Assembly (NCBI GenBank): GCA_001314715.1
Contig: LJSV01000006.1
Location: 1-64,000 of the forward strand
From: Rhodobacteraceae bacterium HLUCCA12
GTDB taxonomy: Bacteria > Pseudomonadota > Alphaproteobacteria > Rhodobacterales > Rhodobacteraceae
Length of the DNA stretch: 64,000 bases
Reading direction: 5' to 3'
Below are positions 1 through 64,000 of this stretch, one piece after another. Below the pieces are notes generated by a model, which was given only the letters and a program-made list of their open reading frames with translations, did no database searches and was not told the origin of the DNA. Position 1 is the stretch's first letter. Every line of letters begins with the position of its first letter. The translations under genes and the position numbers were made by a program.

Positions 1-100
1 GCCCCAACATGGGCATCGGCGGCATCACACCCGCCATGAAGCTGAAAATGGCCGCGTAAATTCTACGGATGCACCCCGTTAAAAATGGGGAGATTACCCA
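1..100 (+). mobile_element. right end of an IS3-family insertion sequence (partial)
   Basis: Bases 3-59 encode the last residues of an OrfB-type integrase-core transposase (PNMGIGGITPAMKLKMAA, then TAA), a C-terminus I associate with IS3-family OrfB proteins. After the stop, 71-100 (accccgtt, then aatggggagattaccca) looks like an IS3 terminal inverted repeat and ends in CA, as IS3 ends do. The element begins left of the window. Istb-like reading of IstA resumes at about 101, so the IS3 copy appears to sit inside istA. The left end and the short target duplication cannot be seen. Confidence 0.65.
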
Positions 101-101
101 C

Positions 102-1433
102 GATCTGCAGCTTCGACGGCGTGACCGCCGCATGGCGAAGAAGCTTTCCGAGGCGATTGTCGCGGAGGGCAACACAGGGTCATATTCCCCGGTTCAGCGT
201 TTTGTCAGCGCGCTCATGAAGTCGGTGGGCATCAGTGTGTGTGACGCGTTCATTCCGCTGCATTTCGCCTTGGGAGATGCGCTGCAGTTCGACTGGAGCG
301 AGGAATATGTCCTGTTGGGCGGTGTCGAGCACAAGGTTCATGTGGCTCATTTCCACTTGTGCCACAGCCGCAAGCCTTTCGTCGTGGCCTACATGAACGA
401 GAGTGAGCCCGTGAACGCCATCGGTTCGAGAAAGCGGGCGAACGAGATGGTGCTCGATGCCTTTGTGCAGGCGCTGGCGTTCTTCGGCGGCGTCCCGCGC
501 CGGGTGATCATCGACAACCCCGAGACCATGGTGACGTACGTCTCACGATCGAAGGATCGGATCTTTCACCCCCGCTTTCTGGCCTTGATGAACCACGATG
601 TCATCGAACCCGTCACTTGTACCCCCGCCTCGGGTTGGGAGAAGGGGCAGGTCGAGAACCAGGTCCAGTTCCTGCGCGGCGAGCTGTTCTGTCCGAAGCT
701 GGCCTTTGACGACCTGGCTCCGCTGAATGCCTGGCTGCGCCTGCGCTGCGAGGAACTGGCTGCGCGCCGCCATCCCGACCAACAGCATCGCACAATCGCC
801 GACGTTTTTGCGGACGAGAAGATCGTGCTGCGCCCACTGGGCCGCCCCTTTGATGGCTCTGTCGAAAAAACCGTTCGGGTCAGATCGACGTGTCTCGTGC
901 AACATGACAGCAATCGCTACAGCGTGCCGTCCGAACACGCGGGGCGCCATGTCTCGTTGCGCGCTTATGCCGATCGGATTGTCGTGGTCGTGTGCAACGA
1001 GATAGTCGCCGCGCACAAGCGGCATTTCACGCGCAATATCAGCTGTTTCGAGCCATGGCACTATGTGCCTCTGCTGGACCGCAAGCCCGGTGCCCTGCGT
1101 GATGGCGCGCCTTTCGTCGGCTGGGACCTGCCCGAGGCGATGCAGCAGATCAAGAAGCACTACATGCGCGACAAGGGCGGCGACCGGGACTTCGTCGACC
1201 TGCTTCTGCTGGCACTGACGCATGGCATGGACGTGGTCGAGACGGCCTGCGACCGGGCTGTCGAACAGAACACTCTGCGCCTGCCTGCGATCATCAACCT
1301 GATCAATCAGGTGCTGGAACCCGTCATCCCCCCGCTGGCCGATACCCATGGTTACCCGCAGCTGACCCTGCGCCCCGAGGCCGACTGCAAGCGGTACGAG
1401 GCCCTGTGTGTGGCCGGAGCGGTTGCGGCATGA
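102..1433 (+). pseudogene. istA: IS21 transposase IstA, N-terminally truncated
   Basis: The protein is the DDE integrase-type transposase of IS21. It keeps the catalytic core: an Asp in LQFDWSEEYVLLGG, an Asp in RRVIIDNPETMV and a Glu in the WEKGQVENQV motif, followed by the C-terminal beta-rich region (YSVPSEHAGR, FEPWHYVPLLDRKPGALR). The family is usually about 500 residues. Here the first 60-80 residues with the helix-turn-helix DNA-binding part are missing, because the IS3 end occupies bases 1-100. An ATG at 69 lies in IS3 sequence and is fortuitous. The stop TGA at 1431-1433 overlaps the istB start ATG at 1430, the normal IS21 arrangement. Confidence 0.85.
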
Positions 1434-2159
1434 ACGCCCTCATCGACCAGCTTGCAGCGCTCAGGCTCCATGGGATGGCGGCCTGCGCCCAGGACCTGCT
1501 GAGCGCGCACGCCACCCAGCCTGACGACAGCGTTGAAGACCTTGATCGCAGCCGAAATCCAGGAGCGCCGGGTGCGGTCCATTCAGTATCAGATGCGCAT
1601 TGCCAAGTTCCCCCACCACAAGGACTTTGCCACATTCGATCATGGCGCCGCGACCGTCACCAGAGCGCAGATCGACCCGTTCCGCTCCGGCCAGTTCACC
1701 AAGGACGCGCACAACATCATTCTCGTCGGTGGAACCGGCACCGGCAAAACGCACATTTCCATCGCCTTGGGAACCAGCCTGGTCAACCAGGGAAAGAGGG
1801 TTCGGTTCTACAATGCCGTCGATCTGATCAATGCCCTGATCCTGGAACAGGCCGAGGGAAACACCGGAAAGATCATCAGGCAACTGACCGCCCTGGAATG
1901 CGTGATCATCGACGAGCTTGGCTATATCCCGTTTCCAAAGTCCGGCGGGTCGCTGCTGTTTCATCTGATCAGCAAACTGTATGTAACGACCAGTGTCATC
2001 ATCACCACCAACCTCGAATTTGGCGAATGGGTCTCGGTCTTCGGGGACGCCAATATGCCCACTGCGCTTCTTGATCACGTCACGCACCATTGCAGCATTA
2101 TCGAGACCGGCAACACATCCTACCGCATCGCCCAAAGCAAATCCCGCCCGAAAACCTGA
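1430..2159 (+). pseudogene. istB: IS21 helper ATPase IstB, frameshifted
   Basis: IstB is the AAA+ helper ATPase of IS21 transposition. The N-terminus MNALIDQLAALRLHGMAACA is encoded from ATG 1430. At about 1520-1530 the family alignment jumps to the next frame, where [20 protein letters not shown] continues and runs to the stop at 2159. The Walker A motif GGTGTGKTH (about 1730-1756), Walker B-like [11 protein letters not shown] and sensor region [10 protein letters not shown] lie in the second frame. One extra base (or two missing) explains the break. Programmed frameshifting is not expected within istB, so I treat it as a pseudogene. A start at 1533 would lack the N-terminal domain. Confidence 0.8.
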
Positions 2160-2284
2160 CGCCCCGCAAACAAAGCCCACAGACGAGCTTGCTACTCGGG
2201 GGCCGCTCGCCTGTGGGCCTTGCACCTCCGGGGTGGATCAGTTTCGGATGATCACCACGGGCCACTTTTGAATGCACGTTGACA

Positions 2285-2659
2285 GCGCTGGCCGATCTGG
2301 CCGCCCAGATGGGCCTGCCTGCCGACGCACTGGCCGAAACCTTCGCCGCATTCGAAGGCGCCAAGTCCGGACGCGCCAACGACCCGTTCGACCGCAAGCT
2401 GGATAAAACCCGGTCGTTGCAGCCGCCCTTTTGCGCGGTGCGCGTCAGGGCGGCGCTGTTTCACACCCAGGGCGGGCTTGCGGTGGATGATCGCGCGCGC
2501 GTCCTGCGTGGCGATGGCGGCGCCTTTGCCAATCTTCAGGCCGCAGGCGGTGCGGCCTGCGGGGTCTCGGGCGCCAGCGATGCCGGGTACCTTTCGGGCA
2601 ATGGGTTGCTGGCGGCGGTGGTTCTGGGGCGCATCGCGGGCGGCACGCGCACGATCTGA
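2285..2659 (+). pseudogene. FAD-dependent dehydrogenase, C-terminal fragment cut by IS21
   Basis: About 124 residues remain of a flavoprotein of the fumarate reductase / 3-ketosteroid dehydrogenase-like superfamily, usually 450-500 residues. Recognisable parts are DPFDRK, the substrate-side ALFHTQGGLAVDDRARVL stretch, AAGGAACGVSG, and the closing SGNGLLAAVVLGRIAG helix that contributes to FAD binding. The N-terminal GxGxxG nucleotide-binding half is absent, and the reading abuts the IS21 end at 2284. A TTG at 2279 opens the frame inside IS21, but the product could not bind FAD properly. The substrate is unknown; the adjacent MarR and acyl-CoA dehydrogenase genes hint at carboxylic acid catabolism. 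Confidence 0.7.
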
Positions 2660-2667
2660 CGACCACT

Positions 2668-3189
2668 TCAACTGTCGCCATCGGCCGTATCGCCCCCTTG
2701 CGCTCCGTCGATGGCGCGAAAATTCTCGCGCAGCACATCCAGATAGTGCAGCAGGTGGATCTTGTCGTTGTCCGACAATCCACGCATCGCCGCATCATAG
2801 AACGCGGCGATATCGGCCTGCATGCCGTCCCACCGGTGCCATCCCTGCGGCGTCAGGGCGATCAGCCGCGACCGCTGGTCCGCGGGATCGACGATGCGCG
2901 CGATCCAGCCGCGCGATTCGAGCCGTGACAGAACGCCCGTCAGGTTCTGGCGGCTGACCATCAGGTGCCGCGCCAGATCGCGCACCGCGATACCCGGCCC
3001 CGGATGCCCGCGCACCAATGCGCCCAGAACCGCCCATTGCTGGGTCGTCACCTCGTGCCGGTCCAGCCAGCGTGTCCCGGTCTTGTTGAGCTGGTTGGCG
3101 CATTGATACAGCCGAAACGCCAGCCGGTTCGACAGGTTGGCCGAAAACGAAAGAGAGTCAATATCTTGCTGCATAAAACAAGTATCCAT
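2668..3189 (-). CDS. MarR-family transcriptional regulator
   Basis: The protein of about 173 residues has a winged helix-turn-helix core: TTQQWAVLGALVRG, then VRDLARHLMVSRQNLTGVLS (recognition helix) and a wing RIVDPADQRSRLIALT, flanked by dimerisation helices. It is divergent from the acyl-CoA dehydrogenase gene with 118 bp between starts, so it probably represses or responds to that gene's substrate. The effector is not evident. ATG 3189 is preferred over an in-frame TTG at 3192; an ATG at 3174 is also possible, and none has a good ribosome site. BadR-like regulators of alicyclic acid catabolism belong to this family, but that match is only inferred. Confidence 0.85.
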   Translation of the reverse strand: MDTCFMQQDIDSLSFSANLSNRLAFRLYQCANQLNKTGTRWLDRHEVTTQQWAVLGALVRGHPGPGIAVRDLARHLMVSRQNLTGVLSRLESRGWIARIVDPADQRSRLIALTPQGWHRWDGMQADIAAFYDAAMRGLSDNDKIHLLHYLDVLRENFRAIDGAQGGDTADGDS

Positions 3190-3307
3190 CAATGCAGCTT
3201 GCGGTCAACTGCACGAAGGGCGATTCCCGATGACCGTATATGTAAACTAATTGACCCATATTGCGCCATCGCGTAACGCTGGACCTGGGGCACGCCGGGA
3301 GGAATGC

Positions 3308-4465
3308 ATGAAAACGATCTTCGACACCGAAGAGCTGGACCAGATCCGATCGCTTGCGCGAAGGTTCGCCACCGACCGGGTCGCGCCCGGCTATCTTGAG
3401 CGTGAACGGGCCGGCACCTTCGCACTGGACCTGATGCGCGAGATGGGCGGCCTGGGCCTGATCGCCCCCGAACTGCCCGAGGAATTCGGCGGCATGGGGG
3501 CACCGTTCCTATATTCGGGCGCCATCATCGAAGAGATCGGCAAAGCCGATTTCACCTTTGGCTATGTTCCGCTTCTGGCGTCATTGAACGGCCAGATTCT
3601 GGCCAATTTCGCCCAGCCCCACATCGCCGCCGACTGGCTGCCAAAGCTGACGGCGGGCAAGGTGATGCTGGCCATCGCCCTGACCGAGCCGCGCGGCGGG
3701 TCCGACGCGGCAAACCTTGGCCTGCGGATGGAGCGGGTGGGCGATCACTATGTCCTCAACGGTGAAAAGACCTCGATCTCGGCCAACCAGATCGCGCAGG
3801 GCGTCATCACCTTTGCCCGCACCGGCCGGCCCGAGGATCGGGCGCATGGCGTTTCGGCCATCCTCGTGCCGCTGGATACCCCCGGCATCACGACCTCGAA
3901 ATTCTCAAACATGGGGCAGAACGCCGTTGGCCACGGGTCGATCTGGTTCGACAATGTGCGCGTACCCGCCGATCATCTGCTGGGCGACGAGGGCAAGGGC
4001 TTTGCCCAGGTCATGCAAGGCTTCGATTTCTCGCGCAGCCTGATCGGCCTGCAAGCCCTGGGCGCGGCGCGCGCCAGCCTGGATGAAACCTGGGCCTATA
4101 TCCGCGAACGCCACGCCTTTGGCAAACCGCTGGCGGGCTTTCAAGGGGTCACCCATCCGCTGGCCGAGTTCGACACCAAGATCGAGGCGGCGCGGCTGAT
4201 GTCGATGAATGCGCTCTGGCTCAAGGATCAGGGGCTGCCTCACACGGCCGAGGCGGCGATGACGAAATGGTGGCCGCCGCTTCTGGCCTATGAGGCGATC
4301 CATGCCTGCCTGCTGGTACACGGTCATGCCGGCTATTCCGACACGCTTCCGTTTCAGCAGCGCCTGCGCGACGTTCTGGGGCTGCATATCGGCGACGGGA
4401 CCGCGCAGATCATGAAGAACATCATCGCCCGCGAACGTGCCGGCCGCGCGGCTGCGGGCACCTGA
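3308..4465 (+). CDS. acyl-CoA dehydrogenase, possibly cyclohexanecarboxyl-CoA dehydrogenase-like
   Basis: The 385-residue FAD enzyme has the ACAD layout: an N-terminal helical domain, a middle beta domain with the FAD motif LTEPRGGSDAANLGL, and a C-terminal helical domain with RHAFGKPLAGFQ and HGHAGYSDTLPFQ. At the site of the usual catalytic Glu (YEGTAQ in medium-chain ACAD) it has GDGTAQ, with Asp at residue 363. To my knowledge an Asp base is a feature of cyclohexanecarboxyl-CoA dehydrogenases (AliB-like), so an alicyclic acyl-CoA substrate is an inference. ATG 3308 is chosen because GGGAGGAA lies just upstream. The neighbours are a divergent marR and the dehydrogenase broken by IS21. Confidence 0.85.
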   Translation: MKTIFDTEELDQIRSLARRFATDRVAPGYLERERAGTFALDLMREMGGLGLIAPELPEEFGGMGAPFLYSGAIIEEIGKADFTFGYVPLLASLNGQILANFAQPHIAADWLPKLTAGKVMLAIALTEPRGGSDAANLGLRMERVGDHYVLNGEKTSISANQIAQGVITFARTGRPEDRAHGVSAILVPLDTPGITTSKFSNMGQNAVGHGSIWFDNVRVPADHLLGDEGKGFAQVMQGFDFSRSLIGLQALGAARASLDETWAYIRERHAFGKPLAGFQGVTHPLAEFDTKIEAARLMSMNALWLKDQGLPHTAEAAMTKWWPPLLAYEAIHACLLVHGHAGYSDTLPFQQRLRDVLGLHIGDGTAQIMKNIIARERAGRAAAGT

Positions 4466-4478
4466 GCGCCCCCTGCGC

Positions 4479-5057
4479 CTATCGCGGTTTGTGCGGCACG
4501 GGGCGCGGCGGAACCGGCGCATCGACCTCGCGCCAGTCACCGGGCGCAAGCCCATCCAGCGTCCAGTCGCCGACGCGCCAGCGCACAAGCCGCAAGGTCG
4601 GATGCCCGACCGCTGCCGTCATGCGCCGCACCTGCCGGTTGCGCCCCTCGCGGATCGTCAACTCCAGCCACCGGTCCGGCACGCTTTTGCGAAAGCGGAC
4701 AGGGGGGTCGCGCGGCCACAGGTCCGGCGGGTCGATGCGCCGCACCTGTGCCACACCGGTCGGTCCGTCCTTTAGCGCGACGCCCGCGCGCAGGCGCGCA
4801 AGCGCGGCGTCATCGGGCTCGCCTTCGACCTGCACCAGATAGGTCTTGGCCATCTTGTGGCGCGGCGCGGAAATTCGGGCCTGCAACCGGCCATCATCGG
4901 TCAGAACCAGCAAGCCCTCGCTGTCACGGTCCAGCCTTCCGGCGGGATAGACGCCCGGCAGGTCGATATAATCCGACAGGGTGCGCCGATTCTGCGTGCG
5001 ATCGGTAAATTGCGACAGCACGTCGAAGGGTTTGTTGAAAAGAATGATCCGGACCAT
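4479..5057 (-). CDS. rluE: 23S rRNA pseudouridine synthase RluE-like
   Basis: This 192-residue protein of the RsuA/RluB/E/F family makes a pseudouridine in rRNA; in E. coli RluE acts on 23S U2457. It starts directly with the catalytic domain ([19 protein letters not shown]) and lacks the N-terminal S4 domain, as RluE does. The catalytic Asp is in [18 protein letters not shown], the conserved KTYLVQVEG follows, and the family motif [20 protein letters not shown] is near residue 150. It converges with the acyl-CoA dehydrogenase gene, 13 bp apart. The paralogue RluB/RluF alternatives carry S4 domains, so RluE is the best fit. Confidence 0.85.
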
Positions 5058-5127
5058 GCGGGATGCACATTACCCGGATCTGCCGCCCCAGCGCCAGCCC
5101 GGCTGGCACGCCACCGGGCGCAACCTG

Positions 5128-5550
5128 TCAGGCGCCGCGCAGCCGCGATTGATAGTCATGCGCGCGCCAGTCGGCACGGAAGCGCCAGTGATCGGCGGGT
5201 TGGCGCGCCGCCAGGTCGGCGTCGATCTCGACCTCGTCGAACCCCGAACGCCGCGCCATCGTGTATTGATCGGCCAGCACCGGCCCCGCCGCCCGCAGCC
5301 GGCCGGCGAAGCCAAGGCGCCGCAACCGCCGTGCCAGGGTAAAGCCGCGCCCGTCGGCGAAACCGGCGAACCGAATGCGGATCATCGACGCATCACGCAG
5401 CAGCGGCGCGACCGTTTCGGCATCGATCTCCGCCGCCAGATCAAGCCCGGCGCCCGATTTCGCCGCATCGCCCCCCAGATCGTCAGGGACAACGAAACCG
5501 GCCTGCCAGTCGTCATCCGCGAAGCCCGTATCGGTTACAATCACGCTCAT
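5128..5550 (-). CDS. DUF934 protein of the sulfite reductase operon
   Basis: The 140-residue soluble protein MSVIVTDTGFADDDW... matches the DUF934 family, which accompanies cysI/cysH genes in proteobacteria and is often annotated as oxidoreductase-associated. Conserved pieces are RIRFAGFADGRGFTLARRLR and GPVLADQYTMARRSGFDEVE. I see no cofactor motif. ATG 5550 overlaps the cysH stop (5547) in an ATGA arrangement, so it is the last gene of the cys operon and probably translationally coupled. A longer reading to 5688 lies inside cysH and is rejected. Its biochemical role is not established. Confidence 0.85.
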   Translation of the reverse strand: MSVIVTDTGFADDDWQAGFVVPDDLGGDAAKSGAGLDLAAEIDAETVAPLLRDASMIRIRFAGFADGRGFTLARRLRRLGFAGRLRAAGPVLADQYTMARRSGFDEVEIDADLAARQPADHWRFRADWRAHDYQSRLRGA

Positions 5551-6287
5551 GCCGCATCCTCCTGCCGGCTGCCGGGCACGACGCGCCCGTCGACGACGTG
5601 AATGCCGCATTCGGTCTTGTCCTGCCCGCGCCAGCGCCCGGCGCGGTGGTCCTCGCCCGGCGCGACCCGGCTGGTGCAGGGCATGCACCCGATCGAGGGA
5701 TAGCCGCGCGCAATCAGCGGGTGGCGCGGCAGCTCATGCGTGGCGATATACGCGGCAATGTCCGCCGCCGACCAGTCGGCCAGCGGGTTGATCTTGATCC
5801 GACCGGTTCCGGGCTCGGCCTCGAACACCGGCAGTTCGGCGCGGATCGCGGCCTGAAACCGCTTGCGCCCGGTGACCCAGCCGTCGAAACCGCGCAGCGC
5901 CGCCGTCAGGGGCGCGGTCTTGCGCAACGCGCAGCAGTCATCGGGCGCGGCGCGGTGCAGCAACGCGTCGGGGTCGCGCGCGAACAGCGCCGCGCGATCC
6001 GGCGTGATGACCCGCACGTCGCGCAGGTCAAGCCGCCGGGCCAGATCGCGCTGATAGGCCAGCGTTTCCGGAAACAGCATCAGCGTATCCAGAAACAGAA
6101 CCGGCAGATCCGGCGCGATCCTGGACACCATGTGCAGCAGGACCACCGAATCGGCGCCGAAGCTGGACACCAGCGCAACCGGACCCAGCGCCGGATCATC
6201 CAGTGCGCGGGCAAGACGGTCTTGCGCCGGCAAGGCCGCGTAGCGGGCATTCAGGCCGTCGGCACGGGCGATCGCATCAAGCGGCAT
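5547..6287 (-). CDS. cysH: adenylyl-sulfate (APS) reductase, CysH family
   Basis: The enzyme reduces activated sulfate to sulfite in the cytoplasm. This 246-residue protein has the PP-loop nucleotide site VSSFGADSVVLLH (about residues 40-52). It has the cysteine pairs C118-C119 (DDCCALRKTAPL) and C201/C204 (IGCMPCTSRV), which bind the [4Fe-4S] cluster of the APS-reducing type, and the catalytic C227 in KTECGIH. The cluster cysteines argue for APS rather than PAPS as substrate. ATG 6287 follows GAGGAGAAG; the frame extends to 6377, but inside cysI. It overlaps cysI by 11 bp and DUF934 by 4 bp. Confidence 0.92.
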   Translation of the reverse strand: MPLDAIARADGLNARYAALPAQDRLARALDDPALGPVALVSSFGADSVVLLHMVSRIAPDLPVLFLDTLMLFPETLAYQRDLARRLDLRDVRVITPDRAALFARDPDALLHRAAPDDCCALRKTAPLTAALRGFDGWVTGRKRFQAAIRAELPVFEAEPGTGRIKINPLADWSAADIAAYIATHELPRHPLIARGYPSIGCMPCTSRVAPGEDHRAGRWRGQDKTECGIHVVDGRVVPGSRQEDAA

Positions 6288-7941
6288 GCGCCTTCTCCTC
6301 GGGATAGAGTGCTGCCTTGAACGGGGCCGGGCCCAGACGACGGTATGCCTGCAAGAAGCTTTCGCCCGGACCGTCACGCAACGAAAGATAGGCCCTCATC
6401 AGGCGTTCGATGGCGGGTACGATCTCGTCATAGGCAAAGCCGGGCCCGGCCCTTTCGCCGATCGCGGCGGTCTCGGTGCCGTCACCGCCAAGCGTGATCT
6501 GGTAGTTTTCCACCCCCGCCTTGTCGAGGCCCAGGATGCCGACATGGCCGACATGGTGATGGCCACAAGCATTGATGCAGCCCGAAATCTTGATCTTCAT
6601 CGCACCGATCTCATGCTCAAGCCCCAGCGCGTGAAACCGCTCGGCGATCTCTTGCGCGACGGGGATCGACCGGGCGGTCGCCAGCGCGCAGTAATCCATG
6701 CCGGGACAGGCGATGATGTCGGAGATCAGCCCGGCATTCGACGTGGCAAGGCCCGCGGACCTGAGCGCGGCATGAACTGCCGGCAGATCGGCCTTGTGGA
6801 CATGCGGCAGGATCACGTTCTGTTCGTGGCTGATGCGCAACTCGTCATAGCCGAAGCGCTGCGCCAGGTCCGCCATGACGCGCATCTGGTCGGCCGTCGC
6901 GTCGCCGGGCGTCGCGCCATGCGCCTTGGTCGAAATGGTGACGATGGCATGACCACCGGCACGATGCGGATGCAGGTTGGTGTCTGCCCAGGCCCTGAAC
7001 ACGGGATCGGCGGCATAAGCGGTCTCGAACGCATCGACCGGCGCCTTGCGAAAGGTGGGGGGCGCGAAATCGCGTTCGATATCGGCCAGGATCGACTGGT
7101 CGGCACCGCGCCATTCAGGGCGTATTTCGGCAAAGCGCGCCTCGATCCGGCTGCGCAGTTCATCCAGCCCCAGCTCGTGCAGGGTGATCTTGATACGCGC
7201 CTTGTACTTGTTGTCGCGCCGGCCGAACGAGTTGTAGGTGGACAGGATCGCCTCGACATAGGGCAACAGATCGCCGCGCGGCAGAAACGCGCGCACCACC
7301 ATGCCCAGAAGCGGCGTGCGCCCCAGCCCGCCGCCCACGATCACCTCGAACCCCGGTTCCCCGTCGCTCTCGACCATCCGCAGGCCGATGTCATGCGCAC
7401 GGGTCACGGCGCGGTCATTGGGGCTGCCGGTGATGGCGATCTTGAACTTGCGCGGCAGGAACTGGAATTCGGGGTGATCGGTGGACCATTGGCGCAGCAA
7501 TTCGGCGACCGGGCGCGGATCGGCAATCTCGTCGGCCGCAGCACCGGCGAAGTGGTCGGCGGTGACGTTGCGCACGCAATTGCCCGAGGTTTGGATCGCA
7601 TGCATCCCCACCTCGCCCAGCGCATCCAGAATGTCGGGCACATCACCCAGTTTCGGCCAGTTGAACTGGATGTTCTGGCGGGTCGTGAAATGGCCGTAAC
7701 CCTTGTCCCAGCGTTCGGCGATCATGGCCAGCTGCCGCATCTGCGCGCTGTTCAACGTGCCATAGGGGATGGCCACGCGCAGCATATAGGCATGCAGTTG
7801 CAGATAGAGGCCGTTCATCAGGCGCAGCGGGCGGAACTCTTCCTCGGTCAGCGCGCCGGACAGCCGGCGCTCGACCTGGGCGCGAAACTGCGCGTTGCGC
7901 TGGCGGATGAAGGCCTGGTCGAAATCGTTGTGGCGATACAT
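6277..7941 (-). CDS. cysI: sulfite reductase hemoprotein (nitrite/sulfite reductase family)
   Basis: The 554-residue siroheme [4Fe-4S] enzyme reduces sulfite to sulfide. It has two ferrodoxin-like half domains: an early RVAIPYGTLNSAQMRQLA and FTTRQNIQFNWPKLGDVPDI segment, and a second repeat with ISHEQNVILPHV. The cluster/siroheme cysteines are in ACPGMDYCALATARS and ISGCINACGHHHVGHVG. No flavoprotein partner (cysJ) is nearby, so electrons probably come from ferredoxin or an unlinked reductase. The start ATG 7941 has AGGAG 7 bases upstream. It is the third gene of cysG-DUF2849-cysI-cysH-DUF934. A dedicated nitrite role is less likely because of the cysH and cysG linkage. Confidence 0.9.
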   Translation of the reverse strand: MYRHNDFDQAFIRQRNAQFRAQVERRLSGALTEEEFRPLRLMNGLYLQLHAYMLRVAIPYGTLNSAQMRQLAMIAERWDKGYGHFTTRQNIQFNWPKLGDVPDILDALGEVGMHAIQTSGNCVRNVTADHFAGAAADEIADPRPVAELLRQWSTDHPEFQFLPRKFKIAITGSPNDRAVTRAHDIGLRMVESDGEPGFEVIVGGGLGRTPLLGMVVRAFLPRGDLLPYVEAILSTYNSFGRRDNKYKARIKITLHELGLDELRSRIEARFAEIRPEWRGADQSILADIERDFAPPTFRKAPVDAFETAYAADPVFRAWADTNLHPHRAGGHAIVTISTKAHGATPGDATADQMRVMADLAQRFGYDELRISHEQNVILPHVHKADLPAVHAALRSAGLATSNAGLISDIIACPGMDYCALATARSIPVAQEIAERFHALGLEHEIGAMKIKISGCINACGHHHVGHVGILGLDKAGVENYQITLGGDGTETAAIGERAGPGFAYDEIVPAIERLMRAYLSLRDGPGESFLQAYRRLGPAPFKAALYPEEKAHAA

Positions 7942-7978
7942 GGATGGCTCCTGTCAGAATGGCGCTTGGCGGCTGTGA

Positions 7979-8287
7979 TCAGCCGCGACACAGCGCCTCC
8001 TGCTTGCCGTGGGGGTAATTCGACGGGCCGCGACGGCGAAACGCCTCGCGGAAATGGACCGGCTCGGGCCCATCGGGGCCGGACTTGGCACCGGCCAGGT
8101 ACGGCCCGACCACGGCCTGCGCCTGGCCCTGCGCCCAGGCCAGGCGGTCCTGGGCCAGATCGGCATCGGTGAACAAGGCGGCCGCGCGCGGATCGGGCGA
8201 CCACTGCCCGTCAGCGCACAGCCAGACCACTTCGCCCGACAAAAGCGCGTTGGCGGTGATCACCGACGGGGTGAACCTGCGGCTCAT
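7979..8287 (-). CDS. DUF2849 protein of the cys operon
   Basis: The 102-residue protein (MSRRFTPSVITANALLSGEV...) matches DUF2849, a small alphaproteobacterial family found between cysG and cysI. Conserved elements are GEVVWLCADGQWSPDPRAA and GPEPVHFREAFRRRGPSNYP near the C-terminus. No catalytic or metal-binding motif is evident. ATG 8287 overlaps the cysG stop at 8284 (ATGA), and 37 bp separate it from cysI. Operon position suggests a helper in sulfite reduction, perhaps in electron delivery or assembly; that is inference only. Confidence 0.85.
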   Translation of the reverse strand: MSRRFTPSVITANALLSGEVVWLCADGQWSPDPRAAALFTDADLAQDRLAWAQGQAQAVVGPYLAGAKSGPDGPEPVHFREAFRRRGPSNYPHGKQEALCRG

Positions 8288-9663
8288 AGCGCGATCTCCA
8301 GTGGTTCGGCGGCGACGGCACGGCGGGGGGCAAGGCCCAGCAGCAGAACCGCCGGGCCCGCCAGATCCGCCACGACCTGCGGCATTGACGCCAGCGTAGC
8401 GGGCAGGATGCGCTGATCCGGGCGGGTTGCGTTTTCGACAACGCTGACCGGGGTCTCCGGCGCGGCACCATGCATCAGCATCCGCCCCTGGATGAACCGC
8501 GCCGCCCGCTTGCCCATGTAGACCGCGGCCACCGCACCCGGCCGGGCCAGCGCCTGCCAATCCTGTTCGGCATAGCCCTGAACGTCATGCCCCGTGACCA
8601 GCCGCGCCGAGGCGTTGCGCCCGCGCCGCGTCAGGCTCTGCCCCAGCGCCGCCGCCGAGGCCGAGGCCGCGGTGATGCCGGGCACGACCGCCCAGTCGAT
8701 CCCGGCGGCGTCCAGTGCCTCGACCTCGTCGTCCAGCCGGCCAAAGACCGCCGGATCGCCCCCTTTCAGCCGCACCACATGCGCGCCCCGCGCGGCGTGT
8801 TCGACGATCAGGTCGTTGATGCGCGATTGCGGGGTCGAGGGGCCGAACCCCTCCTTGCCGACGGCGATCAGCAAGGCCTCGCGCCGGGCGAGTTCCAGAA
8901 TGGCATTCGGCACCAGCCGGTCATGGACCACGACATCGGCCTGATCCAGCAAGCGCCGCGCCTTCAACGTCAGCAATTCGGGGTCGCCCGGCCCGGCGCC
9001 CACCAGATCGACGCGCCCCGCTTTCGGGGTCTGCGCCAGATGCCGGTCCAGCAGCGCCTGTAGCGCCGGTTCCAGCGCCGCTTCGCCCCGCTCGGCCGCG
9101 CGGGGACCGACCGTGTCGTAATACTCGGCCCAGAAGTCGCGACGCCTGCGGCCCATGGGCAGCGCATCGGCCGCAGCGCGAAAGGCCTTGCCCGCGCGCG
9201 CCAGCAGGCCCAGCGCAACCGGAAGCCGCGCCTCCAACCCCGCCTTGATGGACCGCGCGAGAACCGGCGCGGCCCCCTCGGTGCCGATCGCCACCACGAC
9301 CGGATCGCGATCGACGATCGCCGGGGTGATGTAGTCGCTGTCATGCAGGTTATCGACGATGTTGACCAGCACACCGGCGTCGCGGGCAAGGGCGGCCACG
9401 CGCGCATCCTCTTGCGCATCCTCGGCCGCGCCATAGACCAGACGCGCGCCCGGCATGTCACCCGCGACCGGCGCCCGCTCATGCAGCGTGATACGCCCGG
9501 CATCGGCCAGCGCGGCCACTTCCGGCGACGGAACGGCCGCGAAGACATCAAGCCGGGCCTCGGTTTTCATCAGCAACCGCAACTTTGCCAGCGCCGCCTC
9601 GCCGCCGCCGGAAACGACCACGCGCGCGCCAGAGAGATCAAGGAAGATCGGAAAATGCTGCAT
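8284..9663 (-). CDS. cysG: siroheme synthase CysG (bifunctional)
   Basis: The 459-residue fusion makes siroheme for CysI from uroporphyrinogen III. The N-terminal part (about 1-200) is the precorrin-2 dehydrogenase/ferrochelatase domain, with FLDLSGARVVVSGGGEAALA and NIVDNLHDSDYITPAIVDRD. The C-terminal part (about 210-455) is uroporphyrinogen III methyltransferase, with VDLVGAGPGDPELLTLKA, VVVHDRLV and KGGDPAVFGRLDDEVEAL. ATG 9663 is chosen because GAGG lies 8 bases upstream; the frame also allows a TTG at 9675. It is the first gene of the operon, with a 183-bp upstream region that holds candidate operators. Confidence 0.93.
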   Translation of the reverse strand: MQHFPIFLDLSGARVVVSGGGEAALAKLRLLMKTEARLDVFAAVPSPEVAALADAGRITLHERAPVAGDMPGARLVYGAAEDAQEDARVAALARDAGVLVNIVDNLHDSDYITPAIVDRDPVVVAIGTEGAAPVLARSIKAGLEARLPVALGLLARAGKAFRAAADALPMGRRRRDFWAEYYDTVGPRAAERGEAALEPALQALLDRHLAQTPKAGRVDLVGAGPGDPELLTLKARRLLDQADVVVHDRLVPNAILELARREALLIAVGKEGFGPSTPQSRINDLIVEHAARGAHVVRLKGGDPAVFGRLDDEVEALDAAGIDWAVVPGITAASASAAALGQSLTRRGRNASARLVTGHDVQGYAEQDWQALARPGAVAAVYMGKRAARFIQGRMLMHGAAPETPVSVVENATRPDQRILPATLASMPQVVADLAGPAVLLLGLAPRRAVAAEPLEIAL

Positions 9664-9688
9664 CGGGCACCTCAAGCGATTTGCCCGA

Positions 9689-9745
9689 TACTAGAACATT
9701 GTTCTTGCCTATTGCCATAAGGACCGGCCAATAAGGACGAATGTC
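9689..9745 (-). promoter_or_regulatory. candidate operator region of the cys operon
   Basis: Upstream of cysG there is a perfect 6-1-6 inverted repeat, AGAACAtTGTTCT, at 9693-9705. Next to it are two direct copies of ATAAGGAC, at 9717-9724 and 9731-9738, with starts 14 bp apart, so on the same face of the helix about every 1.3 turns. This is a plausible site for a sulfur regulator (LysR or Rrf2 type), but I recognise no named box. No clear -35/-10 pair could be chosen. Confidence 0.4.
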
Positions 9746-9846
9746 TTATATGATCCAGTCATTCATGCGAATCGTTCTTTCATTACCCGCAGACGCCCAG
9801 CGATCATGCCAGCCGCCGGGCGCATTCGAACACAACGGTTTCGAAA

Positions 9847-12800
9847 CTATGCCGCGTCGCAGACCCGGCGCACGAAAGCGCATTGATCAAAGGGAACCGA
9901 AACATCGGGATCATAAAGCGGATCGCGTCCTTCGGCGATCAGCGCCAGGTACTTGCGATACTCTTCGGCATTGTTGAAATGCTGCCTGCGGCCGACCTCG
10001 GCCAGGGCCTTGGCGCGGAACGCGGCATTGTACTTGAAATGCGCGAAGAACAGCGCGCTCTTGGCAAGGCGCGCCTCGGCCACGGCGTGAAGCCCGGCGG
10101 AAAAGCGCATCCAGGGGCGATATTTCAGCAACGCGATCTTTTGCGCCACGAACAGTTCGGCCCGCGATCCGGGCAACAGCCGGTGGCGCAGCGCCGATGT
10201 CACCACCGGCGCGTTGGTATAGGGGCCCATGCTGCCCGATACCTCAAGAAACGGATCGCGGTCACAGAAACCGGCATCGGCAAAGGGATCGCCGCTGGCA
10301 AAATCGGCCGTCTCCAGCGACCCTAGCGGATACATGTCCAGCATGAAAAGCCGCGCGGCATCGGCATCGCGGAACGCTTCGCCATCGACCAGATCCGGCA
10401 GGTTCCCGCCCCGGTCGGTGCGCCAGAACAACAATTCGTCTGCATCGGCCACCACCGACCAGCGTCCGGTGCGGAAATTGCCCAAAAGCGCCTGTTGCCA
10501 GGCAACCCCGTAATGCGAGTGGCTGTATTCGGTATCGACAGAAAAGAGCGCGACATCGGGGGCCTCGGCCAACAGGTCCAGCGTGCCGTCGTCCGATCCG
10601 TTGTCGGCGATCAGGAACCCCTCGACCCCCAGCTTGCGGTAATGCGCCAGGAAATGCGGCAGCATGAACGCCTCGTTGCGCAGGCAGGCGACGACCGCGA
10701 CCTTGGCGGCATTGACCCGCGCCAGCTTTTCCACCGGCGAGATCAGGTCCAATGTGTTCGAGCGCGCCCCCAGCCGCACCGGCTGATAGCCGGGCCACAC
10801 CTTTGAGGGCTGCGGCACCGAGGCGCGCGACAGCGCCAGAGCCTCGGCCTGGCGCTCGTGCCCGTCCAGATGCGCCAGCTTTATCCCGCTTCCGGCAAAG
10901 GGCAGAAAACCGTTCTCCCAGGCCGATACCAGCGGCCCGCCCGGTCGCGTCCGGCGCATCACCGCGATGCGGTAATCCTCGCCCGACACCACGATGCCGC
11001 GCATGGCCAGCAGATCGCCGACCAGCTTGTCCTCCATGAAGGACAGTTGTGCCAGTGCCCGACCTTCGGCGCTGTCGGCGGCGTCGATCAGGGCGGTCAT
11101 GGCGCGCCGCGACAGGGCATAACCCGATCCGCCATCGGCATAGCGCGACGGTTCCGGCGACTTGTCCAGCTCCAGCCGTCCGCGGGGCGAGCGCGACTTG
11201 GCCATGTGCCACGCGCGATCCATCTGGCCGCGCACGCGGTGCAGGGGGCGGCCATAATAATCCGCCTTGCGGTGACTGAGCGACAGGAAGAACGACTCGG
11301 GTTCCAAAAAGCAGTCGTCGTCGATCTTGAGCAGGTGCGAAAAGCTGGTGTGGTCATGGACCCACCGCACCATCGCCACGCTCTTGTGCGGCAATCCTTC
11401 ATAGTCGTCCGGCGCATCCAGATAGACGACATCGCCGTCGCGCCGTCCGTCACCCCCACCGACGAACACCAGAAAGGGCACGCCCAGCCCCTCAAGCAGT
11501 GTCAGCCAGCCGTCGCGCATGGCCGGGACACGGCTGTCCAGATTGGCGCGGCAGGAATAGACCGCGACCAGCGTATCGAAAAGCGGGCTGGCGTGGCGGG
11601 CCAGATCCTCGGCCCGGTCATCGGCGGGGCCGTGCAGCGGCGCGAACAGGGGGCCGAATTCCTGCTCAGCCTGTTCGCGCACCGGATCGGCGGCAGGCAG
11701 ATGGCGGCGCAGGTTTTGCATGGCCATCGCGGGCGCGGTCGCCGCCGCCAGAGAGGTCCGTTCCGCCGGGCTCAGGGCCGCCAGCCATTCGCGCAGCGCC
11801 AGCATGACCGGGCCGGCATCGCGCCCAGACCGGGCCAGCCCGGCAGCCGTTGACAGGCCCAACCCATACCCCAGCCAACCGCTTTGCGCACGCGCCAGAG
11901 GCGCCAGCGCTTGCACAAAGGCCTTCAACGATGCCTCGTCGGCCGGCGCCGCCAGCAGGTCCATCGCGTCGCGTGCAAAGCGCGCTTGCAAGCGGCCATT
12001 GGGCGCACGCGCAACACGCTCATAGGCGGCGGGAACGGCATTTCGCGCGGCCTCAAGCAGATCAGGATCGGGGGTGTGCGGTTGCGCATGCGGATAGGCC
12101 AGATGACGCAGCGCGGCCTCGTCCGGGTCCAGCGCCGTCGCCATCAAAGCCGACAAACGCGGCCCGTCGCCATCCGTGGCCGCGACGCCCGACGGCCCCA
12201 GAAGTTCGCGCCGGAAACGCGCCGCATCCATGGCCCCCATCCGTTCGAAATCCGCCAGCAGGCGATCGACCTCGGTGCTGGCCCCCCCATCGCCCGCACC
12301 GGCCTCGATCAGGGCTTTCAGCCGCGCGAACCGGGTCTGGGTATCGATCACGCGGCCCGGCGGATCCGGCCAATCGCTTGCCCGGCGTTCCGCCACGATC
12401 CGCCAGAACGCGGGCGACAGCGCGTACACCTTCAGCGCGACAGACAGGGCGCGCGCCTGCAGGTCGCGCGGGAAGGTCTCGCCCTGGACCAGCATCTCAA
12501 CCATGGCGCCGGTCAGCGACAGACAGGCGGTGCGATCCCAGTAATCCTGCGCACGGGCCTCGATGAAATTCAGGAAGGCCCAGATAAGGCCCAGGCGCGC
12601 GCCTGCGTCCAGCTCCCGCCCGTCACCATCGGGGCCATTCAGCGCCGCCTGGGTCGCCACCCAGCCGATCGTCGGTGTGACGAACCAGGCACTGTCGGGT
12701 TGAAAGTGGCGCATCAACAGATCGCGCACCCGTTCGGGGTTTCCGTCCAGATACAGGAACGGAAGAACCGCCGTATTGTGCCAGATGTTGTCGCCGGGGG

Positions 12801-13959
12801 CGAAGTGGTCCAGCCCCTCATCGCGTGCCAGTGCGTGCAGCGGGCGCGGGTCGGCATGGGCGCAAAACCATTCGGCCAGACGCAGGACCAGTATCCGGCG
12901 TTCCAGGCTTGGCAGCGGATCGGTGCGCTGGATCTCGGCCAGCAGGGCGGCGGCATCGGTCGACGGATCTTGGCGCATCGTGGCCGTGAAGCGCACACAG
13001 GCGCGATCAACCGCCTTGGCATCATGCCCGTGCAGCGGGGCGGGCGCGGGCGGGGCCAGATCCAGACCGGAGTCGTCGTCCGTGCCGTCGAACAGCCAGG
13101 CCGACAGGCCAAAGCGATCCGCTGCCGCAGCCACGCCCGCGCGCCCATGCGGGCCAAGGCGCGAAAACAACCCGCCGATGCGGCAATGTTCAATCGCTTG
13201 CAAAGCCGCAAGGGTATCATCCTCCAACCCGCCAGCGCGGGCCATGGCCTCGATCCGCGCGGCCACTTCGGCCCGTGCAAGCGGCATGTGACCGATCTCG
13301 TCGCCATTGCCATCCACCACGCGCAAGACGACGGAGTCGCCCGCATCTGCCCAGATCCGCCCCGGCAATACGCAGCGCAACGCCGTCACCGGCTGATCGC
13401 CCTGCGAATACGGCAGCGGCAGTCGCACCATGGGCAACGGCGCCTCAAGCCCGTCGACGGCAAGCCAGGTATCGCCTTGGGCGTGCCGGGTGGACAGCAG
13501 CTCCAACCGGTCGGTCAGCACGAGACCGGACAGATCAGGGGGCGGCGCCAGCGTCAGGCTGCCCGGCACCCACCCGCCGCGCAGATCGACATGGGCAATG
13601 CCCCCAAGGCCGGGAAAGCCCCGACGCAGGAAAAAGCGCCCCTCGGCATCAGGGCGCGGGTATCGGTCGAACCGGCCCAGAACGCGCCCCTCGATCGACA
13701 CCCGAACGGCCCCGCCCTCGAACACGATCTCGACCGATCCGCCGGCTCGGGCGAAGGCCATGGGCCAGCGCAATTCGCGATGCCATCGGTCCCCGTCATG
13801 GCGGTTGATCACCGCAAGCCCTTCGCCATGGCGCAAAGACAGGTGAAACGGGATCTGCGCGCGTGTCGCGTCGAAAAAAAAGAGGTTCAGAACCGGTGTT
13901 TCGGTGAAATCGGTGCGGCAGAAAAAGCGCGCACCGTTCCTTGTCTTGAAAGGATACAT
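9847..13959 (-). CDS. galectin-like / GT31-like / GT2-like multidomain glycosyltransferase
   Basis: The 1370-residue protein has no signal peptide. Residues about 10-110 resemble a galectin carbohydrate-recognition domain: H39...R43, V50-I-N52, then W59-x-x-E62-x-R64, matching the galectin pattern with Ser in place of the usual Asn between H and R. Residues about 130-790 are a large helical region I do not recognise. Residues about 820-1030 resemble beta-1,3-glycosyltransferases (GT31): LLKIDDDCFLEP with the DDD triad at 880-882, YADGGSGYALSRRAM and MEDKLVGDLL. Residues about 1090-1370 are a second GT-A domain of the Glyco_tranf_2_4 kind (CLRNEAFMLPHFLAHY, IADNGSDDGTLDLL, DADELL). ATG 13959 is preferred over GTG 13986, because GAGGG precedes it. 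Acceptor and product are unknown. Confidence 0.8.
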   Translation of the reverse strand: MYPFKTRNGARFFCRTDFTETPVLNLFFFDATRAQIPFHLSLRHGEGLAVINRHDGDRWHRELRWPMAFARAGGSVEIVFEGGAVRVSIEGRVLGRFDRYPRPDAEGRFFLRRGFPGLGGIAHVDLRGGWVPGSLTLAPPPDLSGLVLTDRLELLSTRHAQGDTWLAVDGLEAPLPMVRLPLPYSQGDQPVTALRCVLPGRIWADAGDSVVLRVVDGNGDEIGHMPLARAEVAARIEAMARAGGLEDDTLAALQAIEHCRIGGLFSRLGPHGRAGVAAAADRFGLSAWLFDGTDDDSGLDLAPPAPAPLHGHDAKAVDRACVRFTATMRQDPSTDAAALLAEIQRTDPLPSLERRILVLRLAEWFCAHADPRPLHALARDEGLDHFAPGDNIWHNTAVLPFLYLDGNPERVRDLLMRHFQPDSAWFVTPTIGWVATQAALNGPDGDGRELDAGARLGLIWAFLNFIEARAQDYWDRTACLSLTGAMVEMLVQGETFPRDLQARALSVALKVYALSPAFWRIVAERRASDWPDPPGRVIDTQTRFARLKALIEAGAGDGGASTEVDRLLADFERMGAMDAARFRRELLGPSGVAATDGDGPRLSALMATALDPDEAALRHLAYPHAQPHTPDPDLLEAARNAVPAAYERVARAPNGRLQARFARDAMDLLAAPADEASLKAFVQALAPLARAQSGWLGYGLGLSTAAGLARSGRDAGPVMLALREWLAALSPAERTSLAAATAPAMAMQNLRRHLPAADPVREQAEQEFGPLFAPLHGPADDRAEDLARHASPLFDTLVAVYSCRANLDSRVPAMRDGWLTLLEGLGVPFLVFVGGGDGRRDGDVVYLDAPDDYEGLPHKSVAMVRWVHDHTSFSHLLKIDDDCFLEPESFFLSLSHRKADYYGRPLHRVRGQMDRAWHMAKSRSPRGRLELDKSPEPSRYADGGSGYALSRRAMTALIDAADSAEGRALAQLSFMEDKLVGDLLAMRGIVVSGEDYRIAVMRRTRPGGPLVSAWENGFLPFAGSGIKLAHLDGHERQAEALALSRASVPQPSKVWPGYQPVRLGARSNTLDLISPVEKLARVNAAKVAVVACLRNEAFMLPHFLAHYRKLGVEGFLIADNGSDDGTLDLLAEAPDVALFSVDTEYSHSHYGVAWQQALLGNFRTGRWSVVADADELLFWRTDRGGNLPDLVDGEAFRDADAARLFMLDMYPLGSLETADFASGDPFADAGFCDRDPFLEVSGSMGPYTNAPVVTSALRHRLLPGSRAELFVAQKIALLKYRPWMRFSAGLHAVAEARLAKSALFFAHFKYNAAFRAKALAEVGRRQHFNNAEEYRKYLALIAEGRDPLYDPDVSVPFDQCAFVRRVCDAA

Positions 13960-14042
13960 CCGAAACCGACCCTCATGTGCAGCCACTGCCGACAGACACG
14001 CTCTTTATGCGACGGGCCGGGCGGGGATGCAATCGACCCGGA

Positions 14043-15866
14043 TCAGGGTCTTGGCGGCGGCAGGCGCAGGGCCTTGATCAGACCCGGCGCCGTGCGGTGA
14101 TCCGGGGGGAATTCGGGCGATGAACGCAAACCGTAGAGCCGCGCGGCCATCAAAACGCGCCCCAACAGCCACCACCGTTGCCACCGGCGGGACAGCGTGG
14201 CAAGCCGGGGTTCCATGGCGCGCGCATAAATTGCAGCCTGCCAGCCGCGCGGTTGACCTGACATTTCCGGCATGTAGGCCACCGCGCGAACCGACCGCGC
14301 CAGCGAAAACGGGTCTGGCAGAGGCGGCGCCGGGCGCGGCACGATGGCGATCACCGGGTCGGGGAAATACGCCGCCTGCCCGGCCGCAACCGCCAGAGCC
14401 ATCGTTTCGACCGCCGGCGCGACCGACGGTTCGCAGGCTTGAGCGCCCGCGAACAAATCGCGGCGCAGGATTCGCGCGCTTGGCTCAGGCTTCAGTTGCA
14501 GCGCCCGCATCACGGAAAGCGGAAGAAGCTCGCCCAGCGGACCCGTCGCATCGATCTCGGGCTGGAACTCTGCTGGCACGAGGAACGGCACCTGGTGCTT
14601 CGGTGCGTTCCAGTCGCCGGGCATGAATGCCGTCAGTCCCAAGGACACATCCAGACGTTCCATACCGTTCAGCCAAATCTTGAACGCAGGTGGCGCCAGC
14701 TGATCGCCCGGTGTCAGGGCAATCAGGTATTTGCCCCGCGCAACGTCCCCGGGCGCACCGTCCAGCGCGCGCACGGTGGCGCCGTTGGGCAGGTGGCCCC
14801 GGCCAAGGGCGTCAGGGTCGTCGGTCAGAACCTCGAAATCACGCATCACCTGGTAGCCCAGCGCCCTCAGCGTTGGCTCCAGCGCCTCGGGCCTCGTCCC
14901 TTGGGTGCGCAGCACCACGCTCAGCGGCAGTTCGCCGCGCATCGCCAGACCGACCGAGGCGCAGATGTCGGCATCCCAGAAGGGGCTATAGGCGATCTGA
15001 TGGCGCTCGAAGAATGCGCCCGCCTGCCGTAGAAAGCGCTGGCGTCGCTCGGGCGTGCGCAGTGCACCCGCGCGTTCGTGCACAAGGCGTGTGGCAAGCC
15101 GGGCAAAGCCCTCGTCAGGACGGGCTGCGCCGGTGGCATGAACCAGCCGTGCAAGCCGTTCCAGCACGTCGAACTGTTCGAACACGCGCTCGTCATCGGC
15201 CCCGGTGATCTGGCCCGGCCGGTCGCGGGTGTGCCGATACAGCGGGTCGGGCAGATACAGCATGTGGCCGGTGCGGCCTGCCAGTGACCAGAAGAATTCA
15301 TGATCCTCGAACCAGGTCCGCTCGGTGAACCGTTGCGATCCGATCAGGCTGCGCCGATAAAGCTTGTTCCAGGCCGAGGGAAAATGCCGCGCGATCTCGG
15401 TGCAATCGTCCATCGCGATCCGCCGGGCCGGCCCCGGCTGGTGCACCGGCGCGCCGTGGACCGCCGAATGCTCGAACACGGTGTCATCCGGGAAGCAAAG
15501 CGCGATCGCACAGGCCACCCAGTCGCCGCCATCGGTGCGCAGGGCTTGCAACATGCGTTCCAGAAAGGTGGGGGCAAACTGATCGTCGCTATCGAGAAAC
15601 GCGACAAACTCGCCGCGCGCATGCTCCAGCCCGGTGTTTCGCGCCCCCGACAGGCCGCGATTGTCCTGCCGGATCACGCGAAACCGCGGATCGTCCCCGA
15701 TGGCCACGCGCGCGGCGTCGCCCGATCCATCGGTCGAGCCATCGTCGATCACCAGGACCTCGAAATCGGGAAAGGTCTGTGCGCGCAAGCTGTCAATGCA
15801 GGCGGCGACATGCGCCGCGACATTGTGGACCGGAACGATAACGGTGACGGTGAGGGGGGTCGTCAT
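14043..15866 (-). CDS. GT2-family glycosyltransferase with long C-terminal extension
   Basis: The 607-residue protein opens with a classic GT-A domain (about residues 5-230): VTVIVPVHNVAAHVAACIDS, VLVIDDGSTDGSGDA, GLSGARNTGLEHARGEFV and FLDSDDQF, the metal-binding DxD. The remaining 370 residues form a region I do not recognise, perhaps for acceptor binding. No membrane helices or signal peptide are seen, so it probably acts in the cytoplasm. It lies upstream of the galectin/GT31/GT2 gene on the same strand, 83 bp apart, and diverges from a sulfotransferase gene; together they suggest synthesis of a modified surface glycan. Confidence 0.88.
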   Translation of the reverse strand: MTTPLTVTVIVPVHNVAAHVAACIDSLRAQTFPDFEVLVIDDGSTDGSGDAARVAIGDDPRFRVIRQDNRGLSGARNTGLEHARGEFVAFLDSDDQFAPTFLERMLQALRTDGGDWVACAIALCFPDDTVFEHSAVHGAPVHQPGPARRIAMDDCTEIARHFPSAWNKLYRRSLIGSQRFTERTWFEDHEFFWSLAGRTGHMLYLPDPLYRHTRDRPGQITGADDERVFEQFDVLERLARLVHATGAARPDEGFARLATRLVHERAGALRTPERRQRFLRQAGAFFERHQIAYSPFWDADICASVGLAMRGELPLSVVLRTQGTRPEALEPTLRALGYQVMRDFEVLTDDPDALGRGHLPNGATVRALDGAPGDVARGKYLIALTPGDQLAPPAFKIWLNGMERLDVSLGLTAFMPGDWNAPKHQVPFLVPAEFQPEIDATGPLGELLPLSVMRALQLKPEPSARILRRDLFAGAQACEPSVAPAVETMALAVAAGQAAYFPDPVIAIVPRPAPPLPDPFSLARSVRAVAYMPEMSGQPRGWQAAIYARAMEPRLATLSRRWQRWWLLGRVLMAARLYGLRSSPEFPPDHRTAPGLIKALRLPPPRP

Positions 15867-16193
15867 CTGCCTGCCCCGAGTTCAGGCCCAAGCCGCGCCA
15901 GGGCAGCACTTGTCACACCTGTCGGCCATGTCGGGAATGCGGGCATCGTCATGCTTGTGCTCCGCAACGATCACCGTCATCGCGGTGCCTCCGATTGTTG
16001 GAACTATTGGTCGACATCGGCGCCAAGGGCGCAGGCAAGTGCCGTGCCGAAAAGCATTATGGCATCAAGCCAGCCCCTGCAACGGCCTTTGACTCTGACA
16101 GACCGGGGCGCGACGGGGTTGCGCGGCGGTTTGGGCAAAGATACCAAAAGGCGGACGAAGGGCCGTCGCGCCCGGCCCGCAAAGGATGCGTAT
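15867..16193. other. intergenic region between GT2 and sulfotransferase genes
   Basis: The 327 bp between the divergent starts contain only the candidate 32-codon ORF on the minus strand (15882-15980). The rest must hold both promoters. I could not pick convincing -35/-10 boxes, an RNA gene or a repeat in it. Confidence 0.5.
15882..15980 (-). CDS. candidate 32-residue leader peptide upstream of the GT2 gene
   Basis: A short ORF starts at ATG 15980 with a strong ribosome site (CGGAGG about 7 bases upstream) and ends at TGA 15882-15884, 15 bp before the GT2 start. The product MTVIVAEHKHDDARIPDMAD... ends in a cysteine-rich tail (RCDKCCPGAAWA). It could be a small protein, or a leader whose translation feeds the glycosyltransferase. 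I recognise no family. The ribosome site and spacing support it; codon statistics over 33 codons cannot decide. Confidence 0.35.
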   Translation of the reverse strand: MTVIVAEHKHDDARIPDMADRCDKCCPGAAWA

Positions 16194-17243
16194 ATGAAGG
16201 TGCTGCTTCACATCGGCTCGCCGAAAGCGGGCTCGACGACAATCCAGAACGCGCTCAGCCTCAACGCCGACGCACTCGCAGCACGCAATGTCCTGACCTG
16301 GCAACCCGACGCATCGAAAGGGCCACCGGCGCGGGTTCTTTCCAACCGTTTCGCGCCGGACGAACGCCCGCTGCTGCCGCGCGAACGGTTGCATTTCCGC
16401 ACCCGCGCCGAAACGATCGACTGGAGCCTGGAAAACTGGCGAAGGCTGTCGGAGCTGGTTCGCAGGCAAAAGCCGGCGCTGACCGTCCTGTCGAGCGAGT
16501 CGCTGTTTGCCGTGAGAAAGGCAAATCGCGTGCTTGAGGCCCTGTATGAAACCTTCGACGAGGTGACGATTCTGGCCTATATCCGCGACCCGGCCGAACA
16601 ATACAAATCCTCGCTCGATCAGATCATCCGCGACGGCGCGCGCTTTGCCGATCTGCCCTTGCCGACACGCTTTCATTTTCCACCGCACAATGCCATTCGC
16701 GGCTATCATGATGCGTTGGGCAAGGACCGCGTGATCGTGCGCAACCTCGACCGGCGCAACCTGGACGGCGGCGATCTGGTGAGCGATGTGTTTGGTCACA
16801 TCGCGCGCCTGTCGGGTCAGGCGCTGGATACCCCCGTCGCCCCGCCACGCGCCAACGAAAGCCTGTGCGCGGCGGCGACGGTCTGGCTTTTGGGCGTGAA
16901 CGAGACTTTCAGCCGGTTCAGCGACGGCGGAGACCGCGAACAGGTCAAGCGCCGGCTGGAACTGGTGCGCCGGTTGATCCGGTCAAAACCGCTGTCCGGA
17001 TTACCCAAGCTGACACTGGGCGACGGCGATATCGCGCTGTGGGCGCGGCATGCCGAACGCCCGGCGATCGAGTATTACAACACCGTATTCTTCCACGATC
17101 AGGTGCCGCTGACCCCGGCTCCGGCAGACACCATCTTGCCTGCAGAAGCCGATATGCGCCGCACATTGCGCAGGTGGCTGCTGGATCAGGTCAATGGCGA
17201 CCATATGCCGATCGTGCTGCGCGAGGCGATTCCAACGGTCTGA
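16194..17243 (+). CDS. sulfotransferase-family protein
   Basis: The 349-residue cytoplasmic protein has the PAPS 5'-phosphosulfate loop near its N-terminus (LLHIGSPKAGSTTIQNALS, residues about 4-22) and the 3'-phosphate motif ILAYIRDPAEQYKSSLDQ at about 125, the two hallmarks of sulfotransferases. Family members transfer sulfate from PAPS to carbohydrate or other acceptors. Given the two neighbouring glycosyltransferase genes, a glycan acceptor is likely but inferred. ATG 16194 follows AAAGGA at proper spacing; the frame runs upstream to 15300, but as antisense of the GT2 gene. Related bacterial sulfotransferases are diverse, so the substrate cannot be read from the sequence. Confidence 0.8.
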   Translation: MKVLLHIGSPKAGSTTIQNALSLNADALAARNVLTWQPDASKGPPARVLSNRFAPDERPLLPRERLHFRTRAETIDWSLENWRRLSELVRRQKPALTVLSSESLFAVRKANRVLEALYETFDEVTILAYIRDPAEQYKSSLDQIIRDGARFADLPLPTRFHFPPHNAIRGYHDALGKDRVIVRNLDRRNLDGGDLVSDVFGHIARLSGQALDTPVAPPRANESLCAAATVWLLGVNETFSRFSDGGDREQVKRRLELVRRLIRSKPLSGLPKLTLGDGDIALWARHAERPAIEYYNTVFFHDQVPLTPAPADTILPAEADMRRTLRRWLLDQVNGDHMPIVLREAIPTV

Positions 17244-17273
17244 GCACCGGCAAGGCTGTCGTCCCCAGCCATG

Positions 17274-17299
17274 AAAAAGGGCGTGCCCGAAGCCCGCCC
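17274..17299 (-). terminator. intrinsic terminator of asd
   Basis: Read on the minus strand, this is GGGCG...CGCCC around a GGCTTCGGGCA loop, followed by TTTTT (17274-17278). It lies 33 bp past the asd stop, between convergent genes. Confidence 0.6.
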
Positions 17300-17331
17300 C
17301 AATCATGCGCCTTTCCGCCAGCCCGGAGGCC

Positions 17332-18354
17332 TCAGCCCTTTTTCAGGCAGCGGTTGCCCAGAACCTCGGCGATCTGAACGGCATTGAGCGCCGCGCCCTT
17401 GCGCAGGTTGTCGGACACGCACCACAGATTGATGCCGTTCTCGATCGTGGAATCCTGCCGGATACGGCTGACAAAGGTGGCGAAATCGCCCACGCAATCG
17501 ACCGGGGTGATATAGCCGCCGTCCTCGCGCTTGTCGACGACAAGAATTCCGGGCGATTCGCGCAATATGTCGCGGGCTTCGTGCTCGTCCAGGAAATCCT
17601 CGAACTCGATATTGATGGCCTCGGCATGGCCGACAAAGACCGGAACGCGCACGCAGGTCGCGGTCAGCTTGATCGCAGGGTCCATGATCTTCTTGGTTTC
17701 GGCGACCATCTTCCACTCTTCCTTGGTCGAGCCGTCGTCCAGGAAGACATCGATATGCGGGATCACGTTGAACGCGATCTGCTTGGGATAGACCGAAGGT
17801 GCAACCTCCTGACCCGGCACATACATGCCCTTGGTCTGGTTCCACAGCTCGTCCATCGCCTCCTTGCCGGTGCCCGATACCGACTGATAGGTGCTCACCA
17901 CCACACGCTTGATCGTGGCGCGGTCGTGCAACGGCTTGAGCGCGACAACCATCTGCGCGGTCGAACAGTTGGGGTTGGCGATGATGTTCTTCTTGGCGTA
18001 GCCGTCAACGGCCGCGGCGTTCACCTCGGGCACGACCAGCGGCACATCGGGGTCGTAACGATAGAGTGACGAGTTGTCGATCACCACGCAGCCCTGGCCG
18101 GCGGCAATGGGGGCGTATTTCTTGGTCGCGTCCGAGCCGATGGCGAAAAAGGCAATGTCCCAGCCCGTGAAATCGAACTGTTCGAGGTCCTGGCACTTCA
18201 GGGTCATGTCGCCAAAGCTGCACTCGGTGCCCAGGCTGCGACGCGATGCCAGAACGGCAATCTCATCGACCGGGAATTCCCGCTCTGCCAGAATGTTCAG
18301 CATTTCGCGGCCCACATTCCCCGTGGCACCGACAACGACGACCTTGTAGCCCAT
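17332..18354 (-). CDS. asd: aspartate-semialdehyde dehydrogenase
   Basis: The 340-residue NADPH enzyme reduces aspartyl phosphate to aspartate semialdehyde on the path to lysine/diaminopimelate, threonine and methionine. It shows the N-terminal NADP loop VVVVGATGNVGREML, the phosphate-binding ASRRSLGTE, the catalytic Cys in NIIANPNCSTAQMV (about residue 130), and conserved VSTYQSVSGTGKEAMDEL. Length is normal for the bacterial enzyme. It is a single gene here, followed by a hairpin and T-run at 17274-17299, with a sulfotransferase gene converging on it. Confidence 0.95.
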   Translation of the reverse strand: MGYKVVVVGATGNVGREMLNILAEREFPVDEIAVLASRRSLGTECSFGDMTLKCQDLEQFDFTGWDIAFFAIGSDATKKYAPIAAGQGCVVIDNSSLYRYDPDVPLVVPEVNAAAVDGYAKKNIIANPNCSTAQMVVALKPLHDRATIKRVVVSTYQSVSGTGKEAMDELWNQTKGMYVPGQEVAPSVYPKQIAFNVIPHIDVFLDDGSTKEEWKMVAETKKIMDPAIKLTATCVRVPVFVGHAEAINIEFEDFLDEHEARDILRESPGILVVDKREDGGYITPVDCVGDFATFVSRIRQDSTIENGINLWCVSDNLRKGAALNAVQIAEVLGNRCLKKG

Positions 18355-18442
18355 ATGAACCTCCTTTGTGTTCGTGGCCAGCGGGGGGCATACACCATGC
18401 TGCGCCGCAGTGAAAGGCCCCCGCGCGCAGGATCAGGCAAGA

Positions 18443-19624
18443 TCAGTCGGTGCGATCTTGCGAAAAGGCGTAGATCGCGCAACCCGCCAGCACCAGCACA
18501 CCGAAGAACAGGAACAGCGCACCATAGGGCGCGCCGACGGTCTCGCCCGGCACGGCGGCATAGACGCGCTTGGACAGGACTTGCAGCACGCCGACCCCGC
18601 CAATGGAAAACATGTTCAGCAGCGTGACGCCGCGGCCCAGCAGATGCGACGGAAAAAAGCTGCGGCCATGCGCCATGAGAAGCGGAAACGACATGCCCAG
18701 GATGCCCACCGCCGACAAAAGGACCGCCGAACGCCAGTACCCGGACTCCGGCATCCACCAAAGCACGATCAGGCAGAGCCCGGACAGGATATTGCCCGCC
18801 AGCGCCACGCCCTTGCGGGTGCCGAAGATCCGGTCCAGCGGGCCATAGGCGAAGGCGCCGATCACCATGGCAAAGGCCATGATCAGTGTCGCCTGACCGA
18901 TGGCGATGGAATCGGCACCATACACATCGGCGTAATAGGGGCCGATCCAGAGCCCGCGCAACCCCGCCGCCGGCGCATAGTTGACGAACAGAAGCGGCAG
19001 GATCAGCCACACTGCCGGAATGCGCAGCACATCCAGCAACGAGCCTTTGCCCTGCCCCGGTTCGCGTTCGACCGCCGGCGGGTCCATCACGAACCGCCAC
19101 AGCGCCAGCCCGGTCAGGACGGTCAGCACCGCCAGGGCCGTGACCGTCTCGCGCCAGCCAAAGGTCTCGGCGGCCCAGGCCAGCGGCCAGGCTCCGGCGA
19201 TGTTGCCCAGGGTGCCGACGCCGATGATCGCCCCGGCCAGCGTCGCAAAGACCCGCGCCGAATAGACCCGGCCGAAGATGTAGTAGGACGCCATCAGAAC
19301 CGGGGAACACCCTGCACCGATCAACACCATCGACAGATGCAGATGCCACGGCGCCGAAGCCAGCGCGAACACCACCGCGCCAGCGCCCCCGGCAACACCC
19401 ATCAGCCAGGCCACCGTGCGGCGCGGCCCCAGCGTGTCCAGCGCCCAGCCGACAGGGATCTGCATCAGCGCAAAGCTCAGGAACCACAGTCCCGACGATA
19501 GCGCCAGGTCGTCCGCCCCGGCGCCCAGATCGCGCCCCAGCACCGGCGTCAGCACCGCCAGGAACGCCCGGTAGAACTGGCTCAGCACATATCCGAGCAC
19601 CAGAAAGCCGATTCCGATCTTCAT
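18443..19624 (-). CDS. MFS transporter
   Basis: The 393-residue integral membrane protein has about 12 hydrophobic segments. It begins with the first helix MKIGIGFLVLGYVLSQFYRA and has the loop 2-3 motif GWALDTLGPRRTVAWL, a variant of the MFS GxLaDrxGrr motif. A second such loop, GPLDRIFGTRKGVAL, follows the middle break at about residue 200, as expected for two six-helix halves. The substrate cannot be inferred; neighbours (asd and rppH) give no clue. ATG 19624 is the only sensible start before a hydrophobic helix. Confidence 0.85.
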   Translation of the reverse strand: MKIGIGFLVLGYVLSQFYRAFLAVLTPVLGRDLGAGADDLALSSGLWFLSFALMQIPVGWALDTLGPRRTVAWLMGVAGGAGAVVFALASAPWHLHLSMVLIGAGCSPVLMASYYIFGRVYSARVFATLAGAIIGVGTLGNIAGAWPLAWAAETFGWRETVTALAVLTVLTGLALWRFVMDPPAVEREPGQGKGSLLDVLRIPAVWLILPLLFVNYAPAAGLRGLWIGPYYADVYGADSIAIGQATLIMAFAMVIGAFAYGPLDRIFGTRKGVALAGNILSGLCLIVLWWMPESGYWRSAVLLSAVGILGMSFPLLMAHGRSFFPSHLLGRGVTLLNMFSIGGVGVLQVLSKRVYAAVPGETVGAPYGALFLFFGVLVLAGCAIYAFSQDRTD

Positions 19625-19712
19625 TCGCCTGCCTGCCGTTTCTCAACATGTGAAATATTGAGCGACCATTGCCCAGATTTAAGGCAAGGTCCAGACCGGC
19701 CGGGCCGGTCGT

Positions 19713-20198
19713 TCAGGCCAGATGCTCGCGGAATGCGTCGATCACCTGCTCATAGATCGCGCGCTTGAACGGCACGATGGCCCCCAGCATCTGATCCGCG
19801 TCGATCCAGCGCCAACGCGAGAACTCGGGATGCGGCTGGTCGATGTCGATCTGCGCGTCGTCGCCCAGAAACCGCATCAGGAACCACCGCTGCTGTTGTC
19901 CGCGAAACCGGCCCTTCCAGATCCGCGGCACGATGTCATGCGGCAGATCGTATGCCAGCGGCTGCGGCGTCTCGGACAGGATCTCGACCAGATCGGGCGT
20001 TACCCCGATCTCTTCGCGCAATTCGCGCAGGGCGGCGGTGCGCGCATCTTCGCCCGCATCGACACCGCCCTGCGGCATCTGCCATGCCGGGGCCTGCGTG
20101 TCGATCCGCTGCCCGGCAAAGATCTTGCCCTCGCGGTTGATCAGCATCACGCCCACGCACGGCCGGTACGGCAGCGCGGCAATCTCGTCCGGCGTCAT
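19713..20198 (-). CDS. rppH: RNA pyrophosphohydrolase RppH
   Basis: This 161-residue NUDIX hydrolase removes pyrophosphate from 5'-triphosphorylated RNA and so triggers mRNA decay. The NUDIX box is [20 protein letters not shown] at about residues 44-63, followed by IGV. The protein begins [23 protein letters not shown] and has WQMPQGG before the box and the RppH-typical [13 protein letters not shown]. The start ATG 20198 overlaps the ctpA stop at 20195 (ATGA), so the two are co-transcribed. Orthologues in alphaproteobacteria have the same length and context beside a C-terminal processing protease. Confidence 0.93.
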
Positions 20199-21526
20199 TG
20201 ACCACCGTTCATTGCCGACAGACCGCGCAGGATGTCCAGCGCATAGGCCAGCTGGTAATCCTCATCGCGCAGGCGGGCGACTTCTTCGGCGGCGCGCTCT
20301 TCCTCTTCCATCATGCGCCGCTCGTCGTCCGAAATATCCTGCTGTCCGATCGCGCCACGCAGGCTGGACTCGGTGCGCGGCGGCCGCGCCTCGTCGTCCT
20401 CGTCGCCGATATCGCCGCGCTGCGGCTGCGGCACCACGATATCGGGCGCCACACCCAGCGCCTGAATCGACCGGCCTGACGGCGTATAGTACAGCGATGT
20501 CGTCAACCGCATCGCCCCGTCGCCGCGCAGCGGGATCAGAGACTGGACCGACCCCTTGCCAAAGCTGCGCGTGCCCACGACCACGGCACGGCGATGATCC
20601 TGCAATGCGCCCGCGACGATCTCTGAGGCCGAGGCGGAACCGCCGTTGATCAGCACCACCATCGGCCGCCCCTCGATCAGATCGCCGGCTGTCGCGTTGT
20701 GGCGCTCGCCCTCGGCATTGTCGCGGGCGCGCGTCGAAACGATCTCGCCCTGTTCAAGGAAGGCATCCGACACCCGGATCGCCTGCATCAGCAAACCGCC
20801 CGGATTGTTGCGCATGTCCAGAACGACGCCGCGCAGGTTGTCGATCCCGCCCAGTTCATCGACCGCCTCGTCAAGTTCGGATTGCAGCGTGTCATAGGTC
20901 TGTTCGTTGAATGTGGTCAACCGCATGACCACGATATCGCCCTCGATCCGGGTCCGGACGGCCTGAATGCGGATCGTGTCGCGGATGATGGACAGATCGA
21001 ACGGCTCGCGTTCGCCTTCGCGCACGATGGTAATGATGATCTCGGAACCGACCGGGCCGCGCATCAGTTCCACGGCATCGGGCAGCGTCAGGCCCATCAG
21101 CGATTCGCCATCGACATGGGTGATCACGTCGCCCGGCTCGACCCCGGCATCGTCCGCGGGCGTGTCGTCGATCGGCGCGATCACGCGCACCATGCCGTCC
21201 TGCTGCGAAATCTCGATCCCCAGACCGCCGAAGGCACCGCGCGTCTGAACCTGCATGTCCTCGTAGTCCTCGGGGGCAAGATAGCTGGAATGCGGATCGA
21301 GCGAGCTGAGCATGCCGTTGATGGCAGCCTGGATCAGTTCGCCGGTGTCGACGTCGTTGACATATTGGGCGCGGATGCGTTCGAACACATCGCCGAAAAG
21401 GTCAAGCTGCTGATAAACCGACTGTTCGCGGTCCTGTTCCTGCGCGATCAGGGGCGCGGCAACCTGCGTGGTGATCAGGATGCCGCCCACGATACCCGCC
21501 ATCGCCGCCAGTAGATGTTTTCTCAT
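20195..21526 (-). CDS. ctpA: S41 carboxyl-terminal processing protease
   Basis: The 443-residue periplasmic protease has an N-terminal signal peptide or anchor ([20 protein letters not shown]). A PDZ domain follows at about 85-170 ([32 protein letters not shown]). The catalytic S41 domain has the Ser in [20 protein letters not shown] and Lys in [18 protein letters not shown]. The acidic C-terminal tail ([13 protein letters not shown]) is a common alphaproteobacterial feature. Family members trim envelope proteins and peptidoglycan hydrolases. It sits downstream of gpmI-envC, 57 bp from the envC stop, so cell-wall work is a fair inference. Confidence 0.92.
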
Positions 21527-21583
21527 ATTCTCTTCCCGTTTCGTCGCGCCTGCCAGGGCATTGCCCGGTCTGTATCTTGGCCT

Positions 21584-22714
21584 CTATCGATCCGGCCCAG
21601 TCAAGTCGAACCAGACTTCCGGGTCAATGGCCTCGCCGTCGTCCCTGACTTCCAGATACAGGGTTTCGCTGCGACCCGCCACCGACGGGTTTGACAGGAA
21701 CTCGGTATCCGTAGGCAGGGAACCCGGCATGAGTCCCATCGGGTCGCCCTGCGCGACCACTTCGCCGACCCGAGGGTAAACCAGATCCAGCCCCGCCAAC
21801 ACCAGCAGATTCCCCTCGCCCGGCTCAATCAAGATCACATTTCCGTAGTCCAGCAACGGGCCGCGATATCGCACCGTCCCCGCCCAGGGCGCGGTCACCA
21901 GCGCGCCCGGTTCGGTTGCCAGCACCAGGCCCGGCCGCGTCACCCCGGCGGCATCTGGCTCGCCCGCGCGGCGCAGCACCGTGCCCTGGACCGGCAAGGG
22001 CAGACGCCCTCGCGCATCGCTGAAATCCGCAACCGGCTCCTCGGTCTCGACGGGGGCCTCGGCCAGCCCGGTCGCCAGCGCATCCAGCGTCTGCGCAGAC
22101 TCCAGCAGCGCCATCATCGCCGCTTCGTCCTCGGCCATGCGCGCTGGCGGATCGCGTCGGTCGGCGATGGCCTGGCTCAGGTCGCTGCGCGCCTCCTGCA
22201 AGCTGCGCAAACCCAGCGAAAGGGTTTCAACCGCCGTCTCGCGCAGCCGCCGCAAGGTCTCGATCTCGCGCAGCAGGGCGCCGATCCGGTCGGCCTCGGC
22301 CTGCATTGATGGCGCCAGATCCGACAGCATCATCCCCGCGCGCGCGGTGCCCAACGGACCGTCGGGATGCACCAGCAGCGCCGGCCCCTCGACCCGCTCG
22401 ACCGCCATCATCGCCGCCAGCAGGCGCGAGACCTCTTCGCTCTGTTGCTCGAACTGGCGCCGGATGGTTGCCTCGCGCAGGGTCGCTTCACGTAGGCCCG
22501 CGCGCAGGGCCGACAGACCCGATTCATGCGCTCGGATCGTCTCGCTCAGGGCGGCAACCTGGTCGCGCGCATCGCGGGCCTCGACCAGGCCGTCGATCGC
22601 CTCGACCAGCGCCAGCGCGGCGTCACGCGCTGTTTGCGCCGGATCGTCGGCAGCCGCCGCCGGCATCGTCAGGCCGAACGCCAGAGCCACCGCCACGATC
22701 CGCATCAGCGCCAT
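21584..22714 (-). CDS. EnvC-like murein hydrolase activator
   Basis: The 376-residue exported protein begins MALMRIVAVALAFGLTMPAAAA (signal peptide), followed by coiled coil through about residue 220 (rich in Glu, Arg, Ala and Leu). The C-terminal LytM/M23 domain (about 240-370) carries VTAPWAGTVRYRGPLLDYGNV but lacks the zinc ligands: the usual HG is PG in LIEPGEGNLL, and the HxH motif is replaced by AGL. Like EnvC it should therefore activate amidases rather than cut peptidoglycan. Start ATG 22714 abuts the gpmI stop (TGATG). The frame to 22915 is inside gpmI. Confidence 0.85.
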   Translation of the reverse strand: MALMRIVAVALAFGLTMPAAAADDPAQTARDAALALVEAIDGLVEARDARDQVAALSETIRAHESGLSALRAGLREATLREATIRRQFEQQSEEVSRLLAAMMAVERVEGPALLVHPDGPLGTARAGMMLSDLAPSMQAEADRIGALLREIETLRRLRETAVETLSLGLRSLQEARSDLSQAIADRRDPPARMAEDEAAMMALLESAQTLDALATGLAEAPVETEEPVADFSDARGRLPLPVQGTVLRRAGEPDAAGVTRPGLVLATEPGALVTAPWAGTVRYRGPLLDYGNVILIEPGEGNLLVLAGLDLVYPRVGEVVAQGDPMGLMPGSLPTDTEFLSNPSVAGRSETLYLEVRDDGEAIDPEVWFDLTGPDR

Positions 22715-24234
22715 CACGCCTCGATCAGGCTGTGGCCCGTCATCTCGGGCGGTTTCGCAAGCCCCATTAGATCCAGCAGGGTCGGCGCGACATCGGCCAG
22801 CCGGCCATCGGCCAGCCGCACCCCCGGCGGACCCCCGAACAGCACCATGGGCACCGGGTTGGTCGTGTGCGCCGTGTGCGGCCCGCCGGTGACCGGATCG
22901 ATCATCTGCTCGCAATTGCCGTGATCGGCCGTCAGCAGCATCGCCCCGCCCGCTGCCTCCAGCGCGGCGAGGGCGCGGCCAAGGCCGGCGTCGACCGCCT
23001 CGACCGCCCGGATCGCGGCCGCCAGATCGCCGGTATGACCAACCATGTCGGGGTTGGCATAGTTCACGACGATCAGATCATACCCCTCGCCAATCGCCTG
23101 CACCAGTCGGTCGGTCACCGCCGCCGACGCCATTTCGGGCGCCATGTCATAGGTCGCGACCCTCGGACTGGGGGGCATGAAACGGTCCTCGCCCGCCTCC
23201 GCAGCTTCGCGCCCGCCATTGAGGAAAAAGGTGACATGGGGATATTTCTCGGTCTCGGCCAGACGAAACTGGCGCAGCCCGTGGCGCGCCACCCAGGCAC
23301 CCAGCGTGTTGACGATTGTGCGCTTGGGAAAGGCCGTATGCATGAAGGCGTTGTGGGCGTCGGAATATTCCACCATTCCCAACAACATCGCCCAGTCCAC
23401 ACGATGCCCGCGATCGAACCCGTGGAACGAGGGCGCACCGATCGCGGCCATGATCTCGCGCGCACGATCAGCGCGGAAATTGAGGCAAAAGAAACCGTCG
23501 CCGCCGCGCGCCCCGGCATAGTCGCCGATCACGGTGGGCTGGATGAATTCGTCGGTCTCACCCCGCTCATATGCCTGCGCGACGGCACGGGCGGCATCGA
23601 CAGCCGCCGCCCCCTGACCGCGAATCATGGCGGCATAGGCGCGCTCGACCCGCTCCCAGCGCGAATCGCGGTCCATCGCCCAGTAGCGGCCGATCACGGT
23701 GGCGATGCGCGCCCCCTGCGGCAGCCAGGCCGCCAGATCGTCGATGAACCCTGCCGCCGACAGCGGCGCCACGTCGCGCCCGTCGGTCAGGGCATGGATC
23801 GCCACCGGAACCCCGGCCTCGACCAGCGCCGACACGGCGGCCTTCAGATGGTTGACATGGCCATGCACGCCACCATCCGACACCACGGCCATCAGATGCG
23901 CCGTGCCTTCGCTGTCATGCATGCGGTCGATGAACTCGCACAGGCCGGGGTTGCGCACGAAGGAGCCATCCTCGACCGCCAGATCGATCTGGCCAAGATC
24001 CATCGCCACTACCCGGCCCGCGCCGATATTGGTGTGACCAACCTCGGAATTGCCCATCTGCCCCCCGGGCAAGCCGACATCGCGACCATGCGTGATCAAG
24101 GTCGCATGCGGGCAACCCGCCATCAACGCGTCGAAATGGGGCGTTTGCGCCAAGGCAACGGCATTGCCCTCGGATGTCCGGCCGATCCCCCAGCCATCGA
24201 GGATGCACAGCACAACGGGTCTGGGTCTGGTCAT
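22714..24234 (-). CDS. gpmI: 2,3-bisphosphoglycerate-independent phosphoglycerate mutase
   Basis: The 506-residue Mn-dependent glycolytic enzyme interconverts 3- and 2-phosphoglycerate. It begins RPRPVVLCILDGWGIG (first metal Asp). The catalytic Ser is in GGQMGNSEVGHTNIGAGR, about residue 63. HALTDGRDVAP, RYWAMDRD and a metal cluster NYANPDMVGHTGD / LLTADHGNCEQM follow. Length is normal. Gene order gpmI-envC-ctpA-rppH is common in Rhodobacterales. It is transcribed away from the transposon-bearing intergenic region. Confidence 0.95.
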   Translation of the reverse strand: MTRPRPVVLCILDGWGIGRTSEGNAVALAQTPHFDALMAGCPHATLITHGRDVGLPGGQMGNSEVGHTNIGAGRVVAMDLGQIDLAVEDGSFVRNPGLCEFIDRMHDSEGTAHLMAVVSDGGVHGHVNHLKAAVSALVEAGVPVAIHALTDGRDVAPLSAAGFIDDLAAWLPQGARIATVIGRYWAMDRDSRWERVERAYAAMIRGQGAAAVDAARAVAQAYERGETDEFIQPTVIGDYAGARGGDGFFCLNFRADRAREIMAAIGAPSFHGFDRGHRVDWAMLLGMVEYSDAHNAFMHTAFPKRTIVNTLGAWVARHGLRQFRLAETEKYPHVTFFLNGGREAAEAGEDRFMPPSPRVATYDMAPEMASAAVTDRLVQAIGEGYDLIVVNYANPDMVGHTGDLAAAIRAVEAVDAGLGRALAALEAAGGAMLLTADHGNCEQMIDPVTGGPHTAHTTNPVPMVLFGGPPGVRLADGRLADVAPTLLDLMGLAKPPEMTGHSLIEA

Positions 24235-24350
24235 TCTGGCCTCCGCTCTCGGGCCTATCTATTCGCTTGCCACCGCAGGGGCAATGCCGTGCTCCGGTTT
24301 CGCCCCGAGGCGCGGTTCCGCGCGACGGACCGGCGTCAAGCGCGACAGGC

Positions 24351-24423
24351 AGGGGGCCAGGGGGCTTTGCCCCCTCTTGGCCTGCGGCCAATTCACCCCC
24401 AGGATATTTACGGACAGAAAATG
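24351..24423 (+). repeat. Rhodobacterales-type GC-rich intergenic repeat, copy 1
   Basis: The copy shows three successive small palindromes: GGGGGCTTTGCCCCC at 24359-24373, TTGGCCTGCGGCCAA at 24378-24392, then ATTCACCCCCAGGATATTT. The same layout occurs at 36132-36211 and, inverted, at 27521-27570. It lies beyond the gpmI start, in the 314-bp gap up to the transposon cargo gene. Confidence 0.65.
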
Positions 24424-24462
24424 GCACGGACGATCGCTTTCATTTTCTGTCTGGAAATATCC
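24402..24462. repeat. 22-bp imperfect inverted repeat (large hairpin)
   Basis: The left arm 24402-24423 (GGATATTTacGGACAGAAAATG, in two parts) and right arm 24441-24462 are inverse complements with two mismatches, around a 17-base loop. The right arm ends in GGAAATATCC, which is also the flanking direct repeat of the transposon. The arms look like the tails of two intergenic repeats placed head-on. Confidence 0.75.
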
Positions 24463-24487
24463 GGCCTTATGTATCAAACGCACCAAG
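24463..24487 (+). repeat. left terminal inverted repeat of the transposon
   Basis: The 25-bp end begins GGCCTTATGTATCAAACG and is the exact inverse complement of 27496-27520. The direct repeat GGAAATATCC lies immediately outside (24453-24462). Just inside, CCCCCGCCGGGGGG (24488-24501) is a small palindrome not repeated at the other end. Confidence 0.85.
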
Positions 24488-24548
24488 CCCCCGCCGGGGG
24501 GCCTAGAAATGACTCTCGCAATGCCTGAAATCGTGCAAATATCGTCGG

Positions 24549-25460
24549 ATGCCAGAGATTCGCTTGCCCATTTCAATACTTTACGAGACGTCCGGTCGAA
24601 CGCCGATTTCAGAAGTCATTTTTGCGCTTCAATCTGCGGACAGCATTTCTTCAGATGCGGTCTCGCTTCTGCCGAGCTTGATAGACGGTCTTCGGATCGA
24701 AGAAAGCTCACTAAATGTTCACTCTCTTACGGAAGGATCGTTAAAGGAGGCGCTTTTCCTTGCGCTATTGTTCACCTATCAGGGCGATTTGCAAGAGGAG
24801 GTTCCTCCGATGCTTGAAGGCCTCTTCAATGTCACCGTAAGCGACAAGTACGACACCATCGCAACCGTGGTTTTCCTCACAGTCCTGTTCTACGGGACCG
24901 GAATCGCCATAGATATGGCGAGAAAAGCTCTTACGGACAGTTTGCCGAGGGAGAAGCTGAACGAGTTGATCGACGTTCTTGCGCTTGAAACCGGTAAGTC
25001 ATCATCCGATGTGAGGAGGATTGTGGAAGCGAGGTTTGAGAAGCCCGCAGCGGTCAAGCGCCTCGTTCGATCAGCCAGACAGTTCTTTCGTCCAAGCCAA
25101 AGGGACGGCAATGCCCCCATTGTCGTAGGCCGTGAGGTTCTTTCTAAGGAGCTTGAGGGCCAAGTCCCCTATCCAGGAGACGGTGATGATGACCAAGATT
25201 TTGACCGGTACGCGCCCCATCAACAAGTCACATTAGAGCTTCATGCTCAAGATAAAGATAAAAATGCCACAGGCTGGGCCGCAGTGGCGGAAGCGATCAC
25301 CGACAAGAGGCTGAAAGCTCGCATCATGGAACCAGTTCAGCCTTCCGACATTTGGCAAAAGGAACGTGTCGTCGCTGATATTGTTGTCGTGTCAAAGTTG
25401 ACATCGGACGGATACGTCCCATCCGAGATTCAGATCACTGCCATTTACCCAGACGCCTAG
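24549..25460 (+). CDS. unrecognised one-helix membrane protein, transposon cargo
   Basis: I do not recognise this 303-residue protein. Residues 1-100 look mixed alpha/beta, with LNVHSLTEGSLKEALFLALL at 55-74 resembling an amphipathic helix. One clear membrane segment spans about 103-122 (TIATVVFLTVLFYGTGIAID). Residues 125-185 are a basic helical stretch (SARQFFRPSQR). A linker with a PGDGDDDQDFD acidic run (209-219) precedes a C-terminal beta-rich domain (ITDKRLKARIMEPV, DIVVVSKLTSDGY). ATG 24549 has no good ribosome site. Base composition is distinctly AT-richer than the flanks, which suggests foreign origin. The stop overlaps the convergent DUF6471 stop by 4 bp. Confidence 0.7.
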   Translation: MPEIRLPISILYETSGRTPISEVIFALQSADSISSDAVSLLPSLIDGLRIEESSLNVHSLTEGSLKEALFLALLFTYQGDLQEEVPPMLEGLFNVTVSDKYDTIATVVFLTVLFYGTGIAIDMARKALTDSLPREKLNELIDVLALETGKSSSDVRRIVEARFEKPAAVKRLVRSARQFFRPSQRDGNAPIVVGREVLSKELEGQVPYPGDGDDDQDFDRYAPHQQVTLELHAQDKDKNATGWAAVAEAITDKRLKARIMEPVQPSDIWQKERVVADIVVVSKLTSDGYVPSEIQITAIYPDA

Positions 25461-25663
25461 AATCGCAGTTCATGCACCGCGATAGCCGACAATGCTCTTA
25501 GCATGAAGGCTGCGCTAAACTTTCCCCGCGACAGCTTGTTCCGGATGTTCACTTCCTTATCGCCGATCTTCTCTGCCAACTGCGCGTATGTCACCCCTTG
25601 GCGCTTGAGTTCAGCCTTCAAAAGGTTCGCGGCCTTGGCTTCCCAGTCTGTATGCTCTGGCAT
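25457..25663 (-). CDS. DUF6471 small HTH-like protein
   Basis: The 68-residue protein (MPEHTDWEAKAANLLKAE...) matches DUF6471: LKRQGVTYAQLAEKIGDKE, then NIRNKLSRGKFSAAFMLRAL. The helix pattern is that of a compact helix-turn-helix (an XRE-like AQLAEKIG turn), so DNA binding is likely though unproved. It diverges from the transposase gene across a 101-bp region full of inverted repeats, so it may control the transposase and itself. It converges with the membrane protein gene, their stops overlapping. Confidence 0.75.
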   Translation of the reverse strand: MPEHTDWEAKAANLLKAELKRQGVTYAQLAEKIGDKEVNIRNKLSRGKFSAAFMLRALSAIAVHELRF

Positions 25664-25764
25664 GTGTCACCTATGCTAATAAAAGTACTGCATACGTTAC
25701 TTATGCCCTTGCGCGCGATACGTCAACGTACTATCTTCGTTACTAAGGTAGCGGAGATAGTACA
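25664..25764. promoter_or_regulatory. palindrome-rich divergent control region
   Basis: The region between the DUF6471 and transposase starts has a perfect 9-bp inverted repeat, GTACTATCT (25728-25736) and AGATAGTAC (25755-25763), ending one base before the transposase ATG. It also has GCATA/TATGC around CGTTACT near 25690-25706. GGAG for the transposase lies inside the first repeat's spacer/right arm. Binding there would block translation or transcription of the transposase. Confidence 0.5.
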
Positions 25765-26730
25765 ATGGCCCAGCACTTCCTTCTTTCAGCGGCATCGCGC
25801 ACCCTGAGCCTCAAGGCGATCTACAAGGGCGGCGAAGATGCCGCGTATGCGACGTTCTGCGAAATGCGCTGGCCGGAAACCGATGGCGAAGCGATCTGCC
25901 CGAAATGCGGTTGCTGCGACACCTACAAGATCACCACCCGCCGCAAGTTCAAGTGCAAGGCCTGCGCGCACCAGTTCAGCGTAACCTCGGGCACCATCTT
26001 CGCCAGCCGCAAGATGGACTTCGTTGATCTGCTGGCGGCGATCTGCATCATGGTCAACGCGGCCAAGGGCGTTTCCATGGTCCAGCTTTCGCGCGATCTG
26101 GACTGCCAGTACAAAACCGCCTTCGTTCTGGCGCACAAGCTGCGCGAGGCGATGGCACAGGAAGTGCAGACCGGAGAAGTCCTGACCGGCCATGTCGAAA
26201 TGGATGGCGCATACTTCGGAGGGCATATCCGGCCCGCCAACCATGTCGAGAACCGCGTTGACCGCCGCCTGAAAGAACACCAGACCGGCAAGCGCCGCGT
26301 CGTTGTCGTGATGCGTGAGCGCAAGGGTCGTTCGCTGCCCTTCGTCGCCATCAATGAAGCCGAAGGCGTTGCGCTGGCGAAAGAGAACATCTGCCGCATG
26401 GCGACTATCTCGGTTGACGAAGCCAGCCACTGGGACATGCTGCATGCCGGTTGGTCAGTTGATCGCATCAACCACAGCCTTGCCTACAGCGATCTGGGCG
26501 CTTGCACCAACCAAGCCGAAAGCTTCTTCTCGCGCCTGCGCCGCCGCATGGTCGCCGGTCAACACCACCATGTCAGCCCGCAGTACCTGCACCAGTACGC
26601 CAACCATGCCGCATGGCTGGAAGACAACTGCCGTAAGGATAACGGCTCGCTTGCCTTCGGGCTGGTCGCAAACGCGATGGGTGCGCCTGTCAGCCGCGCG
26701 TGGAAAGGTTACTGGCAGCGCGCGGCTTGA
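25765..26730 (+). CDS. IS1595-family transposase (ISXO2-like)
   Basis: The 321-residue protein has an N-terminal zinc ribbon (ICPKCGCCDTYKITTRRKFK, continuing CKAC; residues 44-67) followed by HQFSVTSGTIFASRKM, typical of the IS1595 family. The DDE-type catalytic domain has D147 (HVEMDGAYFGGH), D218 (ISVDEASHWDML) and E252 in TNQAESFFSRLRRR. Length is normal and the frame is intact, so it may be active. Its codons are as GC-rich as the host's, unlike the cargo. It sits between a control region and a 14-bp palindrome that begins at its stop codon. Confidence 0.92.
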   Translation: MAQHFLLSAASRTLSLKAIYKGGEDAAYATFCEMRWPETDGEAICPKCGCCDTYKITTRRKFKCKACAHQFSVTSGTIFASRKMDFVDLLAAICIMVNAAKGVSMVQLSRDLDCQYKTAFVLAHKLREAMAQEVQTGEVLTGHVEMDGAYFGGHIRPANHVENRVDRRLKEHQTGKRRVVVVMRERKGRSLPFVAINEAEGVALAKENICRMATISVDEASHWDMLHAGWSVDRINHSLAYSDLGACTNQAESFFSRLRRRMVAGQHHHVSPQYLHQYANHAAWLEDNCRKDNGSLAFGLVANAMGAPVSRAWKGYWQRAA

Positions 26731-26769
26731 GGTATCTGAATACCTATGGTATTGTGGTATTCAGATACC
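26731..26769. promoter_or_regulatory. 14-bp perfect palindrome downstream of the transposase
   Basis: GGTATCTGAATACC (26731-26744) and its exact inverse complement (26756-26769) flank an 11-bp spacer. Each arm itself is GGTAT-N4-ATACC, so four half sites are present. No T-run follows, which argues against a terminator. It stands immediately before the ribosome site of the 31-residue micropeptide, so an operator is likely. Confidence 0.5.
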
Positions 26770-26784
26770 TATGGAGTATGTGAC

Positions 26785-26880
26785 ATGAGAAAAATTCGAC
26801 ACGCCCTTATACGACTTCTTGCCGGTAAAGACGTAATCGCGATCAACTTGTCCACACAGGGCCAATCAACTCAGTCTTGA
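26785..26880 (+). CDS. candidate 31-residue basic micropeptide
   Basis: The ORF MRKIRHALIRLLAGKDVIAI... (31 residues) starts at ATG 26785 with GGAG about 8 bases upstream. Its N-terminus is basic and amphipathic, and then NLSTQGQSTQS follows. Similar LIRLLAG-type short ORFs are, as I recall, seen in phage and element DNA of this order. It follows the 14-bp palindrome, and its stop overlaps the end of the convergent zinc-ribbon gene by 10 bp. It could be a toxin-like or regulatory peptide; nothing shows which. Confidence 0.5.
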   Translation: MRKIRHALIRLLAGKDVIAINLSTQGQSTQS

Positions 26881-27041
26881 ACCCACGCATCCTTCTTGTC
26901 CCAGATGTGTGTTTTTCCACAGTGGGGACATTTAACCCCGTTTTTTGATAAGCTGGCAGATGCGAAAGATGCCTTGTCCATGCCAATTCCAGTGGATAGC
27001 ATTTTACCAGTGTCGGGGCATTTAATCATTACTGTTCCCAT
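26871..27041 (-). CDS. small zinc-ribbon-like protein
   Basis: The 56-residue protein starts at ATG 27041 with a strong ribosome site, AGGAGGG, 6 bases upstream. It has KCPDTGKMLSTGIGMDKASF near the N-terminus and KCPHCGKTHIWDKKDAW near the C-terminus, i.e. one CxxC-type knuckle plus CP and His residues that could hold a metal. Similar short proteins with ICP-x-TG and CPHCG are common in alphaproteobacteria. Function is unknown. The longer frame to 27233 has no support. Confidence 0.75.
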   Translation of the reverse strand: MGTVMIKCPDTGKMLSTGIGMDKASFASASLSKNGVKCPHCGKTHIWDKKDAWVQD

Positions 27042-27099
27042 GATTCCCTCCTGAAAAGGGGGCAAGCATAACATATTTTGATAAGAATCGTATGGTTGC

Positions 27100-27453
27100 T
27101 TATTTTGGAAGCCACGCGCTCCCCTCATGTCGCACAATCCCAGCCCGGCGCATCTTCTGCAACGCCTGCGTTGTCCGAACATATGCCGCGCCCGTCGACA
27201 GTTCGGGCCGCTGGATTGCCACATAGGCAGCAAGGTCGCGCTGGGTGCTATAGCCCTTCCTGATACCGTCCAGGATGATCATGCGCATCATCCCCTTTCG
27301 CGCTGCGTCTGGCTTTTTTGCGGGCAGAACGACAGGCATATGAACCCCGCGCATCCGGCACAACGCTTCGACGTGCGCCAGCCCTTCGCCGTTCCCCCGG
27401 ATGATCTGCTTTCGCAGGGCGAGCAGAGCGCCATCTATCGACTTATCCAACAT
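27100..27453 (-). CDS. unrecognised small HTH-like protein
   Basis: I do not know a named family for this 117-residue basic protein. The N-terminal helix (SIDGALLALRKQIIRGNGEG) is followed by a helical stretch HVEALCRMRGVHMP. The C-terminal half looks like a winged helix: MIILDGIRKGYSTQRDLAAY, TGAAYVRTTQALQKMRRAGI, then VRHEGSAW as the wing. DNA binding is thus plausible. It lies 42 bp inside the right end of the transposon. ATG 27453 has only a weak ribosome site. Confidence 0.65.
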   Translation of the reverse strand: MLDKSIDGALLALRKQIIRGNGEGLAHVEALCRMRGVHMPVVLPAKKPDAARKGMMRMIILDGIRKGYSTQRDLAAYVAIQRPELSTGAAYVRTTQALQKMRRAGIVRHEGSAWLPK

Positions 27454-27495
27454 GCGAGAATCTTAGCGGAAATGGCGCGCAAAGGATTCCGTTTT

Positions 27496-27520
27496 CTTGG
27501 TGCGTTTGATACATAAGGCC
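27496..27520 (-). repeat. right terminal inverted repeat of the transposon
   Basis: This 25-bp sequence is the perfect inverse complement of 24463-24487. GGAAATATCC follows directly at 27521-27530 and matches the 10 bp outside the left end. Beyond it the host intergenic repeat resumes. Confidence 0.85.
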
Positions 27521-27570
27521 GGAAATATCCCGGGGGAGTCGCCCGAAGGGCGGCGGGGGCGGAGCCCCCG
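27521..27570 (-). repeat. Rhodobacterales-type GC-rich intergenic repeat, copy 2 (inverted)
   Basis: GGAAATATCCCGGGGG, then CGCCCGAAGGGCG (27539-27551) and GGGGGCGGAGCCCCC (27555-27569). Read in reverse this has the same order of palindromes as copies 1 and 3. It lies after the transposon and before the ALDH gene stop at 27610. Confidence 0.65.
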
Positions 27571-27609
27571 TTTCTGGACGAACAGGCTTCTGCGCAGCAG
27601 GCAATCAGG

Positions 27610-29910
27610 TTACGCCCCGTACGGGACCCAGACGGTTTTCACCTGTACGGAACGGTGCAGAAATTCGCCGTCCTTGCCCTCGTTGCCGTGCCAGTCGCGC
27701 GCGCGACATTCCGACCACACGGATTTGAGATTCCCCGCGCTTTCATGTTCGGCCAGGGTGCAGGTCGCGGCGTCGGCAAAGACCCATAGCGCCGCCACGT
27801 CGTCATGCTGTGCCAGGCAGCGCGCCAGATCGGTGCGCGGCCCCGTGATCACGTTGACAACGCCGCCCGGCACGTCCGAGCTGTCGAGAACGCGGCACAT
27901 TTCCAGCGCCGCACGCGGCGCGGCCTGTGCCGGCACCGCGACCACCCGGTTGCCCAGCGCGATCGCCGGCATCACTGTCGACACAAATCCCAGGAGCGGC
28001 GATTCATCCGGGCAGATCAGGCCCATCACGCCATGGGCCTCTGTCAGCGCCAGCGTCAGATGCGACGCCCGCGTCGCGTGCACGCGACCGTCCTGCTTGT
28101 CAGCCCAGGCCGCCCAGTAGAAGACCCGCGCCACGGCGGCCTCGGCCTCGGCATCGGAAGACATCGCGGCCAGATCGTCTCGTCGCGCGGCCATGTTCTC
28201 GGCGATAAAAAACAGAACCTGCGCCCGGTTGTGCCCGGTTGTCGTGCCCCAGCGGGCGGCCTTGTGCGCGGCCTCGACGGCATTGCGAATATCCTTGCGC
28301 CCGCCCAGCGGAAACTGTGTGCCCTGCGCGGCATAGCTGTGGCCGCCATCGGCGCGTTTCTGTGCGCCCCCGATATACAGCTTGTGCGTGCGGTCGATCC
28401 CGGCCGGACCGGCATCGCCGGGCAGGGCCGAAAGCGCGGGCGGCGGCGTGCGTGGCTTGCCCGTCACCGCGGGGTTGCGCAGATAGGCCAACATCCCCGC
28501 GCGCCCGCCCTCGCGGCCAAAGCCCGACTCGCGCATCCCGCCGAAGGGTGCGTTCGCGTCGAAGAGGTTTGTGCCGTTGATCCAGACCACCCCCGCCCTG
28601 ACCTGTGCCGCCATGTCGAGCGCGGTCGTGATGTTCTCGGACCAGACCGAGGCCGCAAGCCCGTAGCGCGTGTTGTTGGCCAATGCCACCGCCTCGGCCG
28701 GGGTGCGGAAGGTCATCATGGCCACGACCGGGCCAAAGATCTCTTCCTGCATCGCCACGTTGGCCGCGCCCAGCCCGGTCAGCAGCGCGGGCGGGCAGAA
28801 ATTGCCCTCAACGGTGCCGGGTTGATACAGGTCCGCCCCCTGCGCAACGGCCTGCGCCACGATCTCGCGGATACGCGCCATCTGCACCGGGTGCACCACC
28901 GCGCCGATATCGGTGGACTTGTCCAGCGGGTCGCCCAGCCGCAACCGGGCCATCCGCGCCTTGAGCCGCTCGGCAAAGGGCACGGCGACGGATTCCTGCA
29001 CCAGAAGGCGCGAACCCGCGCAGCAGACCTCGCCCTGGTTGAACCAGATCGCGTCCACCACGCCTTCGACGGCGGCATCCAGATCGGCGCCCGCAAAGAC
29101 GATGAAGGGCGATTTGCCGCCCAGCTCAAGTGTCAGCGCCTTGCCGCGGCCTGCCGTCGCTTGCCGGATCCTGCGCCCCACCTCGGTCGAGCCGGTGAAG
29201 GCGATCTTGTCGACATCCGCCGCGACCAGCGCCGCGCCGGTATCGCCATCGCCGGTGACGATGTTCACGACACCTTTCGGCAAGCCCGCCTCATGGCACA
29301 GCTGGGCAAAAAGCAGCGCGCTTAGCGGCGTGTATTCCGCCGGTTTGAGGACCACGGCATTCCCCGCCGCAAGCGCCGGTGCGATCTTCCACGCCAGCAT
29401 CAGAAGCGGAAAGTTCCACGGGATGATCTGCCCGCAGACGCCATGCGGCACCATGCCCGGAAATTCGTCGCCGATCAGTTCGGCCCAGCCCGCGTGGTGA
29501 TAGAAGTGCCGCACGGCCAGCGGCACGTCGATGTCGCGCGCCTCGCGGATCGGTTTGCCGTTGTCGAGCACTTCAAGCACCGCAAACAGCCGCTCACGCT
29601 TTTGCATCAGTCGGGCCAGTGCATAGAGATGGCGCGCCCGCGCATGTCCGGGCAGTTTTTCCCATCGGGGCTGGGCCTTGCGCGCGGCCTTCACCGCGGC
29701 GGCAATATCATCGGCGGTGCCTTGTGTGACCTGTGCAAGCACGGCACCCGTGGCCGGGTTCACGGTGTCAAAGGTATCGCCGGGCTTGGTGAAAGCGCCA
29801 TTGATGAAATGGCCGAACGGCCCGCGCGCCAGCCATTCGGTTGCGATGGCGGGCGATTCAGGGGCGGGGCCGTAGTCCATGGTGTTCAGGGCCTCTGTGA
29901 CGGTGGGCAT
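27610..29910 (-). CDS. ALDH16-type aldehyde dehydrogenase (double domain)
   Basis: The 766-residue NAD-dependent enzyme is about 270 residues longer than a usual aldehyde dehydrogenase. Residues about 30-500 are a full ALDH: IIPWNFPLLMLAWKIAPALA, IAFTGSTEVG, the general base Glu in LTLELGGKSPFIV and the catalytic Cys in NQGEVCCAGSRLLV. Residues about 520-766 repeat part of the fold (KLYIGGAQKRADGGHSY...) without a catalytic Cys, as in ALDH16 proteins, some of which come from marine Rhodobacterales. The physiological aldehyde is unknown. ATG 29910 with GAGG upstream lies 7 bp after the deoC stop, so the two are an operon; deoC releases acetaldehyde, a possible substrate. Confidence 0.88.
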   Translation of the reverse strand: MPTVTEALNTMDYGPAPESPAIATEWLARGPFGHFINGAFTKPGDTFDTVNPATGAVLAQVTQGTADDIAAAVKAARKAQPRWEKLPGHARARHLYALARLMQKRERLFAVLEVLDNGKPIREARDIDVPLAVRHFYHHAGWAELIGDEFPGMVPHGVCGQIIPWNFPLLMLAWKIAPALAAGNAVVLKPAEYTPLSALLFAQLCHEAGLPKGVVNIVTGDGDTGAALVAADVDKIAFTGSTEVGRRIRQATAGRGKALTLELGGKSPFIVFAGADLDAAVEGVVDAIWFNQGEVCCAGSRLLVQESVAVPFAERLKARMARLRLGDPLDKSTDIGAVVHPVQMARIREIVAQAVAQGADLYQPGTVEGNFCPPALLTGLGAANVAMQEEIFGPVVAMMTFRTPAEAVALANNTRYGLAASVWSENITTALDMAAQVRAGVVWINGTNLFDANAPFGGMRESGFGREGGRAGMLAYLRNPAVTGKPRTPPPALSALPGDAGPAGIDRTHKLYIGGAQKRADGGHSYAAQGTQFPLGGRKDIRNAVEAAHKAARWGTTTGHNRAQVLFFIAENMAARRDDLAAMSSDAEAEAAVARVFYWAAWADKQDGRVHATRASHLTLALTEAHGVMGLICPDESPLLGFVSTVMPAIALGNRVVAVPAQAAPRAALEMCRVLDSSDVPGGVVNVITGPRTDLARCLAQHDDVAALWVFADAATCTLAEHESAGNLKSVWSECRARDWHGNEGKDGEFLHRSVQVKTVWVPYGA

Positions 29911-29917
29911 GATGACC

Positions 29918-30868
29918 TCAGGCAAGGGCGTGGCGATGGGCGGCGGCATAGCGGCCAGTCACGAAATGCGCGATCTGGCGCTCGATATCGCCCAGCATGC
30001 TGGATGCCCCCAGGCGGAACAGTTCGGGTTCCAGCCAGTCGCGCCCGGCTTCCTCGCGCATCAGGATCTGCCAGGAAATCGCATCCTTGGCGGTTTTCAT
30101 GCCGCCCGCGGGCTTGAAGCCGATGCGGGTGCCGGTCCGGGCACCATATTCGCGCAGCGCCCGCACCATGACCAGGCCGACCGGCAGCGTGGCGTTGACG
30201 GCCTCTTTCCCCGTCGAGGTCTTGATGAAATCGGCACCCGCCTGCATCGCCACCATCGAGGCCGCGTGGACATTGCCCAGCGTGACCAGGTCGCCGGTGG
30301 CCAGGATCGCCTTCATATGCGCATCGCCGCAGGCTTCGCGCATCGCGGCGATTTCATCGTAAAGCGCGGCCCAGTCGCCGCGCAGCACATGGGCGCGGGT
30401 AATCACGATGTCGATCTCGGATGCGCCCATATCGACGGCATAGCCAATCTCGGCCAGTCGCAGGTTCAGCGGCATCAGCCCGGCGGGAAAGCCCGTCGCC
30501 ACGGACGCGACCGGAATCCCCGTGTTCGACAAGGCCCGCACCGCCGCCGGCACCATCGTCGGATAGACGCAGACCGCACCGACCCTGGGCATCTCTGGCA
30601 AGCCCAGCGCGGTGACGATCCAGTCATCCAGCGGGCGGCGCGCCTTGGCACAGAGGCGGGCGACCCGGTCCTCGGTATCGTCGCCGGCCAGAGTGGTCAG
30701 GTCCATGCAGCGGATCGCGTTGACCAGCCATGCCGCCTGATGGACGCCCTTGACGCTGCGCCGCGTGCCCAGCGTGGCGGCGCGGCTTTCGGTCGCGGGG
30801 CGGTTTATCTGCACCGCGTCGAACCAGTCGGTGGCAAGCGGTGTGCCGGGGTTGCGGGTGTGGGGCAT
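29918..30868 (-). CDS. deoC: deoxyribose-phosphate aldolase
   Basis: The 316-residue enzyme cleaves deoxyribose 5-phosphate to glyceraldehyde 3-phosphate and acetaldehyde. It is of the longer, animal-like DERA type: AAWLVNAIRCMDLTTLAGDD near residue 45-65, VCVYPTMVPAA, ASVATGFPAGLMPLNLRLAE. The Schiff-base Lys is in ADFIKTSTGKEAVNATLPV, followed by GFKPAGGMKTAKDAISW. ATG 30868 is chosen because homologues start close before GTPLATDWFDAVQINRPA; the open frame to 30934 adds unconserved residues. It is followed by the ALDH16 gene 7 bp downstream, fitting oxidation of the acetaldehyde product. Confidence 0.9.
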   Translation of the reverse strand: MPHTRNPGTPLATDWFDAVQINRPATESRAATLGTRRSVKGVHQAAWLVNAIRCMDLTTLAGDDTEDRVARLCAKARRPLDDWIVTALGLPEMPRVGAVCVYPTMVPAAVRALSNTGIPVASVATGFPAGLMPLNLRLAEIGYAVDMGASEIDIVITRAHVLRGDWAALYDEIAAMREACGDAHMKAILATGDLVTLGNVHAASMVAMQAGADFIKTSTGKEAVNATLPVGLVMVRALREYGARTGTRIGFKPAGGMKTAKDAISWQILMREEAGRDWLEPELFRLGASSMLGDIERQIAHFVTGRYAAAHRHALA

Positions 30869-30934
30869 CGGGGCGTCCGGGCTGCTGGGTGGCCTGAGTA
30901 TGCGCCGGGGACCATGGCCTGACAATCCCCGCAC

Positions 30935-30950
30935 TTGACCGTTTGGTCAG
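30935..30950 (-). promoter_or_regulatory. candidate operator upstream of deoC
   Basis: TGACC-GTTT-GGTCA (30936-30949) is a perfect 5-bp inverted repeat with a 4-base spacer, 67 bp upstream of the chosen deoC start. The form resembles TetR-type operators. It may equally be chance, and no regulator gene is adjacent. Confidence 0.3.
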
Positions 30951-31123
30951 CGCTGAATCGCTCCCTGGATCATCGAGAAGAATTGACAAGACGCCCCCGC
31001 CATAATAACCGACAGAGTTAGTAGGGATTGTGCGGACAACCGCTTAGGCAGGCGCAAGGGCGCGTTACCGAAGTGAGATCCCTGAACGGATTAACACGGC
31101 CCACGCCAGACATGAGGACTGCC

Positions 31124-32113
31124 ATGACAACTCTTCGCAACGCCCTTATCGCCACCGTCGCCATTGCCGCCCCGATGCCGGCGCTGGCCGATCTGACCCT
31201 TTATTCCGGCCGCGGTGAAACGCTGGTCGCCCCGATCATCCAGGCCTTTTCCGACGAAACCGGAATTGAGGTCAACGTGCGTTACGCTGGCACCGCCGAA
31301 CTTGCGATCCTGCTGCAGGAAGAAGGCGATGCCACCCCTGCCGACCTGTTCTGGGCGCAGGACGCCACCGCGCTGGGCTCGGTTGCCGAAAGCTTCGCGC
31401 CCCTGCCCGAATCGCTGGTGGACGCGGTTCCCACGGCCTATCGCGACGCCGAAAACCGCTGGGTCGCCACCTCGGGTCGTGGCCGCGTTCTGGCGCATTC
31501 GATCGAGCGCGTGAACGCCGAGGATCTGCCCGCCACCATGGATGAGATGACCGACGCCGAATGGGAGGGCCGCGTGGCGCTGGCACCGACCAACGGTTCG
31601 TTCGTGGCCCATATCACCGCGATGCGCACCCATCTGGGCGACGAGGCCACCGCCGCGTGGCTTGAGGGGATCAAGGCCAACGACCCGGTGATCGTGAGCA
31701 ACAACACCGCGATCTTGCAGGCTATTGCAGACGGTGAGGCCGACATCGGCATCGTGAACAACTATTACCTGAACCGCTTCCTGCGTCGCGATGCCGATTT
31801 CCCGGTCACGCAGACCCTGTTCGAAACGCAGGGCGACATCGGCAACCTGCTGCTGGTCGCCGGCATCGGCATCCTGAACGGTTCGGACCAGACCGAGGAG
31901 GCGCAAGCCTTTGTCGAATACCTGCTGAGCCCCACCGCGCAGCAGTATTTCACTGGCGAAGTGTCGGAATTCCCCGTCATTCCGGGAACCATCGTCTCCC
32001 GCCAGGATGTCAACATCGACGACGTGGTCGAGGCTGCCCCGCAGATCGACCTGAACACGATCGGCGATCTGGAAGGCACGCTGGACATGCTGCGCGAGGC
32101 AGGACTCATTTGA
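31124..32113 (+). CDS. fbpA: Fe(III) ABC transporter periplasmic binding protein
   Basis: The 329-residue exported protein has a signal peptide (MTTLRNALIATVAIAAPMPALA). The type 2 periplasmic fold follows, with DLTLYSGRGETLVAPIIQAF, TPADLFWAQDATALG and NRWVATSGRGRVLAHS. The paired tyrosines in IVNNYYLNRFLRRD (about residue 212) are the iron ligands of FbpA-type ferric binding proteins. ATG 31124 has GAGG 7 bases before it; ATG 31112 is in frame but lacks this. It is the first gene of an ATP-driven iron importer with the permease and ATPase downstream, overlapping. Confidence 0.9.
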   Translation: MTTLRNALIATVAIAAPMPALADLTLYSGRGETLVAPIIQAFSDETGIEVNVRYAGTAELAILLQEEGDATPADLFWAQDATALGSVAESFAPLPESLVDAVPTAYRDAENRWVATSGRGRVLAHSIERVNAEDLPATMDEMTDAEWEGRVALAPTNGSFVAHITAMRTHLGDEATAAWLEGIKANDPVIVSNNTAILQAIADGEADIGIVNNYYLNRFLRRDADFPVTQTLFETQGDIGNLLLVAGIGILNGSDQTEEAQAFVEYLLSPTAQQYFTGEVSEFPVIPGTIVSRQDVNIDDVVEAAPQIDLNTIGDLEGTLDMLREAGLI

Positions 32114-33723
32114 TCGCAGCCACCATCAACAGGGGCCGGCGCATCGCGCCGGCCCGGATGGTCTTTTCGGCCCTCGGTCTTGCGATCGGGGGCCTGATGC
32201 TTTTGCCGCTGGCCTATCTGGTGTTGCGCGCCGCCGAGGCCGATCCGGCCACCGTTCAGGATCTGCTGTTTCGGCCGCGCACGATCCGGATGATGCTGAA
32301 CACGGTTGCGCTGGTAACCGGTGTTCTTGTGCTGGGAACCGCCATTGCCCTGCCCCTTGCCTGGCTTGTCAGCCGCACCAACCTGAAGGGGCGACGCGTC
32401 GTCAATGTTCTGGCGGTGATGCCGCTGGCGGTGCCGGGCTACGTGATGGCCTATGCCCTGATCGGGCTGGGCGGCAATTACGGCTTTCTCAACCAGGTTG
32501 TCGGGTTTCGCCTCCCCATGCCCGAGGGCTGGTGGGGCGCGACACTGGCGCTGTCGCTGTATACGTTTTCCTATCTCTACCTGAATTTGCGCGCCGCCTT
32601 TGCCGGCCTCGACCAAAGCCTTGAAGAGGCCGCCCGCGCGCTGGGCGCCACCCCGCGCGAGGTCTTCTTTCGCGTGACGCTGCCGCATCTGCTGCCGGCG
32701 TTCATGGCCGGCTGGCTGGTGGTCGGGCTGTATGTTCTGGGTGATTTCGGCGCCGTGGCGCTGATGCGGTACGAGGTCTTTTCCTATGCCATCTACATCC
32801 AGTATTCTGCGGCCTTCGACCGGGTCTATGCCGCGTGGCTGGCGCTGATCCTGATCGCCGCCGCATTGTCGGTGGTCTGGCTGGAAAGCCGCCTGCGCGA
32901 GGGCGCGCATTTCGCACGCACGGGGTCGGGGGCCGGGACACGGCCGCGCCGGACGCATCTGTCCCCGTTCGGGCAGGTTGCGGGCTGGGCCTTTGTCGTC
33001 GTGGTGGTGATGGCGTCGCTGGGTCTGCCGCTTTCGGTCCTGTCGTTCTGGATGACCCGCTCGCCCGACAGCGTCGCCCATCTGGCCGAGGCTTTGCCAG
33101 ACCTTCTGCGCGCCTTTGGCCAGTCGCTGTCGGTCGCCGTGCCCTCGGCCATCGTCGCGGCGGGTATGGCGCTGCCGGTGGCGGTGCTGGCGGTGCGCTA
33201 TCCCTCGCCGCTGTCGACGCTGATCAACCGGCTGGCATTCGTAGGCTATGCCGTGCCGGCGCTGGCCTTTGCGCTGGCCTTCGTCTTTTTCGCGCTACAG
33301 GGCGCACCGTTCCTGTATCAGACCCATACCCTGCTGATCGTCGTCTATGCCCTCAGTTTCCTGGCGCTCGCGCTTGGTCCGATCCGCTCGGCACTCTATC
33401 AGGCGCGCCCCTCGGTCGAGGAATCGGCGCGCGCGTTGGGGCATGGCCCGGTCTCGGTGTTCTGGCGTGTGACCTTGCCCACCATCCGCCCCGGCCTGGT
33501 GGCCGGCATGGTGCTGGTGTTCGTCATCGCCGTAAAGGAACTTCCGATTGCCTTTCTGCTGGCGCCGACCGGGTTCAGGCCGCTGTCGATCACCATGTTC
33601 ACCCGCACATCCGAAGGCATGTTGCTTGAAGCCGCGCCTTATGCCGCGTCGATCATCGTCTTTTCCGCCCTTTTCGTCGGTTTCGTTTTGCGCCATGACC
33701 GAAAGGCTGGAGACGAGCGATGA
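32110..33723 (+). CDS. fbpB: Fe(III) ABC transporter permease (fused halves)
   Basis: The 537-residue membrane protein has about 12 transmembrane segments in two homologous halves. Each ends in a permease EAA loop: the first is QSLEEAARALGATPREVFFR, at about 170-190, and the second SVEESARALGHGPVSVFWR, at about 435-455. This two-half form is typical of FbpB/SfuB. A TTG start at 32110 overlaps the fbpA stop (TTGA). Its stop overlaps the ATPase start (ATGA at 33720), so all three genes are translationally coupled. Confidence 0.9.
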   Translation: MIAATINRGRRIAPARMVFSALGLAIGGLMLLPLAYLVLRAAEADPATVQDLLFRPRTIRMMLNTVALVTGVLVLGTAIALPLAWLVSRTNLKGRRVVNVLAVMPLAVPGYVMAYALIGLGGNYGFLNQVVGFRLPMPEGWWGATLALSLYTFSYLYLNLRAAFAGLDQSLEEAARALGATPREVFFRVTLPHLLPAFMAGWLVVGLYVLGDFGAVALMRYEVFSYAIYIQYSAAFDRVYAAWLALILIAAALSVVWLESRLREGAHFARTGSGAGTRPRRTHLSPFGQVAGWAFVVVVVMASLGLPLSVLSFWMTRSPDSVAHLAEALPDLLRAFGQSLSVAVPSAIVAAGMALPVAVLAVRYPSPLSTLINRLAFVGYAVPALAFALAFVFFALQGAPFLYQTHTLLIVVYALSFLALALGPIRSALYQARPSVEESARALGHGPVSVFWRVTLPTIRPGLVAGMVLVFVIAVKELPIAFLLAPTGFRPLSITMFTRTSEGMLLEAAPYAASIIVFSALFVGFVLRHDRKAGDER

Positions 33724-34808
33724 ACGAACTGCCCAAAACCCTGACCTTCAAGATGCCGGCCGAAGCCTCGCCGCTGGGATTTCGCCAGAAACCCGCGCGC
33801 CCGCTGCTGGAGGTTGATCGCCTGCGCAAGCATTTCCCGCATGCCGACACGGCCGCGGTTGAACGCGTCAGCCTGTCGCTGGGCGAGGGCGAGTTGATGG
33901 CGCTTCTGGGTCCGTCGGGCTGCGGCAAGACCACGACCCTGCGCATGATCGGCGGTTTCGAACAGCCCGACGAAGGCACGATCACGCTGGCCGGGCGCGA
34001 CATCACCCATTTGCCGCCCGAACAGCGTGGCATCGGTTTCGTGTTCCAGGATTACGCGCTGTTTCCGCATCTCAACGTCCTTGAAAACGTCCGCTTTGGC
34101 CTGCGCGGCATGAAGCGGGCCGATGCCGACGCGCGCGCCCGGTCGATGCTGGACCTGGTCGGGCTGAGCGATCTGGCCAACCGAAAGCCGCACCAGCTTT
34201 CGGGCGGGCAGCAACAGCGCGTGGCACTGGCCCGAAGCCTTGCGGTGGGTCCGCCGCTGATCCTGCTGGATGAGCCCTTTTCCAATCTTGACGCGAAGAT
34301 GCGGGTCGAGACCCGGCAGGAAGTGCGCAAACTGCTGAAATCGACCGGCGCGGCGGGCATCCTTGTCACCCATGACCAGGAAGAGGCGCTGGCCATGGCC
34401 GACCGGATCGCGGTGATGGACAATGGTCGCGTTGTGCAGATCGGCACCCCCGACGAGATCTATCGCAACCCCGCCACCGAGTTCGTCGCCAATTTCATCG
34501 GCCGGTCCAATATCCTGGCCGGAACCGCGAACGGGATGAACGCGCAGACCGCCTTTGGCAATCTGCCGCTGTCGCGCGCGGCGAACGGTGCGGTCAGCCT
34601 GGCGGTGCGGCCCGAACAGATCATGCTGGAACCCGACCCCGCCGGCCCCGCCGTCATCACCGGGCGCGAATTTCGCGGCCATGACCAGATCTACTGGGTG
34701 CAGGACGGCGATCGCTGCTTGATCGTGATTTCCGGACCGGGCGCGGATCTGGGCATCGGCGCCAAGGTCCGGCTGCGGATCTGTGATTGCGTGGTTCCGC
34801 TCAACTGA
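33720..34808 (+). CDS. fbpC: Fe(III) ABC transporter ATP-binding protein
   Basis: The 362-residue ATPase drives the importer. It has Walker A LLGPSGCGKTTTLRM (about residue 62), the Q-loop in FVFQDYALFPHLNV, the signature LSGGQQQRVALARSLA, Walker B LILLDEPFSNLD and the switch His in LVTHDQEEALAM. A C-terminal TOBE-like regulatory domain (about 260-360) follows, with VRPEQIMLEPD. About 35 extra residues precede the usual ABC start (LLEVDRLRKHFPH). It overlaps fbpB by 4 bp and ends the operon. Confidence 0.92.
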   Translation: MNELPKTLTFKMPAEASPLGFRQKPARPLLEVDRLRKHFPHADTAAVERVSLSLGEGELMALLGPSGCGKTTTLRMIGGFEQPDEGTITLAGRDITHLPPEQRGIGFVFQDYALFPHLNVLENVRFGLRGMKRADADARARSMLDLVGLSDLANRKPHQLSGGQQQRVALARSLAVGPPLILLDEPFSNLDAKMRVETRQEVRKLLKSTGAAGILVTHDQEEALAMADRIAVMDNGRVVQIGTPDEIYRNPATEFVANFIGRSNILAGTANGMNAQTAFGNLPLSRAANGAVSLAVRPEQIMLEPDPAGPAVITGREFRGHDQIYWVQDGDRCLIVISGPGADLGIGAKVRLRICDCVVPLN

Positions 34809-34836
34809 TCGCGTTTCGCTTCCGCGACGGCGTGCT

Positions 34837-34856
34837 TTGCGCTAGAATAAGCGCAA
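34837..34856. repeat. 7-bp inverted repeat between fbpC and the transglycosylase gene
   Basis: TTGCGCT-AGAATA-AGCGCAA is a perfect stem of 7 bp with a 6-base loop, 29 bp past the fbpC stop and 27 bp before the next start. No T-run follows, so it could be a weak terminator, mRNA stabiliser or operator. Confidence 0.4.
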
Positions 34857-34882
34857 CAATAAGACCAACGAGCAGGTGACCC

Positions 34883-36124
34883 ATGATCTTGCGTGCCGGA
34901 CTTTTCTGCCTCGTGCTGATTTCGCTGGGCGGGTGCGGCGGCGCCTTTGCCGACCGCTTCACAGGCGGGGTCGAGGCAGCACGACTTTCGACGACCGCGC
35001 CCCGTCCCGCCGCCTTCGACCGCTGGATCGACGGGTTTCGCCCGCGCGCACTGGACCAGGGGATCGAGCCGCGGGTTTTCGACCGCGCCTTTGCCGGTAT
35101 CGGTTATAATGAGGATTCGCTGCGCCTCGATTCCCACCAGCCCGAGTTCACCCGCCCGATCTGGGCCTATCTGGACAGCGCGGTCTCGGACACCCGGATC
35201 GAGAACGGGCAGGAGATGCTGGACGAACACGCGCGCCTGCTGGACCGGATCGAGGCCGAATACGGAGTCGAGCGCGAAGTGGTCGTGGCGATCTGGGGGC
35301 TGGAAAGCTCATACGGGCAGCTGCGCGGCACGACCCCGATCATCGAAACCCTGGCGACGCTGGCCTATGAGGGGCGGCGCACCGCGTTCTTCGAAGAACA
35401 GCTGATCGCCGCGCTGCGGATCCTGCAAGCCGGCGACGTGACCGCTCGCGACATGGAAGGCAGTTGGGCCGGGGCGATGGGGCATACCCAGTTCATTCCC
35501 ACCAGCTATCTGGCCTATGCCGTGGATTTCGACGGCGACGGGCGCCGCGACATCTGGGACGACGACCCGTCCGACGCGCTGGCCTCGGCGGCGGCCTATC
35601 TGGCGCGCTTTGGCTGGACCCGCGGCCAGCCGCCGCTGGCCGAGGTCCGGCTGCCGCGCGATTTCGACACCGCCCGCGCCGGCCAGCGCCGCCCGCTTGC
35701 TGAGTGGCGCGCGCTGGGCGTTCAGGCGCAGGCCGGGCAAGCGCTTCCCGCCGAAGGGGACGCCACGTTGATTTTTCCCGCCGGCGCGCAGGGTCCGGCG
35801 CTGCTGACATTCGACAACTTCCGGGTGATCAAGCGCTATAACAACGCCGATGCCTATGCCATCGCCATCGCCCATCTTGCCGACCGTCTGCGCGGCGGAG
35901 CGGCGTTCGTGGCCGACTGGCCTCGCGACGACCGTCCACTGACCGCTGACGAGCGCGAGGAGCTGCAACGGGTTCTGGCGCGTTCGGGGCATTACGGCGG
36001 CGAGATCGACGGGCGCGTGGGCTCGGGCACGCTGGCGGCGGTGCGCGACTGGCAAGCCGCGAACGGCATGGCGCCCGATGGCTATGTCTCGCTGGCGCTG
36101 CTGGAACGGATGCGCGCGCGGTGA
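34883..36124 (+). CDS. lytic murein transglycosylase, MltB-like lipoprotein
   Basis: The 413-residue envelope protein cleaves peptidoglycan glycan strands. The N-terminus is a lipoprotein signal (LVLISLGGC, lipidated Cys18). The SLT/MltB domain (about 40-330) has the catalytic Glu in VVVAIWGLESSYGQLRG, then AMGHTQFIPTSYLAYAVDFD and FDNFRVIKRYNNADAYAIAI. The C-terminal 60 residues are a peptidoglycan-binding domain (SGHYGGEIDGRVGSGTLAAV). Length fits the family. It follows the iron transporter operon but has no functional tie to it. Confidence 0.92.
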   Translation: MILRAGLFCLVLISLGGCGGAFADRFTGGVEAARLSTTAPRPAAFDRWIDGFRPRALDQGIEPRVFDRAFAGIGYNEDSLRLDSHQPEFTRPIWAYLDSAVSDTRIENGQEMLDEHARLLDRIEAEYGVEREVVVAIWGLESSYGQLRGTTPIIETLATLAYEGRRTAFFEEQLIAALRILQAGDVTARDMEGSWAGAMGHTQFIPTSYLAYAVDFDGDGRRDIWDDDPSDALASAAAYLARFGWTRGQPPLAEVRLPRDFDTARAGQRRPLAEWRALGVQAQAGQALPAEGDATLIFPAGAQGPALLTFDNFRVIKRYNNADAYAIAIAHLADRLRGGAAFVADWPRDDRPLTADEREELQRVLARSGHYGGEIDGRVGSGTLAAVRDWQAANGMAPDGYVSLALLERMRAR

Positions 36125-36131
36125 GGGCGGC

Positions 36132-36211
36132 AGGGGGGCGCCTGCCCCCCTCTTCGGCTGCGCCGAATTCACCCCCCGGGCGTATTTTCGGCAAGATGAA
36201 GGGGGGCGGGC
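36132..36211 (+). repeat. Rhodobacterales-type GC-rich intergenic repeat, copy 3
   Basis: GGGGGGCGCCTGCCCCCC (36133-36150), TTCGGCTGCGCCGAA (36153-36167), then TTCACCCCCCGGG and GTATTTTCGGCAAGATGAAG (36182-36201). It follows the transglycosylase stop directly and runs over the 3' end of the arsR gene on the other strand (stop at 36169). Confidence 0.65.
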
Positions 36212-36561
36212 GTGCCCGCATCCGCAAGTTCGGTTTCCAGGAAGCGTTCGAATGCATCCAGGTTGATCGGGTCGAACTGGCCGAATGCCTGCATCCAGAC
36301 CGAGGCTGCTTTCAGGGCGTCCGGTTCGAGCTTGCACCATTTCACGCGCCCACGCTTTTCCTGGGTGATCAGTCCGGCCGACGCCAGGATCGACAGGTGC
36401 TTGGAAACCCCGGCCAGTGACATCGGCAGGGGTTCGGCAACATCGGTTACTGCCATGTCGTCTTCGAGCAACATCGACAGGATCGCGCGCCGGGTCGGAT
36501 CGGCGAGCGCCATGAAAATGGCATCGAGCCGGGCGGCATGATCATGTGCGGTATCGGACAT
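36169..36561 (-). CDS. ArsR-family transcriptional regulator
   Basis: The 130-residue winged-helix protein has the ArsR core: ARLDAIFMALADPTRRAILS, the recognition helix in MSLAGVSKHLSILASAGLIT, and a wing QEKRGRVKWCKLEPDAL. No classical metal-binding CxC motif is seen in the recognition region, so it is more like the SdpR/heat-shock ATPase regulator branch than a metal sensor. The last residues (HLAENTPGG) are encoded inside the intergenic repeat at 36132-36211. ATG 36561 starts just before MSDTAHDHAARLDA; the frame to 36615 is not supported. Confidence 0.87.
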   Translation of the reverse strand: MSDTAHDHAARLDAIFMALADPTRRAILSMLLEDDMAVTDVAEPLPMSLAGVSKHLSILASAGLITQEKRGRVKWCKLEPDALKAASVWMQAFGQFDPINLDAFERFLETELADAGTPAPLHLAENTPGG

Positions 36562-36709
36562 GCGGGCACAATGCGGGTCGCGGCGCGGATGGTCAACCGT
36601 TCGGTTGAATGTCACGGGCAGACCCGAGGCGCGCCGATCCCGGTGGAGAACCGTGCGAGCGTTTTCTTTTGTGTATGTTTTTCAATGCCTTGGAAATCTT
36701 CATGCGTGC

Positions 36710-36738
36710 TTGACTCCGGCACGTCCCGCGCCTAGTTT
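36710..36738 (+). promoter_or_regulatory. sigma-70-type promoter of the atp F0 operon
   Basis: TTGACT (36710-36715), a 17-bp spacer and TAGTTT (36733-36738) stand 30 bp upstream of the atpI start. Spacing is ideal, with one mismatch at -35 and two at -10. Confidence 0.55.
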
Positions 36739-36767
36739 CCGCGCGTCTGTCCCGAAGGGTTCACAGC

Positions 36768-37115
36768 ATGTCCGAGCCGAATGATCTTGAGCGCCTCAAG
36801 GCGCTCGACCAGCGGATCGAACGGCTGAGGGCGGCCAAGGCGCCGCCCCCCAAGAAGGCAGACAGCCATGACATGGCCCATCACGCCTGGCGCATGGTAA
36901 CGGAGCTTGTCGCCGGTCTGCTGATCGGTCTTGGCATCGGATACGGGTTGGACCGGCTTTTCGGCACCGGGCCCCTGTTTCTGGTGCTGTTCATACTGCT
37001 GGGCTTCGCCGCCGGTGTCCGCGTGATGATGCGCACCGCCGGCGAGTTGCAGCGCGAGAGCGAGGAAGGGGCGGAAAAATCCGCCCGGGATCGAGGGGAA
37101 AAGGATCGTGGCTGA
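36768..37115 (+). CDS. atpI: ATP synthase protein I (AtpI)
   Basis: The 115-residue membrane protein heads the F0 operon. The N-terminus is a charged helix ([20 protein letters not shown]), followed by two membrane segments ([19 protein letters not shown] and [19 protein letters not shown]) and a basic tail (RDRGEKDRG). AtpI proteins help assemble the c-ring and may bind Mg; they are poorly conserved. The stop overlaps the GTG start of atpB (37108) by 8 bp. The promoter at 36710-36738 precedes it. Confidence 0.9.
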
Positions 37116-37854
37116 AGAATCCGGCGGTTTTGCCATTCATCCGATGGATCAGTTCATCGTGCGCCCGCTTCTGGGCGGCGATACGGTCGGCATGTTCACC
37201 ATTACCAATGTCACGCTCTGGATGACGCTGACGGTGATCGCCGTGTCACTGGTGCTGGTCGTCGGAAGCCGTGGCCGCGCCCTGGTGCCCACGCGCAGCC
37301 AGTCGATCGCCGAAGTGCTTTACAGTTTCGTCTACAAGATGGTCGAGGATGTGGCCGGCCATGACGGGGTCAAGTATTTCCCCTATATCATGACGCTGTT
37401 CATGTTCATCCTGTTCTCGAACCTTCTGGGCCTTCTGCCCTGGTCGTTCACCACCACGTCGCATATCGCGGTGACCGCGGTTCTGGCGGCGGCGGTATTC
37501 ATCACCGTGACCGTGCTGGGCTTTGTCCTGCATGGTGCGAGCTTTCTCAAGCTGTTCTGGATTACCTCGGCGCCACTGGCGCTGCGACCGATCCTGGCGC
37601 TGATCGAGGTCATCTCGTATTTCGTGCGCCCGCTGAGCCACTCCATTCGTCTTGCCGGCAACATGATGGCCGGGCATGCGGTGGTGAAGGTGTTCGCGGG
37701 CTTTGCCGGTGCGCTGGGCCTGTTCGGTGTCCTGCCGATCCTGGCCGTGACCGCCGTCTACGGGCTGGAGCTGCTGGTATCGGTCATCCAGGCCTATGTC
37801 TTCACCATCCTGACCTGTGTCTATCTGCGCGACGCATTGCATCCGCATCACTGA
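37108..37854 (+). CDS. atpB: F0F1 ATP synthase subunit a
   Basis: The 248-residue membrane protein forms the proton half-channels of F0. It has five to six helices. The essential Arg lies in [19 protein letters not shown] (about residues 173-191), with the conserved [13 protein letters not shown] and the closing helix [20 protein letters not shown]. It uses a GTG start at 37108, preceded by GGGGAAAAGGA, and overlaps the atpI stop. Length is normal for alphaproteobacteria. Confidence 0.95.
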
Positions 37855-37905
37855 CACCGGAACCGGACCCCCTTTTTGCCAATTCCAACGTAAGGAGAGA
37901 TCACT

Positions 37906-38142
37906 ATGGAAGGCGATATCGTTCAAATGGGTGCGTACATCGGCGCTGGCCTGGCCTGCATGGGCATGGGCGGAGCAGCGGTCGGTGTGGGCAACGTGGC
38001 CGGCAACTTCCTGGCCGGTGCCCTGCGCAACCCGTCGGCCGCACCGGGCCAGACCGCGACGCTGTTCATTGGCATCGCCTTTGCCGAAGCGCTGGGGATC
38101 TTCTCGTTCCTCGTCGCCCTTCTGCTGATGTTCGCCGTCTGA
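37906..38142 (+). CDS. atpE: F0F1 ATP synthase subunit c
   Basis: The 78-residue hairpin of two helices forms the rotor ring. The first helix is glycine-rich ([20 protein letters not shown]), the polar loop is RNPSAAPGQ, and the ion-binding Glu is in [20 protein letters not shown]. The acidic residue in helix 2 with no sodium-type ligands suggests proton use. AAGGAG lies upstream of the ATG. It is between atpB and the b' gene, 51 bp after atpB, the region where translation is often enhanced for c. Confidence 0.95.
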
Positions 38143-38222
38143 TCCTTCAAACCCCGTGATCCTTACGGCCGGATGCGCGCGTTCGCGTGTATCCGGCGGA
38201 TACGGTGACCAAGGAGGACGAC

Positions 38223-38744
38223 ATGGCCGCAGAAGCCAACAGCGCGGCGGGCATGCCGCAACTCGAATTCGCGACCTTCCCGAACCAGGTTCTCTGGCTC
38301 GTGCTGGCTTTGGTCGTGCTCTATCTGATCCTGTCGCGCATCGCGCTGCCGCGGATCGGCTCGGTCCTGGCCGAGCGCACGGGCACGATCGCCAATGACA
38401 TCGCCGCCGCTGAAACTTTCAAGTTGCAGGCCGCCGAGGCCGAGGCCGCCTATCACAAGGCGCTGGACGACGCGCGCGCCGCCGCTGCCAAGGTGGTCGA
38501 GGAAGCGCGCGCCGAGATACAGAAGGATCTCGACGTGGCCATCGCCAAGGCCGATTCGGAAATCGCCGCGCGTTCGGCCGAGTCCGAGCGCCGAATTGCC
38601 GAGATCCGCGAAAGCGCGAACGAGGCGGTGACGGCCGTCGCCAAAGAGGCGACCAAGGACATCCTGGCCGCGTTCGGGGTCAAGGCGGATGCCCGGTCGG
38701 TGACGGCTACGGTGAACGCGCGTCTCAAGGAGAGTGCCGCATGA
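38223..38744 (+). CDS. F0F1 ATP synthase subunit b'
   Basis: This 173-residue protein is one of two b-type stator subunits, as found in phototrophs and alphaproteobacteria (called b' or atpX in Rhodobacter). A membrane helix (FPNQVLWLVLALVVLYLILS) at about 28-47 is followed by a long charged coiled coil (ERTGTIANDIAAAETFKLQA and onward) to the end. The ATG at 38223 with AAGGAGG 6 bases upstream is chosen over ATG 38187. The stop overlaps the b start (ATGA at 38741). Confidence 0.92.
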   Translation: MAAEANSAAGMPQLEFATFPNQVLWLVLALVVLYLILSRIALPRIGSVLAERTGTIANDIAAAETFKLQAAEAEAAYHKALDDARAAAAKVVEEARAEIQKDLDVAIAKADSEIAARSAESERRIAEIRESANEAVTAVAKEATKDILAAFGVKADARSVTATVNARLKESAA

Positions 38745-39304
38745 AACTGCGTCTTGCGACAATATCCACCCTGATCGCAGGGCCCGCGCTGGCGGCGCCC
38801 GAGGGCACGCCCTTCTTCTCGCTCTACAACACCGACCTGGTTGTGGCGATCGCCTTTGTGATCTTCATCGGCATCCTGGTGTATTTCAAGGTGCCGAGCC
38901 TGGTCAGCGGGTTGCTGGACAAACGCGCCGACACCATCCGGGCCGAGCTGGACGAAGCGCGCCAGTTGCGCGAGGAGGCGCAGGAGTTGCGCGCCTCGTT
39001 CGAGCGCAAGAAAGCCGACGTGAAGGAACAGGCCGAGCGCATCGTCGCCAGGGCCAAGGCCGATGCCGAACTGGCGGCCAAGCAGGCGCGCGAGGATCTG
39101 GAAAGCTCGATCGCGCGGCGCCTGAAGGCGGCCGAGGATCAGATCGCCTCGGCCGAGGCGGCAGCGCTGCGCGATGTCCGCAACAAGGCGGTCGCCGTCG
39201 CGGTTGCCGCCGCGGGTGACCTGATCGCCAAGAACATGGACAAGGCCGAGGCCGGCAAGCTGGTCGAGGAGTCGATCAAGACGGTCGAGGCCCGGCTGCA
39301 CTGA
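38741..39304 (+). CDS. atpF: F0F1 ATP synthase subunit b
   Basis: The 187-residue stator subunit has a short N-terminal leader-like stretch (MKLRLATISTLIAGPALAAP) and then a membrane helix (LVVAIAFVIFIGILVYFKVP, about residues 31-50). A coiled coil with heptads follows (LDEARQLREEAQELRASFER). It forms a dimer with b' that holds F1 still. The start overlaps the b' stop by 4 bp. A hairpin terminator follows at 39331, so F1 genes are elsewhere. Confidence 0.93.
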   Translation: MKLRLATISTLIAGPALAAPEGTPFFSLYNTDLVVAIAFVIFIGILVYFKVPSLVSGLLDKRADTIRAELDEARQLREEAQELRASFERKKADVKEQAERIVARAKADAELAAKQAREDLESSIARRLKAAEDQIASAEAAALRDVRNKAVAVAVAAAGDLIAKNMDKAEAGKLVEESIKTVEARLH

Positions 39305-39330
39305 GCGGCAAACCCTGGTTCAGGAAACCG

Positions 39331-39356
39331 CCCCGGCCCGTTTGGGCCGGGGTTTT
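39331..39356 (+). terminator. terminator of the atp F0 operon
   Basis: CCCCGGCCC-GTTT-GGGCCGGGG followed by TTTTC, a 9-bp GC stem with a 4-base loop, 27 bp past atpF. Confidence 0.9.
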
Positions 39357-39472
39357 CGTTTGTCCGGGGCCGGTTTGGCACCGGCGGATTTTCCTTGCGA
39401 TAGGGTAAATTTGCTTTCTAAACTCGGGTCTGGCGGTAAACACGCCGTCGCAACCGATCAGGAGAACTGTCG

Positions 39473-39814
39473 ATGGGACGCCGAGACGAACTGATTGCCC
39501 GCTATGCCGATGATCTGCGCAACAAATGCGGGATGGAGCCGGACATGGAGCTTCTGACCAAGGTCACGATCGGTTGCGGACCGACGATCTATGACGCTGA
39601 CGCCGCAACAGTTGCCGCCACGCAGCCGGGCGAGATGGAAACCGTCAAGACCAACTATCTCATCAAGAAGCTGGGCCTGGCAGATGGCCCCCATCTGGAT
39701 CAGGCGCTGGATGCGGCAATCGACACCTATGGCCGGTCCGAGCGCAACAAGTATCGCGCCGTTCTCTATTACATGCTGTGCAAGCATTTCGGCAAGGAAG
39801 GCGTCTACGCCTGA
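39473..39814 (+). CDS. DUF2853 family protein
   Basis: The 113-residue soluble protein (MGRRDELIARYADDLRNKCG...) matches DUF2853, a small alphaproteobacterial family of unknown function. Conserved stretches are LTKVTIGCGPTIYDADAATV, ETVKTNYLIKKLGLADGP and NKYRAVLYYMLCKHFGKEGV. It is helical and lacks recognisable catalytic motifs. AGGAG lies 8 bases before the ATG. It is a lone gene behind the atp terminator, so probably not part of that operon. Confidence 0.88.
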   Translation: MGRRDELIARYADDLRNKCGMEPDMELLTKVTIGCGPTIYDADAATVAATQPGEMETVKTNYLIKKLGLADGPHLDQALDAAIDTYGRSERNKYRAVLYYMLCKHFGKEGVYA

Positions 39815-40015
39815 CACCACGCGGATTGCTCAAATGCCGGGTATTCCGGCTTTGCCGCAGCACCGCGAATCTGGCATTCTCAGTTCATGGGCCAGGACGG
39901 CCCGGAACGATAGCCGGAATCCCGTGTGGTGTGCGAAGGGCACGTGGGGGATGATGGGGGTTCCGGGTGGCCGGGGCCCCCATTTCCTTGCCCGCGATCG
40001 GGCCAACAATCGCTG

Positions 40016-41152
40016 TCAGGCGGCGCCGCGCGGCATCGGCGTGGTGCCGGCCTTGTAGGCCGACCAGTCGGATATGTCCGGATAGAACTGTTTGCGCCAG
40101 GCCCGCACGCGCGGGTTCATCACGCGCCGCCAGAACGGTGGCACCACGGCCAGGGCCACCATTGCCGGATAGCCCAGTGGCAGTTGTGGCGCCTCTTCGT
40201 CGGAATAGGTTTGCAACAGGGGGAACCGGCGGTCGGGCTTGTAGTGGTGATCGGAATGCCGTTGCAGGTTGATCAGCAGCCAGTTCGAGGCCCGATGTGC
40301 CGCGTTCCAGCTATGGCGCGGCAGAACGTGCTCATAGCGGCCCTCGCCCAGATGGCGACGGGTTAGCCCGTAATGCTCGATGTAGTTCGTGATCTCAAGG
40401 TGCAGAATGGCAATGAACGCCTGCCAGACGAACAGTGCAAGGCCAACCCAGCCCCCGATCCCGAAAGCCAGCGCCAGGAACCCCGCCTGCAACCCCGCAT
40501 AGAGCCAGAACGGATTTGACCGATGCCACGGCCCCAGCCCCTTGCGGCGCAACATCGCCACCTCGGCACGCCAGGCCGACCCCGGACAACTGGTCAGAAC
40601 TCGCAGGAAAAAGCGCCAGAACCCCTCGTTATAGCGGGCGGTCACGGGATCGCGCGGCGTGCCGACATAGCGATGATGAACCTGAAGATGTTCCGAGCGG
40701 AAATGACTGTAAAGAACCGAGGCCAGCATCAGATCGCCCAGCCAGCGTTCGACCCGGTTCTTCTGGTGCAGCAGCTCATGGGCATAGACGATCCCGACCG
40801 CGCCCGTGGCAACGCCGATCCCGTAAAACAGCAAGATCAGTTCGTGCACTGCCAGATGATCGGTGCGCATCACCCACCACAATGTTCCGAATATCAGTAC
40901 CAGTTGCACCGGTAGCCAGATCAGCGTGATCAGCCGGTACCAGAACAGTTCGGTCACCGGGGTTTCAGTGTCGGGGTTTTCCAGATTGAGCCCGGTGATG
41001 TAATCCAGAACCGTGATCATCCCGATCCCGTAAAGCGGGATCAGCGCCAACCACCACCCGCCCCAGGCGGCCGCGGCAAAGACCAGAGGCACAAAGACCA
41101 GCGATAGCCAGAAGGGCAGGGCCGCGGCAAAATGGGCAGAGTCGGTCTTCAT
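40016..41152 (-). CDS. alkB: alkane 1-monooxygenase AlkB
   Basis: The 378-residue integral membrane di-iron enzyme hydroxylates terminal carbons of medium-chain alkanes. About six membrane helices are visible. All histidine boxes are present: YAHELLHQKN, SEHLQVHHRYVG and LINLQRHSDHHYKP, plus the AlkB signature NYIEHYGLTRRHLG. Electrons would come from rubredoxin and its reductase, which are not in the window. ATG 41152 with GGGGG upstream is chosen; the frame to 41230 is not conserved. It follows mutY by 28 bp on the same strand, so the two may be co-transcribed by chance. Confidence 0.92.
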   Translation of the reverse strand: MKTDSAHFAAALPFWLSLVFVPLVFAAAAWGGWWLALIPLYGIGMITVLDYITGLNLENPDTETPVTELFWYRLITLIWLPVQLVLIFGTLWWVMRTDHLAVHELILLFYGIGVATGAVGIVYAHELLHQKNRVERWLGDLMLASVLYSHFRSEHLQVHHRYVGTPRDPVTARYNEGFWRFFLRVLTSCPGSAWRAEVAMLRRKGLGPWHRSNPFWLYAGLQAGFLALAFGIGGWVGLALFVWQAFIAILHLEITNYIEHYGLTRRHLGEGRYEHVLPRHSWNAAHRASNWLLINLQRHSDHHYKPDRRFPLLQTYSDEEAPQLPLGYPAMVALAVVPPFWRRVMNPRVRAWRKQFYPDISDWSAYKAGTTPMPRGAA

Positions 41153-41180
41153 GGAACCCCCTATGGCGATCATGCGCAGA

Positions 41181-42275
41181 TTAGCGCAGCGGTGACGGCG
41201 CTCCAATATCCCCGATTGCCGCATGCGCATGGTCCCAGCACTTGCGCATCAGGGTCGGCAGCGCGTTCGGGTCGAAATCGGTGCGAAAGCTGCCGCGATC
41301 CGGCGCGGCACGCGACCCCACATGCGCCACAGCCACCCGCAACGACAGGTGGAAATGGGTGAATGTGTGGCGGACCGTACCGGGAAGGATGCGCCAGTCC
41401 GCCACCACCGGCGGGGCGGGTTCGGGTGCATCGGCCCAGTGGGTGCACGGCCATCCGGTCATGCCGCCCAGCAAGCCCTTCGGCGGGCGGGTTTCCAAAA
41501 GCAGCGCCCCGTCCGCGCGAAGGGCGATATAGGCGATGCCCTGCCGCTGCGGTTTGGCGGCCTTGGGTGCGCGGGCGGGCAATTCGGCGGCCATGCCCAG
41601 CGCCTGTGCCCGGCAAAAGCCCCGCACCGGGCAATCCGCGCAGGCGGGCTTGCGCGGCGTGCACAGGGTCGCCCCCAGATCCATCATGGCCTGCGCAAAA
41701 TCGCCGGGGCGATGCCGCGGGGTCAGGCGCGCGGCCAGCTGCGCCAAGTATGGCTTGGCCTTTGGCAATGGCGTGCGTTCGGCGAACAACCGCGCCACGA
41801 CCCGTTCGACATTGCCGTCCACCACGGTTTCCGGCGCGTCAAAGGCAATCGCCGCGATTGCGGCCGATGTATAGGCACCGATTCCGGGCAGCGCCTGCAA
41901 GGATGCGCGGTCGCGCGGAAACTCGCCGCCACGGGCCGAGACCGCGCGCGCGCAGGCGATCAGGTTGCGTGCCCGCGCGTAGTATCCCAGCCCGGCCCAT
42001 TCCGCCATGACGGCCGCATCCGGCGCACCGGCAAGAGCGTGGACATCGGGCCAGCGCTCCATGAAGCGGTGGAAATATCCCCGCACGGCCGCAACCGTGG
42101 TTTGCTGTAGCATCACCTCGGACAGCCAGACGGCATAGGGGTCGGGCTTGATGCCCGCCGCCCGTTCGGCCGGGCCGATGCGCCACGGCAAAACGCGGGC
42201 ATTGCGGTCATACCAGCGCAGCAGCGCCGCCGCGCAGGCGCTGCCATCCATTTCACCGCTTTGCGTGTCACACAT
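41181..42275 (-). CDS. mutY: adenine DNA glycosylase MutY
   Basis: The roughly 364-residue repair enzyme removes adenine opposite 8-oxoguanine. It has the helix-hairpin-helix with GVGxD-like loop (LQALPGIGAYTSAAIAAIAF), the catalytic Asp in ETVVDGNVERVVARL, and the [4Fe-4S] ligands in CTPRKPACADCPVRGFC. The C-terminal NUDIX-like domain recognises 8-oxoG (TRPPKGLLGGMTGWP). WLSEVMLQQTTVAAV is typical. ATG 42275 is my choice; 42359, 42308 and 42251 are also in frame and no ribosome site decides. It is divergent from the DciA-like gene. Confidence 0.92.
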   Translation of the reverse strand: MCDTQSGEMDGSACAAALLRWYDRNARVLPWRIGPAERAAGIKPDPYAVWLSEVMLQQTTVAAVRGYFHRFMERWPDVHALAGAPDAAVMAEWAGLGYYARARNLIACARAVSARGGEFPRDRASLQALPGIGAYTSAAIAAIAFDAPETVVDGNVERVVARLFAERTPLPKAKPYLAQLAARLTPRHRPGDFAQAMMDLGATLCTPRKPACADCPVRGFCRAQALGMAAELPARAPKAAKPQRQGIAYIALRADGALLLETRPPKGLLGGMTGWPCTHWADAPEPAPPVVADWRILPGTVRHTFTHFHLSLRVAVAHVGSRAAPDRGSFRTDFDPNALPTLMRKCWDHAHAAIGDIGAPSPLR

Positions 42276-42370
42276 TAACGCGAGTCCGCCCCCTCGGGCA
42301 CTGGCCATGGCCGCCGATCTGCGTAAGATAGCGCCCAACCGCCCCATGGCACAAATCACAGCGCGACACC

Positions 42371-42943
42371 ATGTCCGACAGTTCCGATAACGGCAAGCCC
42401 ATCGCCTTCCGCGCCCGCCAGGGGCCGCGGCGGATGCGCGGGTTCGAGCCTGCCGCCGGGTTGTTGCGCGCGCCGATCCGCAAGGCCGGCGAAAGCCGGG
42501 GGTTCGCCGTCACCAAGCTGCTGACCCACTGGCCCGAAATTGCCGGGCGTGACCTGGCCGACATGTGCCGACCGGTCAAGGTCAGCTATGGCCAGGGCGG
42601 GCTGGGGGCAACGCTGACCGTGCTTGCCTCGGGCGCGGCCGCGCCCATGGTGCAGATGCAGTTGCCGGCACTGAAAGAGCGGGTGAATGCCTGCTATGGC
42701 TATGCCGCCATTGCCCGGATTCACGTCACGCAAACCGCGCCCGAAGGGTTTGGCGAGGCGCCGGCTACCTTTTCGGGTCCGGCGAATGTCACCGCCCCGT
42801 CGCCACAATCGCTGGAGCGCGCGCGCGCCGTGGTTGGCAGCCTGACCGAGGGCATGGGCGACGACGGGCTGAAACAGGCGCTGGAACGCCTTGCCCAGAA
42901 CGTCCTGACACGACACAAAGGCACCGACGGTTCGAACCGGTGA
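42371..42943 (+). CDS. DUF721 (DciA-like) protein
   Basis: The 190-residue protein has a DUF721 domain at about 35-140 (FAVTKLLTHWPEIAGRDLAD, VKVSYGQGGLGATLTVL, LPALKERVNACYGYAAIARI), followed by an unconserved tail. DUF721 defines DciA, a loader of the replicative helicase DnaB in bacteria without DnaC. Whether this alphaproteobacterial member does that is inferred. It is divergent from mutY and 19 bp upstream of a DsbA-like gene on the same strand. Confidence 0.85.
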   Translation: MSDSSDNGKPIAFRARQGPRRMRGFEPAAGLLRAPIRKAGESRGFAVTKLLTHWPEIAGRDLADMCRPVKVSYGQGGLGATLTVLASGAAAPMVQMQLPALKERVNACYGYAAIARIHVTQTAPEGFGEAPATFSGPANVTAPSPQSLERARAVVGSLTEGMGDDGLKQALERLAQNVLTRHKGTDGSNR

Positions 42944-42962
42944 CCGAATGAGAGGAAACGGA

Positions 42963-43676
42963 ATGCAAAAGAACTTGCTGATCATCAGCGCTGCCCTCGC
43001 GGCGCTCGCGGTCGGAGGCTATGCGCTGTTCGCCGGCAATCAGGCTGACGAGGCCTCTGCGCCGGGGGTCACCGAGATCAACGAGATGACCGCGCAGAAC
43101 AACCAGTCCGCCAGCGACGCCGAGGATGGCGATGAGGCCTCGGACCTGCCCGAGGTGGTCGACATGACCCAGGGCGACCCGGATGCGCCGGTGACGATCA
43201 TTGAATACTCGTCCTTTACCTGCCCGCATTGTGCCAGCTTCAACCAAGGCGTCTATGACGATCTGGTCGAGAATTACGTCGATACCGGGCAGGTGCACTG
43301 GATCAAGCGCGAAGTCTATTTCGACGCCTATGGCCTGTGGGCCGCGCTGGTCGCGCGCTGCGGCGGATCTGAGCGCTATCACGGCATCGTCGAGATGTTG
43401 TATGACAACCAGCGCGACTGGGCCGGTTCCGAGGATGGGGGCGAAGTGGCCGCCAACCTGCGCGCCATCGGCCGCCGGGCCGGGATGAATGACGATGAGC
43501 TTAATGCCTGCCTGTCCGACCGCGACATGGCGACCGCGCTGATGGAGGACTATCGCCAGAATGCCGAACGTCATGGCATCCGCTCGACCCCGTCGTTCGT
43601 GATCAACGAAGAATTGCACAGCAACATGAGCTATGCCGAGTTCGAAACGGCGATCGCCAACGCGGGCGGGCAGTAA
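42963..43676 (+). CDS. DsbA-family thiol:disulfide oxidoreductase
   Basis: The 237-residue periplasmic protein has an N-terminal signal or anchor (LLIISAALAALAVGGYALFA), an acidic linker (NQSASDAEDGDEASDLPEV) and a DsbA-type thioredoxin fold. Its active site is CPHC in YSSFTCPHCASFNQGVYDDL, with the helical insert and the cis-Pro in STPSFVINEE. It may oxidise or isomerise exported proteins. ATG 42963 is chosen for GAGAGGAAACGG upstream. The CoA-transferase gene follows 3 bp later, so they are one operon. Confidence 0.9.
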   Translation: MQKNLLIISAALAALAVGGYALFAGNQADEASAPGVTEINEMTAQNNQSASDAEDGDEASDLPEVVDMTQGDPDAPVTIIEYSSFTCPHCASFNQGVYDDLVENYVDTGQVHWIKREVYFDAYGLWAALVARCGGSERYHGIVEMLYDNQRDWAGSEDGGEVAANLRAIGRRAGMNDDELNACLSDRDMATALMEDYRQNAERHGIRSTPSFVINEELHSNMSYAEFETAIANAGGQ

Positions 43677-43679
43677 TTC

Positions 43680-44801
43680 ATGACGGCAAAACCCCTGGCA
43701 GGCGTGCGGGTGATCGAGCTTGCGCGCATCCTTGCCGGTCCCTGGGCTGGGCAGACTCTGGCCGATCTGGGCGCCGAGGTGATCAAGGTCGAGGCCCCCG
43801 AAGGCGACGATACCCGCCGTTGGGGTCCGCCCTTTATTGATCGCGACGGTGAGCCGGTCGCGGCCTATTTCCATTCCGCCAACCGTGGCAAGCGCTCGGT
43901 CGTGGCCGATTTCCGCACACCCGAGGGTCAGGAAAAGGTGCGGAACCTGGTCGCAGGCGCCGATGTCCTGATCGAGAACTTCAAGGTCGGCGGGCTGGCG
44001 AAATACGGTCTCGACTATGCCAGCCTGTCGGCGCTGAACCCGCGCCTGGTCTATTGCTCGATCACCGGTTTCGGGCAGGACGGGCCCTATGCCCACCGTG
44101 CCGGATATGACTACATCATCCAGGGGATGTCGGGCCTGATGTCGATCACCGGACCCGCCGATGGCGAACCCCACCGCGTCGGCGTCGCGGTGACGGATCT
44201 GGTGACAGGCATCTATTCGGCAACCGCGATCCTGGCGGCGCTGCACGAACGCCACAGCACCGGACGCGGCGCGCATCTGGACCTCAGCCTGCTGGATTCG
44301 GCGGTGTCGGTGATGGCCAATCAGGCAATGAACTACCTGTCGACCGGAAAGCCGCCGGTTCGCACCGGCAATGTGCATCCGAACCTGGTGCCTTATCAGG
44401 TTTTCGAATGCGCGGATGGGCATGTCATCATCGCCACCGGCAATGACGCGCAATACGCGCGTCTGTGCCGGATGCTGGCACTTGAGGAATTGATCGACCA
44501 TCCCGACTATCGCCGCAACCCCGACCGCGTGGCCCATCGCCCGGCCCTGTCCGAGGCGCTGAGCGCGGCCACGCGCCTGCGCACGAAACAGGATCTGCTT
44601 GAATCGTGCGAGGCATCCGGCATCCCGGCCGGTCCGATCAATAGCATGGACGAAGTCTTTGCAGACCCGCAGGTGCAGGCCCGTGGCATGGCGCTGGATT
44701 TCGGAGAGATGAAAGGCGTGCGATCGCCCTTCGTGATCGACGGCGAACGCTGCGCCTCGGATCTGCCCGCGCCGGTCCTGGGCGAAGGGGACCGCAGCTA
44801 A
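43680..44801 (+). CDS. CaiB/BaiF (class III) CoA-transferase
   Basis: The 373-residue enzyme has the family N-terminus (LAGVRVIELARILAGPWAGQ), TLADLGAEVIKVEAPEGDD, and SANRGKRSVVADFRTPEGQ. The catalytic Asp region is GAHLDLSLLDSAVSVMANQA, and GPINSMDEVFADPQVQARGM is near the C-terminus. It moves CoA between acyl groups by a ternary-complex mechanism. The substrate cannot be told from the sequence; candidates include formyl, carnitine, succinyl or itaconyl CoA. It is 3 bp after the DsbA gene. Confidence 0.9.
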   Translation: MTAKPLAGVRVIELARILAGPWAGQTLADLGAEVIKVEAPEGDDTRRWGPPFIDRDGEPVAAYFHSANRGKRSVVADFRTPEGQEKVRNLVAGADVLIENFKVGGLAKYGLDYASLSALNPRLVYCSITGFGQDGPYAHRAGYDYIIQGMSGLMSITGPADGEPHRVGVAVTDLVTGIYSATAILAALHERHSTGRGAHLDLSLLDSAVSVMANQAMNYLSTGKPPVRTGNVHPNLVPYQVFECADGHVIIATGNDAQYARLCRMLALEELIDHPDYRRNPDRVAHRPALSEALSAATRLRTKQDLLESCEASGIPAGPINSMDEVFADPQVQARGMALDFGEMKGVRSPFVIDGERCASDLPAPVLGEGDRS

Positions 44802-44838
44802 CCCTCAGACGGCTTGGGAAAGATCGCGGCCGGGTCCG

Positions 44839-45579
44839 TCAGCCTGGCCGCGTGCTGGCGGTGACGTAATTCACCGAAAGATCGCGCGCCGACAATGACC
44901 ATTCCCGCGTCAGCGGATTGAACACCATGCCCTTGCGATCAACCGGGGTCAGCCCGGCGCGGCGCAGCAGGTCATAAAGCTCGTCCGGGGTGATGAACTT
45001 GCACCAGTCATGCGTGCCTTTCGGCAACCAGCGCAAGACGTATTCGGCGCCCACAATCGCCATGGCAAAGCTTTTCGCATTGCGATTGAGGGTAGAACAG
45101 ACCATCAGCCCGCCGGGTTTGAGCAGGTCGTGACACGCTGTCAGATAGGCCAGCGGATCGGCGACATGCTCGACCACCTCCATGTTCAGGACCGCGTCGA
45201 ATGTCTCGCCATTCGCGGCCATGCCCTCGGCCGTGGTGTGGCGATAGTCGATCTCCAGCCCCGATTGTTCGGCGTGAATGCGCGCGACGAGAATGTTGCG
45301 TTCGGCCGCGTCGGCGCCCACGACCGTGGCCCCAAGCCGCGCCATCGGTTCCGACAACAGCCCGCCGCCGCAACCGATGTCCAGAATGCGCAACCCCTGG
45401 AACGGCAGCGGGTGCGACAGGTCACGGTCGAATTCGGCGGCGATCTGGCTGGTGATATAGTCCAGCCGACAAGGGTTGAGCATGTGCAAGGGCTTGAACT
45501 TGCCATGCGGATCCCACCATTCGGCGGCCATGGCCTCGAACTTGGCGATCTCGGCGGGGTCGATGGTCGTGCGTGTCAT
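44839..45579 (-). CDS. ubiG: UbiG, ubiquinone biosynthesis O-methyltransferase
   Basis: The 246-residue SAM-dependent enzyme makes both O-methylations of ubiquinone. It begins [20 protein letters not shown], then has the motif [20 protein letters not shown] and [20 protein letters not shown]. The UbiG-specific [19 protein letters not shown] and the end [11 protein letters not shown] follow. Length is normal. It is divergent from the proline iminopeptidase gene, with 71 bp between starts. Confidence 0.95.
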
Positions 45580-45650
45580 CGGGCGCTCCGTTTCTGGTTT
45601 TTGCTCTGTTCCCGTGGCACCGGGCCTTTGCCCGGTATATAGAACGGATT

Positions 45651-46619
45651 ATGGACAGGCCCCCAGAACAAAAGAGCGCCGCCGCGGTTCTTTATCCGCC
45701 GATCGAGCCCTTCGATCGCCGCATGCTCGATGTTGGCGATGGTCACCTGCTCTATCTCGAACAATGTGGACGGCCCGATGGCGTTCCGGTGATCGTGCTG
45801 CATGGCGGCCCCGGTGGCGGTGCCAGCCCGATGATGCGGCGGTTTTTCGACCCGTCGGTGTATCGAATCGTGTTGTTCGACCAACGCGGGTGCGGCCGTT
45901 CGCGCCCGCATGCCGCCGTCGAGGCGAATACCACGCCGCATCTGATCGCCGATATCGAAACCATCCGTCAGGTTCTGGGCGTCGATCGCTGGATCGTCTT
46001 TGGCGGAAGCTGGGGCGCGACACTGGCATTGGCCTATACACAGGCGCACCCCGCACAGGCGACCTGCCTGGTTTTGCGCGGCGTTTTCCTGGGCACGCAA
46101 AGCGAGTTGACATGGTTCTATGGCGGCGGGGCGGGGCGGTTCTTTCCCGATCTCTGGGCGCGGTTCGTCGATCCGATCCCGCAGGCAGAGCGCGATGATC
46201 TGATCGCGGCTTACAACGCGCGGCTTTTCAGCGGAGTCTTTGCGCAGGAAAGCCGGTTCGCGCGGCTCTGGACCGAATGGGAGAACGCGCTGGCCTCGGT
46301 CGAGACGCGCTATGGCCACGACACCCCCGTGGACTATGCCCGCGCCTTTGCCCGGCTTGAAAATCACTATTTCAGCAATGGCTGCTTCCTGGGCGAGGAC
46401 GGCGCGCTGCTGGCCGGCATGGACCGCATGGCGGGGGTTCGCGGGATCATCGTGCAGGGCCGCTATGACATGATCTGCCCGCCCGCCACGGCGTGGGAGC
46501 TGCACAGCCGCTGGCCGGGCAGCGAGTTGCGGCTGGTGCCGATGGCGGGTCACGCCCTGTCCGAGCCGGGGATCGCGGCGGAACTGGTGCGCATCATGGA
46601 CCGACTGCGCACAAACTGA
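45651..46619 (+). CDS. pip: proline iminopeptidase
   Basis: The 322-residue alpha/beta-hydrolase releases N-terminal proline from peptides. It has the oxyanion motif VIVLHGGPGGGASPMMRRFF, DQRGCGRSRPHA, the nucleophile Ser in FGGSWGATLALAYTQAHP (about residue 120), and the Asp and His in QGRYDMICPP and PMAGHALSEP. These are the family S33 features, including the DQRGxGRS signature of Pip. ATG 45651 is chosen over a frame start at 45573 that overlaps ubiG. Confidence 0.92.
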   Translation: MDRPPEQKSAAAVLYPPIEPFDRRMLDVGDGHLLYLEQCGRPDGVPVIVLHGGPGGGASPMMRRFFDPSVYRIVLFDQRGCGRSRPHAAVEANTTPHLIADIETIRQVLGVDRWIVFGGSWGATLALAYTQAHPAQATCLVLRGVFLGTQSELTWFYGGGAGRFFPDLWARFVDPIPQAERDDLIAAYNARLFSGVFAQESRFARLWTEWENALASVETRYGHDTPVDYARAFARLENHYFSNGCFLGEDGALLAGMDRMAGVRGIIVQGRYDMICPPATAWELHSRWPGSELRLVPMAGHALSEPGIAAELVRIMDRLRTN

Positions 46620-46646
46620 AGCGCGCGCCCGGCCCGGCTGATTCCG

Positions 46647-47534
46647 TCAATCAAGCAAAACCTCCACGATTTCCGTTCGTTGCAGGAACAGCCGGTTGTC
46701 GTCCGATATGATCGTGGCGCGCAGCCTGCCGTGCCGGTTGCGGGTCACACTGATGCCCTCGTGGTTGTCCAGCGTGCCGATATCGGTCTCGAACAGGGTT
46801 TCGGGGTTCGACCAGGCCTCGGGTCGGATGCGGCTGATGCGGGTGGCAAAACCGGGCAGGCGAAAGCGGCGTTCCAGCAGATAGAAATTGCCGTCGGGGC
46901 CGAAATCGGCGCCGACGGGCAGAAACGGGCCGCGCTGGGGAATGGCGCCGATGATGGCCCAGTCCCCGCGGTCGTGGCGATACAGCGGGAACGCGCCCGC
47001 GCGCGGATCATCCTCGGACAGGGTATAAAGCCGACCCTGCGCATCGATTGCCAGCGCCTCCAGCGCGCCGTTGCCGGGCATGTCGCGGAAATCCGGGTGG
47101 CGCGGCAGAAGACGCGCCGGGAGGTCGGGGCCGACATAGGCAGCAACGCGTGTGCGCCGTCCGCCTTCGAAGGCGATGTAAAGGGTGCCGTCCGCGCCGA
47201 CCGCCAGCCCCTCGCTGTCGCCGCGCGGGCCGCTCAGCAGCGAGCCGTCGCGGTGGCGCAACTGGTGCACGGATCGAACCGCGACACCGATGATGCGCTC
47301 ATCCGCGTCACGTTCGAACTGGCCGCGATAGAGGAACGCGCGATCGCTCAGTGCCAGAAAGGTGACCCCGTCACGCTCAAGATGCAGTGCCGAGAACCCG
47401 CCGAAATCGTCGCGTGCCATGTCCCAGACAAAGAGCGGCGGCGCGTCCGTTTGCGGCTGGGCTGAACTGGCAAGCGGCATCATGGCTGCGGCAGACAGCG
47501 CCAGAAAGCGGCGGCGAGTGGGGTGGCGGGACAT
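46647..47534 (-). CDS. exported esterase-like / phytase-like beta-propeller protein
   Basis: The 295-residue protein begins with a twin-arginine signal (PTRRRFLALSAAAMMPLAS), so it is likely exported folded by Tat. The mature part matches the esterase-like activity of phytase family: WDMARDDFGGFSALHLERDG, GPRGDSEGLAVGADGTLYIA, FEGGRRTRVAAY and GTLDNHEGISVTRNRHG, the repeats of a six-bladed propeller. The real substrate is uncertain, since the family is named from an indirect assay. ATG 47534 is selected by the Tat motif; the frame to 47615 is unconserved. Confidence 0.8.
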   Translation of the reverse strand: MSRHPTRRRFLALSAAAMMPLASSAQPQTDAPPLFVWDMARDDFGGFSALHLERDGVTFLALSDRAFLYRGQFERDADERIIGVAVRSVHQLRHRDGSLLSGPRGDSEGLAVGADGTLYIAFEGGRRTRVAAYVGPDLPARLLPRHPDFRDMPGNGALEALAIDAQGRLYTLSEDDPRAGAFPLYRHDRGDWAIIGAIPQRGPFLPVGADFGPDGNFYLLERRFRLPGFATRISRIRPEAWSNPETLFETDIGTLDNHEGISVTRNRHGRLRATIISDDNRLFLQRTEIVEVLLD

Positions 47535-47693
47535 CAGGCTCCTGACAGATGAGGCTGACGCCAGCCTATGGTCCGGCCCGTTGAAAGAAAAGAGCGCTGC
47601 GCATTCCGCTTGCATTCAGGCGGCGGCGCGCCTATATGGCGCATGAAAGCGGCGTTTCTGGGTCCAAACCTGAAGCTCCACCGGGAAAGACGC

Positions 47694-47717
47694 ACGGGCC
47701 GCTTGGCCCGTTTTTTT
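47694..47717 (+). terminator. terminator-like hairpin in the rimP leader (possible attenuator)
   Basis: ACGGGCC-GCTT-GGCCCGT with TTTTTTT from 47711 is a 7-bp stem and T-run lying 16 bp before the rimP start. No gene reads into it from the left: the upstream gene points the other way. It therefore can only stop the rimP-nusA-infB transcript itself, as an attenuator, or end a short leader RNA. Confidence 0.7.
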
Positions 47718-47732
47718 GTTTGGAGACCCGCG

Positions 47733-48326
47733 ATGAGCGACCCTGAAAACCCAGTGGGCGACCTGGTTGCGCGCACCGCCATCGACCGGCGGCTGGCCGC
47801 GATCGTCCAGCCGGTGATCGAGGGCATGGGGTTCGAGCTGGTGCGGCTGCGGCTGATGTCCGGCAAGACCCGCACCCTTCAGATCATGGCCGACAAGCCC
47901 GAGGGCGGGATCGAGGTTGACGATTGCGCCGAGATTTCGACCGTGGTTTCCGCGGCGCTGGATGTGGAGGGCCCGCTTGAGGACGCCTATCTGCTGGAAG
48001 TGTCCAGCCCCGGCATCGACCGTCCGCTGACCCGGCTCAAGGATTTTGAGACCTGGGCCGGGTACGAGGCCAAGCTTGAGACCACCGAACTGATCGACGG
48101 CCGCCGCCGATTCAAGGGCCTTCTGGCGGGCACCGAGGGCGACGAAGTCCTGATCGAGATCGACGAGGGCACGATCGGGCTGCATTTCGATTGGCTGGCC
48201 GATGCCAAGCTGGTCCTGACCGAAGCGCTGATTGCCGAAACCCTGCGCGCGCGCCGGGATGCCGGCGTGATCAACGAAGCCGATTTTGACGAGATTGAAA
48301 CCGACACCGCTTCCGAGGAGGAGTGA
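47733..48326 (+). CDS. rimP: ribosome maturation factor RimP
   Basis: The 197-residue protein assists 30S subunit assembly. The N-terminal domain has [40 protein letters not shown] and [20 protein letters not shown], the RimP signature. The C-terminal SH3-like domain follows, then an acidic tail ([15 protein letters not shown]). ATG 47733 has TGGAG upstream; the longer frame to 47568 would read through the leader hairpin. It is first of rimP-nusA-ylxR-infB. Confidence 0.95.
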
Positions 48327-48329
48327 TAC

Positions 48330-49958
48330 ATGGCCATCACCAGTGCCAACCAGTTGGAACTCTTGCAGACCGCCGAAGCGGTGGCGCGCGAAAAGCTGAT
48401 CGACCCCGAACTGGTCGTTCAGGCGATGGAGGAAAGCCTCGCACGGGCAGCCAAGTCGCGCTATGGCGCCGATATGGACATCCGCGTCCAGATCGATCGC
48501 AAGACCGGCCGCGCGACCTTTACCCGCGTGCGCACGGTGGTCGCCGATGACGAGCTTGAGAACCATCACGCCCAGATGACCGTCGAACAGGCGCGCCCCT
48601 ATCTGGACGATCCCCAGATCGGCGACGAGATCCGCGACGAGGTTCCCCCGGTTGAACTGGGCCGAATCGCGGCCCAATCGGCCAAGCAGGTGATCTTGCA
48701 AAAGGTCCGCGAAGCCGAGCGCGATCGCCAGTATGAAGAATTCAAGGACCGCGCCGGCACCATCATCAACGGTGTCGTGCGCCGCGAGGAATACGGCAAC
48801 ATCATCGTCGATATCGGCCGCGGCGAGGGCATCTTGCGCCGCAACGAGAAGATCGGTCGCGAAAGCTATCGCCCCAACGACCGCATCCGCTGCTATATCA
48901 AGGATGTCCGCCGCGAGGCGCGCGGCCCGCAGGTGTTCCTGTCGCGCACGGCGCCCGAGTTCATGGCGGAATTGTTCAAGATGGAGGTGCCGGAAATCTA
49001 TGACGGCATCATCGAGATCAAGGCCGTGGCCCGCGACCCCGGTTCGCGCGCCAAGATCGCGGTGATTTCCTATGACGGCTCGATCGATCCGGTGGGCGCC
49101 TGCGTGGGGATGCGCGGCAGTCGCGTTCAGGCCGTCGTCAACGAGCTTCAGGGCGAGAAGATCGACATCATCCCCTGGAACGAGGATCAGGCGACCTTCC
49201 TGGTGAATGCGCTGCAACCGGCCGAAGTGTCCAAGGTCGTCATCGACGAGGATGCCGGCCGCATCGAGGTCGTCGTGCCCGATGAGCAGCTTTCGCTGGC
49301 CATTGGCCGTCGCGGCCAGAACGTGCGGCTGGCCAGCCAGCTGACGGGGCTGGACATCGACATCATGACCGAAAGCGACGAAGCCGCGCGTCGTCAGGCC
49401 GAATTCGCCGAGCGCACCAAGCTGTTCATGGACGAGCTGGATGTCGACGAAATGATGGCCCAGTTGCTGGTGGCCGAAGGCTTTACCGAACTGGACGAGG
49501 TCGCCTATGTCGAACTCGACGAGTTGTTGTCCATCGACGGGTTCGACGAGGATACCGCCAACGAGTTGCAGGCCCGTGCCCGCGACCGGCTGGAGGCGAT
49601 CAACACCGCGGCGCTGGAAAACGCGCGCGCCATGGGCGTCGAGGACAGCCTGATCGGATTCGAGGGACTGACCCCGCAGATGATCGAGGCGCTGGCCAAG
49701 GACGACGTCAAGTCGCTGGAGGACTTCGCCACCTGTGCCGACTGGGAACTGGCCGGCGGCTGGACCACGGTCGATGGCCAACGCGTCAAGGACGATGGCG
49801 TGCTGGAACCCTTCGAGGTCAGCCTTGAAGAGGCGCAGCGCCTGATCATGACCGCGCGGGTCCAGCTTGGCTGGGTCGATCCGTCCGAACTGGAGGCTGA
49901 CGACACCGCCGAGGACGCCGAATCAGGGCTTGAATCCAGGGAAGAGGCACAGGCATAA
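48330..49958 (+). CDS. nusA: transcription termination/antitermination factor NusA
   Basis: The 542-residue RNA polymerase partner has the N-terminal domain (about 1-130), an S1 domain (about 135-200; [18 protein letters not shown]), KH1 ([20 protein letters not shown]), KH2 ([20 protein letters not shown]) and a C-terminal acidic region. The C-terminal part has helix-hairpin-helix repeats ([40 protein letters not shown]) as in proteobacterial NusA. GAGGAGG lies before the ATG, 3 bp after rimP. NusA could act on the hairpin in its own leader. Confidence 0.95.
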
Positions 49959-49969
49959 GGAAACGCGAG

Positions 49970-50602
49970 ATGACCCGCGGCGGCAGGGCGAAAGACACGC
50001 CAGACGGCACGGGCAGCCCGGAACGGCGCTGCATCGTGACCGGCGAAAGCCAGCCGCGCGGGGGGCTGATCCGGTTCGTGGTCGGACCTGACGGGCTGGT
50101 GGTTCCCGATCTGGCGGCCAAGCTTCCGGGCCGGGGCATCTGGGTTTCAGCCGACCGGGCAGCGCTGGAACAGGCGGCGCGGAAAAAGCTCTTTTCTCGC
50201 GCCGCCCGCCAGCCGGTTCAGGTACCCGACGATCTGCCGGGGCTGGTGCATGATCTGCTTCTGCGCCGCGTGGTCGAACTGATCGCATTGGCGCGCAAGA
50301 GCGGGCAGGCGGTCGCCGGATACGAGAAGGTCCGCGACTGGTTGGCCAGGGGCGATGCCCGGGTGCTGATTCAGGCGCAAGACGGGTCGGCGCGCGGCAA
50401 GACAAAGCTTCGTCCGCCCGAAAGGCCTGACAGCCACATAACCTGCCTGAACGCGCAGGAATTGGGTTTGGCTTTCGGGCGGGAACATGTGATACATGCC
50501 GCGCTTGCCGCTGGCGGTCTGGCTTCGCGTGTAGTAGAGGAAGCGGCAAAGCTTGCGCGAATGCGCGAGCAGATCGGCGCGACGATCGCCGGAGAGGAAT
50601 GA
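49970..50602 (+). CDS. YlxR-like RNA-binding protein with L7Ae-like domain
   Basis: The 210-residue protein joins a YlxR/DUF448 domain (about 15-85; [40 protein letters not shown]) to an L7Ae-type RNA-binding domain (about 95-190; [20 protein letters not shown] with [13 protein letters not shown]). The two-domain form is usual in alphaproteobacteria between nusA and infB. It probably binds RNA or ribosomes. GGAAACGCGAG precedes the ATG, and its stop overlaps the infB start by 4 bp. Confidence 0.9.
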
Positions 50603-53124
50603 CGAGACGCATGAGCGATACAGACGGTAAAAAACCCCTTGGACTGCGTGGCGGTTCGACCCCTGGACAGGTGAAGCAAAGCTTCAGCCACGGGCGGACC
50701 AAAGCTGTCGTGGTCGAAACCAAGCGCAAGCGCGTCGTTGTGCCCAAACAGGGCGCGGCAGGCTCGGGGTCGACCAACACCAACACGAACAAGCCGCAGG
50801 GGCCTGGTGCCGGACCGACGCGCCGCCCGGCCGGGATCTCGGACTCCGAGATGGAGCGCCGCCTCGCTGCCGTGCGCGCCGCCAAGGCCCGCGAGGCCGA
50901 CGAGGCCGTTGCCCGCGCCGAAGAAGAGCGACAGCGCGAAGAAGAGCGCGAGCGCCGCCGCGCCGAGATCGAGGCCCGCGAGCGCGATGAGCGCGAGCGC
51001 GAGGCCAGCCGCAAGGCCCGCGAGGAAGAGGATGCGCGCCGCGTCGCCGCCGAGGAAGAGGCCAGCAAGGCCGCCGAGGCCAGCCCTGCGCCCACCCCTG
51101 ATGCCCCCGCACCGGCCAAGGCCGAGCGGCCCGGCAAGGCGGCACCCGCCGCTGCCCCGCGCAAGGCCGACCGCGAGCGCGAAGAGCGCGATTCGCGCGG
51201 CAAGGGCCGCGATGGCGGTGGTCGCCGTTCGGGCAAGCTGACGCTGACTGCCGCCCTCGAAGGCGGCGAAGGCGGGCGCCAGCGCAGCCTGGCCGCGATG
51301 AAGCGCAAGCAGGAAAAGGCCCGCGCAAAGGCGCTTGGCCTTGGCCAGAAATCCGAAAAGCAGGTGCGCGAGGTGCAGCTGCCCGACACGATCGTCGTGC
51401 AGGAACTGGCCAACCGCATGGCCGAACGCGCCGCCGATGTCGTCAAGACGCTGATGAAGATGGGCATGATGGTCGCCGTGAACCAGACCATCGACGCCGA
51501 CACCGCCGAGATTGTGATCGAGGAATTCGGCCACAAGGCGGTGCGCGTGTCGGATGCCGACGTCGAACAGGTGATCGAATCGATCGACGACCGGCCCGAG
51601 GACATGAAACCGCGTCCGCCGATCATCACGATCATGGGCCACGTCGACCACGGCAAGACCTCGCTTCTGGATGCGATTCGCAAGACCAACGTCGTCTCGG
51701 GCGAGGCCGGGGGAATCACCCAACATATCGGCGCCTATCAGGTGACGACCGAATCGGGTGCAGTCCTTAGCTTCCTGGACACGCCGGGCCATGCCGCATT
51801 CACCAGCATGCGCGCGCGCGGCGCGCAGGTAACCGATATCGTGGTTCTGGTGGTCGCCGCAGACGATGCTGTGATGCCCCAGACAATCGAGGCGATCAAC
51901 CACGCGCGGGCCGCGAATGTGCCGATGATCGTGGCGATCAACAAATGCGACCGGCCCTCGGCCGACCCCAACCGCGTGCGCACCGAACTGTTGCAGCATG
52001 AAGTCGTGGTCGAGGAGATGGGCGGCGACGTCCAGAACGTCGAGGTGTCGGCGATCAACGGCACAGGGCTTGATACCTTGCTTGAAGCCATCGCGCTTCA
52101 GGCCGAGATCCTGGAGCTCAAGGCCAACCCCGACCGGGCGGCCATGGGCGCCGTGATCGAGGCCAAGCTGGATGTCGGCCGCGGCCCCGTCGCCACGGTA
52201 CTGGTGCAGCACGGCACGCTCAAGCGCGGCGACATTTTTGTCGTCGGCGAACAGTGGGGCAAGGTGCGGGCGCTGATCAACGACAAGGGCGAACGCGTCG
52301 AAGAGGCCGGCCCCTCGGTTCCGGTCGAGGTGCTGGGCCTGAACGGCACGCCCGAGGCGGGCGATGTGCTCAATGTCGTCGAGACCGAGGCCCAGGCACG
52401 CGAGATCGCCGATTATCGCATTCAGGCCGCCAAGGACAAGCGCGCGGCCGCCGGTGCCGCAACCACGCTGGAACAGATGATGGCACGGGCCAAGGCCGAC
52501 AAGGACGTGGCCGAGCTTGCCGTTCTGGTCAAGGCCGACGTTCAGGGGTCGGCCGAAGCGATCGTCCAGGCGCTGGAAAAGGTCGGCAACGACGAGGTGC
52601 GCGTGCGCGTCCTGCATTACGGCGTGGGCGCAATCACCGATTCGGATGTCGGCCTGGCCGAGGCATCGGGCGCGCCGATCATCGGCTTCAACGTCCGGGC
52701 CAATTCCACCGCCCGCACGGCCGCGCAGCAAAAAGGTGTCGAGATCCGCTATTACTCGATCATCTACGACCTGATCGACGACATCAAGGCGGCGGCCTCG
52801 GGCCTGCTCAAGGACGAGGTGCGCGAGCGCTTCATCGGTTATGCCGAGATCAAGGAAGTGTTCAAGGTCTCGGGCGTCGGCAAGGTGGCGGGCTGCCTGG
52901 TCACCGAGGGCATCGCCCGCCGTTCGGCCGGTGTACGGCTGCTGCGCGACAACGTGGTGATCCACGAAGGCACGCTGAAGACGCTCAAGCGGTTCAAGGA
53001 CGAGGTCAAGGAAGTCATCTCGGGGCAGGAATGCGGCATGGCGTTCGAAAACTACGACGACATTCGCCCGAGCGATGTGATCGAAATCTTCGAGCGCGAG
53101 ACGGTCGAGCGCAAGCTCAGCTGA
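50599..53124 (+). CDS. infB: translation initiation factor IF-2
   Basis: The 841-residue GTPase brings initiator tRNA to the ribosome. The N-terminal 250 residues are low-complexity (Ala, Arg, Glu repeats such as [20 protein letters not shown]). The G domain has G1 GHVDHGKT at residues 347-354, then [19 protein letters not shown] (G3) and VAINKCDRP (G4). Domains II-IV follow, ending [15 protein letters not shown]. The start overlaps the ylxR stop (ATGA); ATG 50611 is an alternative. A strong terminator follows at 53149. Confidence 0.95.
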
Positions 53125-53148
53125 TCGCCTGCAGCGACGACAGCAAAA

Positions 53149-53175
53149 GGGCCGGGCAAAAGCCCGGCCCTTTTT
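53149..53175 (+). terminator. terminator of the rimP-infB operon
   Basis: GGGCCGGGC-AAAA-GCCCGGCCC then TTTTT, a 9-bp stem between convergent infB and a marR gene. Confidence 0.92.
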
Positions 53176-53186
53176 GCATGGCGGGG

Positions 53187-53627
53187 CTATTCATCCTTTT
53201 CCAGCTCGGATCGCAACTCGCGCAGCACCGGCAAAACCGCGCGAACCCGCGCCATGCCCAGCGTCTTGACCAGATCGGCGATCACCGGCGCGATGGATTG
53301 CAGCGCCGCATCGCGCGCGGACCGTCCGGCCGGGCTGATGGCGACGAACTTGCGCCGCGCGTCGTCCCAGTCGGGGCGGATATGGACATGCCCGGCCCAT
53401 TCCAGCTTGCTCAGCGTGTTCGACATGGCGCCACGGGTAACGTGAAACGCCTTGGCCAATTGCGCCGGGGTTCGCTCTTCCTGCAAGCGGGCCAGGTGAT
53501 TGAGAACGCTGAAATGCGACAGCTCCATCCCGCGCGGCAGCACCTTGGACAGGCGCGCGCGCGCCAGTTGTTCGGCCATGAACAATTCAGCGAACAACGC
53601 CACCGACAGATCGTCGACCGGCTTCAC
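53187..53627 (-). CDS. MarR-family transcriptional regulator
   Basis: The 146-residue winged-helix protein has ELSHFSVLNHLARLQEERTP, the recognition helix in KAFHVTRGAMSNTLSKLEWA, and the wing GHVHIRPDWDDARRKFVAIS. It uses a GTG start at 53627, which overlaps the stop of the upstream hydrolase gene (GTGA), so it is co-transcribed with the nit-like amidase and glutaredoxin genes. That arrangement hints at control of a thiol-related response, without proof. Confidence 0.88.
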   Translation of the reverse strand: MKPVDDLSVALFAELFMAEQLARARLSKVLPRGMELSHFSVLNHLARLQEERTPAQLAKAFHVTRGAMSNTLSKLEWAGHVHIRPDWDDARRKFVAISPAGRSARDAALQSIAPVIADLVKTLGMARVRAVLPVLRELRSELEKDE

Positions 53628-54469
53628 GCCGCGCCCCCGTCCGGCCCCTGAAACGCGCGGTCATGGGTCAGTGACGGCACCCGGCCGCGCGCCTGCTCCA
53701 CCGCGTCCATGTCCAGATCGACCATGAACACGCCCGGCTCGGTGCCCGCATCCAGCATCACCTTGCCCCAGGGGTCCACGGCCATCGAATGCCCCCAGGT
53801 CGCGCGCGGCCGGCCATGCGCAACCGGGTGATCGCCGGTCTGCGCCGGCGCCAGCACATAGCAGCCGGTTTCTATCGCGCGGGCGCGCAACAGCACCTCC
53901 CAATGCGCCGCGCCGGTGACAGGGCTGAACGCCGCCGGAACCGTCAGCACCTGTGCGCCCGCCTTGGCCAGCGCCCGGAAAAGATGCGGGAACCGGATGT
54001 CATAACACACGCTCAGGCCCAGCATTGCGAACGGCGTCCTGGCCACCACCACCCGCGCCCCCGGACGGATCGCCGCAGATTCGCGATAGGTCTCGGTTTC
54101 GGATACCTGCACGTCGAACATATGGATCTTGTCATAGCGCGCCACGATCGCGCCCGCCGGATCAATCAGGAAGGATCGGTTGGCAAAACGCCCGTCGGCA
54201 TCATGGGTCTTGATGACCAGCGACCCGGCCAGCAGCCAGACCCCGGCGCGCGCGGCCTCCTCGCGCATGAGCGCCAGCATCGGGTCGTCCTCTTCATGGC
54301 TGAGGACATTGCGCTGGTGGCTGCGGCTGGATGAAACACAGTTCGTCACCTCGGGCGTCAGAACGAAACCGGCGCCATCGGCAACCGCGCTGCGCACCGC
54401 ATCGCGCACCGGGCCCAGATTGGCCTGCGGGTCATCGCCGACCGAAAGCTGCACCAGACCCGCGCGCAT
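53624..54469 (-). CDS. carbon-nitrogen hydrolase, Nit1-like (deaminated glutathione amidase)
   Basis: The 281-residue nitrilase-superfamily enzyme has the Glu-Lys-Cys triad: Glu in FVLTPEVTNCVSSSR, Lys in ARYDKIHMFDVQV, Cys in LSVCYDIRFPHLFRALA. VPAAFSPVTGAAHWEVLLRA fits the Nit branch, whose members repair deaminated glutathione or act as omega-amidases. The adjacent glutaredoxin gene supports a glutathione link. It starts 3 bp after the glutaredoxin stop and overlaps the marR start. Confidence 0.87.
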   Translation of the reverse strand: MRAGLVQLSVGDDPQANLGPVRDAVRSAVADGAGFVLTPEVTNCVSSSRSHQRNVLSHEEDDPMLALMREEAARAGVWLLAGSLVIKTHDADGRFANRSFLIDPAGAIVARYDKIHMFDVQVSETETYRESAAIRPGARVVVARTPFAMLGLSVCYDIRFPHLFRALAKAGAQVLTVPAAFSPVTGAAHWEVLLRARAIETGCYVLAPAQTGDHPVAHGRPRATWGHSMAVDPWGKVMLDAGTEPGVFMVDLDMDAVEQARGRVPSLTHDRAFQGPDGGAA

Positions 54470-54472
54470 CGC

Positions 54473-54733
54473 TCAGACCCCGGCCAGAAGCGGGTCAAGC
54501 CGGCCGCTGCGATCCAGCGCGAACAGATCGTCGCAACCCCCGACATGGGTGTCGCCGACAAAGATCTGCGGCACCGTCATGCGCCCGCCGGCGCGGTTGA
54601 TCATCTCAGGCTTGCGTTCGGGATGCGCGCGGATATCGATTTCCGTGAATTCGACCTGCTTGCTGTTCAACAGACGCTTCGCCGCGTGGCAGAAGCCGCA
54701 GCTGGGCGAGGTATAGATTTCGACGTTCGGCAT
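54473..54733 (-). CDS. grxC: glutaredoxin (GrxC-like)
   Basis: The 86-residue dithiol glutaredoxin uses glutathione to reduce disulfides. It has VEIYTSPSCGFCHAAKRLLN with the active-site CGFC (a variant of CPYC), the TVPQIFVGDTHVGGCDDLFA binding segment with cis-Pro and GG-D. ATG 54733 is preferred over 54739, because AGGGG lies 7 bases before the second. It is first of the grxC-nit-marR operon, with the promoter in the gap to comF. Confidence 0.93.
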   Translation of the reverse strand: MPNVEIYTSPSCGFCHAAKRLLNSKQVEFTEIDIRAHPERKPEMINRAGGRMTVPQIFVGDTHVGGCDDLFALDRSGRLDPLLAGV

Positions 54734-54812
54734 TGGCATTCCCCTGAATCGGTCAGAACGGATGTAATGCCGTTTACTTCGCCTGTGAACCGGAAACGGG
54801 AAAAATGAGCGC

Positions 54813-55583
54813 TCATGCCTCGCGCGCGACGCGGGTCAGCACCACGACATCGACCCCCTGCGCGCCAGCGGCAAGGCAGGCGTCGGCAGCCGCGGCCAGC
54901 GTCGCGCCCGAGGTCATGACATCATCGACCAGCAACACATGACGCCCCGCCAGAAGCCCGGAACGGCGCGGATGCGCGTTGATTGCGCCGGCCATATTGG
55001 CAAAACGTCCGTCGCGTGTTCGGCCGTCCTGCGTGCCGGTATGGTGACGCCGGACCAGCAGATCAGGGCAATGCGCCAGCCCTGTCGCCCGCGCCAGCGC
55101 CGCTGACAGGGTCGCCGACTGATTGTAGCGGCGGCGAAACAGGCGCCACCAGTGCAACGGCACCGGCGCGACCAGTGTATCGGGGCGAATCAGCGGCGCG
55201 GCGGTGCGCGTCAGCCAGCGGCCCGCCGGCGCGGCGATGTCATGGCGATTGCGGTATTTCAGGCCAAGGACGATCTGTCGCGCCTTGTCGTCATAGATCA
55301 TGACCGCCCGCCCGCGCCCCCAGGGCCGGGCGATATGGTGACAATCGTCGCACAGGACCGCCACGCCCTCGTCCGCGCCGGGCAAGGGCGTGCCGCAACC
55401 GTCGCAGACCAGACCGGCAATGAACGGGGTAATCTGCCAGCAGGCGGGGCACAATGTGCCCTCGGTCGCGACATCGGCATCGCAGGTCAGGCATTGCGGC
55501 GGATAGGCCAGCCTGAGTGCGCGCGTCGCCACAGCACCCGCCCGCGCCGTCAGCCGCTGGCCCAGCCCGATCAACACCTGCAT
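54813..55583 (-). CDS. comF: ComF-family phosphoribosyltransferase-like protein
   Basis: The 256-residue protein has an N-terminal double zinc ribbon (PPQCLTCDADVATEGTLCPA, then CDGCGTPLPGADEG and LCDDCHHIARPW), and a type I PRTase domain with the PRPP-loop HVLLVDDVMTSGATLAAAAD. ComF family members act in DNA uptake in competent species; in others the role is unclear. ATG 55583 is chosen from homologue length; the open frame to 56450 is antisense to a methyltransferase gene. It is divergent from that gene with 51 bp between starts. Confidence 0.88.
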   Translation of the reverse strand: MQVLIGLGQRLTARAGAVATRALRLAYPPQCLTCDADVATEGTLCPACWQITPFIAGLVCDGCGTPLPGADEGVAVLCDDCHHIARPWGRGRAVMIYDDKARQIVLGLKYRNRHDIAAPAGRWLTRTAAPLIRPDTLVAPVPLHWWRLFRRRYNQSATLSAALARATGLAHCPDLLVRRHHTGTQDGRTRDGRFANMAGAINAHPRRSGLLAGRHVLLVDDVMTSGATLAAAADACLAAGAQGVDVVVLTRVAREA

Positions 55584-55634
55584 GCGACCTTGCTTTCCCT
55601 TGACAATGGCGCCCCTCGGGCCAAACAGGGGCGC

Positions 55635-56459
55635 ATGACACCGTCCCTGACCGACCGCACATCCCTGGCGCGTTTTCGTGCCCGTGCCCGCCGCGCCCCG
55701 GCGCTGTTCCTGCATGAGGACGTGGCGGACGAGATCAAGGAAAGACTCACAGAGGTTAACAGAGCCTTTACGGCCCCCGCCGTCGTCACCCCGTTTCCGG
55801 ACCTCTGGCAAATGGTTCTGCCCGGCGCCACCCTGGTCCCCGATGCCGAGGTTCTGGCGCTGGACCCCGGCGCGCATGATCTTGTGATCCACGCTCTGGC
55901 GCTGCATTGGGCCGATGACCCGCTGGGCCAGATCATCCAGTGCCGCCGCGCCCTCAGACCCGACGGGCTGTTCATCGCCGCGCTTTTCGGCGGCCAAAGC
56001 CTGCACGAATTGCGCGCCGTGCTGGCGCAGGCCGAAAGCGATCTGTGCGGCACCCTGTCGCCGCGGGTGGTGCCGATGGGCGAAATCCGCGATCTGGGCG
56101 CGCTGTTGCAACGCGCCGGGCTGGCGCTGCCGGTGGCTGACAGTTCCGCGCGCCGTGTTCTTTACACGGATCTGCGCCAGCTTGTGCGCGATCTGCGTGC
56201 CATGGGCGAAAGCAACGCGCTGGACCAGCGCCACCGGGCACCGATGTCGCGCGCGCTGATGCAGCGAACCGAGGCGATCTATCGCCGCACCTTTGGCGAC
56301 GAGCAGGGGCGCCTGCCCGCCACGGTCGAGATCCTTTTCCTGACCGGATGGGCGCCCGACGACACCCAACAGAAACCGCTCAGGCCCGGAACCGCAGCAG
56401 CAAGGCTGGCCGATGCCCTGGGCGCCACCGAAACCCCGCTTCGCAATCAAGGCGATTGA
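55635..56459 (+). CDS. NDUFAF5-like SAM-dependent methyltransferase
   Basis: The 274-residue protein opens MTPSLTDRTSLARFRARARR and LHEDVADEIKERLTEVNRAF, as in the bacterial homologues of NDUFAF5 (complex I assembly factor that hydroxylates an Arg). The class I methyltransferase fold follows, with HDLVIHALALHWADDPLGQI, LRPDGLFIAALFGGQSLHEL and LYTDLRQLVRDLRAMGESNA. The usual DxGxGxG motif I is weak or absent (ALDPGA region only), also noted in this family. It is divergent from comF and precedes hemH by 50 bp. Confidence 0.83.
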   Translation: MTPSLTDRTSLARFRARARRAPALFLHEDVADEIKERLTEVNRAFTAPAVVTPFPDLWQMVLPGATLVPDAEVLALDPGAHDLVIHALALHWADDPLGQIIQCRRALRPDGLFIAALFGGQSLHELRAVLAQAESDLCGTLSPRVVPMGEIRDLGALLQRAGLALPVADSSARRVLYTDLRQLVRDLRAMGESNALDQRHRAPMSRALMQRTEAIYRRTFGDEQGRLPATVEILFLTGWAPDDTQQKPLRPGTAAARLADALGATETPLRNQGD

Positions 56460-56509
56460 CCAGAAGCGGACGCCCGCTAACTCAGGGCTTGATCGAACAG
56501 AAGGACACG

Positions 56510-57622
56510 ATGCCAGCCATGCGTGACGCCCAGAAAGACAAACGCCGCGCCCAGTGCCCGGTGCACAAGGACAAACCCGGCGAGGGTCGCCTGGCCCATG
56601 CCCCCGCCGATCACCCGCCCGTCGCGCGGGCCAGGATCGGCATTCTTCTGGCCAATCTGGGGACGCCCGATGCGACCGACTACTGGTCGATGCGCCGCTA
56701 TCTGGGCGAGTTTCTGTCCGACAAGCGGGTCATCGACTATCCTTGGTGGAAGTGGCAGCCGATCCTGCAACTGATCATCCTGACGCGGCGTCCGTTCTCG
56801 AAGGGCAAGGATTACGACCTGATCTGGAACAAGGAAAAGGATGAAAGCCCGCTTATGACCATCACCCGCGATCAGGCCAATGGCATCGCCGAGCGGATGC
56901 GCACACAGTTCGGGGATGACGTGATGGTCGATTTCTGCATGCGCTACGGCAACCCTTCGACCGAGGCGAAGGTGCGCGAGATGGTGGTGGCGGGCTGCGA
57001 AAAGATCCTGTTCTTTCCGCTTTATCCGCAATACGCGGGCGCGACCTGGGCAACCGCGAACGACCAGTTCTTTCGCGCGCTGATGAAAGAAAAATGGCAA
57101 CCGGCGGTGCGCACGGTGCCCCCCTATTTCGATCAGCCGGCCTATATCGACGCGCTGGCGGGGGCGGTGCAACGCGGCTGGGACGCGATCGAGAACGAGC
57201 CCGAGGTGCTGATCACCTCATATCACGGGATGCCGCGCCGCTACCTGCTGGAGGGCGACCCCTATCACTGCCAGTGCCAGAAAACCACGCGCCTGCTGCG
57301 CGAACGCCTGGGCTGGGACAAGGACAGGATTCACACGACCTTTCAGTCGGTCTTTGGCACCGAGGTCTGGCTGCAACCCTATACGGTCGAGCATGTCGCG
57401 CGGCTGGCGGAATCCGGCGTGAAGCGCGTAGCGGTGGTGGCACCGGCCTTTTCCGCCGATTGCATCGAAACGCTTGAGGAAATCCAGGGCGAGATCCGCG
57501 AGGCGTTCGAACATGCAGGCGGCGAGGAGTTCACCTATATCCCCTGTCTCAACGACCAGGCGGCGCATATCGACGCGCTCTGCGCGGTCATCGGCGACAA
57601 CTTGCGCGGCTGGACCGCCTGA
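56510..57622 (+). CDS. hemH: ferrochelatase
   Basis: The 370-residue enzyme inserts Fe2+ into protoporphyrin IX, the last step of heme synthesis. It has GILLANLGTPDATDYWSMRR, the catalytic His in VLITSYHGMPRRYLLEGDPY, and the conserved FQSVFGTEVWLQPYT containing the metal-site Glu. An N-terminal 40-residue extension (KDKRRAQCPVHKDKPGEGRL) precedes the usual start. ATG 56510 has AAGGA 5 bases upstream; ATG 56519 also possible. A bidirectional terminator follows. Confidence 0.94.
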   Translation: MPAMRDAQKDKRRAQCPVHKDKPGEGRLAHAPADHPPVARARIGILLANLGTPDATDYWSMRRYLGEFLSDKRVIDYPWWKWQPILQLIILTRRPFSKGKDYDLIWNKEKDESPLMTITRDQANGIAERMRTQFGDDVMVDFCMRYGNPSTEAKVREMVVAGCEKILFFPLYPQYAGATWATANDQFFRALMKEKWQPAVRTVPPYFDQPAYIDALAGAVQRGWDAIENEPEVLITSYHGMPRRYLLEGDPYHCQCQKTTRLLRERLGWDKDRIHTTFQSVFGTEVWLQPYTVEHVARLAESGVKRVAVVAPAFSADCIETLEEIQGEIREAFEHAGGEEFTYIPCLNDQAAHIDALCAVIGDNLRGWTA

Positions 57623-57652
57623 GCAGGGATTGCGCAAACCGCATGAAAAAAA

Positions 57653-57680
57653 GGGCGGAGGTTTCCCTCCGCCCTTTTTT
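57653..57680. terminator. bidirectional terminator between hemH and a small membrane gene
   Basis: GGGCGGAGG-TTTC-CCTCCGCCC with TTTTTT on the plus strand (57675-57680) and, on the minus strand, seven T's (57646-57652). It serves both converging genes. Confidence 0.92.
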
Positions 57681-57704
57681 CAATCTGGCCCGAAGCCAGA
57701 AAGA

Positions 57705-57884
57705 TCAGGACGCGACCGCAGCGGCGACAACCAGCAGCAGCAGCAGCGGGATCACCACGCCGCCGACCGACGACGACGAATGCGCAACAACAACTTCCGG
57801 CTCGACGACGGGTTCGACATACGAACCAGCCATGGCGGCGGTGCCGACAACCACGAACAGGGCGGCGATAGCAAGTTTCTTCAT
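57705..57884 (-). CDS. small exported or membrane protein
   Basis: The 59-residue protein starts at ATG 57884 with GGAGG 6 bases upstream. It has a signal peptide (MKKLAIAALFVVVGTAAMAG), a short acidic Pro-Val stretch (SYVEPVVEPEVVVAHSSSS) and a C-terminal hydrophobic helix (GGVVIPLLLLLVVAAAVAS). Similar tiny proteins are, as I recall, common in Rhodobacterales. Function is unknown; it may be a membrane-tethered periplasmic peptide. The longer frame to 57941 is ruled out by the ribosome site. Confidence 0.8.
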   Translation of the reverse strand: MKKLAIAALFVVVGTAAMAGSYVEPVVEPEVVVAHSSSSVGGVVIPLLLLLVVAAAVAS

Positions 57885-58031
57885 GTTAACCTCCAGTATT
57901 CGCGGACCATCGTTATTTTTGTTTCGATGGACCGCACCCAAGACGATACCTCGTATTCCGTCTCAAGCACCTTGTTCATATAAAAGCAACGGGTCAAGTC
58001 GCTTGGGTGCCGCTGTTCTGCCGCCGTGTCG

Positions 58032-58646
58032 TCAAATAAGCAACACTTGCGTGCCAACGCGCGCAAAGCCGAACAGCTCTTCGATATGTTCGTTGTAAAG
58101 CCCGATACAGCCGTTCGACGAACGCCGCCCGATCTTGCGCGTGTCATGAGTGCCGTGCACGCGGTAATAGGTCCAAGACAGATAAAGCGCATGAGTGCCA
58201 AGCGGGTTGTCAGGTCCCGGCGGAACGAACTCGGGCCATTCGGGGTTGCGTTCGCGCATGGCCGGGGTCGGGCGCCATGACGGTCCTTCGACCTTGCGCA
58301 CGACTCGGGTGCGCCCGCGCCGGGTCAGATCCTCGCTCAGCGGTACGGACGAGGGGTAGAGCCGGTAGGTGCTTTCATCCTCGGACCAGAAGTGCACACA
58401 GCGGCTGTCGGTATCACACAGGATCGCGCCGTTGTTGAGGTTGGGGAAATAGTCGCGCCAGTGCAGCGTGCGGAAACTGGACAGGTTGCGCCGTGTCGTC
58501 GCGCGCACGTCCGTTTCCATCTCGGTGCTGTCTTCCATCGTTTCAGTCTGCGCCAGAACGGCCGGCGCCGCCAGCAACCCGCCCGTTGCCGCGCCAGCAA
58601 TCAGAAAATGGCGCCGGTTCAATCTATTGCGAATGTCGGAGGTCAT
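58032..58646 (-). CDS. L,D-transpeptidase (YkuD) with Tat signal
   Basis: The 204-residue exported protein has a twin-arginine signal (NRLNRRHFLIAGAATGGLLA), then an acidic linker and a YkuD domain with the active site HGTHDTRKIGRRSSNGCIGL: His and Cys in the family pattern HG-x-SxGCIR. It forms 3-3 cross-links in peptidoglycan or anchors proteins. ATG 58646 is chosen over 58667; neither ribosome site is strong. It converges on the small membrane gene side and lies back-to-back with the CAP lipoprotein gene. Confidence 0.88.
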   Translation of the reverse strand: MTSDIRNRLNRRHFLIAGAATGGLLAAPAVLAQTETMEDSTEMETDVRATTRRNLSSFRTLHWRDYFPNLNNGAILCDTDSRCVHFWSEDESTYRLYPSSVPLSEDLTRRGRTRVVRKVEGPSWRPTPAMRERNPEWPEFVPPGPDNPLGTHALYLSWTYYRVHGTHDTRKIGRRSSNGCIGLYNEHIEELFGFARVGTQVLLI

Positions 58647-58796
58647 TTTTCCATTTCCTGTGGTCATGCAGAACCCGGCATTTTATATGTCAATAATACC
58701 GCGCTCGCAACGAAACCGTTACGGTCGTGGCGGCGTTGGGTTTGAACTTTCACGGCGCTGCCGCTAAGGCAGGCTTAAAGCTATTTCGGGATCGTC

Positions 58797-59381
58797 ATGA
58801 CCAAGCATCTGATTTCCGCCTTCGCCACCCTGGTTCTGCTGGCCGCCTGTGCCGAACCGGTTCCCCAGCGGATGGGCCCTGACGGGCGCCCGATTCCAGT
58901 GGTCTATCGCATCGGTTCCGAGGACCGCGAGGAAATTCAGGTGCGGATGCGCGACGCGATCAGCACCGTGCGCGCGCAGCAAGGGTTGCCGCCGGTCGAG
59001 TTGAATGCCGAACTGACCAGCGCCGCCGCGACCCATGCGCGTGATATGTCGATCCAGTCGCGGCCCTGGCATTTCGGCTCGGACGGATCGTCGCCGATCG
59101 ACCGGGTCGAGCGCGTGGGCTATGACGGGCACTTCCTGGGCGAACTGATCTCGGAAACCTATGAAACCGAGCTTGAAACGCTGACCGCCTGGCTGGAACA
59201 GCGTGAAACCCGCGCGGTTTTGCTGGAACCCCGCATGCGCGAAATCGGTTTCGCCTGGCATCAGGAATCCAATGGCAAGCTGTGGTGGACGCTGACCACC
59301 GGCACGCCGCAAGATGAGGCGGATGGGCCCGCCCTGTCACGGGACGAAACCGACGAAAGCAGCGACAGCGATCAGGGCTGA
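58797..59381 (+). CDS. CAP-domain lipoprotein
   Basis: The 194-residue protein has a lipoprotein signal (LVLLAAC, lipidated Cys at residue 18) and a CAP (SCP/PR1-like) domain: RDAISTVRAQQGLPPVELNA, LTSAAATHARDMSIQSRPWH, then SDGSSPIDRVERVGY. The C-terminal segment contains MREIGFAWHQESNGKLWWTL. CAP proteins in bacteria are often exported and of uncertain function. It is transcribed between two L,D-transpeptidase-fold genes that both read the other way, and converges with the second by 18 bp. Confidence 0.87.
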   Translation: MTKHLISAFATLVLLAACAEPVPQRMGPDGRPIPVVYRIGSEDREEIQVRMRDAISTVRAQQGLPPVELNAELTSAAATHARDMSIQSRPWHFGSDGSSPIDRVERVGYDGHFLGELISETYETELETLTAWLEQRETRAVLLEPRMREIGFAWHQESNGKLWWTLTTGTPQDEADGPALSRDETDESSDSDQG

Positions 59382-59399
59382 CGGCAGCGCGCCACCGCG

Positions 59400-59894
59400 T
59401 CAGGGATAGATGCTGATCGGCGTTCCATCGCGCACCATGGCATAGATCTGTTCGATCTCATGGTCGCGAACAGCGATGCAGCCATCGGTCCAGTCGCCGC
59501 GGGGACGGCGCACATTCGGGCCGCGCCCGTGAATGAAGATGTCACTTCCGGGGTCGTGCCCGGCTTCCTCGGCGCGGGCGATGTCATCCGCGTTCGGATA
59601 CGACATTCCCAGCGACAGGTGAAAGGCGCTGGCGGGGTTGCGGCGGTCGATGATGTACTCGCCCTCGGGGGTGCGGCGATCGCCCTCGTGTTGCTTGTGA
59701 CCGATGGGATTTCCGCCCAGTTGCACCGGATAGCTGCGCAAAACCGTGTCGTAATGCATCAGCTCCATCAGCCGCTCGGTCTTGTGGATGCGGACCTGCG
59801 TGACCTGGGGTCCGTCATAGTGCAAGAACCGGGGCGCGCTGCTGCACGCAGCCAGCACCAAGCCCAGAAGCCCGAAAAGCGCGATACGAATCAT
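59400..59894 (-). CDS. L,D-transpeptidase-fold lipoprotein (YkuD/YafK-like)
   Basis: The 164-residue protein has a lipoprotein signal (LLGLVLAAC) and a YkuD fold: VTQVRIHKTERLMELMHYDT, GNPIGHKQHEGDRRTPEGEY, and the active site IFIHGRGPNVRRP...WTDGCIAVRDHEI with the Cys in GCIAV. It is a shorter, YafK-like member; those in E. coli cut or cross-link peptidoglycan-bound lipoprotein. The substrate here is inferred only. It is divergent from nothing near and followed by the CAP gene convergently. Confidence 0.87.
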   Translation of the reverse strand: MIRIALFGLLGLVLAACSSAPRFLHYDGPQVTQVRIHKTERLMELMHYDTVLRSYPVQLGGNPIGHKQHEGDRRTPEGEYIIDRRNPASAFHLSLGMSYPNADDIARAEEAGHDPGSDIFIHGRGPNVRRPRGDWTDGCIAVRDHEIEQIYAMVRDGTPISIYP

Positions 59895-59941
59895 GAAATG
59901 GCCTGCTCGATTTTTCGGCGATTATGACCCAATCGGCGCGC

Positions 59942-60397
59942 CTATACCAGCAGCGCTCGCAAGGCGGCGCGGATCATTGCCGCATCGCCCGGATTGCCGA
60001 CCATCCGCGCCGCCTGCAATGGCGCCGCCCAGTGGACGCTGTGTCCCGGCTCGGACGGGGGTGACAGGCGCCGCACCGGGCGCGCCAGATAGATGATGCA
60101 AAGCTTTTCAGCCCAGAGGTCGTATTCCGGCATGAAGGTATACCGCCGGAATGCCCCCAGCCGACGTTGCGGCGCGATGCGCCACCCGGTTTCCTCCAGC
60201 ACTTCGCGATGCAGCGCACGGATCGGGCTTTCGCCGGGTTCGATGCCGCCGCCGGGCAACTGGAACTCGTCATGGGGATCGCTTTGATGTGTCAAAAGCA
60301 CACGCGCCTCACGCAGCAAGATCGCGTAGGCGCCGGCCCGGCGCCGATACCGGCGGCCGGGTTCGCGCGGATCGCCATAGCGTGGTGTCATCGCCAA
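59942..60397 (-). CDS. NUDIX hydrolase
   Basis: The 151-residue protein has a NUDIX box GGGIEPGESPIRALHREVLE followed by ETGW, preceded by FQLPGG, and a beta grasp AYAILLREARVLLTHQ. Substrate is unknown; the box plus the YTFMPEYDLWAEKLCIIYLA tail resembles MutT-like members. It sits alone between the YafK-like gene and hslO, read on the minus strand, and diverges from hslO. Confidence 0.85.
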   Translation of the reverse strand: MAMTPRYGDPREPGRRYRRRAGAYAILLREARVLLTHQSDPHDEFQLPGGGIEPGESPIRALHREVLEETGWRIAPQRRLGAFRRYTFMPEYDLWAEKLCIIYLARPVRRLSPPSEPGHSVHWAAPLQAARMVGNPGDAAMIRAALRALLV

Positions 60398-60496
60398 TGC
60401 TCCATCTAGGGGGCGAATCGGCTTTGCCCCTTGGCCCCGGCCCGCTGCTTCCTATATGCAGGGGCCAATGCCAAGCCCTGACGCGAAGGTTTCCCC

Positions 60497-61486
60497 ATGA
60501 CTCTCGGTGCGCAAATCGCCTGGGACGACACCGTCCTGCCCTTTCAGCTTGATCGCTCGGACATCCGCGGGCGCGTCGCACGGCTGGACAGCGTGCTGGA
60601 TACCGTTCTGGCGCAGCACGACTACCCCGCCCTGATCGAATCGCTGGTTTCAGATGCGGTCCTGCTGACAACGATGATCGGCCAGACCCTCAAGCTGCGC
60701 TGGCGGCTGTCGCTGCAAATCCGCGGCAACGGCCCGGCGCGGCTGATCGCCACCGACTATTTCGCGCCCGGCAGCGATGGCGAGCCGGCGCGCATCCGTG
60801 CCTATGCCAGCTATGACAAGGAACGCCTTGACCTTGGCGCGGACCCCTTTTCGCAGATCGGCGAAGGTTATTTTGCCGTGATCATCGACCAGGGGCGCGA
60901 CATGACGCCCTATCAGGGCATGACGCCGATTTCCGGCGGGTCGCTGGCGGCCTGCGCCGAGACCTATTTCGCGCAGTCCGAACAGTTGCCCACCCGGTTC
61001 GCGATCGCGCATGCGGCCAGCGGGCGGGACACGGGGCCGCGCCGGCGCGGCGGCGGGGTCATGCTGCAACACCTACCCAAGGCATCGCCGCATGTGACGG
61101 GCGATGCCAGCGGCGAAAACGGTCTGCTGGCCGCCGGCGACATGCTTCACGGCGACGAGGCCGAGAACTGGAACCGCGCGAACATGCTGCTGGACACGGT
61201 CGACCAGGACGAACTTCTGGGTCCAGAGGTGCATCCGACCGACCTGCTGCTGCGCCTGTTCCACGAGGAAGCGCCGCGAGTCTTTGACGCCCAACCGGTC
61301 AGCTTTGGCTGCACCTGTTCCGAGGAAAAGGTGCGCAACTCGCTGTCGATCTATTCGGCCAAGGACATCGCCACCATGACCACCGACGCGGGCGTGGTGA
61401 CGGCCGATTGTCAGTTCTGCGGCGCCCATTACATTCTGGACCCCGCCACCCTGGGCTTCGAGGCCACCGATGAGCGGCGCGACTGA
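60497..61486 (+). CDS. hslO: redox-regulated chaperone Hsp33
   Basis: The 329-residue chaperone is turned on by oxidation. The N-terminal fold has LIESLVSDAVLLTTMIGQTL and LKLRWRLSLQIRGNGPARLI. The C-terminal redox switch has the Zn-binding cysteines in VSFGCTCSEEKVR and DCQFCGAHY (CxC and CxxC). ATG 60497 has AAGG 8 bases upstream. The last 17 bases overlap the next gene. Confidence 0.94.
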   Translation: MTLGAQIAWDDTVLPFQLDRSDIRGRVARLDSVLDTVLAQHDYPALIESLVSDAVLLTTMIGQTLKLRWRLSLQIRGNGPARLIATDYFAPGSDGEPARIRAYASYDKERLDLGADPFSQIGEGYFAVIIDQGRDMTPYQGMTPISGGSLAACAETYFAQSEQLPTRFAIAHAASGRDTGPRRRGGGVMLQHLPKASPHVTGDASGENGLLAAGDMLHGDEAENWNRANMLLDTVDQDELLGPEVHPTDLLLRLFHEEAPRVFDAQPVSFGCTCSEEKVRNSLSIYSAKDIATMTTDAGVVTADCQFCGAHYILDPATLGFEATDERRD

Positions 61487-62075
61487 CATCGTGGATCGCG
61501 CGATCCGGGCGCTGGCGACGCCGGCCCCCGGATCCAGCGATTTCGACCTGAACCCAGAGTTTCGCCATCCGCCGCATGTTCAATTGCGCCCCGCCGCCGT
61601 TTTGGTCGGGCTGGTTGAACATCGCGGCGGCGTGTCGGTCCTGTTGACCAAGCGGGCCTCGGGACTGCGCCACCATCCCGGCCAGATCGCCTTTCCCGGC
61701 GGCAAGATCGACCCCGGCGATGCGGATGCGACCGCGGCCGCGCTACGCGAAGCCCGTGAAGAGGTCGGCCTGGACCCCGCGACGGTGCGCACGCTGGGCC
61801 TGTTGCCGCCCCATGACACCGTCACCGGCTACCGCGTGACGCCGGTTCTGGGCCATATCAGGGATGCCTTCGATCCGATTGCCGAACCCGGCGAGGTCGA
61901 AGAGGCGTTCTTTGTGCCGCTGGCGCATCTGAGCGAGCCCGGCAACTACCGTGTCGAACGCCGGCTCTGGCTGGGCCAGTGGCGCTCGTATTACACCGTG
62001 CCGTGGGGGCCCTATTACATCTGGGGGGCAACGGCGCGAATGCTGAAGGTTCTGGCAGAAAGGCTTGAGCAATGA
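61470..62075 (+). CDS. NUDIX hydrolase, CoA pyrophosphatase-like
   Basis: The 201-residue enzyme has the CoA-type NUDIX motif: LLTKRASGLRHHPGQIAFPG, then GGKIDPGDADATAAALREAR and EEVGLD. The LRxHxGQxxFPGG pattern before the box defines the CoA pyrophosphatase (NudL) branch. The 61470 start overlaps hslO by 17 bp, and the stop overlaps the cca start (ATGA), so all three genes are coupled. Physiological role of CoA hydrolysis is not clear. Confidence 0.9.
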   Translation: MSGATDIVDRAIRALATPAPGSSDFDLNPEFRHPPHVQLRPAAVLVGLVEHRGGVSVLLTKRASGLRHHPGQIAFPGGKIDPGDADATAAALREAREEVGLDPATVRTLGLLPPHDTVTGYRVTPVLGHIRDAFDPIAEPGEVEEAFFVPLAHLSEPGNYRVERRLWLGQWRSYYTVPWGPYYIWGATARMLKVLAERLEQ

Positions 62076-63226
62076 AGGTTGCGGGCGACTGGCTGACCAG
62101 CAATGCCACCCAGTCGGTCCTGGCCATGCTGACCGGCGCTGGCCACCACGCCCTGTGCGTGGGCGGATGCGTGCGCAACGCGCTTTTGCAAATGCCGGTC
62201 TCGGATGTCGACATCGCCACCGACGCAACGCCCGAAACCGTCACCAGCCTGGCCGAACAAGCCGGGTTGCGCGCCGTTCCCACCGGTTTCGCGCATGGCA
62301 CCGTCACCGTGGTCGTCGATGGCACCGGGTTCGAGGTCACAACCTTTCGCCATGATGTCGAAACCTTTGGCCGCCATGCGCGCGTGGCCTTCAGCGCGGA
62401 CCTGACGCAAGATGCCCGGCGCCGCGATTTTACCATGAACGCGCTCTACGCGCAGGCCGATGGCCAGGTGATCGACCCGATCGGCGGGCTGCCCGACCTT
62501 CAGGCGCGGTGCGTGCGCTTTGTCGGCACCCCCGAAAACCGCATCCGCGAGGATTTTCTGCGAATTCTGCGTTTTTTCCGGTTTCACGCGCAATATGGCG
62601 ATCCGGCCCAAGGCCTGGATGCCGATGCGCTGGCCGCCTGCGCCGCATTCGCGCCCAGGCTCGAAACCCTCTCGCAAGAGCGGGTTGGCGCCGAGATGCG
62701 CAAGCTGCTGGCAGCAGCCGACCCCGCGCCCGCGGTCGCGGCCATGCAGGCCAGCGGCGTGCTGCGCCATATCCTGCACGGCGCCGATGCCCGCGCCCTG
62801 CCCGTTCTCGTGCATCTTGAGGGGGACACGCCGGGCGGATGGCTGCGGCGGCTGGCGGTTCTGGGGGGCGCGGATGCGGCCGATGCGCTGCGCCTGACCC
62901 GCGCCGAAACCCGCGCTCTGGCCCAGATCCGCGACCAGATCGGCAGCACGGCCGGACCTGCGGAACTGGGCTACCGGCTGAACCCGCATCTGGCCACGGA
63001 CGTGGTGCTGGCCCGTGCCGCCCTGACGGAAAGCCCACCCCCCGCGAACTGGCAAGACGACATTGCCGCCGGCGCGAAAGCGCGGTTTCCGCTGCGCCCG
63101 GCGGACCTGATGCCCGATCTGCAAGGCGCCGCGTTGGGCGCCGCGCTCAAGCGCGCCGAGGCTTACTGGATCGCCAGCGGCTTTCAGGCCGATCGCGAGA
63201 CACTTATTGCCATCGCACAACCCTGA
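62072..63226 (+). CDS. cca: CCA tRNA nucleotidyltransferase / poly(A) polymerase family
   Basis: The 384-residue class II enzyme adds CCA to tRNA ends. The head domain has LCVGGCVRNALLQMPVSDVD with the metal aspartates (DVDIATDA), the RRDFTMNALYAQADGQVIDP motif, and LRILRFFRFHAQYGDPAQGL. The remainder is the helical neck, body and tail. The nearby NUDIX gene overlaps it by 4 bp. A poly(A) polymerase role is possible in this family, but length and the RRDFTxNALxY motif favour CCA addition. Confidence 0.92.
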   Translation: MKVAGDWLTSNATQSVLAMLTGAGHHALCVGGCVRNALLQMPVSDVDIATDATPETVTSLAEQAGLRAVPTGFAHGTVTVVVDGTGFEVTTFRHDVETFGRHARVAFSADLTQDARRRDFTMNALYAQADGQVIDPIGGLPDLQARCVRFVGTPENRIREDFLRILRFFRFHAQYGDPAQGLDADALAACAAFAPRLETLSQERVGAEMRKLLAAADPAPAVAAMQASGVLRHILHGADARALPVLVHLEGDTPGGWLRRLAVLGGADAADALRLTRAETRALAQIRDQIGSTAGPAELGYRLNPHLATDVVLARAALTESPPPANWQDDIAAGAKARFPLRPADLMPDLQGAALGAALKRAEAYWIASGFQADRETLIAIAQP

Positions 63227-63291
63227 GCGCAGCCCTTTCCTTTCGTTCGTGCGCGGCCTATTTTTGCCATCACAGATCGAAAGTCCCTTCC

Positions 63292-64000
63292 GTGTTGCAT
63301 TTATTTGAACGACTGGTGGACCCCTACACCAGCTATACCGAAACGGACCACCCGCCGCAGCGGCTGTGGCCGTTCCTGCGCCAGTACATGGGGCCGTTCC
63401 GCAAGGTCTTCTGGGCCGCGGGGGTGATGTCGGTCATCGTGGCCTTCGTCGAGATCGGTCTCTTGTGGTATCTGGGCCGGGTCGTCGACCTTCTGGAAGA
63501 AGCCGGTGCGCGGGACTTCTGGGCCCTGCATGGCTGGGAGATGGTCGCCGCGGCGGTGTTCATCCTGCTGATCCGCCCGATCTTGCAGGCGATCGACGTG
63601 GGGCTGATCAACAACGCCATCCTGCCCAATTTCGGCACGATCATCCGCTGGCGCGCGCATCGGCAGGTGCTGCGCCAGTCGGTCGGCTGGTTCGAGAACG
63701 ATTTCGCCGGGCGCATCGCCAACCGGATCATGCAGACGCCCCCGGCGGCAGGCGAGGCGGTGTTCCAGATCTTCGACGCGCTGAGCTTTTCGATCGCCTA
63801 TATCGTCGGTGCCGCGCTTTTGCTGATGGGGTCCGACCCACGGCTGGTGATCCCGCTCATGGTCTGGCTGGCGCTTTATGCGCTTCTGGTGCGCTGGACC
63901 ATCCGGCGCGTGGGTCCGGCCTCCAAGGCCGCCTCGGATGCGCGCAGCGCCGTCACCGGCCGCGTGGTCGATGCGTATTCGAACATCCATAGCGTCAAGC
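63292..64000 (+). CDS. ABC transporter, fused membrane/ATPase type (5' part only)
   Basis: The first 236 codons of an ABC exporter-like protein run off the window. It starts at GTG 63292 or TTG 63295 (LHLFERLVDPYTSYTETDHP). The first membrane helix is VMSVIVAFVEIGLLWYLGR, and more follow (VAAAVFILLIRPILQAIDVG, ALSFSIAYIVGAALLLMGSD). The coupling-helix region HRQVLRQSVGWFENDFAGRI is typical of ABC exporters with a six-helix domain before the ATPase. The ATPase lies outside. No ribosome site decides the start. Confidence 0.8.
   Translation, partial: MLHLFERLVDPYTSYTETDHPPQRLWPFLRQYMGPFRKVFWAAGVMSVIVAFVEIGLLWYLGRVVDLLEEAGARDFWALHGWEMVAAAVFILLIRPILQAIDVGLINNAILPNFGTIIRWRAHRQVLRQSVGWFENDFAGRIANRIMQTPPAAGEAVFQIFDALSFSIAYIVGAALLLMGSDPRLVIPLMVWLALYALLVRWTIRRVGPASKAASDARSAVTGRVVDAYSNIHSVK

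What the first reader, a model, noticed from the sequence alone, without database searches (positions are those of the whole stretch)
24463..27520. Previously unlabelled IS1595-type transposon carrying five cargo genes
Seen: 25-bp perfect inverted repeats bound 3,058 bp, flanked by GGAAATATCC on both sides, with a full-length IS1595-family transposase inside. The other five ORFs (one-helix membrane protein, DUF6471, micropeptide, zinc-ribbon, HTH-like) are more AT-rich than the flanks and sit as convergent or divergent pairs with overlapping ends, as a compact cassette would. Known: some IS1595 members carry passenger genes. Inferred: this is a mobile cassette with its own regulators, perhaps a defence, anti-defence or addiction module.
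Basis: partly seen in the sequence, partly recalled or inferred. Interest (0 to 1): 0.85.

Follow-up and report, generated by a model that had tools for sequence, protein, structure and literature searches.

The report
Transposon with swappable defence-like cargo
A 3-kb jumping element in this alphaproteobacterium belongs to a family of transposons, unlabelled in the sources searched, that keep a fixed core and swap two cargo slots; about a third of the copies examined carry genes of phage-defence or toxin-antitoxin type.

Summary
Window 24462-27521 is a 3,060-bp IS1595-family transposon with 26-bp perfect inverted repeats and an 8-bp target duplication (GAAATATC). It sits in a dispersed repeat of which the genome has an uninterrupted copy. 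It is one of 80 distinct complete elements I delimited (71 with perfect 8-bp duplications), mostly from Rhodobacterales by record title; distant versions occur in other alphaproteobacterial families.

DUF6471 is in 79 of 80 elements and a right-end winged-helix gene in 79 of 80. The order is: end, slot A, DUF6471, transposase, slot B, winged-helix gene, end. Slots A and B vary, and their content shows no phylogenetic signal on the transposase tree. 28 of 80 carry defence- or toxin-antitoxin-type genes, including one full-length BstA.

The window's slot A gene encodes a 303-aa one-helix protein. Its viral relatives lie near a CI-like repressor in 19 of 30 viral loci, a position reported for BstA. 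I infer a membrane phage-exclusion effector; this is untested.

Insertions recur at the same nucleotide of conserved genes, including comM (5 elements), in both orientations.

Verdict: a real mobile element, a new variant of cargo-carrying IS1595 transposons.

The parts
24462..27521 (.). whole transposon, 3,060 bp
24462..24487 (+). left terminal inverted repeat, 26 bp (CGGCCTTATGTATCAAACGCACCAAG)
27496..27521 (-). right terminal inverted repeat, 26 bp
24454..24461 (.). target-site duplication, left copy GAAATATC
27522..27529 (.). target-site duplication, right copy GAAATATC
24549..25460 (+). slot A cargo: 303-aa protein with one predicted membrane helix, PHROG 4506; relatives lie in temperate phages, often near the repressor
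   Evidence: PHROG 4506 E 2.3e-28; phage relatives
25457..25663 (-). core gene: DUF6471 small HTH-like protein, proposed repressor
   Evidence: PF20075 E 4.4e-23; in 79 of 80 elements
25728..25763 (+). inverted repeat, 16-base arms and 4-base loop, directly before the transposase ATG; operator and/or RNA hairpin over the ribosome-binding site
   Evidence: 88% complementary as DNA, fully paired as RNA with G-U; -23.4 kcal/mol, z -6.1 for 45 nt plus ATG
25765..26730 (+). core gene: IS1595-family transposase, 321 aa
   Evidence: PF12762 E 4.9e-32, PF12760 E 7.7e-13, NF033547 E 9.6e-38
26730..26770 (.). 15-bp perfect inverted repeat at the transposase stop (terminator or operator, not resolved)
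26785..26880 (+). possible 31-aa micropeptide (44 aa if started at 26746); doubtful
   Evidence: no relative in 79 other elements
26871..27041 (-). slot B ORF: 56-aa putative zinc-ribbon protein
   Evidence: weak zinc-ribbon matches only; no relative in 79 other elements
27100..27453 (-). core gene: right-end protein, 117 aa, winged-helix-like
   Evidence: in 79 of 80 elements; model with mean pLDDT 91.8, helices then two strands; not compared with solved folds
24402..24462 (.). dispersed palindromic GGATATTT...GACAGAAA repeat that the element landed in

Best explanation
This is a compact cargo transposon of the IS1595 family. Shown from sequence: it has transposase-type ends and an 8-bp target duplication; a fixed core (DUF6471, transposase, right-end winged-helix gene); and two exchangeable cargo slots, A between the left end and DUF6471 and B between the transposase and the winged-helix gene. 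Inferred: DUF6471, divergent from the transposase and next to a strong inverted repeat before its ATG, represses the transposase, and the same hairpin damps its translation, so the element is normally quiet. Inferred: cargo is swapped by recombination between related elements through the shared ends and the DUF6471-transposase block. Inferred: the cargo pays for the element's upkeep, largely by phage defence or addiction. In this copy the slot A gene is a membrane-anchored protein of a family that temperate phages often keep near their repressor, most likely a phage-exclusion (superinfection or abortive) effector taken from a prophage lysogeny module.
For: Ends and duplication. Core: 79/80 DUF6471, 79/80 winged-helix. 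Pairwise comparison of 11 chosen pairs: 9 of 11 share no detectable nucleotide homology in slot A and 11 of 11 none across slot B; homology is limited to 24-71 columns at the left end (slot A too in the pairs L096/L111 and L111/L150), the block from within DUF6471 or the transposase start to about the transposase stop, and the right end with or without the winged-helix gene. Slot labels on the transposase tree are no better than shuffled: slot A 25 changes vs 25.7 shuffled mean, slot B 32 vs 33.2 (elements in labelled families only, 58 and 41 of the 74 in the tree, counted). Defence or TA-type cargo in 28 of 80: M78 8, SocA/Panacea 7, KilA-N/BstA-related 6, HEC-09 4, DUF4258 with MqsA 2, RhuM 1, DUF3800 1. 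L111 slot B is full-length BstA, E 3.1e-122; the other five match only the C-terminal part of the profile, E 7.6e-8 to 8.9e-16. M78 occurs in slot A (5) and slot B (3), HEC-09 in A (1) and B (3): a common pool. ORF1 relatives: a CI-like gene within about 1.4 kb in 19 of 30 viral loci examined, of which 11 share near-identical repressors and one (L156) supplied its own query; the rest are 25-50% identical to the queries. BstA genes are described as in many cases downstream of prophage repressors (PMC8585504 passages). Slot A is rich in predicted membrane segments: 59 of 80 elements vs 13 shuffled; slot B 16 of 71 vs 8. Pre-ATG structure: 59 of 78 with z below -1.5.
Against: No function of any cargo gene was tested. 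ORF1 has no Pfam or PADLOC match, no solved relative by sequence at E under 0.5 and no PDB fold match at E up to 0.001. The L111 element with full-length BstA lacks matching duplications (1 of 8 bases). The commonest slot A family (32 of 80) has no Pfam name, and 52 of 80 elements have no cargo in the families counted. No size-matched background was tested. 19 of 78 elements do not reach z -1.5 before the transposase ATG (L079 and L086 show none), and operator and RNA hairpin cannot be told apart. In 11 of 30 viral loci no CI-like gene was found with the three queries.
Confidence: 0.65

Rival explanations
1. Selfish addiction element: cargo is kept because it makes loss of the element costly (toxin-antitoxin pairs, repressor-controlled toxins), with phage defence a side effect. 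Slot A membrane proteins would be toxins held down by DUF6471.
For: SocA/Panacea, DUF4258 with MqsA, HicA, HicB and RelE matches; the 'long' DUF6471 isoform goes with the commonest slot A family (22 long, 2 short, 7 unscored), as a toxin and its regulator would.
Against: BstA, HEC-09 and PDC-S05 matches and the phage context of ORF1 are phage-defence-type rather than classic TA. The window's slot A gene is convergent with DUF6471, not in an operon with it. Some isoforms my pattern did not score look long but go with other slot A families (L131, L133, L134, L149).
Confidence: 0.2
2. Neutral passengers: the ends pick up any small gene, and the families seen merely mirror what is common in mobile DNA.
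For: Most slot B ORFs are unassigned; no matched background set of similar-sized ORFs was tested here.
Against: Two slots with fixed borders; slot A membrane segments far above shuffled; no copy without slot A cargo among the 80 (2,346-4,633 bp); same families recur in unrelated cores.
Confidence: 0.12
3. Slot A and slot B products serve transposition itself (target choice, immunity, membrane tethering) rather than the host.
For: Slot A is present throughout; recurrent target sites in conserved genes.
Against: The same comM site is hit by elements with different slot A genes and with transposases 53-56% or 80% identical to the window's; compact 1.1-1.5-kb relatives without the slots are bounded by the same kind of ends.
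Confidence: 0.06
4. Not a mobile element; chance inverted repeats around native genes.
For: Only one copy in this genome.
Against: 80 complete elements, 71 with perfect 8-bp duplications; clean join to the uninterrupted repeat copy; zero control matches.
Confidence: 0.01

Closest known systems
IS1595 family insertion sequences (ISPna2, ISNwi, ISSod11, IS1016 and other groups)
   Same: DDE_Tnp_IS1595 and N-terminal zinc-ribbon domains, 8-bp duplications (PMC8101967 passages)
   Different: Carries DUF6471, a second winged-helix gene and two cargo slots; family members are described as usually having a single transposase gene. Subgroup not assigned here.
MTnSag1 and tISCpe8 (IS1595-type mobilizable elements)
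   Same: IS1595-type transposase, 25-bp terminal inverted repeats, 8-bp duplications (PMC5704250 passages)
   Different: tISCpe8 is titled a lincomycin resistance element, and both are integrative and mobilizable; in the window no ORF matched a mobilization family, and the cargo varies between copies and is partly defence/TA-type
Tn7-like transposons with defence cargo (PMC8649781 abstract and outline)
   Same: Transposons with variable cargo that includes defence systems and toxin-antitoxin modules
   Different: Different transposition genes; Tn7-like elements are much larger (recalled), whereas these are 2.3-4.6 kb with one transposase gene and two fixed slots
BstA prophage defence (PMC8585504 passages)
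   Same: One element (L111) carries a full-length BstA; ORF1 shares the position near the repressor in phages
   Different: ORF1 itself is not a BstA relative (no PADLOC hit)
AbaR and other elements that interrupt comM in Acinetobacter (PMC11472951 passages)
   Same: comM split by mobile elements, some with defence genes
   Different: Other hosts (Alphaproteobacteria) and an IS1595-type transposase

Membership tests
IS1595 family | DDE_Tnp_IS1595 transposase domain | tested here: met
   PF12762 E 4.9e-32; NF033547 130.2 bits against a cut-off of 75
IS1595 family | N-terminal zinc ribbon (all groups but IS1016, per PMC8101967) | tested here: met
   PF12760 E 7.7e-13, residues 24-70
IS1595 family | 8-bp target-site duplication | tested here: met
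   8/8 in the window; 71 of 80 elements
IS1595 family | terminal inverted repeats (25 bp in MTnSag1 and tISCpe8, per PMC5704250) | tested here: met
   26-bp perfect repeats; length differs between members of the family (14 bp in ISApl4)
IS1595 family | intact catalytic triad | not tested
   D147, D218, N249 and E252 are invariant in the 13 aligned transposases, but the assignment of the triad was not tested
IS1595 family | single-gene element | tested here: not met
   Three core genes and two cargo slots; the family is said to be 'usually' single-gene, so this marks a variant rather than exclusion
mobilizable IS1595 element (tISCpe8/MTnSag1 type) | conjugative mobilization genes or origin | not tested
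   No window ORF matched a mobilization family; no origin search was made
BstA family (for ORF1) | similarity to the BstA profile | tested here: not met
   No PADLOC match for ORF1 at E up to 1
known anti-phage defence system (for ORF1) | match to a PADLOC-DB model | tested here: not met
   0 families

The most novel reading that the evidence does not exclude
A class-wide family of miniature two-slot transposons acts as a shuttle for single-gene phage immunity. It captures repressor-adjacent exclusion genes from temperate phages into slot A, pairs them with toxin-antitoxin or abortive-infection genes in slot B, exchanges them so fast that cargo shows no memory of the transposase lineage, and protects itself by repeated insertion at fixed nucleotides of conserved genes, including comM, which would lower transformation that could remove it. 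DUF6471 would be the family's hallmark repressor, and slot A a catalogue of unrecognised membrane exclusion proteins.
Probability: 0.4. Interest if true: 0.85.

Novelty: new variant of a known kind. Interest (0 to 1): 0.72.

Why it matters
Small transposons can be scanned for by their ends, so this family gives a list of short, self-delimited cassettes in which to look for new single-gene phage defences: 80 elements are delimited here, and one scan found 284 relatives. It gives a context to Pfam's DUF6471, which no paper in the held library mentions. It also adds alphaproteobacterial cases to the question of why mobile elements repeatedly interrupt comM.

Tried and rejected
10-bp target duplication: rejected, because the other elements show 8 bp with a 26-bp end.

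In-place cargo swap at one orthologous insertion (L089/L134, L109/L115, L095/L123): first favoured, because site and orientation agree. Rejected, because each element's two duplication copies agree with each other but differ from the other element's copies (GAAATACG vs GAAATACT, for example), so the insertions are more simply independent.

Recombination inside the transposase gene: not supported. Labels for the commonest slot A family (27, 28, 27 changes) and DUF6471 isoform (21, 22, 23) fit no third of the gene better than another. If anything they are more scattered than shuffled labels: full gene 26 vs 24.2 and 22 vs 19.8, with 89 and 92 of 100 shuffles at or below the observed; up to 100 of 100 for one third. 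I have no explanation for that. Only the winged-helix subtype has signal (29 vs 37.3; 0 of 100 shuffles as low).

Structure of ORF1: model of medium quality (mean pLDDT 72.3, pTM 0.65). No PDB match with E up to 0.001; one uncharacterised viral protein at E 1.1e-6 but TM-score only 0.33. No function follows.

Intergenic preference of insertions: stop-free spans of 150 aa or more cover 46 of 66 sites against 223 of 264 control positions; in these GC-rich genomes that does not separate genes from gaps.

HNH name for one recurrent target gene: by eye only. PF01844 hits in the five genomes searched (L100 was not held) were not tied to the insertion site.

Relation of ORF1 to other slot A families (c0, c1, c28): comparison of the single sequence with each profile gave no signal.
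Full report
OBSERVATION. The genome (G000, 3.7 Mb) has one copy only. The genome's own uninterrupted copy of the target repeat, C8:32113-32214, aligns with the two flanks joined at one copy of the duplication. So the element is a clean insertion into a dispersed palindromic repeat, of which a pattern search finds 21 matches in this genome.

RELATIVES. The transposase has relatives at E <= 1e-40 in 27 of 394 family genomes, own included, and in 2 of 18 genomes of its own genus, own included. The second genus member lies on a 44,559-base contig at the same coordinates as L076 (Pararhodobacter sp.), so I take them to be the same. A genome-contig scan found 284 relatives, of which the best 80 were kept, so my sample leans to close kin. 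With 28 further loci and the window this made 109 loci. I removed 18 duplicates by identical transposase; 80 of the remaining 91 have both ends and 11 do not, mostly next to contig ends. Perfect 8-bp duplications flank 71 of 80; 2 lack flank, 2 match 7 of 8, and 5 match 3 or fewer. In 388 family genomes the end sequence (22 bases, up to 2 mismatches) is found in 38, with zero hits for the read-backwards control.

ARCHITECTURE. DUF6471 is in 79 of 80 elements, always on the strand opposite the transposase; the right-end winged-helix gene is in 79 of 80, in 78 opposite the transposase. Slot A spans about 600-1,120 bp, with one 2,214-bp case that probably holds another transposase gene (L102). 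Slot B spans from none to about 1.5 kb. Three compact plasmid relatives of 1.1-1.5 kb, 60-63% identical, show neither DUF6471 nor slots. One non-autonomous derivative (L283, 1,548 bp, perfect duplication) keeps the winged-helix gene and only the last 21 codons of the transposase. In Alphaproteobacteria at large, PF20075 (DUF6471) was found in 19 of 289 genomes (22 places, the window's included). 12 of the 22 lie beside an IS1595 transposase, all 12 among the 14 with E up to 2e-20. Of ten distant loci examined further, five have recognisable ends with perfect 8-bp duplications (3.35-4.8 kb, transposase 47-63% identical); the other five do not.

CARGO. ORFs were chosen mechanically (longest, non-overlapping; 89 in slot A of 80 elements, 117 in slot B of 71), so some choices are antisense shadows; L151 slot B is one such case. 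Family by family: M78 8, SocA/Panacea 7, KilA-N/BstA-related 6 including a full-length BstA in L111, HEC-09 4, DUF4258 with MqsA 2, RhuM 1, DUF3800 1. The union is 28 of 80 elements. HicA, HicB-like, RelE, SNase and PBECR3 each match one slot B member in addition. M78 and HEC-09 occur in both slots. M78 proteins match PADLOC's capP and RmrA models, which share that protease domain, so this is weaker evidence for defence. The commonest slot A family (32 elements) has two N-terminal membrane segments by eye and no Pfam name. A hydropathy scan finds a membrane segment in slot A of 59 of 80 elements (13 after shuffling) against slot B 16 of 71 (8 after shuffling).

EXCHANGE. On a transposase tree of 74 elements (L070 left out as a long branch), slot A and slot B labels change as often as shuffled labels (25 vs 25.7; 32 vs 33.2), counting only elements in labelled families, while the winged-helix subtype keeps some signal (29 vs 37.3; 0 of 100 shuffles). 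In 11 chosen pairs, homology is limited to the ends, the DUF6471-transposase block and part of the right end, plus slot A in two pairs. Of the 24 elements of the commonest slot A family with a scored DUF6471 isoform, 22 have the long form; 1 of 23 scored long cases is elsewhere. Against this, some forms my pattern could not score look long but go with other slot A families. So slot A and DUF6471 may move together.

THE WINDOW'S CARGO. ORF1 matches PHROG 4506 over nearly its full length. Relatives occur in 15 phage records, 3 plasmid records and 32 viral contigs, none with a recognisable pair of these transposon ends. In two annotated phages the gene follows CI: directly in an Escherichia phage (Lambda_ev203), one gene away in Pseudomonas phage D14C. 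In PseuP_222 it lies after an antitermination gene instead. A CI-like gene is within about 1.4 kb in 19 of 30 viral loci (two of the 32 not examined); 11 of these share near-identical repressors and one is the query's own locus, so the independent number is smaller. The closest viral relative (L156, 47%) is near a repressor-like gene, recognised by eye, transcribed toward it. BstA is reported to lie in many cases downstream of prophage repressors. From this I infer a phage-exclusion function; nothing here tests it.

TARGETS. Duplications follow a palindromic AT-centred pattern; 32 of 71 contain AAATA or TATTT, against 0.26 expected from flank 8-mers. Among 69 joined sites, several groups share the same nucleotide in both orientations. 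Five elements split comM: the N-terminal TIGR00368 match ends at 307-311 in four genomes (at 328, past a stop, in the fifth), the C-terminal one begins at 304-305, and other matches in these genomes are weak (42 bits or less). Four lie in a glycosyltransferase: PF13632 is split near position 80 in two genomes, and only its part from 79 on was listed at the site in the other two. Three lie at the stop codon of upp, which stays intact. Six lie in a gene that looks HNH-like by eye (not confirmed). Orientations differ within each group, and in the comM and upp groups the duplications differ too, so each site was hit more than once.

REGULATION. An inverted repeat with 16-base arms and a 4-base loop precedes the window's transposase ATG. 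Of 78 elements, 59 have a fold z-score under -1.5 and 19 do not; 31 have a strong inverted repeat against 6 of 390 shuffles. Operator and RNA roles are both possible.

NOVELTY. IS1595 elements with passenger genes are known (PMC5704250 passages; Siguier et al. 2009 seen only in its reference list and otherwise recalled). Searches for IS1595 with passenger genes, toxin-antitoxin, defence cargo, subgroup names and Rhodobacterales, and for DUF6471, listed no paper whose title or abstract start describes this family. I saw listings, abstracts and passages only, capped lists included (15 of 971), and the library lacks most subscription papers.

MENDED ON CHECKING.

Noticed in passing
24402-24462 and G000 repeats: A dispersed palindromic repeat (GGATATTT...GACAGAAA) gives 21 pattern hits in this genome; role unknown.
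   Followed up: partly
L069, L070, L073, L095, L123: comM (TIGR00368) is split at the same nucleotide by related transposons in five genomes, in both orientations.
   Followed up: yes
L092, L132, L153, L154: A glycosyltransferase gene with a PLGGT motif is hit at the same place in both orientations.
   Followed up: partly
L109, L114, L115: Insertion at the stop codon of upp leaves the gene intact.
   Followed up: partly
L283:1004-2551: 1,548-bp derivative that lacks nearly all of the transposase but has a perfect 8-bp duplication, possibly moved in trans.
   Followed up: partly
L284-L288 (G044), L289-L290 (G285): Further single end-repeats in these genomes, some close to contig ends, without a partner end in the stretch fetched: more copies broken by assembly, or remnants.
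   Followed up: partly
L156: Viral contig with an ORF1 relative at 47% identity near a repressor-like gene; the nearest viral relative found for the window's cargo.
   Followed up: partly
L117, L149, L153-L155: Some loci come from MAGs titled Flavobacteriaceae, Phenylobacterium, Rhizobiaceae group, Hyphomicrobiales and Nitrospirae; some may be mis-binned contigs.
   Followed up: no
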